A stretch of 45,758 bases of DNA from Candidatus Kuenenia stuttgartensis (GTDB lineage Bacteria; Planctomycetota; Planctomycetia; Planctomycetales; Planctomycetaceae), in contig CAMAVB010000032.1 in NCBI GenBank assembly GCA_945861465.1, forward strand, positions 1 to 45,758, in the 5' to 3' direction. Positions 1 through 45,758 of this stretch are shown piece by piece; position 1 is the first letter of the stretch; the number at the start of each line of letters is the position of its first letter. Made by a program: the position numbers and the translations under genes. The notes under the pieces are model-generated. The model saw only the letters and a list, made by a program, of their open reading frames with translations, was not told the DNA's origin and did not search any database.

Positions 1-1148
1 GCGACGCTGGCCAGCGGAATGCTGTTGACAATTGACGGAACAAAGATCACCAGCAGTAACAGAACTCCCTGCGTAATCATCGTGACACGCGACCGACCAC
101 CGGAATGCAGCCCGGTGGAACTGCGGACGATCTCAACTGTAATCGGAAGGCCACCCAGGAGTCCGCAGCACAGATTTCCGCTGCCCTGTGCCACCAGTTC
201 CCTGTTCAGTGCATTCTTCCGCTGGTCAGGATCCAGTTTAGCCAGTGCTTCGAGACCCAGCAGCGATTCCAGTGACGCCACCAGAGCGATGAAAAACGCA
301 GCCTGATAGACCAATGGATTATTCCACTGGCTGAACTCGGGCAACGTCAGGATCCCGAGAGCCCCTCGTACAGGATCCAGCGCAGGCAACTGAATCAGAT
401 GGATCGGCTGAATGCTCCATTGACCGCCGATTCTCTGGAACAGCAGGTTCAGTGCAATGCCAATGACAATGACGACCAGTTGCACAGGGACAGGAAACCG
501 CCGGAGCATCGGCATGCGGCCCCACGCCAGCATCAGCGCAATCGACAGTAAACCAACCGTTGCCGCTCCAGGATGAATATCGCGAGTGAGTTCAGCCAGT
601 TCAGAGAACGTATTTTCACGGTCCGGCTGCAGAAACGCCATTTCGCCTTCGGGGTCTGTATCGTGGCCAAGGACGTGAGGGATCTGCTTCAGAATCAGGA
701 TGATGCCAATCGCAAACAGGAGACCCCGAATCACTGATGACGGGAAGAATGCGGCGACACTTCCGGTTCTCACACACCCCAGAATAATCTGCAGGAGTCC
801 GGCGAACATCACTGCCAGCAGCAGCGCAGGGAAAGAACCGAGCGCGGCCAGCTGTGTGGCCACCACGGCCGTCAACCCAGCGGTAGGTCCGGTGATCGCC
901 GTCCGGGAACGACTGATACTGCCCACCAGAACCCCACCAATGATGCCGCTGAGAATCCCGGCCCAGGGGGGAATTCCAGGACTGATGCCGGGAATTTCGG
1001 GACTGATGGCGGCAATTCCCACGCACAAGGGCACCGCAACCATGGCCACAGAGGCACCTGCCAGAACGCTGCGCTGCACGACAGCCATCCGCGCAGCAGT
1101 CGGAACTTGAACGGGTGCATTCTTCAGGACAATCGTCTCTGCCATCAT
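1..1148 (-). CDS. SulP family inorganic anion transporter, partial (C-terminal part beyond window)
   Basis: This is the N-terminal ~382 residues of a SulP permease, read on the minus strand and running off the left edge. SulP proteins move sulfate, bicarbonate or related anions across the inner membrane. The sequence shows the SulP start (AGASVAMVAVPLCVGIAAIS), followed by ISRSRTAITGPTAGLTAVV and a series of hydrophobic helices. It also contains ESLLGLEALAKLDP and the GGLPITVEIVRSS segment, a typical SulP signature. A STAS domain would be expected beyond the edge but cannot be seen. Two tandem ATGs (1148 and 1145) follow a GGAG ribosome-binding site about 7 nt upstream. The gene is divergent from glnE, with a palindromic element between them. 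The substrate cannot be decided from sequence. The family call is firm. Confidence 0.9.
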   Translation of the reverse strand, partial: MMAETIVLKNAPVQVPTAARMAVVQRSVLAGASVAMVAVPLCVGIAAISPEIPGISPGIPPWAGILSGIIGGVLVGSISRSRTAITGPTAGLTAVVATQLAALGSFPALLLAVMFAGLLQIILGCVRTGSVAAFFPSSVIRGLLFAIGIILILKQIPHVLGHDTDPEGEMAFLQPDRENTFSELAELTRDIHPGAATVGLLSIALMLAWGRMPMLRRFPVPVQLVVIVIGIALNLLFQRIGGQWSIQPIHLIQLPALDPVRGALGILTLPEFSQWNNPLVYQAAFFIALVASLESLLGLEALAKLDPDQRKNALNRELVAQGSGNLCCGLLGGLPITVEIVRSSTGLHSGGRSRVTMITQGVLLLLVIFVPSIVNSIPLASV

Positions 1149-1173
1149 TGAGTACTCCGAAATCTGCTCACTC

Positions 1174-1342
1174 TACCGGATTCTATGTGCAGCTCCCAAC
1201 TGGTTTTGAAGCGAAAATCGACTGCGGGAGAATGCTTCGTTTAACGGCGAGCCGCAGGCGTAGGCGAATTCTTTGCCGCCTACGCCTGCGGCTCGCCGTT
1301 AAACGAATGACTTTCCCGTAAACACACACGTAAAATCCGGTA
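1174..1342. repeat. MITE-like element with nested palindrome (family A core, distinct ends)
   Basis: This non-coding element lies in the gap between the divergent SulP gene and glnE. The outer ends are inverted: TACCGGATTCTATGTG at 1174-1189 against the complement of CACACGTAAAATCCGGTA at 1325-1342, both abutting a TA dinucleotide. Inside is a near-perfect palindrome at 1238-1305 with arms starting GTTTAACGGCGAGCCG. The same inner palindrome occurs in the 130-bp elements at 24397 and 35185, but the outer ends there differ. Translated readings of this stretch (Arg-rich runs such as ASRRRRR) are artefacts of the palindrome. The remaining bases of the 1149-1536 gap show nothing else recognisable. 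Confidence 0.75.
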
Positions 1343-1536
1343 GGGTCAGTGATTTCTGGCAAGGATTGCAAGTGCCCGGCAGGCATCGACCGAAGTCGGT
1401 ACCATTCAACTCGCCATTCCCTCCGAATCAAATACGATAACTGCAGGTGCAGGCACATCCACATCGGATCAGGCCCAGATTCGGGCAATTTCCACAAAGC
1501 CTGAGCGTTGCGGCTCAACTGATCGTATAGACATTC

Positions 1537-4500
1537 ATGCTGCCATCTTTTGACAATCTGACCGAATCGCAGCTCATCCCAAATATGAGTCTGTTTCAGG
1601 CTGCGGGGTTTTCCGAGCCCGAAGCAGCCGTGCGCGCCATGATGCGAATTACATCGCTGTGGCGGGAATCGCTTGAGCTGGATTCCGCAGCGAAGACAGA
1701 TGCACCTGACGAACCGCCATGGTACTGGAATCTGCAGCGTGTTTGCCATGATGCTCCAGTGAAAGATTTTGCACTCAGCGTTGTCGATCAATATGTGCGA
1801 AACGCACATGAACAGTTTGACGTGTTTGCTTTGTTCAATGCGACGCCGCGTGCGCTGGGGATTCTGGCAAGGCTGGCCTGCGCAAGTCCATTTCTGACTC
1901 AGACACTGCTGGCCGATCCGCCCTACCTGACGACGCTCGCGCTGCACGGACGGACGTCTGAAATGAAGTCCCGCGAACAGTTTGTGCAGGAAGCCACGAG
2001 CGCACTCACGACCAGCGGAAAGCGACCGCAGATGCTGTCCGATCTCCGCCGATTTCAGCGACGCGAACTGCTGCGAATCGGGATGTGCGACGCCTTCGGT
2101 CTGCTTGATCTCCGGTTCGTCACTCTTCAATTGTCGATGCTCGCGGATGCGATGGTGCAGTGCTGTCTGAATCTCGCGTTGAGAGAGGCGAAAGTTGCCG
2201 ACCTGCCGCTGGCGGTGATCAGTCTCGGCAAGCATGGCGGCGAAGAACTCAACTACAGCTCCGACATTGATCTCGTCCTGATCTGCGATCAGGATTCAGC
2301 AGTCGTCCAGCGCGTGGCGCGGCTGACGATTGACGGACTGGCTGAAGATATCCCGCCAGGTTTTTTGTATCGCGTCGATTTGCGACTCCGTCCATGGGGC
2401 GAGGCGGGGCCGCTGGTGAATACGATCACCGGGTACGCCGATTATCTGATTCAGGATGCTGCGACCTGGGAAAAACAGGCAATGCTCAAAGCCCGCGTGG
2501 TAGCCGGCGATGTGGGCGTCGGAAACCGATTCCTCTGTCGCATGCGCCCATTGTTGTTCACAGATTCAGCGATGGTTATTCGCCGCAGTATTCAACAGAT
2601 GAAAGAACGTATTGAGTTTCGCCTTCGTCAACGGGGAAAACTGAATTCCGAGGTCAAACTGGGAGTCGGTTCGATTCGCGATGTGGAATTCCTCGTCCAG
2701 AGCCTGCAACTGATTCACGGGGAACGTGAGCCGCGCATTCTGAGTTCCAATACGCTGGATTCGCTTGTGCGGCTGGCCGAGTTTGGTTTGATCAGTGCGG
2801 TCTGGTATCGACACTTGCGTGCCGGTTATGTGTTCCTGAGGACAGTCGAGCATTCGCTTCAACTGCTCCACAATCAGCAGACGCACGAACTGCCGGTCGA
2901 TGAGCGTCAATTGGAGTGGCTGGCCCATCGCATGGACTATCCGGATGCAGCGACACTGCTGCGCCGTTTCGACGAACATCGGCACGCAGTCCGATCCATT
3001 TTCGCTGAATCGTTGCAGATCGAATCATTGGCGATGACGTCCGTCGCCGTTCCGGAATGGACCATCGATCAGTCCTCGGCATCAATGCTGGATAATGCTT
3101 TGTCACTGGACACTCTGCAGGAACGGAGGCAACGGCTGGCGGAGATTTTTGCGGCAGTCGATGCAGGTTCGGACGCGATTGTGTCGCTGCGACAGAATTC
3201 TGCAGTGAGCAACCACTGGGACATGGTCGTCTGCGGCAAAGATTTCTCCGGATGGCTGTCGGTGATCTGCGGTCTGCTTTCCATTTATCATCTGGATATT
3301 CGTCGCGGCGATGCGCTGACGGGGGAAGGCATTAATGGTCTTGGAGATCGTTGCGTCGCCGGTCGATTTCTGGCGTGGTTCGAGGTGCGACTGGAAGTCC
3401 CTGCCGTCGAATCATCGGAGTCTTCAACGTTAGCAGAAAACCTGGCAACGTCGTTGCAGGAAGAAATCGGGCGACTCAGTCAACAATCTCGTGGCAGCAG
3501 CATTGAGGACGTCCGCGCTGAGCTCCTGTCGCGATTTTGCGATGCTGTTCCGCAACAGTCGGTGTCTGAACCAACGTCGGCTGACGTCGATGTGGAACTG
3601 ATTCGATTGCCGAATTCCGTGCTGACGCAGATGAATATCACCGGTGCGGATTCGTGGGGCTTCATGTACGAACTGGCCAGCGCTCTGTCGCTCAGCCGGT
3701 TTCGCGTGCTCCGCGCGATCATTGATGCCGAGGGCAGTCAGGTACGTGACGTGTTGTATGTTCGTGAACGCAACGGTCGGCCAATCGAGAGTGCGGAACG
3801 GCTGCAGGAACTGGAATTGGCAGCGACACTGATTAAGCAGTTCACGCACTGGTTGCCGACCACGAATGATCCGCATCATGCACTCGCGCGATTCCGCGAT
3901 CTGGTCTCACGCTTGCAGCCTGCTGTTGCATGGTTCGACAACATGAAGTCTTTGCGTCGCCCCAATGTACTGCACGCTGTGGCCCGAGTGCTCGGGATCA
4001 GCCAGTATCTGTGGGAAGCATTTCTGCAGTCGCGGCATCAACAGCTGTTTCCGTTGCTGACCAATCCGGAAGAGCTGGCCATTAGGGAGTGCCGGGAGTC
4101 GCTGATGCTGGATCTGGACCGGGCATGTGACAGCGCATCTGATGCTGCTGCCGCCTGGACAGCGTTGAACGAGTTTAAGGATCGACATTTATTCCGCATC
4201 GATATGCGGCACGTGCTTGGGCATTGTCGTCCGTTCGGTGCTTTTTCGGAAGAATTGACTGAACTGGCGGAGCTGGTTGTCTGCAAAGCGCTGGATGTTG
4301 CATGGCGACAACTGGTGTCGCAGTTTGGTAAGCCATTATGCGAGGACGGAATCAATGAATGTGCCTGGGTTGTCGCAGGCCTCGGAAAATTCGGCGGCAT
4401 CGAAATGGGCTTTGCGTCCGACATCGAGTTAATGCTCATTTTCGCAGAGGCTGGTCGCACAAATGGAGTCAATTCAGTTTCCAATGCGATGTTCTTCGAT

Positions 4501-5226
4501 AACCTTGTCAACGCTGTGGCTTCCGGAATCGCCGCGCCGCAGGACGGGATCTTTCATATCGACCTGCGTATGCGGCCGTTCGGGCAGGCAGGTGCCGGGG
4601 CGGTATCACTGCACGACTTCGAAACCTACTACGCGGACGATGGACCAGCATGGCCATACGAGCGACAGGCTCTGGTCAGGTTTCGCTGCGTCGCGGGAAA
4701 CGCAGAATTTGGAACTGTCGTGACGGCGGCCTGTCATCATGCACTCTACGGAACGGGCCGGTTTGATTTTCCCGCAATGAGTGCCATGCGAGAAAGACAG
4801 ATTCGCCAGCTTGTGCATGGGGGAGCGATCAATGTCAAGCTGAGCGACGGCGGTATCGTGGATTGTGAATATGCGGTGCAGGCTCTGCAGATGACGTTCG
4901 GCGACGAATTCCTGACGCTGCGTCACCCAAATACGTTGCGCGCATTGAGCGAAGCGGCACGCTTGAGTCTGGTTGATCCATCCCATCGGCAGTCGATCGA
5001 GCGGGCCTATATTTTCCTGCGGGAGCTGATTGATTGCCTGCGAATGGTACGCGGCAATGCCAAAGACCTGACTCTGCCGACACCCGGCACTCGCGCCTGG
5101 CAGATGCTCGCACGCCGGATGAAATCTATTCACGATTCCGATGTGCCGCTTGAGGAACTGGAGACACAAATGGCCAACGTTCGCGAATTCTCCGCCTACG
5201 TGGAACTGCACTGCCGAAAGATGTAG
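1537..5226 (+). CDS. glnE: Bifunctional glutamine synthetase adenylyltransferase/adenylyl-removing enzyme GlnE
   Basis: GlnE adds AMP to, and phosphorolytically removes it from, a tyrosine of glutamine synthetase, setting nitrogen assimilation under PII control. The 1229-residue protein carries both nucleotidyltransferase modules. The first has SLGKHGGEELNYSSDIDLVL (about residues 228-247) followed by YRVDLRLRPWGEAG (about 280). The second has GLGKFGGIEMGFASDIELML (about 948-967) followed by HIDLRMRPFGQAG (about 1008). In the second, the usual D-x-D reads D-I-E, a conservative change in a metal ligand. Each module is followed by a helical GlnE domain (for example GVGSIRDVEFLVQSLQL and LSDGGIVDCEYAVQALQM). 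It is longer than the E. coli enzyme (946 aa). No strong ribosome-binding site precedes the ATG, so the start is less certain than the family. Neighbours give no functional link. Confidence 0.92.
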   Translation: MLPSFDNLTESQLIPNMSLFQAAGFSEPEAAVRAMMRITSLWRESLELDSAAKTDAPDEPPWYWNLQRVCHDAPVKDFALSVVDQYVRNAHEQFDVFALFNATPRALGILARLACASPFLTQTLLADPPYLTTLALHGRTSEMKSREQFVQEATSALTTSGKRPQMLSDLRRFQRRELLRIGMCDAFGLLDLRFVTLQLSMLADAMVQCCLNLALREAKVADLPLAVISLGKHGGEELNYSSDIDLVLICDQDSAVVQRVARLTIDGLAEDIPPGFLYRVDLRLRPWGEAGPLVNTITGYADYLIQDAATWEKQAMLKARVVAGDVGVGNRFLCRMRPLLFTDSAMVIRRSIQQMKERIEFRLRQRGKLNSEVKLGVGSIRDVEFLVQSLQLIHGEREPRILSSNTLDSLVRLAEFGLISAVWYRHLRAGYVFLRTVEHSLQLLHNQQTHELPVDERQLEWLAHRMDYPDAATLLRRFDEHRHAVRSIFAESLQIESLAMTSVAVPEWTIDQSSASMLDNALSLDTLQERRQRLAEIFAAVDAGSDAIVSLRQNSAVSNHWDMVVCGKDFSGWLSVICGLLSIYHLDIRRGDALTGEGINGLGDRCVAGRFLAWFEVRLEVPAVESSESSTLAENLATSLQEEIGRLSQQSRGSSIEDVRAELLSRFCDAVPQQSVSEPTSADVDVELIRLPNSVLTQMNITGADSWGFMYELASALSLSRFRVLRAIIDAEGSQVRDVLYVRERNGRPIESAERLQELELAATLIKQFTHWLPTTNDPHHALARFRDLVSRLQPAVAWFDNMKSLRRPNVLHAVARVLGISQYLWEAFLQSRHQQLFPLLTNPEELAIRECRESLMLDLDRACDSASDAAAAWTALNEFKDRHLFRIDMRHVLGHCRPFGAFSEELTELAELVVCKALDVAWRQLVSQFGKPLCEDGINECAWVVAGLGKFGGIEMGFASDIELMLIFAEAGRTNGVNSVSNAMFFDNLVNAVASGIAAPQDGIFHIDLRMRPFGQAGAGAVSLHDFETYYADDGPAWPYERQALVRFRCVAGNAEFGTVVTAACHHALYGTGRFDFPAMSAMRERQIRQLVHGGAINVKLSDGGIVDCEYAVQALQMTFGDEFLTLRHPNTLRALSEAARLSLVDPSHRQSIERAYIFLRELIDCLRMVRGNAKDLTLPTPGTRAWQMLARRMKSIHDSDVPLEELETQMANVREFSAYVELHCRKM

Positions 5227-5309
5227 CGGGTAGTGAGTAGTGAGTATGGAGTAGCGGCTTGCCGGTAAAAAACGCGGTAGCGGAGGGCTTACGCTGCTCT
5301 GCTCGCCAG

Positions 5310-6134
5310 TCAATTCTTTCGGACGCTCTCGTTTCTTTCGGCCAGAGCCTGTTCCTTGAAGAACTTTATGATCAACGGCGGCGCTTCAGCCGGAAACTTG
5401 TGGCCTTGATCGGTGATGAGTGTAATCAGAGGGTTGCCGCTGTTCGATGGAAAAAGCATGGCTTTGCCTTCCCATGTTTTGCCATCTGCGCACTGATTCA
5501 GTTCCTTAAGGGTCTCAATCATGATTTTCTGCCACTGATATTTCACCAGCGGATCATTCTCGCCGGCGACGTGAAACACGGGTTTGGGCTTGAGCCGGGT
5601 GCGGATCTTCAGAGCTGCGGAACCGGAGGGTGCGACAGCCGCGAGGGTTTCGCTGCGTTCTGCCCACAGCAGGTATGTGAACCCTCCGCCATTCGAATGT
5701 CCGGCCGAGTAGATGCGTCTTTCGTTAATCCTGTATTCAGTCTTCAGCGAAAGCAGCACTGCGTCAAAGAATTGCAGATCGCGGTCCTTTTGATCGCCTT
5801 TCTCTTTTTGCCATCCGGCTCGCAGCCCTTCTGGATCGGTCAGCTGTCCGGGCGTCCTGAGTCCCTGCATGTAAACGACAATCGCTTCAGGCCACAGCTC
5901 GTGGAATCGAAAGGATCGTGCCGCATTCTTCATAGAACCGCCATGCCCGTGAAAACCAAAGACGACAGGTGTGGGTTCAGTTTTTGCCTTTTCAGGCACC
6001 GAAATCAGAGCCTCACGGACAACGCCGTCCACCGTCCATTCGCGACGAACCTGCTCAGCCGCATCGGCGGATGTCGCGACGATGGTGAGCAGAATGCAGG
6101 TGATCAGGTTCTTGAAACGAGTCGGTCGTGTCAT
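5310..6134 (-). CDS. Secreted alpha/beta hydrolase, PHB-depolymerase/LpqC esterase type
   Basis: This is a predicted exported serine esterase of the polyhydroxybutyrate depolymerase/LpqC group. The chosen ATG (6134) begins a signal peptide (MTRPTRFKNLITCILLTIVA, cut likely after SADA). An in-frame ATG further upstream (6206) would put a polar stretch before it. In the 274-residue form, visible motifs are VVFGFHGHGGS (oxyanion-hole strand), GHSNGGG with nucleophile Ser about 147, GENDPL with Asp about 194 and DQGHKFP with His about 245, so the catalytic triad is complete. Family members cleave polyesters, feruloyl esters or acetylated sugars; the substrate cannot be told. It is convergent with glnE, with an 83-nt gap, and stands alone. 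Confidence 0.85.
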   Translation of the reverse strand: MTRPTRFKNLITCILLTIVATSADAAEQVRREWTVDGVVREALISVPEKAKTEPTPVVFGFHGHGGSMKNAARSFRFHELWPEAIVVYMQGLRTPGQLTDPEGLRAGWQKEKGDQKDRDLQFFDAVLLSLKTEYRINERRIYSAGHSNGGGFTYLLWAERSETLAAVAPSGSAALKIRTRLKPKPVFHVAGENDPLVKYQWQKIMIETLKELNQCADGKTWEGKAMLFPSNSGNPLITLITDQGHKFPAEAPPLIIKFFKEQALAERNESVRKN

Positions 6135-6416
6135 GGGGCTCTTCTTCTCTGGATGGTCTGTGTGGCAAACTGACACATAGGATTGGCAGGATGTAGTCGC
6201 GTTCAATTGTGAAACTGGGAGGGCAGCAGCAAAGTCGGTATCTCAGTCCGCCGCGCGTGTAGGTGCGATCGTTTCGGATGGGGCGCGACAATTGGAAGAT
6301 GAAGCATCAGGCGGTACAGGAGAAGCTCGAACGGGAGCCGCAGCTTTCGGCAGACCGCAGGGCAATCGCATGTCGCCAGTGCGTTTGATCCAATCATTGC
6401 AAGGAAGTTCACTTCG

Positions 6417-6644
6417 TCAATAGTCAAGGTTTGTCCAAGGGAGTTTTAACTCAAATCGCCGGGCGACCTGGCAATCATAGCCCCGGCGTTTCTTGCTGCA
6501 GTCGGAACAGATCGGTTTTGCATTCTTTCGTGGCTGAACGTCAAACTCGACCTCGCGGCCAGGCTTCTGCTTGCTCCATTTGGCATCCGAGTAAACAGAA
6601 GACATGTGTTTCTCGACCGTATTCAGGATCGTCTGGAGCAGCAT
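6417..6644 (-). pseudogene. Truncated ISL3-type transposase (N-terminal fragment)
   Basis: The reading MLLQTILNTVEKHMSSVY... leads into PICSDCSKKRRGYDCQVARR and FELKLPW. This matches, from memory of the family, the N-terminus and zinc-ribbon segment (PICSGCG..GYD...RRFE) of ISL3-like transposases common in planctomycetes. The reading stops after about 75 residues where several hundred are expected, and no DDE domain follows in any frame, so it is a relic. Downstream, 6207-6416 may hold more decayed material but cannot be assigned. It marks the left edge of the accessory patch that continues with the DUF91 nuclease. Confidence 0.5.
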
Positions 6645-6946
6645 TCTGAGGTGCTTCGTTCAGGGACTGATGTCGTCAGATAACGCCAGTCTACGAAACA
6701 CGCAACAGAATTCACTTCTTTCTTCTGCCAATGATATGGACGCGGATGAACACAGATTGATTGTTGATGTCTATCTGTGTGAATTTGTGTTTATCTGTGG
6801 TTGTTTGCGCAGGTTTCGTTCTGATGCGTGAACGGTTACGATAAGCTTAATGCCCACTTGTCTGCGCCCTTCTACGACACAACGCCGCCTTTCCTAATCA
6901 ACTTCACGCACAGATTCTGCGAACGAGCCGAAACAAAGGTTTTAAA
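6645..6946. other. Intergenic stretch with degenerate CACAGAT-type repeats, no gene
   Basis: No convincing coding sequence lies here. Around 6738-6805 is a run of degenerate words (GAACACAGATTG, ATCTATCTGTGTG, TTTATCTGTGGTT) resembling a low-complexity repeat seen in many bacterial genomes. The last bases contain the AAAGG ribosome-binding site of the gene at 6947. Confidence 0.4.
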
Positions 6947-8002
6947 ATGGCAATCTACGAAATCTCATCCGACAAGTTCCGCAGGATCGACGAAACGTCG
7001 TTCAGCAATGCTGGACTGCGTGAACGACAAGACCTGCAACGGTTGCTTCGGAGTCAAATCGAGATTGTGTCGCCTGACACGCTGATTATTTCTGAGGAGT
7101 TCAGCCAATGGGAAGACAGTAACCGCAGAATCGACCTGCTTGGTATTAACAAGGATGCCAGTCTCGTTGTCATCGAGTTGAAGCGGACTGAAGACGGCGG
7201 TCACATGGAACTTCAGTCCATCCGCTACGCTGCCATGATTTCAGCCATGACTTTCGAGCGAGCAGTCGAGGTCTACGCAGAGTATCTGGAACGGATTGGC
7301 AGCACTGAGGTTGCACGCACATCGTTGCTGGAATTTCTGGACTGGGAAGAACCAGATCCTGACCATTTCGCTCAGGATGTCAGAATCGTGCTTGTGTCTG
7401 CCGAGTTCTCCAAGGAATTGACGACGACCGTAATCTGGCTGAATGACCGTGAAATGGACATTCAGTGCATTCGCATCAAGCCGTACAACGACAACGGGCG
7501 GATTCTTGTTGACATCCAGCAGATCATTCCGCTCCCGGAGGCTGAAGACTATCGGGTGCAATTAAAGGAAAAGCAGCAGCGAGAACGGATTGCCCGGAAG
7601 ACCAGCCGTGATCATACAAAGTATGACGTGACTGTTGATGGACAGGTCCATGAACGCCTTCCAAAACGAGTTGCGATCTTTACGGTTGTCAGGGCCTTGG
7701 CAAACTCAGGGCATTCGCCAGATACGATCTCCGCTGCTGTTCCGTGGCGACAGTCTATGTTTCGAGTTGCGGAAGGCGATTTGTCCGTGGATCAATTTGT
7801 GACAGGTCAGCAAGTGGTTGCAGCAAATGGCGGACGGGTTTTTGACGCCCGCCGATACTTCTGTGTCGATGGAGAACTGATACACTTTGAGGGGAAGACC
7901 TACGCCTTCACGAACCAGTGGGGTCCACACACGATCAGAGCCATGGACAACATGATGACCGCATTTCCCGATGTGAAAATCTCGTATCGTGCGCTGGAGT
8001 AA
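6947..8002 (+). CDS. DUF91/NucS-like PD-(D/E)xK endonuclease family protein
   Basis: This 351-residue protein has a nuclease core like the C-terminal domain of NucS/DUF91 proteins, which cut DNA in mismatch repair or act in accessory systems. The PD-(D/E)xK pattern is visible: RRIDLLGINKDASLVVIELK (about residues 60-79), with Asp63 as the D and Glu77-Leu-Lys79 as the ExK, followed by MELQSIRYAAMIS with the supporting Q-x3-Y. A charged helical stretch follows at about 205-220 (KEKQQRERIARKTSRD). The C-terminal third (residues 220-351) is not recognised; it includes a repeated aromatic pattern and could bind DNA. The start has an AAAGG site 8 nt upstream. It stands alone, next to a transposase relic and a DUF4160/DUF2442 pair, which suggests acquired cargo. 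A defence role is possible but not shown. Confidence 0.75.
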   Translation: MAIYEISSDKFRRIDETSFSNAGLRERQDLQRLLRSQIEIVSPDTLIISEEFSQWEDSNRRIDLLGINKDASLVVIELKRTEDGGHMELQSIRYAAMISAMTFERAVEVYAEYLERIGSTEVARTSLLEFLDWEEPDPDHFAQDVRIVLVSAEFSKELTTTVIWLNDREMDIQCIRIKPYNDNGRILVDIQQIIPLPEAEDYRVQLKEKQQRERIARKTSRDHTKYDVTVDGQVHERLPKRVAIFTVVRALANSGHSPDTISAAVPWRQSMFRVAEGDLSVDQFVTGQQVVAANGGRVFDARRYFCVDGELIHFEGKTYAFTNQWGPHTIRAMDNMMTAFPDVKISYRALE

Positions 8003-8369
8003 CTTTGGTGTCGCCCCGTTCCTCTGTCTTGATTCTTCTCACCCAAACTCAGCGAATCGTCTCTGCTGAGCTACAGCCCACGCTTGCCGGTCGTTACGTG
8101 ACAGGCACCGTGTCTCCTCTTCGACGCAGACTACAACTGCGCCATTCGCCGCGACCCTAATCGCAGCCGCCAGGCAAATCGAGGTGACAAGCCCTTCGTC
8201 ATCTTGTAAACTCAGTCGTCCCGCTGAGTGAACTCGGTCGATTCCGCAGACCTGCGCCCAATCCACGACGCGGAAAAGCTTAAAGCACAATCTCTGCGTC
8301 GGCATCCATGCCGCCGCAGAGATCGCAATTCGTTAATTCGTTTGACCAGACGATCGGAGAACTAAGAAC
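8003..8369. other. Intergenic stretch with one hairpin
   Basis: No gene is supported. The only structure is a hairpin at 8291-8321, with TCTCTGCG pairing to CGCAGAGA and an inner GGCAT/ATGCC pair. It lies about 50 nt upstream of the DUF4160 start and could act in its leader or as a terminator. There is no T-run, so its role is unclear. Confidence 0.35.
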
Positions 8370-8627
8370 GTGCCCGAAATCTCGCGATTCCTTGGGATCG
8401 TGGTCTATATGCTGTACGACGATCACCGCCCTCCGCACTTCCATGCGGAGTATGGCGAATACAAGGTTTCCATCGACATCCATTCGGGAATCGTTCAAGG
8501 CCGTTTTCCCAGACGCGCACTGAAGTCGCTGCTGGAATGGTACGAACTCTATCGCGAAGAACTTCTTGCCGATTGGCAACTCGCGGAGCAACACCAACCG
8601 CTGAATCGAATACCACCACTGGAGTAA
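8370..8627 (+). CDS. DUF4160 domain protein
   Basis: This 85-residue protein begins at GTG with GGAGA about 9 nt upstream. The sequence MPEISRFLGIVVYMLYDDH, then PPHFHAEYG, a beta-rich middle and RALKSLLEWYELYREELL form the full DUF4160 pattern. DUF4160 proteins are small, of unknown biochemistry, and usually encoded next to DUF2442, as here; the pair is often discussed as toxin-antitoxin-like. The stop is 6 nt before the next start, so the two are almost certainly co-transcribed and coupled. Confidence 0.85.
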   Translation: MPEISRFLGIVVYMLYDDHRPPHFHAEYGEYKVSIDIHSGIVQGRFPRRALKSLLEWYELYREELLADWQLAEQHQPLNRIPPLE

Positions 8628-8633
8628 TGGACG

Positions 8634-8876
8634 ATGCTTGAAGTCACGGCAGCGGAATACGTCGATGGACACCGCATCCGAATCGCCTTTAGCAATGGCA
8701 AGAAGGGAACGGTCGATCTCACGGACACGCTATGGGGCCCGATGTTTGAGCCACTCAGGGACCCGCTCACGTTCCAGAAATTCGAGGTCTCACCGATCCT
8801 TCACACAATCCGGTGGGAGAACGACGCTGATCTTGCTCCCGAGTACCTGTACGAGAAAATGGTGCCAGACACTTGA
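8634..8876 (+). CDS. DUF2442 domain protein
   Basis: This 80-residue protein matches the DUF2442 pattern: V.A..YVDGHRIRIAFSNGKKG..DL, then FEPLRDPLTFQKFEVSP, and the terminal IRWENDADLAPEYLYEKM. It directly follows the DUF4160 gene, with GGAG about 10 nt before its ATG. DUF2442 proteins are small and may be DNA- or protein-binding partners of DUF4160. Function is unknown. The pairing, not a measured activity, is the reason to suspect a toxin-antitoxin-like module. Confidence 0.85.
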   Translation: MLEVTAAEYVDGHRIRIAFSNGKKGTVDLTDTLWGPMFEPLRDPLTFQKFEVSPILHTIRWENDADLAPEYLYEKMVPDT

Positions 8877-8896
8877 CGAAGGTTAATTCCTGCCGA

Positions 8897-9877
8897 TCAC
8901 ACGCGTTTGGCGGCGGATTCCACGATCTGGCGGATGAGTTCCTGGTAGCTCATGCCGACTTTGGTGGCAATCATCGGCAGGTCGGAATGTTCGGGGTGCA
9001 AGCCAGCAAGCGGATTGGCTTCGATAAAACTGGGCCGACCGCTGCCGTCCGATCGCAGATCGATTCGTCCCGCGTCGCGACCGTTCAATTCACGCCATGA
9101 GATGAGCGCAATCCGTTCCGCTTCTGCGACTTCGGGATCGTCGTCTGATCGTACCAGGTCGTAGCGGACGAGTTCTTCGCAGCGTTCTTTGTTGATGTAC
9201 GAGTATGCGCCGGGTTCGGCATCGGACAGCAACACGATTTCCAGAGTTCCCAGCACGTGTGCGTCGGCACCTGTTCCAAGAATCCCGACCGTGAATTCAC
9301 GACCGCTCAGGTAAGTTTCCACGAGCACCGGCTGGCGGAACTGCGAGAGCAGTGCTTCGCAGACCTGGCTCAGTTCAGCCGCAGTTGAAATGCACGACGC
9401 AGGTGAAACGCCTTTGCCAGTTCCTTCAGCAATGGGTTTGGCGAAGAGCGGGAACGGTAAATCAATGCCTGCCAGATCGGCCAGAGTCTCAACGACGGCG
9501 AACTTCGGAGTCGGCACGCCGCATTTTTCGACAAGCGTCTTCGTGAGTCCCTTGTGCAGGCAAACGGTCATTGCGACCGGATCGCCAAAAGTACAGGGAA
9601 TGCCATAGGCTTCCAGCAGCGTGGGAACCTGCGCTTCGCGGGCGATTCCACGCAGGCCTTCACAGATGTTGAATACCAGATCCCAACGATCGCCAGCGGC
9701 CAGGCGACTTACCAGTTGACGCACATGTCCGATCCGATCGGTCTGGTGTCCCAGCGACGCAATCGCATTTTCCAGCGAATCAATCGTGTCCGCGCGATCA
9801 AATTCTGCAGTTTCAAGTTCGTCGTAACCTTCGGCAAGGTACGCTTCGCGGAGGTCGTAGGTCAGTCCGATTTTCAT
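8897..9877 (-). CDS. D-alanine-D-alanine ligase-like ATP-grasp protein
   Basis: This 326-residue ATP-grasp enzyme is related to Ddl. Visible are an N-terminal DLVFNICEGLRG (Ddl: D.VFN..EG..GE), EAYGIPCTFGDPVAMTVCLHKG with the ATP-binding-domain lysine, PLFAKPIAEGTGKGVSP (the ATP-grasp glycine loop), and FIEANPLAGLHPEHSDLP with the metal-binding E-x-N (typically EVNP.PG). Canonical Ddl has GxxGED early and MTxxSLxP late; both are altered here, so it may join amino acids or peptides other than D-Ala-D-Ala. It overlaps the upstream YkgJ-like gene by 4 bp (ATGA), so the two are co-translated. Related pairs occur in planctomycetes, but the product is unknown. Confidence 0.75.
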   Translation of the reverse strand: MKIGLTYDLREAYLAEGYDELETAEFDRADTIDSLENAIASLGHQTDRIGHVRQLVSRLAAGDRWDLVFNICEGLRGIAREAQVPTLLEAYGIPCTFGDPVAMTVCLHKGLTKTLVEKCGVPTPKFAVVETLADLAGIDLPFPLFAKPIAEGTGKGVSPASCISTAAELSQVCEALLSQFRQPVLVETYLSGREFTVGILGTGADAHVLGTLEIVLLSDAEPGAYSYINKERCEELVRYDLVRSDDDPEVAEAERIALISWRELNGRDAGRIDLRSDGSGRPSFIEANPLAGLHPEHSDLPMIATKVGMSYQELIRQIVESAAKRV

Positions 9878-10404
9878 GCCGCCGCGCTTTCCGCTGCCGC
9901 GTTATCCGCTGCCGCACCTGAGTCTTCTTTCTCCGGCAGCTCAGCGTACAACTGCGCTCGAAACCGTTCCGCTTCGTCGCGATCCATTCCCAGCACCTGC
10001 AACAGTTGTTGCTGTGGCCGCAACAGCTCGACTGGACAACCGCCGGCCGGTCGTTCCTTGATTCCATCGACCGTATAGTCAAATGGGTAGAGGCGACAAA
10101 TCAACGGCCTGACCGTCGGCGCGAGCGTGCATCCCTGAGGGCCGAGAAAATAACAGTCTCCGTTTGGCTGCTGTTTGAGGACTCTGCGTGTTCCATCCGG
10201 CTGAAACACATGATGCTGCCAGAACGGATCTTCGATCGTCTGATCATAGGACGCATCCTCGGGCGCACGGTATTCCGTAAAACGGGTGGAAGATGATGCC
10301 GCTTCGATACGCCGGACATCTCCCAGCGTCACGTAAATATCCGTCTTCTGACAACACGTCGAATAGTGTCTTGCACAGCGCACACAAAGAAACTCGTCAG
10401 ACAC
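9874..10404 (-). CDS. YkgJ family cysteine cluster protein
   Basis: This 176-residue protein has the cysteine pattern of the YkgJ/CxxCxxCC family: FLCVRCARHYSTCCQKTDIY near the N-terminus, then CYFLGPQGCTLAPTVRPLIC and RLYPFDY, then GGCPVE. These cysteines probably bind zinc or an iron-sulfur cluster. A Gln/Glu/Ala-rich C-terminal tail (EKEDSGAAADNAAAESAAA) looks disordered. Translation starts at GTG, 7 nt after AGGA. The stop overlaps the ATP-grasp start by 4 bp, so the two proteins probably work together. Function in the family is not established; some annotations suggest a flagellin-modification or Fe/Zn-chelating role. Confidence 0.8.
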   Translation of the reverse strand: MSDEFLCVRCARHYSTCCQKTDIYVTLGDVRRIEAASSSTRFTEYRAPEDASYDQTIEDPFWQHHVFQPDGTRRVLKQQPNGDCYFLGPQGCTLAPTVRPLICRLYPFDYTVDGIKERPAGGCPVELLRPQQQLLQVLGMDRDEAERFRAQLYAELPEKEDSGAAADNAAAESAAA

Positions 10405-10451
10405 GACAACTTCCTGGGGAAAAATTATGGGGAGACATCGGGTTGAATCGT

Positions 10452-10487
10452 GTACCGGCGGGCTGACGCAGCGCCGCGCGCCGGTAC
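10452..10487. repeat. Short palindrome GTACCGGCG...CGCCGGTAC
   Basis: A 9-bp inverted repeat (10452-10460 and 10479-10487) encloses GGCTGACGCAGCGCCGCG. A related sequence (GTACCGGCAAGCTGACGCATG) lies at about 19507 downstream of the asparagine-synthase-like gene. This suggests a dispersed short repeat, not a gene-specific site. Confidence 0.5.
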
Positions 10488-10540
10488 ATTGTGCGATTCA
10501 GGTTCAAGCCAGAGCTCTGTCACGTATTCATTGATGGGGT

Positions 10541-10604
10541 GTGTGCCACTGGCTTTGACAGTGCGCCCTATCTGCGGGAAGCACTGGCAGAGCCAGTGGC
10601 ACAC
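10541..10604. repeat. 24-bp-arm inverted repeat downstream of lysine aminomutase gene
   Basis: The arm GTGTGCCACTGGCTTTGACA (10541-10564 in full) pairs with 10581-10604, 22 of 24 bases, around a 16-nt loop. It starts about 40 nt past the stop of the minus-strand aminomutase gene and could act as its terminator, although no U-run follows. The sequence, with its CACTGGC core, looks like a dispersed repeat. Confidence 0.6.
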
Positions 10605-10645
10605 ATCAATACACGACTGACAGAGCAACAGGATTCCATCAGCTG

Positions 10646-12094
10646 TTAAGTCGCAATCGGGTCCGGATAACGGAACGTCTTGCCTTCGAAGTTTCGAAGC
10701 AACAAGTCGTCACCGTCCCGGCCAATGACGCTATCGACCTGCAGCGGAATTTTTCCGCCACCGCCAGGAGCATCAATAACGAACGTCGGTACCGCGTAGC
10801 CTGTGGTGAAACCACGCAGACCTTGAATGATTTCCAGACCCTTTGAAACGGGAGTCCGAAAATGCGACGAACCACTGATCGGATCGCACTGATACAGGTA
10901 ATAAGGACGAACTCGCATCAACAGCAGCTTGTGGACAAGCTCCTTCATGATTTCAACTTCGTCGTTGACACCCTTGAGCAGTACAGTCTGTGAGCCCAGT
11001 GGAATTCCGGCATCGATCAATCGTTCACAGGCCTGCTTTGATTCCACCGTGCATTCTTCAGGATGCAGATAGTGGACGCTCATCCAGATCGGATGATACT
11101 TGCGGAGCATCGTACACAGTTCCGGGGTGATGCGCTGAGGCAGCACAGCGGGCATTTTTGTGCCGATCCGAATGAACTCAATGTGGGGAATCTGACGCAG
11201 GCGTCCGATGATCCAATCGAGCTTTTCGTCGCTGAGTGCCAGCGGATCACCGCCGGAAATCAGGACGTCGCGCACCTGAGTTGCTTCTTCCAGATAGTGA
11301 AATATGGCTTCCAGACGTTCGACGTTTGGCTGGATTTCACCGTGGCCGACGACCCGTGAACGAGTGCAATAGCGGCAGTAGGTAGAACAGAAATCCAGAG
11401 GCAGCAGCAGCACGCGATCAGGATAGCGATGGACAAGGCCCGGAACCGGACTGTGGCCATCTTCGCCAAGCGGATCGTCTGCTTCGCCCGGTGTGCGCAC
11501 AAATTCGCGCGTCGTCGGGACAACAGTTTTTCGCAGAGCCTGCAGCGGATTTTCGGGATCCAGCAGGCTCATGTAATATGGCGTAACAGCCGTTGGAAGC
11601 AGCGTACCGCCGTCGGAAAGGACATCGCGTTCTTCGTTGGACAGTTCCAGAATTCTCTCAAACTGTTCCAGCGTCTTGATGCGATGCCGGGATTGCCAGC
11701 GCCAATCGTCCCAGTCTTCGTCCGTTGCGTCCGGATAGAAACGTTCACGGAACTGGATGGTGAGAGGATTTTCTTTGCGCGGCGAGGTTCCTGCATGGTG
11801 GGCGGCGTCAAGGCGAACACCGTTGCGATCGGGCAGGCGATTGGACGCAGCCACTTTTTCAGCGACAGCATGTCCATTGGCAGGTTTTTGGCGGGAAGCA
11901 GTTGTCGGTGGAGCAGCGTTTCTAACGAGATTCAAAACTGACAACTTGCCATTTTGGTAGGGTTTCGACTTTGCAGCAGTTCCTTCTGCGACGGTCAGGA
12001 CACTTACGTTTCCTGAGGATCCTGGAGGGTCATCATGCTCCGGGCCAACGGAAGGAGGCTCTGAGCTCTCCCCGCCGAATGACGATTCGTCCAT
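10646..12094 (-). CDS. L-lysine 2,3-aminomutase (KamA family radical SAM/PLP enzyme)
   Basis: This enzyme shifts an amino group from C2 to C3, using S-adenosylmethionine, a [4Fe-4S] cluster and PLP. Start 12094 is chosen for GGAG about 10 nt upstream; the longer reading to 12196 looks non-coding. In this 482-residue form, the cluster motif CSTYCRYC gives Cys236, Cys240 and Cys243. The PLP lysine is Lys448 in DAPGGGGK. Asp404 (YQCD) and Asp441 (VIDAP) match the two aspartates that hold the lysine side chain in the clostridial enzyme and that are replaced in glutamate 2,3-aminomutase, so lysine is the likelier substrate. The first ~105 residues are a low-complexity extension absent from classical KamA. 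Beta-lysine can serve as an osmolyte or for EF-P modification; no epmA/efp gene is adjacent. Confidence 0.88.
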   Translation of the reverse strand: MDESSFGGESSEPPSVGPEHDDPPGSSGNVSVLTVAEGTAAKSKPYQNGKLSVLNLVRNAAPPTTASRQKPANGHAVAEKVAASNRLPDRNGVRLDAAHHAGTSPRKENPLTIQFRERFYPDATDEDWDDWRWQSRHRIKTLEQFERILELSNEERDVLSDGGTLLPTAVTPYYMSLLDPENPLQALRKTVVPTTREFVRTPGEADDPLGEDGHSPVPGLVHRYPDRVLLLPLDFCSTYCRYCTRSRVVGHGEIQPNVERLEAIFHYLEEATQVRDVLISGGDPLALSDEKLDWIIGRLRQIPHIEFIRIGTKMPAVLPQRITPELCTMLRKYHPIWMSVHYLHPEECTVESKQACERLIDAGIPLGSQTVLLKGVNDEVEIMKELVHKLLLMRVRPYYLYQCDPISGSSHFRTPVSKGLEIIQGLRGFTTGYAVPTFVIDAPGGGGKIPLQVDSVIGRDGDDLLLRNFEGKTFRYPDPIAT

Positions 12095-12666
12095 TGAACA
12101 AGATCTCCGCGATTTGCGTCTGGTTGCACATCGTGACCGTGAATCCTCAGGACGGTTTTTCGTAAAATTCCGAGGAAAACACGCTGTTGGAAGCAAACTG
12201 CAGGGCCAAAATCCGTTTCCCGTGTCGCTTCAGAACATCTGAATACAACGGCGACTGGGATTCCTGAATGCAGCGAATTAATCTTCCGAACAATCGAAGT
12301 GCGACGCCGACGCAATGGTTGAGAAGTCGGCAGACTCGAGTTAACACCGGCCGACTCCATCCCGGGTTAACGATCAAGCAAATTGATAGCGAGTCTCTTC
12401 CCGGAACGGTCGCTCTTTCAGCAAGAGTTCCAGGGGCGAGGGAATGATGCCAACAGGCCGAACCCCTCTGCACCTCCATATGTTTTGTTTACAACCACTT
12501 GTCCCGTCAGATGCACTCGCGAAAGACAGCTCGTAAGTCACTTCGACAGGTCGCAAGAGTCTCATTGCACCAATGCAAATCAACCTCACTGCGCGGCGTT
12601 ATATCTTTCATCGCTTCCAAATCAATAGAGCAGTTGCCATTGTTTTTCGGAATCCGCAGAAAATTA
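12095..12666. other. Intergenic stretch, no gene seen
   Basis: About 570 nt lie between the aminomutase start and the mraY stop. Codon-like readings exist on both strands but have no recognisable family, ribosome-binding site or conserved motif. It must contain the aminomutase promoter; no clear -35/-10 pair was identified. Confidence 0.4.
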
Positions 12667-13707
12667 TCAGAACGCCGCCGTCAGCCCGATCAGAGCAGCA
12701 AACATTGCCGCCAGCCAAAACGCTGCGACGATCCGTGTTTCAGAATCTCCGCGAAACACAAAGTGATTGTGCAGAGGACTGCACAGAAGTACGCGTCGCC
12801 GCGTTCGCCGATACCAGATGACCTGCAGCACGACGCTCACTGTCTCAACCACAAACACAGCGCCGATGATTGCCAGCATGAATTCACTGCCGGTCGATAA
12901 TGCCGCGATCGCCAGTAATCCGCCGATCGGCAGGGATCCGGCATCGCCCATGAAAACTCTGGCCGGATAGCGATTCCACCATAGGAATCCCAGCGTGCTT
13001 CCAGCCAACGCTGCACAACTGATCGCAGCGGCAGCGCGACCAGGCCCAGGATTGTCAATCGCATTGATCCCGACCCCTGCACTACTGCAGATGACCAATA
13101 CCATGGCGCTCGATGTGATCGTTGTACAGCCGCTGGCAAGTCCATCCAGCCCGTCCGCCAGATTGACCGCATTTGACGAACCGACAATCACAAATGCAGC
13201 CCAGGGGATCCAGAACCAGCCAAGGTCCAATGTGCGATCCAACCAAGGGATCATGGTCCGTCCGGCATGGCCGTGGTCGGTTTGAAACAAATACATGCCG
13301 CCTGCCGCAGCAAATGCGATCAGGCATTGAAAAACCAGTTTTTCCCGGGCTGTCAGGCCCTTCCGGATCGTACGCAGCTTAATCCAGTCATCGGCGGCAC
13401 CGAGCAGCGTGAACGCTGAGACCGTGAGACAAAACAGCCAGACCAGCGGCGTTGACACATCGGCAAAGCACAGAATGGAAACAACAGTGGTCCCGGCAAT
13501 CAACAGGCCACCCATTGTGGGGGTGTTTTGTTTAGCGGAGTGCAGTTCGTTCAATCGCAATGAATCGCTGTCAATACGTTCGGTGAAACGCGACTTCAGC
13601 CATCGAATCAACCAATCCCCACACACGAATGACAACGTCATTGATAGCAATCCGGCACCGAATACGGCAACAGAAAGCGACGTCTCAAACAATTCGCCAA
13701 TGAGCAC
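12667..13707 (-). CDS. mraY: Phospho-N-acetylmuramoyl-pentapeptide-transferase MraY
   Basis: MraY transfers phospho-MurNAc-pentapeptide from UDP to undecaprenyl phosphate on the inner membrane, making lipid I of peptidoglycan synthesis. The 346-residue, multi-helix protein shows TPTMGGLLI (about 62-70), GAADDWIK with Asp106-Asp107, NAVNLADGLDGLASG with Asp185 and Asp188, FMGDAGSLPIGG with Asp255, and PLHNHFVFRG (311-320). That last motif is normally HHH; here it is H-N-H. Translation starts at GTG 13707, 5 nt after AGGAGA. A palindromic repeat at 13721-13751 lies just upstream, in the presumed 5' leader. The gene stands outside any mur/fts cluster. WecA-type relatives share the DD and NxxxxDGxDGL motifs, but the PLHxH element favours MraY. 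Confidence 0.85.
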   Translation of the reverse strand: MLIGELFETSLSVAVFGAGLLSMTLSFVCGDWLIRWLKSRFTERIDSDSLRLNELHSAKQNTPTMGGLLIAGTTVVSILCFADVSTPLVWLFCLTVSAFTLLGAADDWIKLRTIRKGLTAREKLVFQCLIAFAAAGGMYLFQTDHGHAGRTMIPWLDRTLDLGWFWIPWAAFVIVGSSNAVNLADGLDGLASGCTTITSSAMVLVICSSAGVGINAIDNPGPGRAAAAISCAALAGSTLGFLWWNRYPARVFMGDAGSLPIGGLLAIAALSTGSEFMLAIIGAVFVVETVSVVLQVIWYRRTRRRVLLCSPLHNHFVFRGDSETRIVAAFWLAAMFAALIGLTAAF

Positions 13708-13720
13708 CGAGGTCTCCTGC

Positions 13721-13751
13721 GTAGCTCAGTCGCTCCGCCGACTGAGATTCC
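13721..13751. repeat. Half copy of the AGTCGCTCCGCCG palindromic repeat (family B)
   Basis: GTAGCTCAGTCGCTCCGCCG with the following ACTGAGATTCC matches the right half of the element at 38385-38441. It is placed 13 nt upstream of the mraY start and so belongs to that mRNA's leader. Confidence 0.65.
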
Positions 13752-13861
13752 CTGGTCCGATATGAACAGGGGAATGTAGTCGCTGATTGCCTGTCTACGC
13801 CATGCAGGATGATTTCCAACAGCCACATGGCGTAGTTTTCGACGATGCGGGACAGGCATGC

Positions 13862-13910
13862 GAGTCGGCGGAGCGACTCGCCTACGTAGCTCAGTCGCTC
13901 CGCCGGGCTC
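13862..13910. repeat. Palindromic repeat family B, full copy
   Basis: GAGTCGGCGGAGCGACT at the left pairs with AGTCGCTCCGCCGGGCTC at the right across CGCCTACGTAGCTC. It sits directly downstream of the thioredoxin gene stop (minus strand) and upstream of mraY. The same sequence recurs at 38385-38441. Between 13752 and 13861 is a further imperfect pair (CTACGCCATG / CATGGCGTAG) but no gene. Confidence 0.7.
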
Positions 13911-13915
13911 AAGGA

Positions 13916-14314
13916 TCAGATATTCTGATCGATCCAGGTTTCCAGTTGCTCGACACTGCAAAAGCCGCGCTGACTGGAAACCACTTTTCCCTGGTCAAAA
14001 ATCATGGTCTGAGGAATTCCGCCGCCGGATCGATAGTACCGAAACAGTTCAGGCTTCTGATCGATATCCACGATAAAGAACTCCACTCTGTTGCGGAGCT
14101 TCGGACGAAGTTCTTTGATCGCTGCGTCCATGCTTCGGCACGGTCCGCACCATTCTGCGCCGAACTTCACGACGACTGGTTTTGCGCTCTCTAACACGGA
14201 TTTTCGAAACCACACATCCGTCGGTGGTGGTCCTTTTTCCTGCCGGAGCGCGATGATCGACACCACAACCACGACGAACACAAATCCGAACTGCAGTCGA
14301 TTCAAAGTGATCAT
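13916..14314 (-). CDS. Membrane-anchored thioredoxin-fold protein
   Basis: This 132-residue protein has an N-terminal anchor (FGFVFVVVVVSIIAL, about 9-23) and a thioredoxin domain with the active site EWCGPCR (Cys56, Cys59) and cis-proline GGIPQ (Pro101). The redox domain probably faces the periplasm, although a WCGPC site with an uncleaved anchor does not settle orientation. The ATG has a strong GGAGG 8 nt upstream. It may reduce or isomerise disulfides of exported proteins. It is a single gene between the GAF-HlyD unit and mraY. Confidence 0.85.
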   Translation of the reverse strand: MITLNRLQFGFVFVVVVVSIIALRQEKGPPPTDVWFRKSVLESAKPVVVKFGAEWCGPCRSMDAAIKELRPKLRNRVEFFIVDIDQKPELFRYYRSGGGIPQTMIFDQGKVVSSQRGFCSVEQLETWIDQNI

Positions 14315-14431
14315 GATAAAAACCTCCGCTATGATCCTGATTCAGCTGTTCAGTGGAAGTCGCACCGACAGGTTGTATTTCCGCAACACACCTGAGTATG
14401 GCATGAGCGTAACGAATTTGAGGCTGTCGCA

Positions 14432-15175
14432 CTACTCAATCAACGGGCGCTGCCGATGGGAGTTCGAGCGATGGAATTTGTCGAACTCGGCCGGCAGCAG
14501 TGTGAGCAATTGTTCGATCGACAGTGAATGCAGATCCCATGTCAGGTCCAGCTGACTCAGGACGTCCGCAAAGCGGCGAGGACTTCCCGGGCTATTGCCG
14601 CTCACTCCGGGGCGATTGCGTCCGTTGGCAGCATCGTAGTAAAGTCGTGTGGCAACTCCTACGACGGAGTTGCAGGTGACGAGCGATGGTCTGGAAGCAA
14701 TCAATGACACAAGTGCCCCCGGCTGAGTTGGCGTACCGCACAGCAAGGACATAGCGCGCCGTGGATCGTCGCGATGAGCCCGATAGATCTGAAATGGGCC
14801 AGCCAGAAGATGACGGCAGGTCCTGCGCGGGTCTTCCAGATCGGCCAGCCAACGATATCGATCACCGGGATGCCAGCAATCCTTCACCACAGGGCAAAGT
14901 GATTCGAACCAGTACAATGCCAGCCAGCACCAGAATCCCGCATCGGCGCGAAGTGTGGACGTGTCTTTTCGTAACAGGCGGCTCAGGTATTCGGCGATTT
15001 CGAGGCGTGACCGAAAACTCCGCACTTCGGCATCAATCTCGATATCGATCGGTTCTGACGTTCCGGAGTCCGTGAGCAGTTCCAGCGGAGCGTCCGTCGT
15101 GGGATGGCCTTTCAGCGATGCGAGAAACGCATCGAACTGTTCGATCCCGGATTGTGTCAGTCGGCGCGCCAGCAT
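14432..15175 (-). CDS. Uncharacterised protein, second gene of the GAF-HlyD unit
   Basis: This 247-residue soluble protein is not recognised. It begins with a short helical region, has Trp/Leu-rich segments (AGFWCWLALYWFESLCP), a conserved-looking core DRYRWLADLEDPRRTCRHLL and YRAHRDDPRRAMSLLCGT, and ends in LTLLPAEFDKF. There is no signal peptide or transmembrane helix, and no catalytic motif known to me. It starts 17 nt after the stop of the GAF-HlyD gene, so the two are very likely co-transcribed. It could be an accessory factor of that adaptor. A possible alternative is a member of a DNA-related DUF family, but the match is too weak to name. Confidence 0.6.
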   Translation of the reverse strand: MLARRLTQSGIEQFDAFLASLKGHPTTDAPLELLTDSGTSEPIDIEIDAEVRSFRSRLEIAEYLSRLLRKDTSTLRADAGFWCWLALYWFESLCPVVKDCWHPGDRYRWLADLEDPRRTCRHLLAGPFQIYRAHRDDPRRAMSLLCGTPTQPGALVSLIASRPSLVTCNSVVGVATRLYYDAANGRNRPGVSGNSPGSPRRFADVLSQLDLTWDLHSLSIEQLLTLLPAEFDKFHRSNSHRQRPLIE

Positions 15176-15192
15176 TTTGAAGACAGGACCAC

Positions 15193-17295
15193 TCAGAGCC
15201 AGATGTACTTCTGCACAAACTCCACGACATCACCGAAGCACCAATAGGCCAGCGATGTCTTTCCGCAGTACAGATGCACGGTCACTTCCACACCGATCCG
15301 CTGGGGAGGAAGATCCTGTCCTTCGTTCGCGACTGCCGTCAGTTCGAACGCGGTACCAAGTTCGGTATCTGTTGTCGAACGCGTCGCGACTTTTGTGAGA
15401 TGGCAAGTGAATTCTTTTTCCGGTTGTGATGCCAGCTTGAATTCCCCTTGAAGCTCGGCAGGCTTGTCGTCCTTGCCGTCGGCAATGCGTTGACGCTGCG
15501 CCTCCAGGATGTGCCCCATGCGTTTCTCTTCAACCAGCAGTTCCATGTGCCACTTGCTGCCTTCGCCGTCATTCATGATGTCAAATAAATGATCACCTGC
15601 CTTAACTGGACGATCTTCAAGCAGTTGCCGCAGCTGAAAGTCCGGAATGCGACCGGTGGCCTGCGCCTTGATTGAGAGCTTTTCAGCCTTGCGGTTCTCC
15701 AGTTGAGCCAGTTGCTTTTCGGCGATAATGCGGTCGCCGTCGATTCGCTTCTTTTCCACTTCCAGACGTTTGACAGTCGCCACCGCACTGCCCTTCTGCT
15801 CACCTTCTTCGGATCGTTCCGCAAATTGTGCCGTGCGGATTTCATCTTCTTTCGCAAGCTGCATGTTCTTCTGCTTTTCGATCGAAGCCTTTGCTTCCTC
15901 GATCTGCCCGTCCAGTTCGTCGTTCTGCAGCACGATGAGAACGTCACCTTTCGTAACCAACTGATTCGGGGGTATCTGAATTCCCTTGCGAGTTATCAAT
16001 CCGTCGTAGGTCGCAAACACAGCCGTCTGTTCGACCGGCATCCATTTGCCTTCGGCCTTGACAGGATATTCCAGTTGATAAAAAGCCATCACTGCTACGA
16101 GTGCCGCGACGCCTGACAACACGGCGGCAGTGATTGCCAGTTTTCGCCCGCGAAACCACTCCAGGCCTTTGCCCATCAGCGTCCACACGCTCAGCCCGAA
16201 AATACGTCCATGCTGTCGAGAGTTCCAAAGTGCTGCTCCGACGTGATCGGCCACGAGTTCTGCACGCTGCTCCAGTTGAGGCAGCGGTTCCGATTCTGCA
16301 ATCTGTTCGATCACCAGACAGCCCGTAGCTTTCGGTCGCTTCTTGCGTCGTTCGCGATCTTCCTCTTCGCCCTGCTTGCGGACCATGGCTTCGTTTTCAA
16401 ACATCGGCACCAGCATAACCATGCGGGAACCACTCTCCTGCACAAACGCCGCCAGAGGTTCTTCGATCTGCGGTGCAAGTCCTTCAACTTTACCCGTGTA
16501 GACCAGTGTTTCACCCATTTCGATCACACGCTGCGACAGCTTTCGCATCGCGACGATGAGATTCGCTCGCGCATTCACACTGCTTTGTCCGCTTACCGCC
16601 CGGATCTGGAAACTGCGTCCCTTGCGAATCGCCACGCTGACGCGGTCACAGCCGAGCAGCGCGCGGCTGTCACTGGCTGCTGCGTCGGCGACTTCCTCTT
16701 CCCGCAACGAACGCTGAAGACGCAGGGAGAACTGTTCGAAGTCCGTCCAGAACTGATTTTTCAGGTCGGCATTGTCTTCCGGATTGCGTCGCCGACCTTC
16801 CAGAAAACGTGATGCGTACCCGCACATCTGCTCCAGAAACTGCATGTATCCGGACTGTGCCTTCACTGGAACGTCCGGACGCTGAAACAACTCCACAACA
16901 CCGACGCACTTCTTTTCCTTGTGAAGTGCCGACAGGACTAAAACGTGTTCCGTCGGAAGTTTCGCTTCTCCGCCGTGAGTCAGCGTTCGAGCTTCGCCGG
17001 TTTGCATCACTTCAATGAGCAACTTTTCGTTCAGTCCCATCGCCCCGGGTGTTTCGCGCAGTCTGGTTTGATCCAGATTCATCTGAGCTGTCAGGTTCAG
17101 TCGACCGGACTCGTCTAACGTCCAGACGACACCCGCGCGAGCCCCGACAGCCGTGACGACGCGCGTCAGGAACTCCTGAAAGTAAATTGGCGGCGGAAGT
17201 TCCTGACCGGACATCTGCTCGATCTCGCGTGCCAACTGCATCACGCGCTCGCGGACTTTTTTGAGGTTTTCGTCAGATGGAACAGGTTCTGTCAT
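15193..17295 (-). CDS. GAF-domain/HlyD-like membrane fusion protein
   Basis: This 700-residue protein fuses a cytoplasmic sensor to a periplasmic adaptor. Residues about 38-165 and 185-355 look like two GAF-type domains (for example RAGVVWTLDESGRLNLTAQM and GCDRVSVAIRKGRSFQIRAV). A single transmembrane helix follows at about 385-405 (KLAITAAVLSGVAALVAVMA). Then comes a HlyD/membrane-fusion body: a split lipoyl-like hairpin (TYDGLITRKGIQIPPNQLV..GDVL), a coiled coil (about 455-525, rich in E/K/Q) and a beta-barrel. In planctomycetes such proteins usually sit beside an M50-type peptidase; none is visible here. The ATG has GGA about 8 nt upstream. It is probably part of an export or peptide-processing complex whose activity responds to a cytoplasmic signal. 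Confidence 0.75.
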   Translation of the reverse strand: MTEPVPSDENLKKVRERVMQLAREIEQMSGQELPPPIYFQEFLTRVVTAVGARAGVVWTLDESGRLNLTAQMNLDQTRLRETPGAMGLNEKLLIEVMQTGEARTLTHGGEAKLPTEHVLVLSALHKEKKCVGVVELFQRPDVPVKAQSGYMQFLEQMCGYASRFLEGRRRNPEDNADLKNQFWTDFEQFSLRLQRSLREEEVADAAASDSRALLGCDRVSVAIRKGRSFQIRAVSGQSSVNARANLIVAMRKLSQRVIEMGETLVYTGKVEGLAPQIEEPLAAFVQESGSRMVMLVPMFENEAMVRKQGEEEDRERRKKRPKATGCLVIEQIAESEPLPQLEQRAELVADHVGAALWNSRQHGRIFGLSVWTLMGKGLEWFRGRKLAITAAVLSGVAALVAVMAFYQLEYPVKAEGKWMPVEQTAVFATYDGLITRKGIQIPPNQLVTKGDVLIVLQNDELDGQIEEAKASIEKQKNMQLAKEDEIRTAQFAERSEEGEQKGSAVATVKRLEVEKKRIDGDRIIAEKQLAQLENRKAEKLSIKAQATGRIPDFQLRQLLEDRPVKAGDHLFDIMNDGEGSKWHMELLVEEKRMGHILEAQRQRIADGKDDKPAELQGEFKLASQPEKEFTCHLTKVATRSTTDTELGTAFELTAVANEGQDLPPQRIGVEVTVHLYCGKTSLAYWCFGDVVEFVQKYIWL

Positions 17296-17361
17296 GAAAA
17301 TCGTCCGTTTTACTTCAAAAACTCGGCAGCATGCTTATTGTTCATGCGTTCTGAAATGCGG

Positions 17362-17939
17362 TCAAGACCGGTGATCGGCTTGCCTGCCACAGTTTGACAC
17401 CGATTTCGATTTTCGCCACTGCGTGCGAGGAATAGGCAATTCTGGCAACCTTCTGGTGGTATGAATACCTTTGAAACCTGCGATTCGCAAGAGGTTCCCG
17501 CAACATGTAGCTCGTGCGTGTCCGTAAAATGGCGTCGTGAGCGACTTGTTTGGCGCGATGAACGCCTGCAGCGTGTTGGGCCCAAAGACGTCGTCGGTGG
17601 TCGCGTTCAGCAGAGTCAGTGTGACACACAGCTCGCGGGCACGCTGCGTGACTGCCGGGACTTTTTGCAATAGTTCATGCCTTCGCGGCCTCGCTTTTCC
17701 GACGTCTTGCCGTTGATGTCACGACCGATCAGTTGCATGATCTTTTCAGGCATGTCGGGTTTGGAATACACATGCTGCAGCGATCGCAGCACCGGCACGA
17801 TGGCGTCCCGGCATTCAAAATTGAGTCCGACCTGATCGATCGGTGGGCTGTCCAGACGAAGTTGGGTTGAGTATGATTTTCGCATCCTTGGCTCCTCGAA
17901 GATTGAGCAATGATTTTTCGTTTTGCTGACGTAGTTCAA
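17362..17939 (-). pseudogene. Degenerate ISNCY-type transposase remnant
   Basis: The right part (frame ending at 17616) reads MRKSYSTQLRLDSPPIDQVG, then CRDAIVPVLRSLQHVY and GREGMNY, which resembles the N-terminus of ISNCY-family transposases known from planctomycetes. The reading then loses homology (CKKSRQ...). A second piece in another frame (17362-17670) contains RELCVTLTLLNATTDDVFG and NKSLTTPFYGHARATCCG, which looks coding but cannot be placed. The catalytic region is missing. No flanking terminal repeats or target duplications were found, so the ends are uncertain. The rest of the 17296-18120 gap is empty as far as can be seen. Confidence 0.45.
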
Positions 17940-18120
17940 TCAACACTACGGTTTCTCACCTCATCCTGGCGGAGCATTTCTGATGTCTCGCCTGCTTTTC
18001 TCCGCTTCAAATACATTTACGGACACGTACAAGCCACTCGACGACTCTCAATTTGAAAACAGATGAACTCATACACGAAGGGCTGACGCCCAACCGCTCG
18101 CCGAAGAAGAAAGCCACGCC

Positions 18121-19485
18121 ATGCAAAAACACGCATATGTCGAACGCTTCATCAACCTGCTTGATCCAGCTGCCAATTCAATCTTCAACATGACCATTGA
18201 GGACGCCGTCGCGCGGCTGGGGTCAGGTGATGCAGCAAGGGTTCGCGAGATCGACGGGCAATTTGCGATCGTGCATCAGAACGGCCATCTCATTCGTATG
18301 GCCCGGTCGATTGGTCGCCCCATGCGGTACTTCCTGGCGAAGCAGGTGGCAGGTCCGTGTCTGATTGTGGCCGAACGCATCGATGAGATCGCCGCATGGC
18401 TCAGAAACGAAGGGCTGGCCGAACAATTTCATCCGTCGTACACACGGATGGTTCCGGCACATCATATTCTGGAACTGGCTTTGATCGGCTGCCCCGACCC
18501 CAGTCCATCCTGCACACGATTTTTTACGCCGGAACGCAATCGACTCAGCAACAATCTGGATGAAATCGGTCGGGCCTATATCGGGGCGATGCAGCAGGAG
18601 ATTTATCGCTGGCTGGATCAGATTCCGGCAACGGAGCCGATCGGTGTGCTGTTCAGCGGCGGTATCGACAGCGGTGCGGTCTTTCTTGCGATTTACGATG
18701 CTCTGCTGAAACGGGGTGAATCACCGGGTCGATTGAAAGCGTTCACATTGTCGCTGGACGAAAAAGGGCAAGACGCTGCGCAGGCGCATGAGTTTCTGGC
18801 AGCACTGGATCTGGGACTGTTTCTGGAAGTGATTGACGTGCCAGCTGCCGCTGTCGATTATCGCGAAGCAATTCGCGTGATTGAAGACTACAAACCACTC
18901 GACGTCCAGTCTGCGGCAATGTCGCTGGCGTTGTGCCGGGAAATTCGTAAGCGTTATCCGGAATGGATTTATCTGGCTGACGGCGATGGCGGCGATGAAA
19001 ACATGAAGGATTATCCGATTGAAGAAAACAGCGAACTGACAATCCGGAGTGTGCTCAACAATCCCCTCCTGTACCACGAAGGCTGGGGCGTCAATGCGGT
19101 CAAGCATTCACTGACATACAGCGGCGGTCAAAGCCGCGGTCATGTGCGTTCATGGGCACCGGCAGCAACATTTGGCTTCCGCGGCTTCAGTCCGTTTGCT
19201 CTGCCCAATGTCATCGAAGTGTCCGAAGGCATCCCATTTATTGAACTCACCGACTGGAACCACGACAAGCTCTATCAGCTCAAGGGTGAAGTCGTCCGTC
19301 GCGGCGTTGAGCAAATTACAGGGCACACCATGCCCGTCTTCGAAAAGCGCAGATTCCAGCGCGGCGCGGTGGCTCAATCCGGATTCGACTCGCTGTTCCC
19401 CGCGAATGAACTTCCGTACCGTCAGGCATTTGCCGAGTTGTACTCTGCGCGGTCGGAAATGAGTCCGGCGAGCGGAGGGGCGTGA
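18121..19485 (+). CDS. Asparagine synthase-related protein lacking the glutaminase cysteine
   Basis: This 454-residue protein resembles class-B asparagine synthetases. The ATP-pyrophosphatase domain has SGGIDS (179-184) and a downstream DGDGGDEN that matches the second nucleotide/aspartate motif. The N-terminal ~130 residues keep the outline of a GATase II domain (VREIDGQFAIVHQNGHLIRM), but residue 2 is Gln and no Cys lies at the start, so glutamine hydrolysis is not expected. It may use free ammonia or form an amide with another amine, as in beta-lactam synthetase-like enzymes. It stands alone, with no biosynthetic partners adjacent. A purine-rich stretch (GAAGAAGAAAG) precedes the ATG. Confidence 0.8.
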   Translation: MQKHAYVERFINLLDPAANSIFNMTIEDAVARLGSGDAARVREIDGQFAIVHQNGHLIRMARSIGRPMRYFLAKQVAGPCLIVAERIDEIAAWLRNEGLAEQFHPSYTRMVPAHHILELALIGCPDPSPSCTRFFTPERNRLSNNLDEIGRAYIGAMQQEIYRWLDQIPATEPIGVLFSGGIDSGAVFLAIYDALLKRGESPGRLKAFTLSLDEKGQDAAQAHEFLAALDLGLFLEVIDVPAAAVDYREAIRVIEDYKPLDVQSAAMSLALCREIRKRYPEWIYLADGDGGDENMKDYPIEENSELTIRSVLNNPLLYHEGWGVNAVKHSLTYSGGQSRGHVRSWAPAATFGFRGFSPFALPNVIEVSEGIPFIELTDWNHDKLYQLKGEVVRRGVEQITGHTMPVFEKRRFQRGAVAQSGFDSLFPANELPYRQAFAELYSARSEMSPASGGA

Positions 19486-19881
19486 GCCATCCGGTACCTC
19501 GTTTTTGTACCGGCAAGCTGACGCATGCCGCTCGCCAATTGTCTCACTGCGGTTGGCAATGCCTCGCTTAACCGCGTGCTCAGCGGGCCGCGAATGTTCT
19601 AATTGAAATTTCGTATTTGAAATTTGAAATACGAAATACGAAGCGCGGGGCGTTGCCCACGCGGTTGAACGAATGTGCCACCCTTGTTGCACTTCAGGTT
19701 GGTATGCGGCAGAGACTTTTGCCGAACGGCCGGGTTTTGTGTTGCACCGCCAACAGTCTCCTGTGACACTACCCCGGTGGAGCGGCTCAGTCCGTACAAT
19801 GACAGAGAATCCGGAGACGCGCGGTCCGCCTGATCTGAAATGCTCGAACGATAAATAACCTTACGTTAATCAAGGGAACTC
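19486..19881. other. Intergenic stretch with short inverted repeats
   Basis: No gene is supported. About 19507-19540 resembles the repeat at 10452 (GTACCGGC..GCTGACGC). About 19609-19640 holds an AT-rich inverted repeat (TTTCGTATTT / AAATACGAAA), a possible terminator or dispersed repeat. A GGGA site at 19874-19877 serves the next gene. Confidence 0.45.
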
Positions 19882-22800
19882 ATGCTGTTCACAAAATGGA
19901 TTGCGAGCCTGCTGCGACGGACCCGTAATAGTCAGTCTCGTCGACGAGTTTCGGGTTTCACGAAATCCCCTGTGGAACGACTTGAGAGTCGCACGCTTCT
20001 GGCCGGGGTTCTTGGCCTGAGTATCAATCAGTCCTCCGAAACCAGGTTGTCGTTTACAAGTTCGCCGAACTCGGTTGCCACGAATGGTGTGACGTCATTC
20101 GACGTGTCGCCGAATGATGGGTGGACGTTTTCAGTTTCTGGTGGACCGCAGTCGATCAACTTATCCGTGAAGCGGAATGGTGGATCGTATTACGATCCAT
20201 ACTGGACCCTCGATTTGCAGCCTCCCGCCGGGCAGGGTCTTGGGCCGGGGACATTTCTTGACACGTCGGCCGACTACTATACCGGCTCTGATGCGACACT
20301 GTCCTTCAGAAACAGTAACTCCGGATACTACACCGGCTTCACGGGTGAGTTCAGCATTCTGGAGTTCGATGTGAATGTCGATGGCAGCGTCGCCCGATTG
20401 TCGGTGGACTTTACCGAGCGATACAACGCTGCGGCCCAGACAACGATCGGAAAGTTTAGATACGACTCCAGCCCGATCGTCAGCGAATCTGCTGGTCCGA
20501 CGGCGACAGAACTGACGGTCAGCCGTGACGGCGATCTCAGTCAACCGCAGGTTGTGCAACTCACCAGTGGTGATCCTCAGGCCGCCGGAATTCCATCTGA
20601 AGTGACGATCCCCGTTGGTGAAGCCAACATTGTCGTATCGATCGACGTCAAGGACAATCAATTTGCGAACGACGCCACGCGAGTGAAATTTCTGGCGACT
20701 GCCCTTGGCTGGCAGGCCGCAACACAGAATCTGATCGTTCAGGATGATGACGGTCCGCCAGCACTGGAGGCGGTCATACTTCAGGACAGAATTTCTGAAT
20801 CTGCGGGCTCCCATGCGGCGGTAATGGTTGTGACGCGGAACACAGATAACTCAATTCCCATGACGGTCACACTGGCGAATTCCGACCCAACTGAAATCAG
20901 CGTTATCACAACAGTCGTGATTCCGGCTGGGCAGTCGTCGATTCTCGTCCCCATCGATGCGGTCGATGACAATTTCCTGGATGGCACCAGAACGGTGACG
21001 GTCACCGCATCTTCGGGCAGCCTGCTTCGAGCAGTCGCAACCCTGCAGGTGACGGACGATGCCACTGATGAAGTGCCCGCGATCACTCTGGAAGTGAGTC
21101 GGGGCAGTGTCAATGAATCGGATGGACCCCGAGCAGCCCAGTTGATCATTCGCCACAATGTCGAAACCACCTATGCCATTAGTATCGATCTTACCTCAGC
21201 TTTCCCCGATCGCCTTGTCCCGATGGCCACACAGGTATCTATTCCGGCAGGACAGCGGGAAATCCGCGTCGACCTGAAGGCCATTGACGATCTGATTGCC
21301 TGGTCGAACACGGATGTGCTGATCACGGCCTCGTTCTCTCAATATCAGTACTCTTATCCCTATCCCGATTCGCCTGCCCTTCGCAGCAGCAGCGTCGTTG
21401 TTCACGTCACAGACAATGACGTGGCAGCCGTCGATATTTCCATTGATCCGCTGAGTTCTTGGTTTGCATTCGACAGCACACCGGGAAGCTGGGTTGGTCA
21501 GGGACTCCGGAACTACTATGTCTCCCCCGTGAAGGGATGGACATTTTCAGCAGGCGGCGGCAACAGGGTTCTGCAATTCGGGATCAATGAGATTCCTGCA
21601 CCCGGTACGTATTTTGGCGGAAACTGGACGCTCGAACTCGCTGCACCCGCCGGACGAACTCTGATTCCCGGTCTCTTTGAAAACGCGGCTCGCTATCCGT
21701 TTCAGAATGCGAATCAGCCGGGTTTGACGCTGAGTGGCAATGGCCGAGGCAACAATACAAATTCCGGATTCTTTAACATCCTGGATGCGAAATACACCGC
21801 CAACGGGGCGCCCGATTTTGTTGACGTGACGTTTACTCAATTCGACGAACAGAATCCGGCCAACTGGACAAAAGGCGAACTGCTGTATCGAAAAACCCCG
21901 ATTTACGAACTTTACGAAGCCCCCTCGCGCGAAGGCAGGACGCTGACTGTTCGCCGGAACACTCCCGCCTCGGATGGACCGCTGGTGGTGACACTCCACA
22001 ATCCTGATCCCGACCTGATCGGGATGCCTGAGACCGTCACCATTCCGAGCGGTGCGTCCAGCGTCAGTGTGCCATTCACCGTTAAAGACAACCAAACGCT
22101 GGACGGCATGCGCACAGTGTCCGTTTCCGCAACAGCGAATGATTATCAGCCGGGCGAAGATTCCGCGAACCTCATCGATGACGAGATCGCGGGAATTGTT
22201 GCCGCCGGCGGATTTGACAACCTCACGAGCATCGCAGAAGGATCTCAGATCAACGTGCCGATCACATTGAGCGTGAAGCCCACATCCGATGTGGTTGTGA
22301 GCGCTGGCCTCAACAGTTCCGGACGAGTGACACTGGACCGCCAGGAGTTCGTTTTCACACCGGACAACTGGTCAACACCTCAGGAACTGATCGTTTCAGC
22401 CACGGAAAATCCATACTGGGATGGCAATGCCGTTCGGGCATTATCATTGAGTGTTGTCAGTGACAGATCAGACATGGCATTCCGGTCAGTGAATGCACTC
22501 CGCAGACAATTTACAGTGACCGATAATGAACCTGCCGTACCTTCACTGACCGCCAGTTCCAGGACATTGAATGGACATCCGTTGCTGCAATGGACAGCAG
22601 TTCCGGGTGCTCGGTCGTATGAAGTGTGGATCAACAACGTGACCACGGGCAAACGTCAATATGAATTGGTGACATCGACGGTCAGTTCCTACCGCCCTGA
22701 CGCTGCATTCGCTGCCGGAACCTACCGCGTCTGGATTCGTGTCACGATGCCGGACGGGGTTTCGCCGTGGGGTGTGGCTCGCGATTTTCAGGTTCTGGCA

Positions 22801-24123
22801 ATACCCGTATGGCTGAATGTGCCAGGCGTCGACTCGCAGGCAGAATCCATTCGCTGGAGCCCCATTGCGGGTTCCAGCAGCTACGAAGTCTGGATTACAA
22901 ATCTCGACACGAAGGCTCGGGAGTATTTTGAGACCAATCTCAGTTCACCTCAGACGTCGGTGCCCGTCAGGCTGCCACCCGCAAACTATGCCGCGTTTGT
23001 TCGTGGAAAAGCGGGCAACGTGTGGACCGACTGGTCTGATCGTTTTCTGTTCACAGTACTCCGCCCGCCTGTCGGAAATGTCATAGCCTCGGTGGCGGAC
23101 GATACCCTGAACGCATCGTGGTCAGCGGTCAATGGGGCAACGTCCTACGAAGTTCTGGTTCGCAATGGTGCGGGAACTCTGGTCTCTCGCTTCGCCAACA
23201 TCAACAGCACGTCATACCGGGGCCCTGCATCAAACGGGGTCAAGCCGCTCACTCCCGGAGTCTACGGGCTGACGGTTGTGGCGTATTCCGGCGCGCGGGC
23301 GATGACTGTTCCGGGTGCTGCGAAGATCCTGTACGTCACGCAGGCACCAAATGTCAGGTTGACAACAACTTTCGCAGAATGGGATGCCATTCCTGGTGCA
23401 TCAGGATACAGTTTTCGCATCAGAAAAGAAGGTGAGGCATCGGCCACATGGGTCGAAACGACTTCGACAAAGGTCGTGTTCAGTACGCCGCTGGGTCCCG
23501 GAAGATTCGTGATCGAAGTTCGCAGTCACTACCCCGACGGAACGGTCAGCAATACATCAATGAACTCCGTTGAACTCTTTCGTCCGGCAGTCGAACTACT
23601 GCCGTTCCCGGCGGAGACGGCAGATGCAACTCCCGTAATCTCCTGGAATTCTGTGGTCTGGGCAGAAAAATACTCGGTGCAGATCGTCAGAGCTGGAGAA
23701 GTCAGCCCTGCGTTTCAGGCCGACGTCAGCGGAACATCGCTGTTGCGTGTGTCTGCGCCTCTGCCAAATGGCACCTACCGAGTCTTCGTGCAGGCGCTTG
23801 CAACCGATGGTTCTCGCAGTGAACCCGGCAATGGTAAATCGCTTCGCATCGGGGCTCCCCCGGCAACGCTGACGTATTCGGCAGGAGTGCTGGCCTGGAG
23901 TTCGGTGGCGGATGCGACATCGTACGATCTCTGGATCAACTCTGATGGACCGCCCGAAAAAATTCAGATCGTGCGCGAGCCAAATCTAACGTCTCAATCG
24001 TACAGTCTTTCCGCATCGCTTCCGAAAGGCAGATACAGCGTCTGGGTTCGAGTGAAACGCGCGGAGGCCGGTGCCGTTTACGAAGGGATCTGGAGTTCCA
24101 GACTGGCGATTGAGATTACCTGA
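19882..24123 (+). CDS. Giant surface protein with Calx-beta-like and FN3-like repeats (LEPR-XLL-type N-terminus)
   Basis: This 1413-residue protein has a basic N-terminus and the planctomycete sorting motif RLESRTLLAG (about 33-42), a variant of LEPR-XLL, so it is probably exported. Residues about 48-195 and 515-675 are two copies of an unnamed module (GWTFS..., WTL-L-PAG-L-PG-F, SG-F-IL, a terminal FT strand). Calx-beta-like repeats occupy about 195-510 and 675-880, each with ESAGP-x-T/A-LTV-R and I-VKDNQ-DG motifs that often bind calcium. From about 885 to the end are roughly six FN3-like domains of the pattern W-VPGA-SYEVWI-N and YRVWIR. There is no catalytic domain. GGGA lies 5 nt before the ATG. 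It is probably an adhesin or cell-envelope scaffold. Confidence 0.8.
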   Translation: MLFTKWIASLLRRTRNSQSRRRVSGFTKSPVERLESRTLLAGVLGLSINQSSETRLSFTSSPNSVATNGVTSFDVSPNDGWTFSVSGGPQSINLSVKRNGGSYYDPYWTLDLQPPAGQGLGPGTFLDTSADYYTGSDATLSFRNSNSGYYTGFTGEFSILEFDVNVDGSVARLSVDFTERYNAAAQTTIGKFRYDSSPIVSESAGPTATELTVSRDGDLSQPQVVQLTSGDPQAAGIPSEVTIPVGEANIVVSIDVKDNQFANDATRVKFLATALGWQAATQNLIVQDDDGPPALEAVILQDRISESAGSHAAVMVVTRNTDNSIPMTVTLANSDPTEISVITTVVIPAGQSSILVPIDAVDDNFLDGTRTVTVTASSGSLLRAVATLQVTDDATDEVPAITLEVSRGSVNESDGPRAAQLIIRHNVETTYAISIDLTSAFPDRLVPMATQVSIPAGQREIRVDLKAIDDLIAWSNTDVLITASFSQYQYSYPYPDSPALRSSSVVVHVTDNDVAAVDISIDPLSSWFAFDSTPGSWVGQGLRNYYVSPVKGWTFSAGGGNRVLQFGINEIPAPGTYFGGNWTLELAAPAGRTLIPGLFENAARYPFQNANQPGLTLSGNGRGNNTNSGFFNILDAKYTANGAPDFVDVTFTQFDEQNPANWTKGELLYRKTPIYELYEAPSREGRTLTVRRNTPASDGPLVVTLHNPDPDLIGMPETVTIPSGASSVSVPFTVKDNQTLDGMRTVSVSATANDYQPGEDSANLIDDEIAGIVAAGGFDNLTSIAEGSQINVPITLSVKPTSDVVVSAGLNSSGRVTLDRQEFVFTPDNWSTPQELIVSATENPYWDGNAVRALSLSVVSDRSDMAFRSVNALRRQFTVTDNEPAVPSLTASSRTLNGHPLLQWTAVPGARSYEVWINNVTTGKRQYELVTSTVSSYRPDAAFAAGTYRVWIRVTMPDGVSPWGVARDFQVLAIPVWLNVPGVDSQAESIRWSPIAGSSSYEVWITNLDTKAREYFETNLSSPQTSVPVRLPPANYAAFVRGKAGNVWTDWSDRFLFTVLRPPVGNVIASVADDTLNASWSAVNGATSYEVLVRNGAGTLVSRFANINSTSYRGPASNGVKPLTPGVYGLTVVAYSGARAMTVPGAAKILYVTQAPNVRLTTTFAEWDAIPGASGYSFRIRKEGEASATWVETTSTKVVFSTPLGPGRFVIEVRSHYPDGTVSNTSMNSVELFRPAVELLPFPAETADATPVISWNSVVWAEKYSVQIVRAGEVSPAFQADVSGTSLLRVSAPLPNGTYRVFVQALATDGSRSEPGNGKSLRIGAPPATLTYSAGVLAWSSVADATSYDLWINSDGPPEKIQIVREPNLTSQSYSLSASLPKGRYSVWVRVKRAEAGAVYEGIWSSRLAIEIT

Positions 24124-24136
24124 AAGCCCAGGACTG

Positions 24137-24436
24137 ATGTCCACAAATAATTCCTATGCAGTCGAATCACTGTCGCCGTCTGGCGGACCCGAGCAGGGCT
24201 TGCCGACGGAAGCGATGAATCGCAGCATGCAGGCGCTTGTTGAAACGCGCCCATGGGTTCGACTGATGGGTGTTTTTGCCGCAATCGGCACGATCATCTG
24301 TGGACTTCGTTGTCTGTTTGCCGCGCCAACTTTATTGAGCCGCCTCGTTGAGATGGCGTATGGTGCGCCAGGTGGCTTTGATGGCGTACAGATATTTAAG
24401 CACTGGTGCATAAGTAAGTTGGCACAAATCGTTTAA
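24137..24436 (+). CDS. Small membrane-protein ORF ending inside a MITE (probably truncated)
   Basis: The ORF starts 13 nt after the surface-protein stop and reads MSTNNSYAVESLSPSGGPEQ, then a membrane segment VRLMGVFAAIGTIICGLRCL. It resembles the start of small planctomycete membrane proteins (ETRPWVRLMGV). At 24397 a 130-bp element begins, and the last codons (KHWCISKLAQIV) come from it. Removing the element and one TA gives only about 15 further codons before a stop, so the original gene may already have been short or decayed. It may be co-transcribed with the surface protein. Confidence 0.45.
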   Translation: MSTNNSYAVESLSPSGGPEQGLPTEAMNRSMQALVETRPWVRLMGVFAAIGTIICGLRCLFAAPTLLSRLVEMAYGAPGGFDGVQIFKHWCISKLAQIV

Positions 24437-24526
24437 CGGCGAGCCGTAGGCGGAGGCGAATCCAGCGTGCTTTCGCCTACGCCTACGGCTCGCCGTTAAA
24501 CTAAAAAACTTCTGCACCAATGTTTA
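24397..24526. mobile_element. 130-bp MITE, copy 1 (family A)
   Basis: The ends are TAAGCACTGGTGCA and TGCACCAATGTTTA, a near-perfect inverted repeat that abuts TA on both sides. Inside is a palindrome with arms beginning GTTTAACGGCGAGCCG (24430-24501). It is almost identical to the element at 35185-35314, with the same 130-bp length. It encodes no protein. The TA ends fit the target preference of IS630/Tc1-mariner-type transposases, though no such transposase is in the window. Confidence 0.8.
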
Positions 24527-24769
24527 CTGGCATCGTTTCCCTGTGCCTATCAGTGCTCATGAGAAAGCTCGACCACGTAATCGCCATTCTCAAGGGTTGG
24601 CATCTCAAAATAATAATAGTAGCCTGAGCTGGAGAAGGGGCTGTTTTCCATCGACGCTTTCAAAGTCGTTGACGTCGCGATCTGTCCTCAGTTTGTCTTC
24701 ACCGAATGATTTCCTGGATTCTTTGCTGCGCACTTCATTTGTCGATGAACCCAAACAAGGACACGCAAC
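24527..24769. other. Gap between MITE and the Nudix-TIR gene, no gene seen
   Basis: No coding or structural feature could be supported in this stretch downstream of the large minus-strand gene. There is no clear terminator hairpin. Confidence 0.4.
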
Positions 24770-27700
24770 TCAGCTACTGAGTCTTGAGCGGAGTTGCAAG
24801 CGGTACTGTTCATCCTGCCGCGAGACAAACATGCCTCTCTGCTTCATTGCTGAGAGGACATCGCAGGCCTCTTGCCACCAGATTCGCGCTTCGTCGGTGT
24901 CTTGCTGTTCCGTCGTGGTCGCCAGCCTCCAGAAACTCACCCAAAGGTCGCGTTGCCAGCTGGCGTTTCCTGGGTCAGTCGCCGCCAGCCGCTGTCGAAT
25001 TTCCAGACTCGCCCGGTAGGCCACCAGAGCGGCCGTCAGGTCTCCCTGCGCGCTGAGCATGTCGCCTATCTTCCCCTGGCTGACCGACAGGTCGCGTTGC
25101 AAGCCGAGGTTCAGTGGGTCGGTCGCCGCCAACTGCTGGCGGATTTCCAGACTTGCCCAGTAGATCGCCATCGCGGCGTTCAGGTCCCCCTGCCTGCTGA
25201 GCACATCGCCTGTCTTTCCCTGGCTGACCGACAGGTCGTGTTGCCAACCGGCGTTCACCGGGTCGGTCGCGGCCAGCCTCTCTCGAATTTCCAGACATGT
25301 TCGGTAGGTCGCCAACGCGGCGTTCAGGTCCCCCTGCGCGCTGCGCACATCTCCAATCTTTTCCTGGCTGACCGACAGATCGCGTTGCCATCCGGTGTTC
25401 CTCGGGTCGGCCTCCGCCAGCCGCTGGCGGATTTCCAGACTCGCGTGGTATGCCTCAAGTGCGGCGTTCAAGTCCCCCTGCGCGCTGAGCACGTCGCCTA
25501 CTTTGTTATGGGCGACCGACAGGTCGCGTTGCCAGCCAGCGTTCCCCGGATCGGTCGCTGCCAGCCGCTGACGAATCTCCAGACTTGCCCGGTAAGCCGC
25601 CAGCGCGGGAGTCAGGTCCCTCTGTGCTCTGAGCACGCTTCCGATGTTGTCATGGCTGACCGACAGGTCGCGTTGCCGGTCGGCGTTCCCCCGGTCGGCC
25701 GCTGCCAGCCGCTGACGGATTTCCAGACTTGCCCGGAAGGCCACCAGCGCGGAGTTCAAGTCCCCCTGCGCGCTGAGCACGTGACCGATGTTGTCCTGAC
25801 TGATCGACAGGTCGCGCTGCAGACCAGTGTTCCCCCAGTCGGTCACCGCCAGCCGCTGACGGCTTTCCAGACTTGCCCGATAAGCCGTCAACGCAGCGGT
25901 CGGGTGTCCCTGCGCGTTCAGTACGTCGCCTATCTTTTCCCGGCTGACCGACAGGTCGCGTTGCCAGTCGGCGTTCCCCGGATCAGCCGCCGCCAGCCGC
26001 TCGAAGATCTCGTGACTCGCCCGATAGGCCACCAGCGCCGCAGTCAGATCCCGCTTCGCGCTGAGCACGTCACCTATTTTTTCCTGGCTCACCGACAGGT
26101 CAAATTGCCAGTCGATATTCCCTGGGTCGGTCGCCGACAGTTGCTCGAAGATCTTGTGACTCGCCCGATAGGCCACCAGCGCCGCAGTCAGATCCCGCTT
26201 GGCGCTGAGCACATTGCCTATATTGTTATGGCTGACCGACAGGTCGCGCTGCAAGTCGGCGTTGCCCGGATCGGCCGCCGCCAACCGCCGACTGATTTCC
26301 AGACTCGCCCGGTAGGCCGCCAGTGCGCCGGTCAGATCCCCCTGCGCGCTGAGCACGTTCCCGATGTTGTCCTGACTGACCGACATGTCGCGTTGCCGCT
26401 CGGCGTTCCCCGGGTCCGCCGCCGCCAGCCGCTGGCTGCACGCCACTGCGGCTCGAGCCAGAATACCCGCATCGGTCACACGACCAAGATCGTGGAGAGG
26501 CTGGCTGAGCCACTGCCCGACGTGCATCGCGCTGGGATCGTCTGCGCTCATGCTTAGCAATGCGTAGTCCCGCAACGGTTCCACTTCCCACGATGAAGTG
26601 CCCAGACTGGCAGATCCCGCGAATGACTCGGCCCTGCGAAGCACGTACTGCCGGATCTGCGTGCGGCGCTGTTCCAGTATTTTCGGTGAGATGCGCGCTC
26701 GCGCAACTTCCTGGACGATTCGATGCATGCGGACCAGGTTCTCGCCTGCACTTCGGGTCCACAATCGCAGTCCAGTCAATCGCCATTCCAGATCCCGCCA
26801 TGGATCGACATCTCCGGGCCGTGCTGCGAAAACCTGCGGGAAGTCCGCTGCTACCAATTCGCAGAGCCAGGGGAGTGCGACGGCATCGGGGGAAAGCAGC
26901 GCTGCATACTCGATGACGCGTAATTCGGCCATGCTGAGTCCGGCCAGCGTTGGCTCCAGGAGCTGACCGATCAGCTTCTGCGAGTGCGCGCTCAACTGGA
27001 CCGCGCGGTCGGCACTCGTAGCCGTGAGCGCCGCAAACACGCCTGCGGACTCCAGCCCTGATAGATACTGGCAGTACGCTATCTCTGGATGCTTCCAGAG
27101 GTAAACGGCGACGACTTCAATGGCGAGCGTGTGGCAGCCCAGGAACCTCGCGAGCCGCAAGGCTGCGTTCCATTCTTCGTCGCCCTGCAGCGCCCGGTGT
27201 CGGTTCAGCAATTCGAGAGCATCGTGCTCAGGGAGCGGCTGAAGTTCCAGGCACTCTATGGCGGAGTCAGCAATCTGTTGTTGATCTATGCGTGTGGTCA
27301 CCAGCACATGCAGTCGGTCGGTCGCGGGAAGCACCAAGGAGCGGAGCGGTGGCTGCAGCAACTCGACATGTTCGACGTTTTCAAGGACCAGGAGCGCTCG
27401 CCCACTTTGTTCGAGCACCGTTCGCACTCGGGCGGCGGCCAGGTCGGGGTCCTTCTGCTCAAACTCATTGAATGCCAGTCCCAGATCGGCTGCCAAACGG
27501 GTCATGACGACTCGCAGATCGGTCAGCCCGGCAGCATCGACCAGATATCGCCCGCCGGGATAATCGTCGGCGAAGGCCTGAGAATAGAAAAATGCGAGGG
27601 CGGTTCTGCCGATGCCGCGAATTCCCTGCACGGCGGTGACGGCCGCGATCTTTCCTTGCAACAACTTTGCGCGCAGCCGGGCCAGTTCGGCATGACGGCC

Positions 27701-28714
27701 AACGAATCGGTCGCTGGCTCTCGGAACAGTGTGCCTGGATTCTCCGGCGCGGCGGGCTCGCGCCAGTCGTTCGCAAAGCTGCTGATCGAGACTTCGCAGT
27801 CGCTGCCGGATTTCGCTTTGTCCCAGCGCTCGAATTCCATGCGGTCGCCATTGTCGGACATCGAGGTACAATCGACGCTGCAGGTCCAACCGTTGCATCA
27901 GATCGGTCTGCCACTCATTCGCACGCATTGTCGCAGGACCGTCGAGGGCTGGCACCGAGACAACGTAGATGGGAACGATCGATACTCCCGGCAGCTGTCG
28001 GTGGGTTTCGTGGTTTCGATAGAATTGCCATTCCTTTCGGCAGTACGGGCTGCGGAAATACTCTTCCGACATCACCGCCAGCATCAGCTTCGAGGCGAGC
28101 ATGCCCTGCAGGTTTCGGTGCTGCCAGTCATCTAATTCGCGGATCTCGTGGTGATTGAAGAAGACTCGCAACGGTGTCGGCGTGAGCTCGGCATGTGCGG
28201 CCCGGATGGCCTTAACCAGGGCCGTGACCCAGGCGTCAGGCTGATCGTCTTGATGGGCGTAGCTGATGAACAGGTCCCATCCCAGTTTGTTGAGAAATCG
28301 TTTGGCGATGGAACTAATCGGGCGATCATCGTTGCAGGCTTCGGCCATGATCTCGGGCTCGCTCAGCCAGCAATAGGCCGGGTTTGCGTCAATCGTGCTG
28401 CGCGTGCCGGAACCGGTCAGGGCGACGTCGAACAGTTCGATGATGTACTCAGTCTGCTCGCCGGTGCTGCGGGAGACTTCGGTGTACTCCAGATGTTCAA
28501 GCGGTGCCGATGCGACGAGCACATCCCGGCCTTCGTGGAGTCCCAGCTCTTCGCCAATTTCGCGAATGAGACATTCGCGGAATGATTCGTGGTCTTGTTT
28601 ATGGCCGCCAACGAAACCGTATGACTTCGAGCCTTCGTCCCACCGGGCCAGCCACAGAGTCTGGCTTTCAGCTTCGCGGCGAATCAGGGCAATCGAGGCG
28701 ATGGATTTGTGCAT
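24770..28714 (-). CDS. Nudix-TIR-STAND (NB-ARC-like)-TPR fusion, putative immune receptor
   Basis: This 1314-residue multidomain protein starts at ATG 28714, with GGA 6 nt upstream; an ATG at 28720 is equally in frame. In order: a Nudix hydrolase domain (about 1-135) with an intact Nudix box at 37-59 (GGHKQDHE..., then REIGEELGL, fitting Gx5Ex7REUxEExGU); a TIR domain (about 146-260) with DLFISYAHQDD, DDWQHRNLQGMLASKLMLAV and SPYCRKEWQF, in which Glu228 is the candidate NADase residue; a STAND/NB-ARC-like ATPase from about 337 (DRFVGRHAEL), P-loop GIRGIGRT (364-371) with Arg for Lys, Walker B LLVLEN with Glu for Asp, and VLVTTR; a winged-helix-like segment ending VRMHRIVQEV; and at least ten 48-residue TPR-like units from about 757. 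TIR-STAND-TPR proteins are known conflict systems. A Nudix addition suggests processing of a nucleotide such as ADP-ribose, which is inference. Confidence 0.85.
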   Translation of the reverse strand: MHKSIASIALIRREAESQTLWLARWDEGSKSYGFVGGHKQDHESFRECLIREIGEELGLHEGRDVLVASAPLEHLEYTEVSRSTGEQTEYIIELFDVALTGSGTRSTIDANPAYCWLSEPEIMAEACNDDRPISSIAKRFLNKLGWDLFISYAHQDDQPDAWVTALVKAIRAAHAELTPTPLRVFFNHHEIRELDDWQHRNLQGMLASKLMLAVMSEEYFRSPYCRKEWQFYRNHETHRQLPGVSIVPIYVVSVPALDGPATMRANEWQTDLMQRLDLQRRLYLDVRQWRPHGIRALGQSEIRQRLRSLDQQLCERLARARRAGESRHTVPRASDRFVGRHAELARLRAKLLQGKIAAVTAVQGIRGIGRTALAFFYSQAFADDYPGGRYLVDAAGLTDLRVVMTRLAADLGLAFNEFEQKDPDLAAARVRTVLEQSGRALLVLENVEHVELLQPPLRSLVLPATDRLHVLVTTRIDQQQIADSAIECLELQPLPEHDALELLNRHRALQGDEEWNAALRLARFLGCHTLAIEVVAVYLWKHPEIAYCQYLSGLESAGVFAALTATSADRAVQLSAHSQKLIGQLLEPTLAGLSMAELRVIEYAALLSPDAVALPWLCELVAADFPQVFAARPGDVDPWRDLEWRLTGLRLWTRSAGENLVRMHRIVQEVARARISPKILEQRRTQIRQYVLRRAESFAGSASLGTSSWEVEPLRDYALLSMSADDPSAMHVGQWLSQPLHDLGRVTDAGILARAAVACSQRLAAADPGNAERQRDMSVSQDNIGNVLSAQGDLTGALAAYRASLEISRRLAAADPGNADLQRDLSVSHNNIGNVLSAKRDLTAALVAYRASHKIFEQLSATDPGNIDWQFDLSVSQEKIGDVLSAKRDLTAALVAYRASHEIFERLAAADPGNADWQRDLSVSREKIGDVLNAQGHPTAALTAYRASLESRQRLAVTDWGNTGLQRDLSISQDNIGHVLSAQGDLNSALVAFRASLEIRQRLAAADRGNADRQRDLSVSHDNIGSVLRAQRDLTPALAAYRASLEIRQRLAATDPGNAGWQRDLSVAHNKVGDVLSAQGDLNAALEAYHASLEIRQRLAEADPRNTGWQRDLSVSQEKIGDVRSAQGDLNAALATYRTCLEIRERLAATDPVNAGWQHDLSVSQGKTGDVLSRQGDLNAAMAIYWASLEIRQQLAATDPLNLGLQRDLSVSQGKIGDMLSAQGDLTAALVAYRASLEIRQRLAATDPGNASWQRDLWVSFWRLATTTEQQDTDEARIWWQEACDVLSAMKQRGMFVSRQDEQYRLQLRSRLSS
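24958..26445. repeat. 144-bp tandem repeat array encoding TPR units
   Basis: Ten or more copies with an exact 144-bp period lie inside the Nudix-TIR-STAND gene; the motif TTCCAGACT.GCCCGG recurs near 25001, 25145, 25289, 25433, 25577, 25721, 25865 and 26297, with diverged forms at 26009 and 26153. Each unit encodes 48 residues of the pattern RLAATDPGNA-WQRDLSVS, then IGDVLSAQGDL-AAL-AYRASLEI. No unit is frameshifted, so the array is under coding selection. Long readings on the opposite strand are shadows of it. Confidence 0.9.
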
Positions 28715-28779
28715 GAACATTCCATTTGTGTTTAGGAAACCGAGGTGAACACTATACCATGATTGTGTCACGTGCATTA

Positions 28780-28903
28780 AGGCGAGCGGCAGAAATGAAT
28801 TTACCGGTACGACGGACTTCCAGTCCGTCGCATGGTGCTACTCGACGGACTGGAAGTCCGTCGTACAAATTGCGAATGGTAAGTTCTATCCTGCCGCTCG
28901 CCT
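28780..28903. repeat. Nested inverted-repeat element upstream of the Nudix-TIR gene
   Basis: An outer pair (AGGCGAGCGGCAG at 28780-28792; CTGCCGCTCGCCT at 28891-28903) is perfect over 13 bp. An inner pair, arms 28807-28830 and 28843-28866, is perfect over 24 bp and begins GTACGACGGACTTCCAGTCC. The design (short outer TIR plus long inner palindrome) mirrors the MITE elements elsewhere in the window. It lies in the gap between two divergent genes, so it is not a terminator, and may affect either promoter. Confidence 0.75.
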
Positions 28904-29064
28904 AAAAGAGGCAAGTCGCTATACTTCCCGATGCATTGCTCGCAAGACGCTGTGAAAAAAACGCTGGTGACGGCACCTTGACCATATTCAAAAAAATCGC
29001 CTCCGTCGGCAAGTGCAACAGTGTTCCTGGTGAGAGTGTCGAAAAACAAAAACGCCGAACGGCA

Positions 29065-30036
29065 ATGTCACCGACTGCAGCGGCAGTCAGAATTCCTCAT
29101 TCTATGTCAATTTCACAGGCCGGGCCGGTCGTTTATCGCCGTGAAGATTATGTCGGCGCATTCCGCCATTTGGTGATTTTCGCCGTTGATTTTCTTGTCA
29201 TTCTGTTTGTTGTATTTCCTCTTAGTCTTCTTCCTGCGGTTTTGCGGTTTTCAGTGACTGCCGCATTCGATTCTTTCTCCATAATTTTACCGCTATTCCT
29301 GGCATGGATCTATCTCGCGGTGCTGAAGCCATCCCGAATCCGTTCGGTGGGCTATTGGGTCACCGATGTGAGGATCGTGACCATTAACGGCGGTAAACCT
29401 TCTCCATTCTGCATGACGCTGCGGCTCGCCGCGACGATGCTGTGGCTGTTGTTATCTCCGTTCGGTTTTTTTTGGCTCGATCTCTTGTGGACAACGGTCG
29501 ATGACGAGCGTCAGATGCTGCGCGATCTGTTCAGTGGTACCCGTCTGATCCGCAACAATGCCAGACCAATCGGCCGTGGTTGGATTGAGTACTCGTTCTA
29601 TACTGCGTTCGGACTGATATTGTTCTACCCCAGCGTACGCAGGAAAGTATCAGAAGTAATCAATCCACCTACGGACGCCATTCTCTCAAGCGTAGAGTGC
29701 TCAACCGCCTCGTCCTCGACTGTTGAGGCCACGACACTTACAGAAATCAACTCTGCAACCGACAAGGTGCATTCTCGTGAAATCCGGATCGTTCAGTGTG
29801 ACATATGTGGCATGCGGGTCGTGCCAAAGTCCAACGGACTCTGTCCGTCCTGCCAGACGCGGATCCCAGTTGAACAAAAAGAGGACGGTGAACAGGAAGG
29901 CCACACAGCTCATCAACGGGACAAGACACTGAGCAGGTGCTTTTTTTCGACTTGTAGCAGTCCTGGAAGATCGCTGCCCAGGCCATGCTGCCGGTCGTAT
30001 CCACAACGCCTCGCGAAACCAGTCACGGCGAGTTGA
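29065..30036 (+). CDS. RDD family membrane protein with C-terminal zinc ribbon
   Basis: This 323-residue protein (ATG 29065 preferred; 29104 also possible, and neither has a clear ribosome-binding site) has an RDD-type core. FRHLVIFAVDFLVILFVV carries the Arg-Asp pair in the first helix, SIILPLFLAWIYLAV forms a second, then GYWVTDVRIVTINGGKPSPF, helix TLRLAATMLWLLLSPFGFFW and RQMLRDLFSGTRLI. After one more helix (about 180-200), the tail has VQCDICGMRVVPKSNGLCPSC, a two-CxxC zinc ribbon. The final ~40 residues (after about 280) are Ser/Arg/Cys-rich and may be extended past the real end. RDD proteins are of uncertain function; some are linked to ion transport. Confidence 0.7.
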   Translation: MSPTAAAVRIPHSMSISQAGPVVYRREDYVGAFRHLVIFAVDFLVILFVVFPLSLLPAVLRFSVTAAFDSFSIILPLFLAWIYLAVLKPSRIRSVGYWVTDVRIVTINGGKPSPFCMTLRLAATMLWLLLSPFGFFWLDLLWTTVDDERQMLRDLFSGTRLIRNNARPIGRGWIEYSFYTAFGLILFYPSVRRKVSEVINPPTDAILSSVECSTASSSTVEATTLTEINSATDKVHSREIRIVQCDICGMRVVPKSNGLCPSCQTRIPVEQKEDGEQEGHTAHQRDKTLSRCFFSTCSSPGRSLPRPCCRSYPQRLAKPVTAS

Positions 30037-30226
30037 TCTTCGTTGTCGCGTGAGTTCGAACGCATTGCCCTCCGTTGCTGCTCGTAATCGTGCAACTCTG
30101 CCTTAAGTCCGGGAAACTCCGGAGATTCGCTTTCCATTCACTCGACTCGATTGACGACTCGCGGTGGGCGACAAATGATTCCGTCAGAGTCGTCCGGAAT
30201 TGCTTCCTCGTGAGGAGATCAGCCAG

Positions 30227-32170
30227 ATGTGGTTCGTGCGTGGTTTGTGGTGCGTCGCCTTCCTTTCATGCGGGACTGACGCGATTGCCCAGTCTCCTGT
30301 CATTGCAGCGACAGAGAATCTGGTTGCGGATGGAATTCCGGTGATTCCGGCAGAGATCGCTGAATCGGTGCGTCGCTATACGGAATCCCGTTCAGCGTCG
30401 TTTGTCGATTGGCATCCGGTCAGTCGGGAGATGCTGATTTCGACTCGTTTCGGCAACACACCGCAGTTGCATCTCGTGAAGATGCCAGGCGGTGCGCGTC
30501 GTCAGCTGACATTCTTCGCTGAACCCGTCGGTAATGCCTCATGGGACCCTCAGGACGGCAGCTATTTTGTTTTCAGCCGGGACACAGGAGGGAATGAGTT
30601 TGGGCAACTGCACCGCTACGATGTTGCCAGCGGTGCCGTGACGCTGCTGACTGATGGAGGACGATCACAGAACGGCGGTATCGTCTGGAATCATGCAAAG
30701 GACGGATTCCTCTATTCGACGACTCGCCGCAACGGTGCGGATCGTGACCTGTGGATCATGGATCCTCTGAAGCCTGAAGAAAGCATAGCGATTGCTGAAC
30801 TGTCGGGAGGCGGCTGGGCCGGCCTGGACTGGTCACCGGATGATTCTCAGATCGTGGCAATGGAAGCGATCTCCGTCAATAAGACAAACCTCTGGATGAT
30901 CGATGCCGCAACTGGAGTAAAGACGTCCATTACCGATTTGACGGCTCAGGTCGCGTATGGCGGGGCCGAGTTCAGCAGGGACGGAAAGGGTCTGTACGTC
31001 ACGCTGGACAAAGACAATGAGTTCCAGCGTCTGGCTTTGATGGATCTTGCTTCCGGTGGCGTAACGTACCTGACGAGCGACATCGCATGGGATGTCGAAG
31101 GCTTTGAATTATCACCGGACGGTGCGACAATTGCTTTTCTGACCAACGAAGCCGGGATCTCCCGCGCGTACCTGATGGACACGGTCTCGCGCAAAATTAC
31201 TCCGATTCAGGGCCTTCCAACTGGAGTGATCGGCAGTGCGAGCTGGCATGAGAACGGTGAGGATATTGCATTCACCGTCAATTCTGCGAAGTCCACATCG
31301 GACATCTACTCGCTCAACGTCAAGTCCGGCGAAGTCGAGCGATGGACTGAAAGTGAACTGGGTGGCCTGATGGACGGTGAACTGGTGGAACCTGAGCTGA
31401 TTCGCTGGAAGAGTTTTGACGGTCTTGAGATTACCGGGTTCCTGTATCCGGCGGCAAAGAAGTTTGAAGGGCAGCGTCCGGTGATCATCAACATCCACGG
31501 CGGTCCGGAGGGACAGTCGCAGCCTGTGTTTCAGGGACGCAATAACTACTTCCTGAACGAACTGGGAGTGGCCATCATCTATCCCAACGTGCGCGGGTCC
31601 ACGGGCTATGGGAAGACTTACGTCGCCATGGACAATGGCATGAAACGTGAGGATTCGGTGAAGGACATCGGAGCCCTGCTGGACTGGATCGGGACGCAGC
31701 CGCAGCTCGACGCCGACCGAATCATGGTGACCGGCGGAAGTTACGGCGGATATATGACTCTGGCCTGCGCGACGCATTTTAACGACCGGCTGCGATGCTC
31801 GCTGGATGTCGTCGGGATCTCTCATTTCGGCACGTTTCTGAAGAATACAGAGAGCTATCGCCGTGACCTTCGCCGAGTCGAATACGGGGACGAACGAGAT
31901 CCGCAGATGTCGTCCTTCTTCGAACAGATCGCCCCGCTCAACAATGTGAAAAAGATCTCAAAGCCGCTGTTTGTCGTCCAGGGCGGCAACGATCCTCGAG
32001 TTCCGATGTCTGAAGCCGAACAGATGGTCGCGCGAGTCAAATCGAACGGCAGCCCGGTCTGGTACCTGATGGCCAAAGACGAAGGCCACGGCTTCCGCAA
32101 AAAGAGCAACGCCGATTTCCAGTTCTACGCCACAGTGCTCTTTGTCAGACAGCATCTGCTGGGAGATTGA
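30227..32170 (+). CDS. Secreted S9 family serine peptidase (prolyl oligopeptidase/DPP-like)
   Basis: This 647-residue exported peptidase starts at ATG 30227, 9 nt after GAGGAG; the signal peptide is MWFVRGLWCVAFLSCGTDAI, cut near AIAQS. Residues about 60-380 form a WD40/TolB-like propeller (repeats such as DWSPDDSQIVAMEA, FELSPDGATIAFL). The C-terminal alpha/beta-hydrolase domain (about 390-647) has NIHGGPEGQ, NVRGSTGYGK, GGSYGGYMTLA with nucleophile Ser about 504, GGNDPRVP with Asp about 588 and DEGHGF with His about 620. The triad is complete. Family members cleave short peptides, often after proline. It ends 26 bp inside the convergent nucleotidyltransferase gene, and so supplies that gene's missing tail region. 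Confidence 0.9.
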   Translation: MWFVRGLWCVAFLSCGTDAIAQSPVIAATENLVADGIPVIPAEIAESVRRYTESRSASFVDWHPVSREMLISTRFGNTPQLHLVKMPGGARRQLTFFAEPVGNASWDPQDGSYFVFSRDTGGNEFGQLHRYDVASGAVTLLTDGGRSQNGGIVWNHAKDGFLYSTTRRNGADRDLWIMDPLKPEESIAIAELSGGGWAGLDWSPDDSQIVAMEAISVNKTNLWMIDAATGVKTSITDLTAQVAYGGAEFSRDGKGLYVTLDKDNEFQRLALMDLASGGVTYLTSDIAWDVEGFELSPDGATIAFLTNEAGISRAYLMDTVSRKITPIQGLPTGVIGSASWHENGEDIAFTVNSAKSTSDIYSLNVKSGEVERWTESELGGLMDGELVEPELIRWKSFDGLEITGFLYPAAKKFEGQRPVIINIHGGPEGQSQPVFQGRNNYFLNELGVAIIYPNVRGSTGYGKTYVAMDNGMKREDSVKDIGALLDWIGTQPQLDADRIMVTGGSYGGYMTLACATHFNDRLRCSLDVVGISHFGTFLKNTESYRRDLRRVEYGDERDPQMSSFFEQIAPLNNVKKISKPLFVVQGGNDPRVPMSEAEQMVARVKSNGSPVWYLMAKDEGHGFRKKSNADFQFYATVLFVRQHLLGD

Positions 32171-32465
32171 GCGCCCCAAACAAACGCCGTCGATTCGATC
32201 TCCAATGAGCTTCACTCTGGCGGCAGCTTAAGCCGGGAACTTCGAGCATCACCTGCGGATTAAACTCAAAGTCCGAACCGAGCGCATTCAGTAATCGACG
32301 AATTTTTCCTGCCTCAAACACTACGACAATATCCGCATCTTTTGTAGAACGAGGAATGCTGTACACATTGGTCGCAAGAGCCCCGACGAGGACATACTTT
32401 ACCGAAAGTGATTCGAGTGCCACCAGTGTTCGTCGAACTGCATCAAAGCTGTTCATTGACTGCAT
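32145..32465 (-). pseudogene. C-terminally truncated DUF6036-type nucleotidyltransferase
   Basis: Residues 1-75 of this ~106-residue reading look like a minimal nucleotidyltransferase: FDAVRRTLVALESLSVKYVL, then VGALATNVYSIPRSTKDADI with the D-A-D metal motif. After NPQVMLEV the sequence turns into unrelated codons that overlap the convergent S9 peptidase gene for its last 26 bp. Normal family members are about 150-180 residues, so the C-terminal half is lost. It overlaps the upstream partner gene by 23 bp. If the family acts like MNT/HEPN-type modules, this copy is probably inactive. Confidence 0.6.
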
Positions 32466-32721
32466 CCAATAGGCGGTAGCGATCCCCGTCGTCGATCCGT
32501 CTGGCGATTTCAAGTCGGCGAAAAATTTCGTGATCGACCTGTTTTTCATTGTACTCAGGGTAACGCATGCGAATCCCGGAACGCATCATCATCAACCCCA
32601 AATCAAAGAGTTCCGGCCCGGCCAGAAGCCTTTGGCTAATGGACAATTGCCGCGCCTGCTCAAGTTTAGAGAGACAGATTTCATCCTGAACAGCTTTTTC
32701 AGTGGCATCGATAGCCTTCAT
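32443..32721 (-). CDS. Small helical partner protein of the nucleotidyltransferase
   Basis: This 92-residue protein (start at ATG 32721; other in-frame ATGs upstream) is mostly helical and charged: KLEQARQLSISQRLLAGPEL, then MMRSGIRMRYPEYNEKQVDHEI and FRRLEIARRI. The S.EQRLLAG.ELF..............R..FP pattern occurs in planctomycete proteins encoded next to DUF6036 nucleotidyltransferases. It overlaps the truncated nucleotidyltransferase, so the two were translated as a pair. Function unknown. Confidence 0.6.
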   Translation of the reverse strand: MKAIDATEKAVQDEICLSKLEQARQLSISQRLLAGPELFDLGLMMMRSGIRMRYPEYNEKQVDHEIFRRLEIARRIDDGDRYRLLDAVNEQL

Positions 32722-33611
32722 AGTTTGGTGTCTCATTTGGCGTGGCGAATTCGGAGACGATCGCCTGATCTTCGAAAGCGGCCTCATCGAAATGTGTCGG
32801 AAAGTATATTACGCTAAACGTCCGCAATCTCAAGAATGATCCCGATGATCCGTCCTTCGACTGAGTGCCGGTCGTCTCCTGTGGAGAGCAGCCCAAAGCA
32901 CTCACAGGAATGTAAGTCACATCTTCAAAGAACCCTTCGGCAGCCTGTCTCTCTTCGCATTCAGAAACAGAGTTCCCTCGTACTCGTGCAACTTATGGTT
33001 CGCAATGGGATCAGTTCGCGGTGAACTCGGTCGATGAGTCTGCCGAGTTTACGGGCGTTGTTGAACAGCGTTTCGCCGCGATGATCGCGGAATTTACCCC
33101 CGGACTGACGACGATCCGCAGCAGACCGTCAGCGTTCCTGTCTGGAATTCTCAAAATCCCCGTCTAGCAGATTTACCGAACATTTTTGCAATCTCTGCGT
33201 CTCCTGTTTACGTATTTACAATCGCAGTTGGGAAAATCAGCAGGATCTGCAGAATGTGGTCCGACACTTTGCGGCAGAGAACTGTTCGTTTGAACAGGAT
33301 TGTGTGTCGAACTTGGCCTTGTTGTGGGCTCTTCGGCAGCAATTTTGGCAATTCTTGGTGAACATGTGCGAATCCTGCCGGAGAAACCGTGCGGAACGGG
33401 GTTCATTTTCTAGTCGGGCAATTGAACGGCTTGATTCAGCAAGTTCGATAAGGGAATGGCCCGGTATTTGCCACACAAAGTATTAGCAATCGGGACTGCC
33501 CACAAACAGAGGCGGGTCGTTCCACGAACTGATGCATCAGAATCATGGTCCGAAGCGTAAACAATGCGATTCGCCGGTTTCGGCGGCAAACGAAATGCAT
33601 GGGAGCTAGTC
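32722..33611. other. Long gap upstream of the sigma factor, no intact gene
   Basis: About 890 nt without an intact gene. At about 32911-33166 one plus-strand frame reads without a stop and ends in [19 protein letters not shown], which could be the tail of a lost gene, but it has no start or known family. The GGGAG site of the sigma factor lies at 33601-33605. Confidence 0.35.
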
Positions 33612-34742
33612 ATGGTCAGCACAAATCCAATGGTTGACTCAAAGAGCAAAACGGATCAAACCGCGAAAGCACAATCTCGGTTGTCGGGGTTGCCGTTGCA
33701 GGGCAATGTTGCTCGAGGTGCGCAGCATTTTGTCGCTGGATCGCTTCGTGTCTGGCATTCTGATGCAGAGCGGAATGAATCACTGCTGGAGCGTGCATTG
33801 CTTGGTGAGAGTGTGGCGTGCCTGGCAAAAGCGTTTTCAATGAGCAAGACCGCGATACATAGCGCTTTGGTAGAAGCCCGCGTCAAGCGATTGAGGGAAG
33901 CGAACGTTGATTATATTGACAGCGACGAGTTCCGTCAGCGAAATGCGGAAAGCCTGATCTGCGGCCCCGCGCCTGAAGTCGATAACTCGAACGTCAGTCG
34001 CATTCCGAATGGTCTGCCTGCATATCTTGTCGAACTTTACCGGGTGCCACTGCTCTTGAAAGTGCATGAGCAGTATTATTTTCGCCGCATGAATTTTCGT
34101 AAGTTCCAGTTTTCTGAGTTGCGGAATGAATTGGATGTGAAGAAACCGTCGGCGCGCCTGGTGTCAAAGTTGGAAAAATTGCTGACGGATATCACTGACA
34201 TAAAAAATCTGTTGATTCGGTCGAATTTACGACTGGTGGTCTCAATCGCCAAGCGGTATCTCAAGGCGAATGCAGGTTTCTTTGAGCTCGTGAGCGATGG
34301 CAATATCTCATTGATCCGCGCGGTTGAAAAATTCGATTATTCTCGAGGATTCAAGTTTTCGACCTACGCATCATGGGCCATTCTGAAAAACTTCGCTCGA
34401 TCAGTGCCAGCGGAGCATCAGCGATTGGACCGATTCCGAACAGGCAACGATGAAGTGTTCGCGCAGTCGTCGGAACAGAAAGGTTCGTTCTTCATTGACG
34501 AGCACATGAATATCAGTCAGAGAGCTGTGATTCGCGAAATGATGGAAGAACTCGATGGGCGTGAGCAGAAAGTGATCGCCTGCCGATTTGGCTTAAGCGA
34601 AGGTGAAGAGCCGGAGACGCTCGAACAGGTTGGCAGCCGGCTGGGAGTCACGAAAGAGCGCGTACGGCAGATTGAAGTGCGCACTTTGGAAAAACTCCGC
34701 CGGATCGCAGAACGCAGGGCGTTCGAAATTCCCGGGTTCTGA
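33612..34742 (+). CDS. RNA polymerase sigma-70 family factor
   Basis: This 376-residue sigma factor (ATG 33612, GGGAG 6 nt upstream) has an N-terminal helix-turn-helix-like stretch (LGESVACLAKAFSMSKTAIH, about 60-80). Region 2 follows, with NLRLVVSIAKRYLKANAGFF, then SDGNISLIRAVEKFDYSRGF and KFSTYASWAILKNFARS (normally TYAxWWIRQAI), then AEHQRLDRF. Region 4 shows REQKVIACRFGL, ETLEQVGSRLGVTKERVRQI and EVRTLEKLRR. Regions 2 and 4 are clear. Region 3 is short. It belongs with group 2/3 RpoD-like factors rather than ECF types and would recruit polymerase to an alternative promoter set. No anti-sigma gene is adjacent. Confidence 0.9.
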   Translation: MVSTNPMVDSKSKTDQTAKAQSRLSGLPLQGNVARGAQHFVAGSLRVWHSDAERNESLLERALLGESVACLAKAFSMSKTAIHSALVEARVKRLREANVDYIDSDEFRQRNAESLICGPAPEVDNSNVSRIPNGLPAYLVELYRVPLLLKVHEQYYFRRMNFRKFQFSELRNELDVKKPSARLVSKLEKLLTDITDIKNLLIRSNLRLVVSIAKRYLKANAGFFELVSDGNISLIRAVEKFDYSRGFKFSTYASWAILKNFARSVPAEHQRLDRFRTGNDEVFAQSSEQKGSFFIDEHMNISQRAVIREMMEELDGREQKVIACRFGLSEGEEPETLEQVGSRLGVTKERVRQIEVRTLEKLRRIAERRAFEIPGF

Positions 34743-35184
34743 CACGACCACTGGATCCGGATCGAGAAGCGGTCGATGCGAGGCGGTTGTTTCTGAGGGA
34801 AGTTCGACGGTTCATTGCGAATCGAGAATCACCCGCGTTTGACACAACACTTTCCGGTCGAATTTACTTGCCCATGATTCGTGAAAAAGACACTGAAGAC
34901 TTGCCGCGGGCTTCGCCCGCAACTTAGCCTCACGATGTTGCATCACTGGCGTTGCCTTCGTGTCAAGTGCGAGCCGACGGAGCGGCTCATCCCCAAATTT
35001 CACACCCGCAACGTCGTCTGCTCATTGCGACACATTCATCATCGTCGAATCCATCGCACGCCACTCCGTCAGCCAACCCATCGAACCTGCGGACGCAGGC
35101 GTTCGTTGATCGGCAATCATTCGAGCCGCGCGCTCAAGAATCAATCGCCCGATATTCCCCGCAGTCCGAACAGGCTCTGCAGCC
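34743..35184. other. Gap downstream of the sigma factor, nothing recognised
   Basis: No coding, RNA or repeat feature could be supported until the MITE at 35185. A GCGGGCTTCGCCCGC hairpin lies at about 34905-34919 and could end the sigma-factor transcript, but it lacks a T-run. Confidence 0.4.
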
Positions 35185-35314
35185 TAAGCACTGGTGCATA
35201 AGTAAGTTGGCACAAATCGTTTAACGGCGAGCCGTAGGCGTAGGCGAATCCAGCGTGCTTCCGCCTACGCCTACGGCTCGCCGTTAAACTAAAAAACTTC
35301 TGCACCAATGCTTA
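35185..35314. mobile_element. 130-bp MITE, copy 2 (family A)
   Basis: The ends TAAGCACTGGTGCA and TGCACCAATGCTTA form a 14-bp inverted repeat (one mismatch) with TA at each edge. The inner palindrome (35218-35289) differs from copy 1 at only a few bases. The two copies 10.8 kb apart show recent or ongoing spread. Between 35315 and 35566 there is another imperfect inverted pair (CTAGCCGCGGG / ACCGGCGGCTAG, about 35423-35463) but no gene. Confidence 0.8.
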
Positions 35315-35566
35315 TCCAGACTAGATGTGTGGTACGACAGGGGCTCACGCCCACGGTTAGAACCGGACGCTAACGCGATCCCGCTGATAACCTGAACCTG
35401 AAAATCAAATCCTGACGTAGCACTAGCCGCGGGTTGTGCATCCGGTCAGCACCGGCGGCTAGCGCCTTGCCGCTCACAAAACCTCATATCTGACCGCGCG
35501 GAAGATATCCCCCAAAGAGCATCTGCCAATCTCCGTGCAGGCTCAACGAATGCCTGGCGCTGGCCT

Positions 35567-36910
35567 CTATACCAGTTCCGGCATAGGCGTTGTTTTTTCC
35601 AGCAGGTACTGCGGTCGGCCGCCAAGGTCGTGAAGTTTTGTGGCGTCGGGATCAATGCCAAGGTGTCGGTACAGGGCCGCGAGAACTTCGCTGAAGTGGA
35701 CCGGGCGATCGGCGATTTCAGCGCCGAGACGATCGGTAGCTCCGATAACCTGCCCCGTGCGGAATCCGCCGCCTGCCAGTAAGCCGCCGCCCACCTGCGG
35801 CCAGTGATCTCGCCCGGCGTCCGGATTGATACGCGGCGTGCGACCGAATTCTCCCCACGCAATCACGGCGACATCTTTGTCCATGCCTCGCAGATGCAGA
35901 TCTTCGATCAGCGAGGAAAGCCCTTGATCAAATTGCGGCAGATGCGTATTCTTCATGCCGTTGAAATTGTCGCTGTGAAAATCCCAGCGTCCAAAGTTGA
36001 GTGTCACAACCCGGCAACCTGCTTCAACCAGGCGTCGCGCCATCAGGAAGTGTTCGAGATTACGTGGAGCTCCATCGCCGAAACGATTGGCGTCACCCTT
36101 GCCATAACGTTCGCGAACGGCTTCCGGTTCTTTCGAAATATCCAGGGCATCAACCAGCGCACTGCTTGTGAGGATGTTGAAGGCCTGTTGTGAGAGCGTG
36201 TCCAGTCCTTCCAGTGTGCCACTGCTGTCCATGTCTCTGCGAAGTCGGTCAACACTGGTCAGCAGTGCCTGCCGATCGTTCAATCGATCGCTGCTGATGC
36301 CTTGCAGTTTCATGTCCGCGCTGGCAGGTCCGGATGGGCGAAACGCCGCGTTGGCAATACCCAGAAATCCCGGCAGGCCTGGCGAACCGTACGGTGGATG
36401 CCCGCAATCCGGCGACAAACCCACAAACGGTGGCACGGCTCTATTCGTCGCACCGAGCATCCTTGAAGCGGCAGACCCCATCGACGGCCAGCCACCGGGG
36501 GGCTGATTGCGCTTCGATCGTCCAGTGTAGCAGATGAATGAATCATGATCGCCATCGGGCGACCCGTACATGCTTCGCAGCGGCACGCACTTGTCCATGA
36601 TGGCGGCCATGCGAGGCATGTGTTCGCAGATTTCGATCCCCGGAACGTTTGTCGGAATGGGCTGGAACTCGCCGCGAATCTCGGACGGTGCTTCCATTTT
36701 GAGGTCATACATGTCCTGATGCCCCGGAGCGCCGCACATGTAGATCATGATCACAGCCTTGTGTGACTTGCGGATGCCTGCGATCTGTTCGGCACGCAGG
36801 AGTTCCGGCAGCGTGAGACCGCCAAGCGTCAGGGCTCCCAGACGCAGCGTGTCGCGACGAGTGATTCCGTCACAGAGGGGACTTCGACCATGACCGAGAA
36901 TGGAGAGCAT
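35567..36910 (-). CDS. DUF1501 family Tat-exported protein
   Basis: This 447-residue protein is of the DUF1501 family, abundant in planctomycetes and distantly related to sulfatases/phosphatases. Start ATG 36910; a TTG lies two codons upstream. The twin-arginine signal is ITRRDTLRLGALTLGGLTLP. The body shows VIMIYMCGAPGHQDMYDLKM, ICEHMPRMAAIMDK, SPDGDHDSFICYTGR, VVTLNFGRWDFHSDNF and VIAWGEFGRTPRINPDAGRDHW, the family's signature order. DUF1501 genes usually follow a DUF1549/DUF1553 cytochrome-type partner in an operon; here it stands alone. Function is not established. Confidence 0.9.
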   Translation of the reverse strand: MLSILGHGRSPLCDGITRRDTLRLGALTLGGLTLPELLRAEQIAGIRKSHKAVIMIYMCGAPGHQDMYDLKMEAPSEIRGEFQPIPTNVPGIEICEHMPRMAAIMDKCVPLRSMYGSPDGDHDSFICYTGRSKRNQPPGGWPSMGSAASRMLGATNRAVPPFVGLSPDCGHPPYGSPGLPGFLGIANAAFRPSGPASADMKLQGISSDRLNDRQALLTSVDRLRRDMDSSGTLEGLDTLSQQAFNILTSSALVDALDISKEPEAVRERYGKGDANRFGDGAPRNLEHFLMARRLVEAGCRVVTLNFGRWDFHSDNFNGMKNTHLPQFDQGLSSLIEDLHLRGMDKDVAVIAWGEFGRTPRINPDAGRDHWPQVGGGLLAGGGFRTGQVIGATDRLGAEIADRPVHFSEVLAALYRHLGIDPDATKLHDLGGRPQYLLEKTTPMPELV

Positions 36911-37335
36911 CAGCAAATCTCGCTGGCAGGAAAAAAAGGGCGGGCAGAGCAGGTGGGGTTATTGCGATTCGTTGGAGCACAGGCTCAGCCTGCGTCACAT
37001 GAACCTCTTAATCTTAATCCTACTCTTAATCATAATCGACTGGGGAGAACCGATTAAGATCAAGATTAAGATGGATCAACTCAGTGACGTAGGACGACGC
37101 TGAAGACGAGGCAGCGTCAACGCAGGCAGACCATGTCTGCGAAGCGGTGTGCCTGCGCGTTGCTTGTCACACCCTACGAGGTGCCCATCGCCAATAATTG
37201 GTTAGCCGTGGGTAAGAACCCGCTGGCGGTTGTTGTCGCTCTGTCAGGCCCCTAGAATCGCCGCCAGTTGCTGAGTTCTGTGTTCAGCATAGATCGCCGA
37301 TTGCATCAGATCAGCACCCCATTGAAAGTTGTCCC
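36911..37335. other. Intergenic stretch with several inverted repeats
   Basis: No gene is supported. At 37007-37073 an AT-rich inverted repeat (CTTAATCTTAATCCTACTCT against CGATTAAGATCAAGATTAAG) could form a long hairpin. At about 37107-37160, AGCGTCAACGCAGGCAGACC pairs with GGTGTGCCTGCGCGTTGCT. Both look like dispersed repeats. They would also separate the divergent DUF1501 and exoribonuclease genes. Confidence 0.5.
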
Positions 37336-38310
37336 ATGGTACGAGTCTTCGTTAAAGAGCTCAAAGACGGCGATTCCGTCAACGAAATCTTCCTGCTGGC
37401 TGATAAGCAGCTTCGCGCCAATCGCAACGCCAATTTGTATCTCCTGGCGACTCTGCGGGACCGTACCGGTGTCGTCAGCGGTCTGATGTGGAATGTCGCG
37501 GAAGAGACGGTGCAGCATATTTCTTCCGGCGATTATGTGCGCGTGCGAGGCAAAGTGCAGCTGTATCAGGGTGGTCTGCAGATGATCATGACGCACATTG
37601 ATCAGGTGTCACAATCATCGTGCGCAGAGGAAGATTTTCAAGTGCAGCCTCAGGCAAACGCCGCACCACTGCTGGCGCGTTTGAAGGAACTGCTGACATC
37701 GCTCCGATGCCCACAGCTACTAACGCTGGCTCAATGCTTCCTTGAAGACGACGCGCTGGTCACTGGACTCTGCGCTGCCCCGGCCGGAGTGAAAGCCCAT
37801 CATGCTTATATGGGCGGATTGATCGAGCACGTTGTCAGTATGTCAGAGGTCGCCGATCGCATCTGTGTGCTCTATCCGGCGCTCAATCGCGATCTGCTGC
37901 TGCTGGGTGTACTGTTGCATGATCTGGGCAAGGTTCGCGAACTTTCCTGGGATCCCACCCTGGCCTATACAGACGAAGGTCAGCTGCTGGGCCACATCAA
38001 TATAGCGATCGAGATCCTGAACGAAAAACTCATTCTGGCTGAGTCACGACTCGGAAACCCGATCGACAAAGAAATCATTCTGCGCCTGAAACATATGATC
38101 CTGAGTCATCACGGGACGCGCGAATTCGGCAGTCCCACCATCCCGATGACTCCTGAAGCGATTGCCCTTCACCACATCGATAACCTCGACGCCAAACTGC
38201 ATGAGTTCACTCGAGCAATCGAAGATGACCTGAACGCCGATTCCGCCTGGACACCATTCAATCCACGCAGTGATCGTAAGCTGTTCAAGGGCTATGACCG
38301 CGTGAAGTAG
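37336..38310 (+). CDS. 3'-5' exoribonuclease of the YhaM family (OB-fold plus HD domain)
   Basis: This 324-residue protein has an N-terminal OB-fold ([58 protein letters not shown]; about 1-90), a linker, and an HD phosphohydrolase-type domain with [16 protein letters not shown] (about 154-170), [10 protein letters not shown] (His195-Asp196) and [17 protein letters not shown] (about 251-267). This is the YhaM/CBF1 order. The family trims single-stranded RNA or DNA from the 3' end with Mn2+. It stands alone. No clear ribosome-binding site precedes the ATG. Confidence 0.88.
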
Positions 38311-38384
38311 CGGGTGTAACGCCAACAGACAGCGACTGGGACATCAGGCAATCGAGAGTTGCGATCGTTCGTTGACATGAATGC

Positions 38385-38441
38385 GAGTCGGCGGAGCGAC
38401 TCGCCTACGTAGCTCAGTCGCTCCGCCGACTGAGATTCCCC
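38385..38441. repeat. Palindromic repeat family B, full copy
   Basis: GAGTCGGCGGAGCGACT pairs with AGTCGCTCCGCCGACTGAG across CGCCTACGTAGCTC. It is the most complete of three copies (see 13721 and 13862) and lies between the exoribonuclease stop and the glucanase start. Possible hairpin terminator; no T-run. Confidence 0.7.
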
Positions 38442-38548
38442 GGCAACAGTGTGGCCATCCATCGAAGTGGACTTAAGGATTTACCTCCCGAACATCAAAC
38501 TGCAGTCCCAAAACGTATTCCTCGATTCAACCAATTCCAGGACATCCC

Positions 38549-39367
38549 ATGCAAAAATATCGACTGCTCATACTGCCTGCAATTCTGGTCATGCTTCTCT
38601 CCTGCGGGTTCGCCACTGCGCAGGACAAGGGCAAAGAATGGAAACTCGTCTGGAGCGACGAGTTCGATGGCCAAACGCTGGACTACAGCAAATGGGAAAT
38701 CGAAGTGAATGCCTTTGGTGGCGGTAATCATGAATTGCAGATTTATACTGATCGCCGGGAAAACGTCCGCGTGGACGACGGTCACCTGGTGATCGAGGCT
38801 CGCCGCGACAGTTACGAGATTGCCGGCACAGTCCGCGAGTACTCCTCCGGACGAATTCGCAGCAAGCATCGCGGCGACTGGACGTACGGAAAGTTTGAAA
38901 TCCGTGCCAAACTTCCGGAAGGGCAGGGTGTCTGGCCTGCGATCTGGATGCTGCCAACCGAAGAAAAATACGGCACATGGGCATCCAGCGGTGAAATCGA
39001 CATCATGGAGTTCAAAGGACAGGAACCCAACGTGGTCTGGGGCACGTTGCACCACGGAAAGCAATGGCCGGACAACAAGCACACGGGCGACACTTACAAA
39101 CTGGAATCAGGCAACTTCACCGACGACTTCCACACATTCGTGCTCGAATGGGAAGCAGGCGTCGTGCGCTGGTATGTCGATGGCAAGCTCTGGCAGACTC
39201 AGACCAAATGGGACTCAAACGGCGGAAAATTTCCTGCACCATTTGATCAGCAGTTCTACCTGATACTGAACCTTGCCATCGGCGGCGGCTTCGTCGGCAA
39301 CGTGGATGCCTCGACGAAGTTCCCGCGTGAGTTCCTGGTGGACTATGTTCGCGTTCACCAGAGATAG
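38549..39367 (+). CDS. Secreted glycoside hydrolase family 16 beta-glucanase
   Basis: This 272-residue GH16 enzyme hydrolyses beta-1,3 or mixed-linked glucans (laminarin-type) outside the cytoplasm. Signal peptide MQKYRLLILPAILVMLLSCG, with a cut near FATAQ; the Cys at 19 leaves a lipoprotein reading possible but no good lipobox is seen. The catalytic motif GEIDIMEF has nucleophile Glu149, Asp151 and acid/base Glu154. WSDEFDGQTLDYSKWEIEVN, YGKFEIRAKLPEGQGVWPAI and WEAGVVRWYVDGKLW are typical flanks. AGGA lies 6 nt before the ATG. In a marine-type planctomycete it would serve algal polysaccharide use; no carbohydrate operon is attached. Confidence 0.92.
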   Translation: MQKYRLLILPAILVMLLSCGFATAQDKGKEWKLVWSDEFDGQTLDYSKWEIEVNAFGGGNHELQIYTDRRENVRVDDGHLVIEARRDSYEIAGTVREYSSGRIRSKHRGDWTYGKFEIRAKLPEGQGVWPAIWMLPTEEKYGTWASSGEIDIMEFKGQEPNVVWGTLHHGKQWPDNKHTGDTYKLESGNFTDDFHTFVLEWEAGVVRWYVDGKLWQTQTKWDSNGGKFPAPFDQQFYLILNLAIGGGFVGNVDASTKFPREFLVDYVRVHQR

Positions 39368-39441
39368 CATCACGTAGTCAGCGGGATGGCGCTACCACCG
39401 GTACCGGTTTCGCACTCCCCCGAACGCCCACGCCAGGCTGC

Positions 39442-40044
39442 TCACATCGTCAGTTCAAGAAAGTCACGATATGCCCAGTCGTCGATCGTGGAACTCGTTG
39501 CGCCCAGGAATTTGCGTAATTCAAGCAGTCGGTACTGACGGCGAATCACCGAGTCCAGCCCGTAGAGGCGTATTGTAATCTCCGCTCGTTCCTGCTCATG
39601 CAGCGAGGAAGTCGGGTTTGGTGAGATGGCACCGTTGGTATAGTCGAACACAAAATAGCGAAGAAATCGATAGTCTGGTTCATCGGGAGCGATGAGCGCC
39701 TCTTCCCATTTCTCTTTCTTCTCTAGCTGACAGTATTCGCAGCAGTAGTACAGATTGCTCCATTTAAAATCGAGGTGCGCGAATTCATCCAGGCCCTTCG
39801 GACGGAAATGTTCGACCGGAACCTTTGATCGATCTTCAAGCGGGAACGCATCGCAAAATGAACAGTGCCCCTGTGTCATTTTATGCAGAATCGGAAGAGC
39901 CCATTGTCGAGCCGTCCTTCCATCAATAGTGTACCAGGCGAAACCACTTCGATTTTGCTCGCGCAGATTGAGCCATTGCCTCGTCCATTTTTCTGAGTTC
40001 TAAACAAACTGAGTCGGAGCAGGAGGTCGTTGCTGCTGCCTCAT
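39442..40044 (-). pseudogene. PtuB-like HNH endonuclease interrupted by an in-frame amber codon
   Basis: The intact frame would be 200 residues, starting at ATG 40044 (4-bp ATGA overlap with the ATPase stop). It reads MRQQQRPPAPTQFV, then TAG at 40000-40002 (codon 15), then NSEKWTRQWLNLREQNRSGF and onward without another stop. The M-R-x-R-P-P-x-P start and the Trp-rich segment after the stop resemble PtuB-type HNH proteins. The HNH core is intact: GHCSFC (Cys61, Cys64), PVEHFRPK (Glu78, His79), NLYYCCEYC (Asn97, Cys102, Cys105). The TAG is one base from CAG (Gln). A shortened protein from ATG 39879 would keep the HNH core but lose 55 residues. Whether it is a mutation, readthrough or a sequence error cannot be told. 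Confidence 0.75.
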
Positions 40045-41417
40045 GGTTCAGCCACCTCAGCCACCATCAGTCGATCCAGTTGTCGAAGTTCACGAGCCAT
40101 CATGTTGGAAAGAGACGCACTGCGGGCGGCGATCACTTCTGCTTTGCTGCGAAGATGGTCAACAGAGTTCCTGCCTTCGATGACATCCTTTCGAATCGAT
40201 CGAAATTCGGCAAGCAGGTGTTCTGTTTCCGGGTCGTACCATTCTTCAATTCCCAGGATGTCCGAAACAACGTCGAGATACGTATCGCCTGGGCTGCACG
40301 GTCTCGGTTTGTCAGCCACGACCTGTCCGTCGGCATTGGCTCGCAGAATATGAATCCACCCGTGATTTACGGATGAAATGACAAACGGAGAATGCGTCGC
40401 AATAAACATCTGCGAGTTTGGGAACAGGATCTGCGCGGCCGGGATCAGTTTTCGCTGCCATGCCGGATGGAGGTGGCTTTCAGGTTCATCGAGCAACAGC
40501 AGCAGTGGTATGTCGAGCGGATTCGGGTGCTCGGGAAACTTCGCGTCAAGCTTGGCGATGCACGACACCAACCAGCCGATGATGGAACGTAATCCGTCGG
40601 GAAGTTCCGCAATCCGCATCGAATCTTTGCCCCAGAAGACCTTGATGTGCAACTCGGGGCTGGGATGGACTTCGAACGCGAACCGTCGTCCCGTCACACT
40701 GGAAATCGCGTTTTCAAGGCGCGACGTGATTGCGACGCCTCGCCCTCCATCACCACCGCGAAGTCGGAGATTCTCCATTGCTGCCGCAAACTTGAGATTT
40801 GACATGCTCTGACAAAGCAAAGTGTCTTCCTTTGCAGACCGGTCAAAGAGCAAGTCCTCGCGTTCTGTGCCAAAACTCAAAGGTTGCATTGCCACAATCT
40901 GCGCATCCATTGCGCGAGACGTACCACGAAACGCAAGAGACAATGATGCTTTGGCTGATTGCATGTCAAAGGCATTGTTTCTGACCCCTCTGCTCTCTCT
41001 CTTTGCGTTGTGGTAAAGAATTCCTTGTTTCGACGCTAACAGTGCCATCCAGAATTCTTCGTGCCCCGCCTCTCCGGCGGGATAAAGGATCATTCCAGAC
41101 TCTGACAACCCTGTCGCCTCAAGCGATCCCCAAATACCGACCTCATCTGCGGCCGACATTTTCAAAAAAGCACAGGCAGAATCGGCAGCTCCACCCAGTC
41201 TGTTTAGCAGCTCTGTTGGATTGCCACATGCGGCAGAGATCAGCGACAGCAGGCGAGTCTTCCCTGTACCATTTTGTCCTGTCAACAGGTGAACTTCTCC
41301 CAACTGCCGCGGACTCGGGGCGGTGCAGTCTCCTTCAGTTGCAGGCACGACCGGGAACTCAATTTCGTGGTCAGCGAAAGGTGCAAATCCTCGAAAGGCG
41401 ACAGCCTGGATGCGCAT
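40041..41417 (-). CDS. PtuA-like AAA ATPase of a Septu-type defence system
   Basis: This 458-residue ABC-type/OLD-like ATPase pairs with the HNH gene. Start ATG 41417 is preferred (MRIQAVAFRGFAPF; GGAA about 9 nt upstream); ATG 41432 and TTG 41435 lie in frame. Walker A is LTGQNGTGKT (about 45-54), the signature-like LPDGLRSIIGWL is at about 273-284, Walker B LLLLLDEPESHLHP (Asp310, Glu311), and the H-loop ATHSPFVIS (His342). The tail is helical. In Septu, PtuA and PtuB together block phage by nuclease action. Similar ATPase-HNH pairs also serve in Ec78-type retrons, but no reverse transcriptase is nearby. Confidence 0.8.
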   Translation of the reverse strand: MRIQAVAFRGFAPFADHEIEFPVVPATEGDCTAPSPRQLGEVHLLTGQNGTGKTRLLSLISAACGNPTELLNRLGGAADSACAFLKMSAADEVGIWGSLEATGLSESGMILYPAGEAGHEEFWMALLASKQGILYHNAKRESRGVRNNAFDMQSAKASLSLAFRGTSRAMDAQIVAMQPLSFGTEREDLLFDRSAKEDTLLCQSMSNLKFAAAMENLRLRGGDGGRGVAITSRLENAISSVTGRRFAFEVHPSPELHIKVFWGKDSMRIAELPDGLRSIIGWLVSCIAKLDAKFPEHPNPLDIPLLLLLDEPESHLHPAWQRKLIPAAQILFPNSQMFIATHSPFVISSVNHGWIHILRANADGQVVADKPRPCSPGDTYLDVVSDILGIEEWYDPETEHLLAEFRSIRKDVIEGRNSVDHLRSKAEVIAARSASLSNMMARELRQLDRLMVAEVAEP

Positions 41418-41570
41418 GATGATGTGTTCCATCAAGTAGGGATTGGGCGCGATGATAAGAGTTTAAGCTGGAACCACGTCCGTTGCCATCGAAACAAATG
41501 TGCAGCGATCAATGTCGGCGTTGACAGGCACTGGCGCTGGTTGAGTTAAACCGAATGATCGCGAATCTCA

Positions 41571-41776
41571 CCTCGTTCCGGGGCTCCAGCCCTGGAACGC
41601 ACTGCCCCCGAGGCTCCTGCCTCGCCGGTCCAAAACACTGGTTGACCCCACAAACTACCCGCCGCCGCTCTGCGTCGATATCGCAAAATCTCTGTCGAGG
41701 TCGAGCCCTTGAGACAGCGGATAGGAGGCAGGAGCCTCCGGGCAGTGCGTTCCGAGGCAGGAGCCTCGGAACGAGG
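41571..41776. repeat. Large inverted-repeat element with ~53-bp arms
   Basis: The left arm (41571-41623, starting CCTCGTTCCGGGGCTCC) pairs imperfectly with the right arm (41725-41776, ending CGGAACGAGG). Each arm repeats the word AGGCTCCTGCCTC or its complement. It starts 7 nt past the putA stop and lies upstream of the Septu-type gene, so it may terminate putA transcription. The ~100-nt centre has no gene. 41418-41570 holds nothing else recognised. Confidence 0.7.
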
Positions 41777-41783
41777 AGGTAAC

Positions 41784-44700
41784 CTACTTTTTGTCATCCA
41801 CCTTTGGGGCAAATCCTCGGCGCATCGTGTTTTCCGAAACGTTGACGGGGACCAGAAACTGCAGCAGATAATCCGGGCCACCCGCTTTGCTGCCGATGCC
41901 TGACATGCGGTAGCCGCCGAACGGGTGACGCTGCACAAGAGCGCCGGTGATTTCGCGGTTCAGATACAGGTTGCCCACTTCGAATTCATTGCGGGCGCGC
42001 CGCAATGCCGCCGGGCTACGGCTATAGATGCCCCCGGTCAGCGCGTATTTTGTTCCATTCGCGATCTGAAATGCGTCATCAAGGGTCTTCGCTCTGATGA
42101 CTGCCAGCACCGGGCCAAATATCTCGTTCTGAGCGAGCGGTGACGTTGGATCAACGTCAATGAAAATATGAGGCCCGACGAACGTGCCCTGTTTCGCGAC
42201 TGCACCCGCATCCATGGCCAGTTTTAGCACGCCACCGTGTTCCGGATCGACCTTTCTGATTGTCTCCAGAATGCGGTCGCGGGCATCTTCATCAATCACC
42301 GGCCCGACTTTCGTTGCCGGATCTTCAGCGACGCCAATTGTCAGACTCTTTGTCGCATCGACAAGGCGCTCCACGAATTGATTATACGCGGCATCCAGCA
42401 CGATCACTCGTGAACACGCGGAACACTTTTGTCCGGCATAGCTAAAGGCACTCTTGATGACACCCACGACCGCTTCATCGAGATCCGCATCGTCGTCCAC
42501 GATAATCGAATTCTTGCCGCCCATCTCTGCGATGACTCGCCGCACGTTTTGTTGACGCTTGTCGGTATCCGCTGCCGCACGATTGATTTCCAGCCCGACA
42601 TTCTGAGAACCCGTGAAAACGACCAGATCAACGTCGGGATGACTCACCAGCGTCGGACCAATGTCTTCGCCGATGCCCGGCAGAAAATTGACAACGCCGT
42701 CAGGTACACTGGCGTTGCGGATGATTTCCATCAGCTTCGCTGCGACGACGGACGATTGTTCGGCAGGTTTCATGATGACTGTGTTGCCGGTGACCATGGC
42801 AGCAACCGTCATGCCAGCCAGAATTGCCATTGGAAAATTCCACGGTGCGATCGCGACGCAGACTCCGCGCGAACGATAGACATAGCTGTTTTCTTCACCC
42901 AGAAAATCGCACTGCTGCGGTATCGCGAGGCGTTTCATTTCGTGCGCGTAGTACATGCAGAAGTCGATCGTTTCCGCGACGTCGGCGTCCGCTTCTGCCC
43001 AGGGCTTGCCGGTTTCGAAGAGCACCCACGCCGCAAGTTCAAACCGCCGCTCACGCATTTCAGCGGCCATCAATTCGAGATACTCTGCCCGGGTTTCGAC
43101 CGGCGTGGCGGCCCACATCGGATATGCGCGCCGGGCTGCATCGATCGCGTCAGTTGCCTGATCGACTGTGGCCGACGCCACACGCCCGATGATTTCAGAC
43201 GTCTTCGACGGATTGCGTGACACGAGTGTTGCTCGGCTGTCGCACGACTTGCCGTCGATAATCAGCCGATACTCACTCCCGAATTCTTCTCGCACAAAAG
43301 CCAGCGCTTCCGTCATCGCCGTGCGGTTTGCTTCCTGGCTGAAATCCGTCAGTGGTTCGTTCGAAAAACCGGCCTTCGGTGCATCGTGGACTGGAGGTTC
43401 TGTGGCGGCGTGGCTGGATGGCTTCATAAGAAGTTTCTCAACGGCGATGTGTTCGGTAAAGCTTTGGCGAAGGAAAGAGTCGTTGGACGTGTTTTCCAGA
43501 AGACGACGCACAAGGTACGCCATGCCGGGAATCAATTCGCCAAACGGCGTATAAATGCGGACGCGGTGACCACGTTCCAGAAACAGCTGGGCCTGTTCAT
43601 CCCCCATGCCGTAGAGCATCTGGATCTCCATCGCGCGTTCAGGAACCTGCAGCTCTTCAGCCAGAGCAATTCCGTGCGCCAGGCTGCGCAGGTTGTGACT
43701 CGCCAGGGCGGGTCGCAGCCAGGCGTAGTTTTCCATCAGGATCCGCGTCAGGCGTTCGTAACAGTCATCTGACTGCCATTTGCGACGATACACAGGAACG
43801 GGCCAGCCACGGTATTCGGCGACGATGTTTTCGTAGTCCCAATACGCCCCCTTGACCAGCCGAATCCAGATTGGGGTGCCGCGTTTTTTGGCCCAGTCAA
43901 GCATTCGATTGAGATCCGCTTCTGCGGATTGAAGATAAGACTGAACCACGATCCCGCAATCGGCATAATCGCGGAATTCATCTTCCATCATGACGCGCCG
44001 AAAAATCTCAAACGTGAGTTCCCGAAAGTCGTTCTGCTCCATGTCGATATGCACATAAGCATGATGCTCACGAGCCGCACGCAACACCGGACGCAGTCGC
44101 GCGGAGACACGGCGAGTTGTTCCTTCCGCATCGATCGGGGAAAACTGACTGTCGAGAGCCGAGAGTTTGATACTCACGTTGACGCGGGGAATACGTCGCT
44201 CATGGTCGGAATCCAGTAACAGGTCATCCGGAAATTCATCGACCTGCTGCGACATCCCATTGATCAAATCGATGTACGATTGCTGATATCGATCGGCTTC
44301 ACTGTCGCTGATGATCGCTTCGCCGAGCAGGTCGAGTGTAAACGCGAACCGATTGCGACGCAGCTTGCGGACAGACGACAGGACTTCATCGACATTGCTG
44401 CCCGCAATGAATCGCCGAGCCATTCGCGCTGCATTCGTGCGGGCATTATATGCGAGCGCGCGGCTGAGGATCGTATTGTTGACGGACAGATCGAGGCCGA
44501 CGCGAGCTGCCCAGGGAAGTTTGTCACGGACATCTTCGAAGTACTCATCCAGATGCCGCGCGATGGCATGGTGATCTTTGAGCATTGGCAGAACATCGAC
44601 AAAGCGGAACATCTGCACCTTGACGGCTTCGTCGCCCATGGCCCAGGACATGAGCCGATCTTCCCACCACCGACCGTGAAAGATTGATGGCGACCGATGC

Positions 44701-44975
44701 TGAACGCGACCGAACAGATCACGACCAATCTCCAGAGTTCGCTGTTCAATCCTGTCGTCGTTCACACCATCAGACTGACGCGGAGCAGCCTTTGCCGGTT
44801 TGTCGGCACTTGCGGTTTTTTTTGCGGATGCGGGCGAGTTTCCAACCGCACGTTCGGTTTCCGACGCTGATTGGTTCGTCGTCTCCGACTTCGCCGAGAC
44901 CGCTGGTTTAGCTGCAGGCGCTGATTTCGGGGCGGCCTTCGGTTTCGCTGCTGATTTTGCTGCCTTTTTGGCCAT
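41784..44975 (-). CDS. putA: Bifunctional proline dehydrogenase / L-glutamate-gamma-semialdehyde dehydrogenase PutA
   Basis: PutA oxidises proline to glutamate through two linked active sites. In the 1063-residue form (ATG 44975, GAGA about 5 nt upstream), residues about 1-75 are an Ala/Lys/Pro-rich tail (MAKKAAKSAAKPKAAPKSAP). No ribbon-helix-helix DNA-binding domain is present, so it is not a self-repressor like the E. coli protein. The FAD-binding proline dehydrogenase barrel follows, with RVNVSIKLSALDSQFSP, VHIDMEQNDFRELTFEIF, RLVKGAYWDYE and RIYTPFGELIPGM. The aldehyde dehydrogenase part has AIAPWNFPMAILAGM, FTGSQNVGLEINRAA, EMGGKNSIIVDDDADLDEAV and AGQKCSACSRVIV, with the catalytic Cys near 850. 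PFGGYRMSGIGSKAGGPDYL closes it. It stands alone. Confidence 0.95.
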   Translation of the reverse strand: MAKKAAKSAAKPKAAPKSAPAAKPAVSAKSETTNQSASETERAVGNSPASAKKTASADKPAKAAPRQSDGVNDDRIEQRTLEIGRDLFGRVQHRSPSIFHGRWWEDRLMSWAMGDEAVKVQMFRFVDVLPMLKDHHAIARHLDEYFEDVRDKLPWAARVGLDLSVNNTILSRALAYNARTNAARMARRFIAGSNVDEVLSSVRKLRRNRFAFTLDLLGEAIISDSEADRYQQSYIDLINGMSQQVDEFPDDLLLDSDHERRIPRVNVSIKLSALDSQFSPIDAEGTTRRVSARLRPVLRAAREHHAYVHIDMEQNDFRELTFEIFRRVMMEDEFRDYADCGIVVQSYLQSAEADLNRMLDWAKKRGTPIWIRLVKGAYWDYENIVAEYRGWPVPVYRRKWQSDDCYERLTRILMENYAWLRPALASHNLRSLAHGIALAEELQVPERAMEIQMLYGMGDEQAQLFLERGHRVRIYTPFGELIPGMAYLVRRLLENTSNDSFLRQSFTEHIAVEKLLMKPSSHAATEPPVHDAPKAGFSNEPLTDFSQEANRTAMTEALAFVREEFGSEYRLIIDGKSCDSRATLVSRNPSKTSEIIGRVASATVDQATDAIDAARRAYPMWAATPVETRAEYLELMAAEMRERRFELAAWVLFETGKPWAEADADVAETIDFCMYYAHEMKRLAIPQQCDFLGEENSYVYRSRGVCVAIAPWNFPMAILAGMTVAAMVTGNTVIMKPAEQSSVVAAKLMEIIRNASVPDGVVNFLPGIGEDIGPTLVSHPDVDLVVFTGSQNVGLEINRAAADTDKRQQNVRRVIAEMGGKNSIIVDDDADLDEAVVGVIKSAFSYAGQKCSACSRVIVLDAAYNQFVERLVDATKSLTIGVAEDPATKVGPVIDEDARDRILETIRKVDPEHGGVLKLAMDAGAVAKQGTFVGPHIFIDVDPTSPLAQNEIFGPVLAVIRAKTLDDAFQIANGTKYALTGGIYSRSPAALRRARNEFEVGNLYLNREITGALVQRHPFGGYRMSGIGSKAGGPDYLLQFLVPVNVSENTMRRGFAPKVDDKK

Positions 44976-45134
44976 AACGTCTCTGACACGATCTGACTTC
45001 GTCAAGTTTCTCCAAGTGCAACGCAGATTCTACGAGCAATCAGGCATTGGGAAAGGACTGCGCTCCCAATTCCCGAAATCAAACCCCGGATTGCTCGCAT
45101 TTATTCGGTAAAAATTTCCCTGAATTTTCTGCCT

Positions 45135-45238
45135 TAGGACTGAGACAGAAATAAGTGGGGCACGATCCCATCGTGCCGAGCACGTTAAAAACGTGCTCCA
45201 CGTCCGGACGACGACAGTTATTTCTGCGCCGGTCCTTA
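45135..45238. repeat. MITE-like element with two inner hairpins
   Basis: The outer ends TAGGACTGAGACAGAAATAA and the complement of TTATTTCTGCGCCGGTCCTTA match at about 17 of 21 positions and abut TA. Inside are two short palindromes: GGCACGAT / ATCGTGCC and GAGCACGTT / AACGTGCTC. It sits between putA and the IS1634-type transposase and may or may not belong to that IS. The rest of the 44976-45441 gap shows no gene. Confidence 0.6.
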
Positions 45239-45441
45239 CCCGCGAGATTCACACGTCGTGAGACATTGTCGAGTCTAACCGCAGGCCTCTTCGTTAAACT
45301 GAACTAGAACGGCTCCAGAATGAGCTTTGAGCAATAGAATACTGGGATTTTGTCAAAAATCGGATATTATTAAATTACATGTGTAGCCAGAAAATATCGG
45401 GCTTTTCCTGGACATTGTTTTCCCTGCCACTGAAATCCCCG

Positions 45442-45758
45442 ATGAGCAAGCCAGACAAACGCCGCGTGCATGTGGCGGAAATCAAAAAAAAGTACAAAGG
45501 AAAGGTCCACGTTTCGACGTACCTCCGCCGGACGTTTCGTGAGGATGGCAAGGTCAAGCATGAGACCGTCGCCAACATCTCCGATCTGCCGGACGATCTG
45601 CTCGCCGTCATCAAAGATCGGCTGGCCACGGGACAACCGCTCGTCGGCAATGGTGGCACGATGACCATTCAACGCAGCCTGCCGCATGGAATCGTCGCGG
45701 CTGTGCTCGGCACGATGCGGAACATCGGACTTGATCAGTTCATCGCAGCAAGGCCGTG
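45442..45758 (+). CDS. IS1634-type transposase, N-terminal part (cut by window end)
   Basis: The first 105 codons read MSKPDKRRVHVAEIKKKYKG, then STYLRRTFREDGKVKHETVA, NISDLPDDLLAVIKDRLATG and GIVAAVLGTMRNIGLDQFI, the usual N-terminus of IS1634-like DDE transposases (YLRR.YREGGKVKH.T.ANLS.LP). The DDE catalytic domain lies beyond the edge. There are no frameshifts in the visible part, so it may be intact. The ATG at 45442 is a family-based choice; no strong ribosome-binding site is seen. Readings on the opposite strand here are shadows. Confidence 0.75.
   Translation, partial: MSKPDKRRVHVAEIKKKYKGKVHVSTYLRRTFREDGKVKHETVANISDLPDDLLAVIKDRLATGQPLVGNGGTMTIQRSLPHGIVAAVLGTMRNIGLDQFIAARP

Follow-up and report, generated by a model that had tools for sequence, protein, structure and literature searches.

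A Nudix domain fused in cis to a planctomycete TIR-STAND-TPR protein, a candidate conflict receptor

Thoeris combines a TIR signal maker with a SLOG/SIR2 or macro-domain effector. According to the cited part of Kaur et al. (2020; PMC7159879), the FxSxx-COOH peptide/VMAP ternary systems include a TIR-AP-ATPase-TPR protein, and the Nudix and TIR domains of vWA-MoxR ternary systems are named as acting on NAD or ADPr. A figure legend in PMC10910872 names TCAD9. A precedent in trans comes from plant NUDT7, described in the relevant portion of PMC9153377 as a suppressor of RBA1-mediated death that cleaves 2',3'-cAMP/cGMP, and phage RyR-domain proteins that degrade or sequester cADPR signals are described in the cited portion of PMC13232231.

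The protein described here is encoded in a window of 45,758 nucleotides (contig CAMAVB010000032.1) from "Candidatus Kuenenia stuttgartensis" (Planctomycetaceae; GCA_945861465.1, a draft assembly of 474 contigs). Its architecture resembles that of known TIR-STAND-TPR conflict proteins, with a Nudix domain (here referred to, with its close relatives, as NudB) fused in cis. The open reading frame and Pfam matches bear out the first-pass annotation of one 1314-residue chain with, from the N to the C terminus, Nudix, TIR, NB-ARC-like STAND, and TPR domains (Table 1). The frame is open on the minus strand over 24770-28777, and the choice of the ATG at 28714 is backed by the alignment of Met1 with Met1 of the homologues in genomes G145 and G479. 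GC3 is nearly equal along the frame (Nudix, 0.676; TIR, 0.676; STAND, 0.679). Residues 124 to 160 include no ATG, GTG, or TTG codon, so the TIR domain is not readily translated alone.

Table 1. Features of the Nudix-TIR-STAND-TPR gene and its upstream region (positions in the window)
Feature	Position	Strand	Evidence or remark
Nudix-TIR-STAND-TPR gene	24770..28714	-	1314 aa plus stop; start agrees with homologues
Ten 48-residue TPR units, residues 773-1252	24959..26398	-	Pfam and self-alignment
DUF7779-like stretch, residues 593-678	26681..26938	-	Pfam E 3e-4, 21.4 bits, below cut-off 27
NB-ARC-like STAND NTPase, residues 343-506	27197..27688	-	Pfam NB-ARC E 1.9e-6, 27.8 bits (cut-off 23.5)
Glu445 codon, replacing Walker B Asp	27380..27382	-	Asp in 8/8 aligned relatives
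Walker A region GIRGIGRTALA (364-374), Arg370 replacing Lys	27593..27625	-	Lys in 8/8 aligned relatives
TIR domain, residues 149-257	27944..28270	-	Pfam TIR_2 E 1.7e-13, 51.5 bits (cut-off 28)
Glu228 codon, conserved TIR glutamate	28031..28033	-	Glu of YCRKEW
Nudix domain (NudB), residues 8-125	28340..28693	-	Pfam NUDIX E 5.2e-8, 33.4 bits (cut-off 21.1)
Exact Nudix box, residues 37-59	28538..28606	-	Pattern GX5EX7REUXEEXGU, one match in protein
Palindromic 19-base element and inverted copy, upstream of gene	28812..28861	.	2 matches; 0 in 100 shuffles

The TIR-STAND-TPR order is that of the FxSxx systems in the cited part of PMC7159879, and, among named families, FxSxx_TPR matches the STAND-TPR part best (NF040586; residues 330 to 690, 3e-41, 141.8 bits against a cut-off of 300), while the best NCBIfam match of the TIR domain is FxsC_Nterm (NF040588; 3.7e-13, 49.8 bits against a cut-off of 130). 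However, the window protein has an N-terminal Nudix domain and scores below both curated cut-offs, and the best match to the FxsB radical SAM gene in the source genome reaches 25.6 bits (cut-off 370), with matches of equal strength in 11 of 14 control genomes. With both curated cut-offs missed and no FxsB above cut-off, membership in the FxSxx system is rejected. Likeness to the vWA-MoxR ternary systems comes from TCAD9, which adjoins NudB in G145, G479, and G482 (by Pfam) and in G463 (by tblastn), whereas the scanned neighbours at NudB loci gave neither a vWA match nor a MoxR match above cut-off; bpMoxR matches once, below threshold, in G444, at a TIR-STAND locus without Nudix. Neither the pairing of NudB with NudA, a degenerate Nudix protein, nor the Nudix-TIR-STAND fusion is described for ternary systems in the cited part of PMC7159879.

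As in Thoeris, the TIR domain may make a nucleotide signal, and relatives of the window protein carry SLOG-like and RyR modules; in contrast to Thoeris, the window protein unites TIR with STAND, TPR, and Nudix domains in one chain, and no SLOG/SIR2 or macro-domain partner adjoins the gene. Plant TNL immunity offers the same TIR-NB receptor logic together with a Nudix protein that removes a TIR-linked nucleotide (PMC9153377, cited part), but NUDT7 is a separate protein, and homology of the whole systems is not claimed. Among the PADLOC models, PDC-S07 and PDC-S66, both without description, match the Nudix and TIR parts weakly and with partial coverage. TIR-NLR is not among the four PADLOC families that match the window protein at E up to 1; it weakly matches a paralogue (6.3e-5).

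The exact Nudix box seen in the first-pass annotation stands, and structure models support the Nudix and TIR folds proposed there. The predicted Nudix structure matches MutT (Z 14.3, 125 residues, rmsd 2.5), NrtR is among its best structural matches, level with the hydrolases (Z 14.2, 129 residues, rmsd 2.7), and the top Foldseek match is an Ap4A hydrolase. Both glutamates of the EE pair of the box (Glu55 and Glu56) are retained in all nine NudB domains and in none of the 19 stand-alone relatives. The complete box is present in only four of the nine; Gly58 is replaced in five, and Glu52 is replaced by Lys in G517. On the Nudix tree, a branch (94/83) separates the eight NudB rows from the rest. 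The window protein has Pro71 at +12 and Tyr77 at +18 in the X-loop that follows the box; the residue matching Tyr77 is Tyr in six of the nine, Phe in two, and Ile in the G421 piece. ADP-ribose pyrophosphatases carry a Pro at a set position of the X-loop. X-loop motif types have been related to substrates, with the Tyr type linked to diadenosine polyphosphates (cited part of PMC5389931). Tyr77 would be of the diadenosine-polyphosphate type. The X-loop does not point to ADP-ribose, the earlier suggestion of which as the substrate is not supported, and ADP-ribose as the settled substrate is rejected.

The TIR model is similar to the TIR domain of IL-1RAcPb (Z 13.0, 142 residues, rmsd 3.0), although this part of the model is of low confidence. 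Glu228, previously put forward as the candidate catalytic residue, corresponds to the conserved TIR glutamate and is Glu in all nine aligned TIR-STAND proteins, including that of the window. The source genome has 15 TIR_2 matches, 14 of them above cut-off; when 10 of its TIR loci were compared by BLAST with the domains of the window protein, no Nudix was matched.

The earlier assignment of an NB-ARC-like NTPase holds for the domain, which scores above the Pfam cut-off, but not for the canonical Walker residues. Since only the window protein, one of nine aligned, has Arg370 and Glu445, its switch may be impaired; ordinary ATP switching is in doubt, and we do not claim an active NTPase. The DUF7779-like stretch would represent the winged-helix part of the STAND module. 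Several Pfam TPR families match the C-terminal part, with up to 110 bits, and self-alignment of residues 701 to 1314 peaks at a 48-residue shift; the units, 52 to 79% alike in protein and 67 to 85% in DNA, agree in number with the at least ten proposed earlier.

G479, from another genus of the family, encodes a second full Nudix-TIR-STAND-TPR chain, with 34% identity to the window protein over residues 1 to 307 and 32% over the pairwise alignment, so the domain order is not peculiar to the source genome. The G479 gene is flanked by NudA and TCAD9/TPR-S, an instance of a recurrent cassette in which NudA and NudB are followed by TCAD9/TPR-S, TIR, SLOG-like, RyR, or cyclase modules. TCAD9/TPR-S is found by Pfam at the G145 and G482 loci; G421 has a TPR-S-guanylate cyclase and G439 a DUF4062-NB-ARC protein. 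The G517 NudB has a SLOG-like tail (read by eye from the sequence; Pfam gave no name) and lies near a TIR frame and a TrkA_N protein that matches RyR below threshold. The G463 locus contains a TCAD9-like region (tblastn), TPR-S, RyR, and a TIR-WD40 protein, as well as Cas1/Cas9 genes, a Cas2-like gene (also a by-eye reading), and a 24-mer present 17 times; one NudB cassette lies 2.7 kb from Cas genes. Weak NudA matches are found in G029 and G304.

In the family search, 43 of 170 genomes had a match with E no higher than 1e-10 (in some cases to the TIR only), and contexts were covered for eight NudB loci of the family (including the window), G145 outside the family, and 19 other Nudix loci (18 from the family search plus G257). 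Local HMMs place TIR, STAND, or TCAD9/TPR-S in or near eight of nine NudB versus none of the 19 others (Fisher 2.9e-6). In this contrast, the labels were assigned only once the loci had been inspected, the rows are not independent in descent, the query used for the search included TIR, and part of the HMM training came from the same loci. As far as the loci reach, no TIR is seen near NudB in G145, G482, G421, G439, and G453. Because such TIR-less loci exist, and that of G421 is paired with a cyclase, a TIR-made signal is not the only possible substrate of NudB.

The window gene itself is flanked by genes for an RDD protein and a protein with no Pfam family at E up to 1e-4, and no clear defence island was seen around it. 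The source genome has no match to NudA and no TCAD9 above cut-off, with one weak match (20.3 of 40 bits). Genome-contig scans found nothing with the Nudix-TIR protein and, with the narrow Nudix alignment, only two contigs of one planctomycete MAG with coordinates equal to those of G145; with matches equivalent to G145 or none, these scans say little on rarity outside the phylum. Viral contigs yielded no relatives with the Nudix or NudA alignments and a single TIR-STAND (L068) with the TIR-STAND alignment. Plasmids and phages gave no match to the Nudix-TIR protein, and plasmids gave none to the G479 TCAD9 protein or G145 NudB and 10 weak records, none covering 80%, with the TIR-STAND query. A broken match had hinted at a Nudix remnant ahead of the G444 TIR-STAND, but inspection of the three forward frames by eye showed none. 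The neighbours of two Nudix-less TIR-STANDs (C48 of the source genome and G013) could not be joined into one family (BLASTP E 0.12 at best); of these, only the G013 neighbour has a sub-threshold SLATT_1 match.

With a probability of roughly 0.5, the window protein is an NLR-like conflict receptor, a STAND protein with a TIR domain, whose Nudix domain, fused in cis, would erase a nucleotide signal made by the TIR domain. The recurrent fusion in a second genus and the conflict-type neighbourhoods of most close Nudix relatives examined support the immune-receptor part of the first-pass annotation and make reasonable its proposal of a chain that makes and destroys a nucleotide signal, apart from ADP-ribose as the substrate. 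The TPR array would bind a ligand from an invader or from stress, upon which the STAND core may open or oligomerise and bring the TIR domains together. Acting on NAD+ (or nucleic acid), these would produce ADP-ribose, one of its cyclic forms, or a 2',3'-cyclic nucleotide, and the Nudix domain would hydrolyse this signal, setting its threshold and lifetime and rendering leaky activity harmless. In the relatives, NudB stands beside the degenerate NudA, perhaps a reader, and the TCAD9/TPR-S, SLOG-like, and RyR proteins are probably readers or effectors of the signal. A tentative generalisation is a class of paired-Nudix immune systems based on nucleotide signals, in which NudA reads and NudB erases, while TIR-STAND or a cyclase serve as interchangeable makers and TPR-S/TCAD9, SLOG-like, or RyR modules as interchangeable readers; the window protein, uniting sensor, switch, maker, and eraser, might then be the most compact form, an in-cis prokaryotic counterpart of the plant TIR-NUDT7 circuit.

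The same anatomy would also suit an effector that works in two steps, with TIR cleaving NAD+ and Nudix cleaving ADP-ribose (or NAD+) to AMP and phosphoribose-type products, for a deeper, irreversible NAD depletion and abortive infection. Characterised TIR relatives include NADases, and the EE pair is intact in every NudB; the cited part of Kaur et al. (PMC7159879) also counts Nudix and TIR among the effector domains that ternary conflict systems direct at NAD. We consider this reading unlikely, as the X-loop residue does not look to be of the ADP-ribose type and NudB is found both away from TIR and together with a cyclase or sensor-type modules (TPR-S, SLOG-like), settings more in keeping with signal handling than with depletion. 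The retained Glu55 and Glu56, a pair that none of the stand-alone relatives keeps whole, argue against a Nudix domain that is no enzyme and, as in NrtR, binds an ADP-ribose-like molecule to gate TIR or STAND; NudA, with its degenerate box, is the better sensor candidate. The structural match to NrtR, tied with hydrolases in a predicted model, and the discussion of Nudix sensors of ADPr for conflict systems in the cited part of PMC9503650 are consistent with such a sensor, which nevertheless appears rather improbable.

The altered Walker residues, the lack in the source genome of partners (NudA, or TCAD9 above cut-off), and the lack of a clear defence-island context would fit a defunct or repurposed solo copy, its domains derived from a G479-like system and its signalling lost. 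Against this stand an intact frame of 1314 codons, an exact Nudix box, a retained TIR glutamate, and unbroken TPR units, so that a defunct copy seems very unlikely. That a housekeeping Nudix was joined to a TIR-STAND gene by chance or by misassembly could be imagined in a 474-contig draft, where repeats may mislead assembly, but the same fusion in G479 makes chance very unlikely, and, with a continuous frame of uniform codon make-up, this origin can hardly be entertained.

Should the window protein be a receptor with an in-cis eraser, it would bear on how bacterial TIR-STAND receptors avoid self-killing by leakage, nucleotide-signal immunity requiring an off-switch. The Nudix domain built into the putative receptor chain, with NudB relatives recurring beside TIR, TPR-S/TCAD9, NB-ARC, RyR, and, once, CRISPR-Cas genes, offers a candidate for an eraser encoded by the host that can be put to a direct test, in parallel to the control of plant TIR signalling by NUDT7. 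The NudA-NudB pair marks a gene cassette and can be used to find further systems.

The minus-strand frame 24770-28777 is open over its whole length in the window sequence, and a start at 28714, giving 1314 residues, is favored since homologs from two other genomes, G145 and G479, begin at the same aligned Met. Pfam matches within this frame (see the table) bear out the single-chain Nudix-TIR-STAND-TPR order proposed in the first-pass annotation, and three of its details hold as well: the Nudix box is exact, Glu228 of the TIR domain sits in YCRKEW, and the "at least ten" TPRs correspond to ten 48-residue units across residues 773-1252. There is no ATG, GTG, or TTG between residues 124 and 160. 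Third-position G+C hardly differs among the segments encoding Nudix, TIR, and STAND (0.676, 0.676, and 0.679) and exceeds the values of 0.55-0.65 obtained for eight other genes of the window.

Features of the window protein, of NudB loci, and of other genes discussed in the text (NudB, Nudix type of the window protein; NudA, degenerate Nudix partner; G numbers, genomes compared; L numbers, loci fetched from genomes)
Source	Feature	Position	Basis
Window protein	NUDIX	residues 8-125	Pfam
Window protein	TIR_2	residues 149-257	Pfam
Window protein	NB-ARC	residues 343-506	Pfam
Window protein	DUF7779	residues 593-678	Pfam, sub-threshold
Window protein	TPRs, many		Pfam
Window	NudB fused to TIR-STAND-TPR, without partners		
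G145, G479, G482	NudA, NudB, then TCAD9 plus TPR-S protein		
G463, one side	NudA, NudB, TCAD9-like sequence, TPR-S plus RyR frame, TIR-WD40 protein	L099	tblastn (TCAD9-like)
G463, other side	LysR regulator, Cas2-like gene, then Cas1 and Cas9-type genes	L099	
G439	NudA, NudB at contig end; divergent LysR gene, then DUF4062-NB-ARC gene		
G421	Frame-shifted NudB, then TPR-S-guanylate cyclase protein		
G453	Single chain of 443 residues carrying a NudA-like domain and a NudB domain		
G517	NudB with C-terminal SLOG-like region, TIR frame, protein with TrkA_N and sub-threshold RyR match		
G479	Two further TIR genes, one of them TIR-NB-ARC-TPR	both starting at most about 6.5 kb from fusion gene	
G482	NudB	L082 5798-6325	
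Window's genome	Nudix-less TIR-STAND-TPR gene	L023 2721-8179	
G013	Nudix-less TIR-STAND-TPR gene	L024 5772-9944	
Window	19-base palindromic element and inverted copy	28812-28861	
Window	Two overlapping small frames	32145-32787 (-)	
Window	AAA_21/AAA_15 ATPase	40041-41435 (-)	
Window	1413-residue protein	19882-24123 (+)	

A structure model of residues 1-330, built from 12 rows, has a mean pLDDT of 73, with block means of 83-96 at residues 1-140 (Nudix) and 44-76 at residues 141-260 (TIR). Both predicted folds agree with the earlier assignments: VIA-align matches the Nudix part to a MutT protein (Z 14.3, 125 residues, rmsd 2.5) and model residues 144-317 to the IL-1RAcPb TIR domain (Z 13.0, 142 residues, rmsd 3.0). 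The top Foldseek match is the Caenorhabditis elegans Ap4A hydrolase 1kt9 (E 1.8e-7), and the structural matches single out no Nudix substrate because many Nudix rows are tied. The assignment of an NB-ARC-like NTPase stands as to the domain, which Pfam recognizes, but it passed over two changes: Arg370 replaces the Walker A Lys and Glu445 the Walker B Asp, in the window protein only among nine aligned TIR-STAND proteins. The remaining eight, the G479 fusion among them, keep both residues.

A search for the same domain order found a second fused chain, in G479; an unbroken frame with a single match spanning Nudix and TIR occurs in 2 of 170 family genomes (this one and the window's) and, in a 294-genome phylum sample, in the window's genome only. 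The G479 fusion protein, 32% identical to the window protein across the pairwise alignment, matches NUDIX, TIR_2, and TPR over the Pfam cut-off and NACHT and NB-ARC below it. The window's genome has 15 TIR_2 matches (14 over cut-off) and a TIR-STAND-TPR paralog without Nudix. The Nudix-less genes of this genome and G013 each adjoin a gene for a protein that by eye looks SLOG-like with hydrophobic stretches; only the G013 neighbor has a SLATT_1 match, sub-threshold. These are possible TIR-STAND plus membrane-effector pairs.

NudB was examined at nine loci and compared with 19 other Nudix relatives (L084, L085, L088, and L100-L115), the latter fetched with up to about 6 kb of flank on each side. 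Proximity to conflict-type modules is seen: local HMMs find TIR, STAND, or TCAD9/TPR-S at 8/9 NudB loci versus 0/19 others (Fisher p 2.9e-6), in a sample of related rows with unequal flanks, labeled after inspection, using HMMs whose training included some of these loci and a first search query that included TIR. The window is counted through modules in its own chain; the sole locus without a match is G453, where no further module was found beside the NudA-like and NudB chain. All nine NudB sequences retain both Glu55 and Glu56, versus none of the 19. The complete Nudix box is present in four of the nine; five have another residue in place of Gly58, and G517 has Lys in place of Glu52. In a 27-row tree, which omits the incomplete G421 NudB, a single branch (support 94/83) separates the eight NudB rows from the others. 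The stand-alone relatives at L085 and L088 have degenerate boxes, and each is followed immediately by what reads as a gene for a photolyase-related protein.

Individual NudB loci differ in detail. In G482, NudB is 88-97% identical to that of G479 (L078) in 60-base blocks up to the first TIR codons, followed by sequence resembling a TPR unit and a stop, leaving a Nudix-only protein; this is an apparent internal deletion of TIR-STAND, or may instead reflect assembly collapse. The G463 Cas2-like gene, named from sequence reading, lies 2668 bases from NudA, and a 24-mer occurs 17 times in L099. The G517 locus has an integrase-like gene upstream, and its SLOG-like region was recognized by inspection, Pfam naming none.

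NudA adjoins NudB in all five of G145, G479, G482, G439, and G463. Its profile matches 4/170 family genomes (G479 and G482, more weakly G439 and G463) and, in a 392-genome phylum sample, G145 strongly and two others weakly. The three NudA proteins scanned (G145, G479, and G482) have no Pfam match, but in hhalign the NudA profile can be aligned to NudB (E 7.9e-6, probability 84). The G479 NudA model (pLDDT 86) has the Nudix structure 3shd as top Foldseek match (E 8.2e-9) and matches another, 3grn, in VIA (Z 15.5, 128 residues, rmsd 2.1). At the RE..EE positions of the box NudA has RA and one Glu, a degeneracy that would make a reader role without catalysis plausible.

Elsewhere in the window, the palindromic element, which resembles a repetitive extragenic element, lies between the window gene and a divergent RDD gene. 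One small frame weakly matches the Rv0078B-related antitoxin family, below cut-off, and the other resembles a nucleotidyltransferase by eye, a possible toxin-antitoxin pair. The Pfam AAA_21 text cites a putative AbiEii toxin. The 1413-residue protein has no Pfam match at E <= 1e-4; on inspection, its repeats resemble those of Calx-beta and fibronectin type.

The closest named families to the TIR-STAND-TPR part are FxSxx-COOH system proteins, with matches below cut-offs; no FxsB over cut-off is present in the window's genome. Kaur et al. count Nudix and TIR as effector domains of vWA ternary systems (PMC7159879). Neither a Nudix-TIR-STAND fusion nor a NudA-NudB cassette was found described in the literature searched, which covered passages of papers, few of them from subscription journals.

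Several roles can be considered for the window Nudix domain. A two-step effector in which TIR and Nudix deplete NAD is unlikely. Tyr77 in the X-loop, 18 residues after the box, is of a type tied to diadenosine polyphosphates and not to ADP-ribose (PMC5389931), and therefore the substrate is not fixed as ADP-ribose; the pairing of NudB with a cyclase in G421 likewise advises caution in taking the TIR product as that substrate. A sensor role is somewhat less likely still. That the gene, with its frame open throughout, is a defunct copy seems improbable; Arg370 and Glu445 may reflect weak nucleotide hydrolysis, a locked state, or decay. Chance fusion, set beside the G479 protein, is very improbable.

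STAND proteins with repeats combine sensing and oligomerization, TIR domains work when clustered, and Nudix enzymes cleave diphosphate-linked nucleotides (PMC7159879, PMC9503650); plant NUDT7 cleaves 2',3'-cAMP/cGMP and suppresses death mediated by the TIR protein RBA1 (PMC9153377), and in phages, proteins with an RyR domain sequester cADPR signals or break them down (PMC13232231). The RyR match near NudB in G463, and weakly in G517, fits the latter action. These family roles, the NUDT7 precedent, and the phage RyR proteins favor a reading, to which we give a probability of about 0.5, in which the window Nudix domain would act in cis as an eraser, removing the nucleotide signal made by the TIR domain of the same chain.
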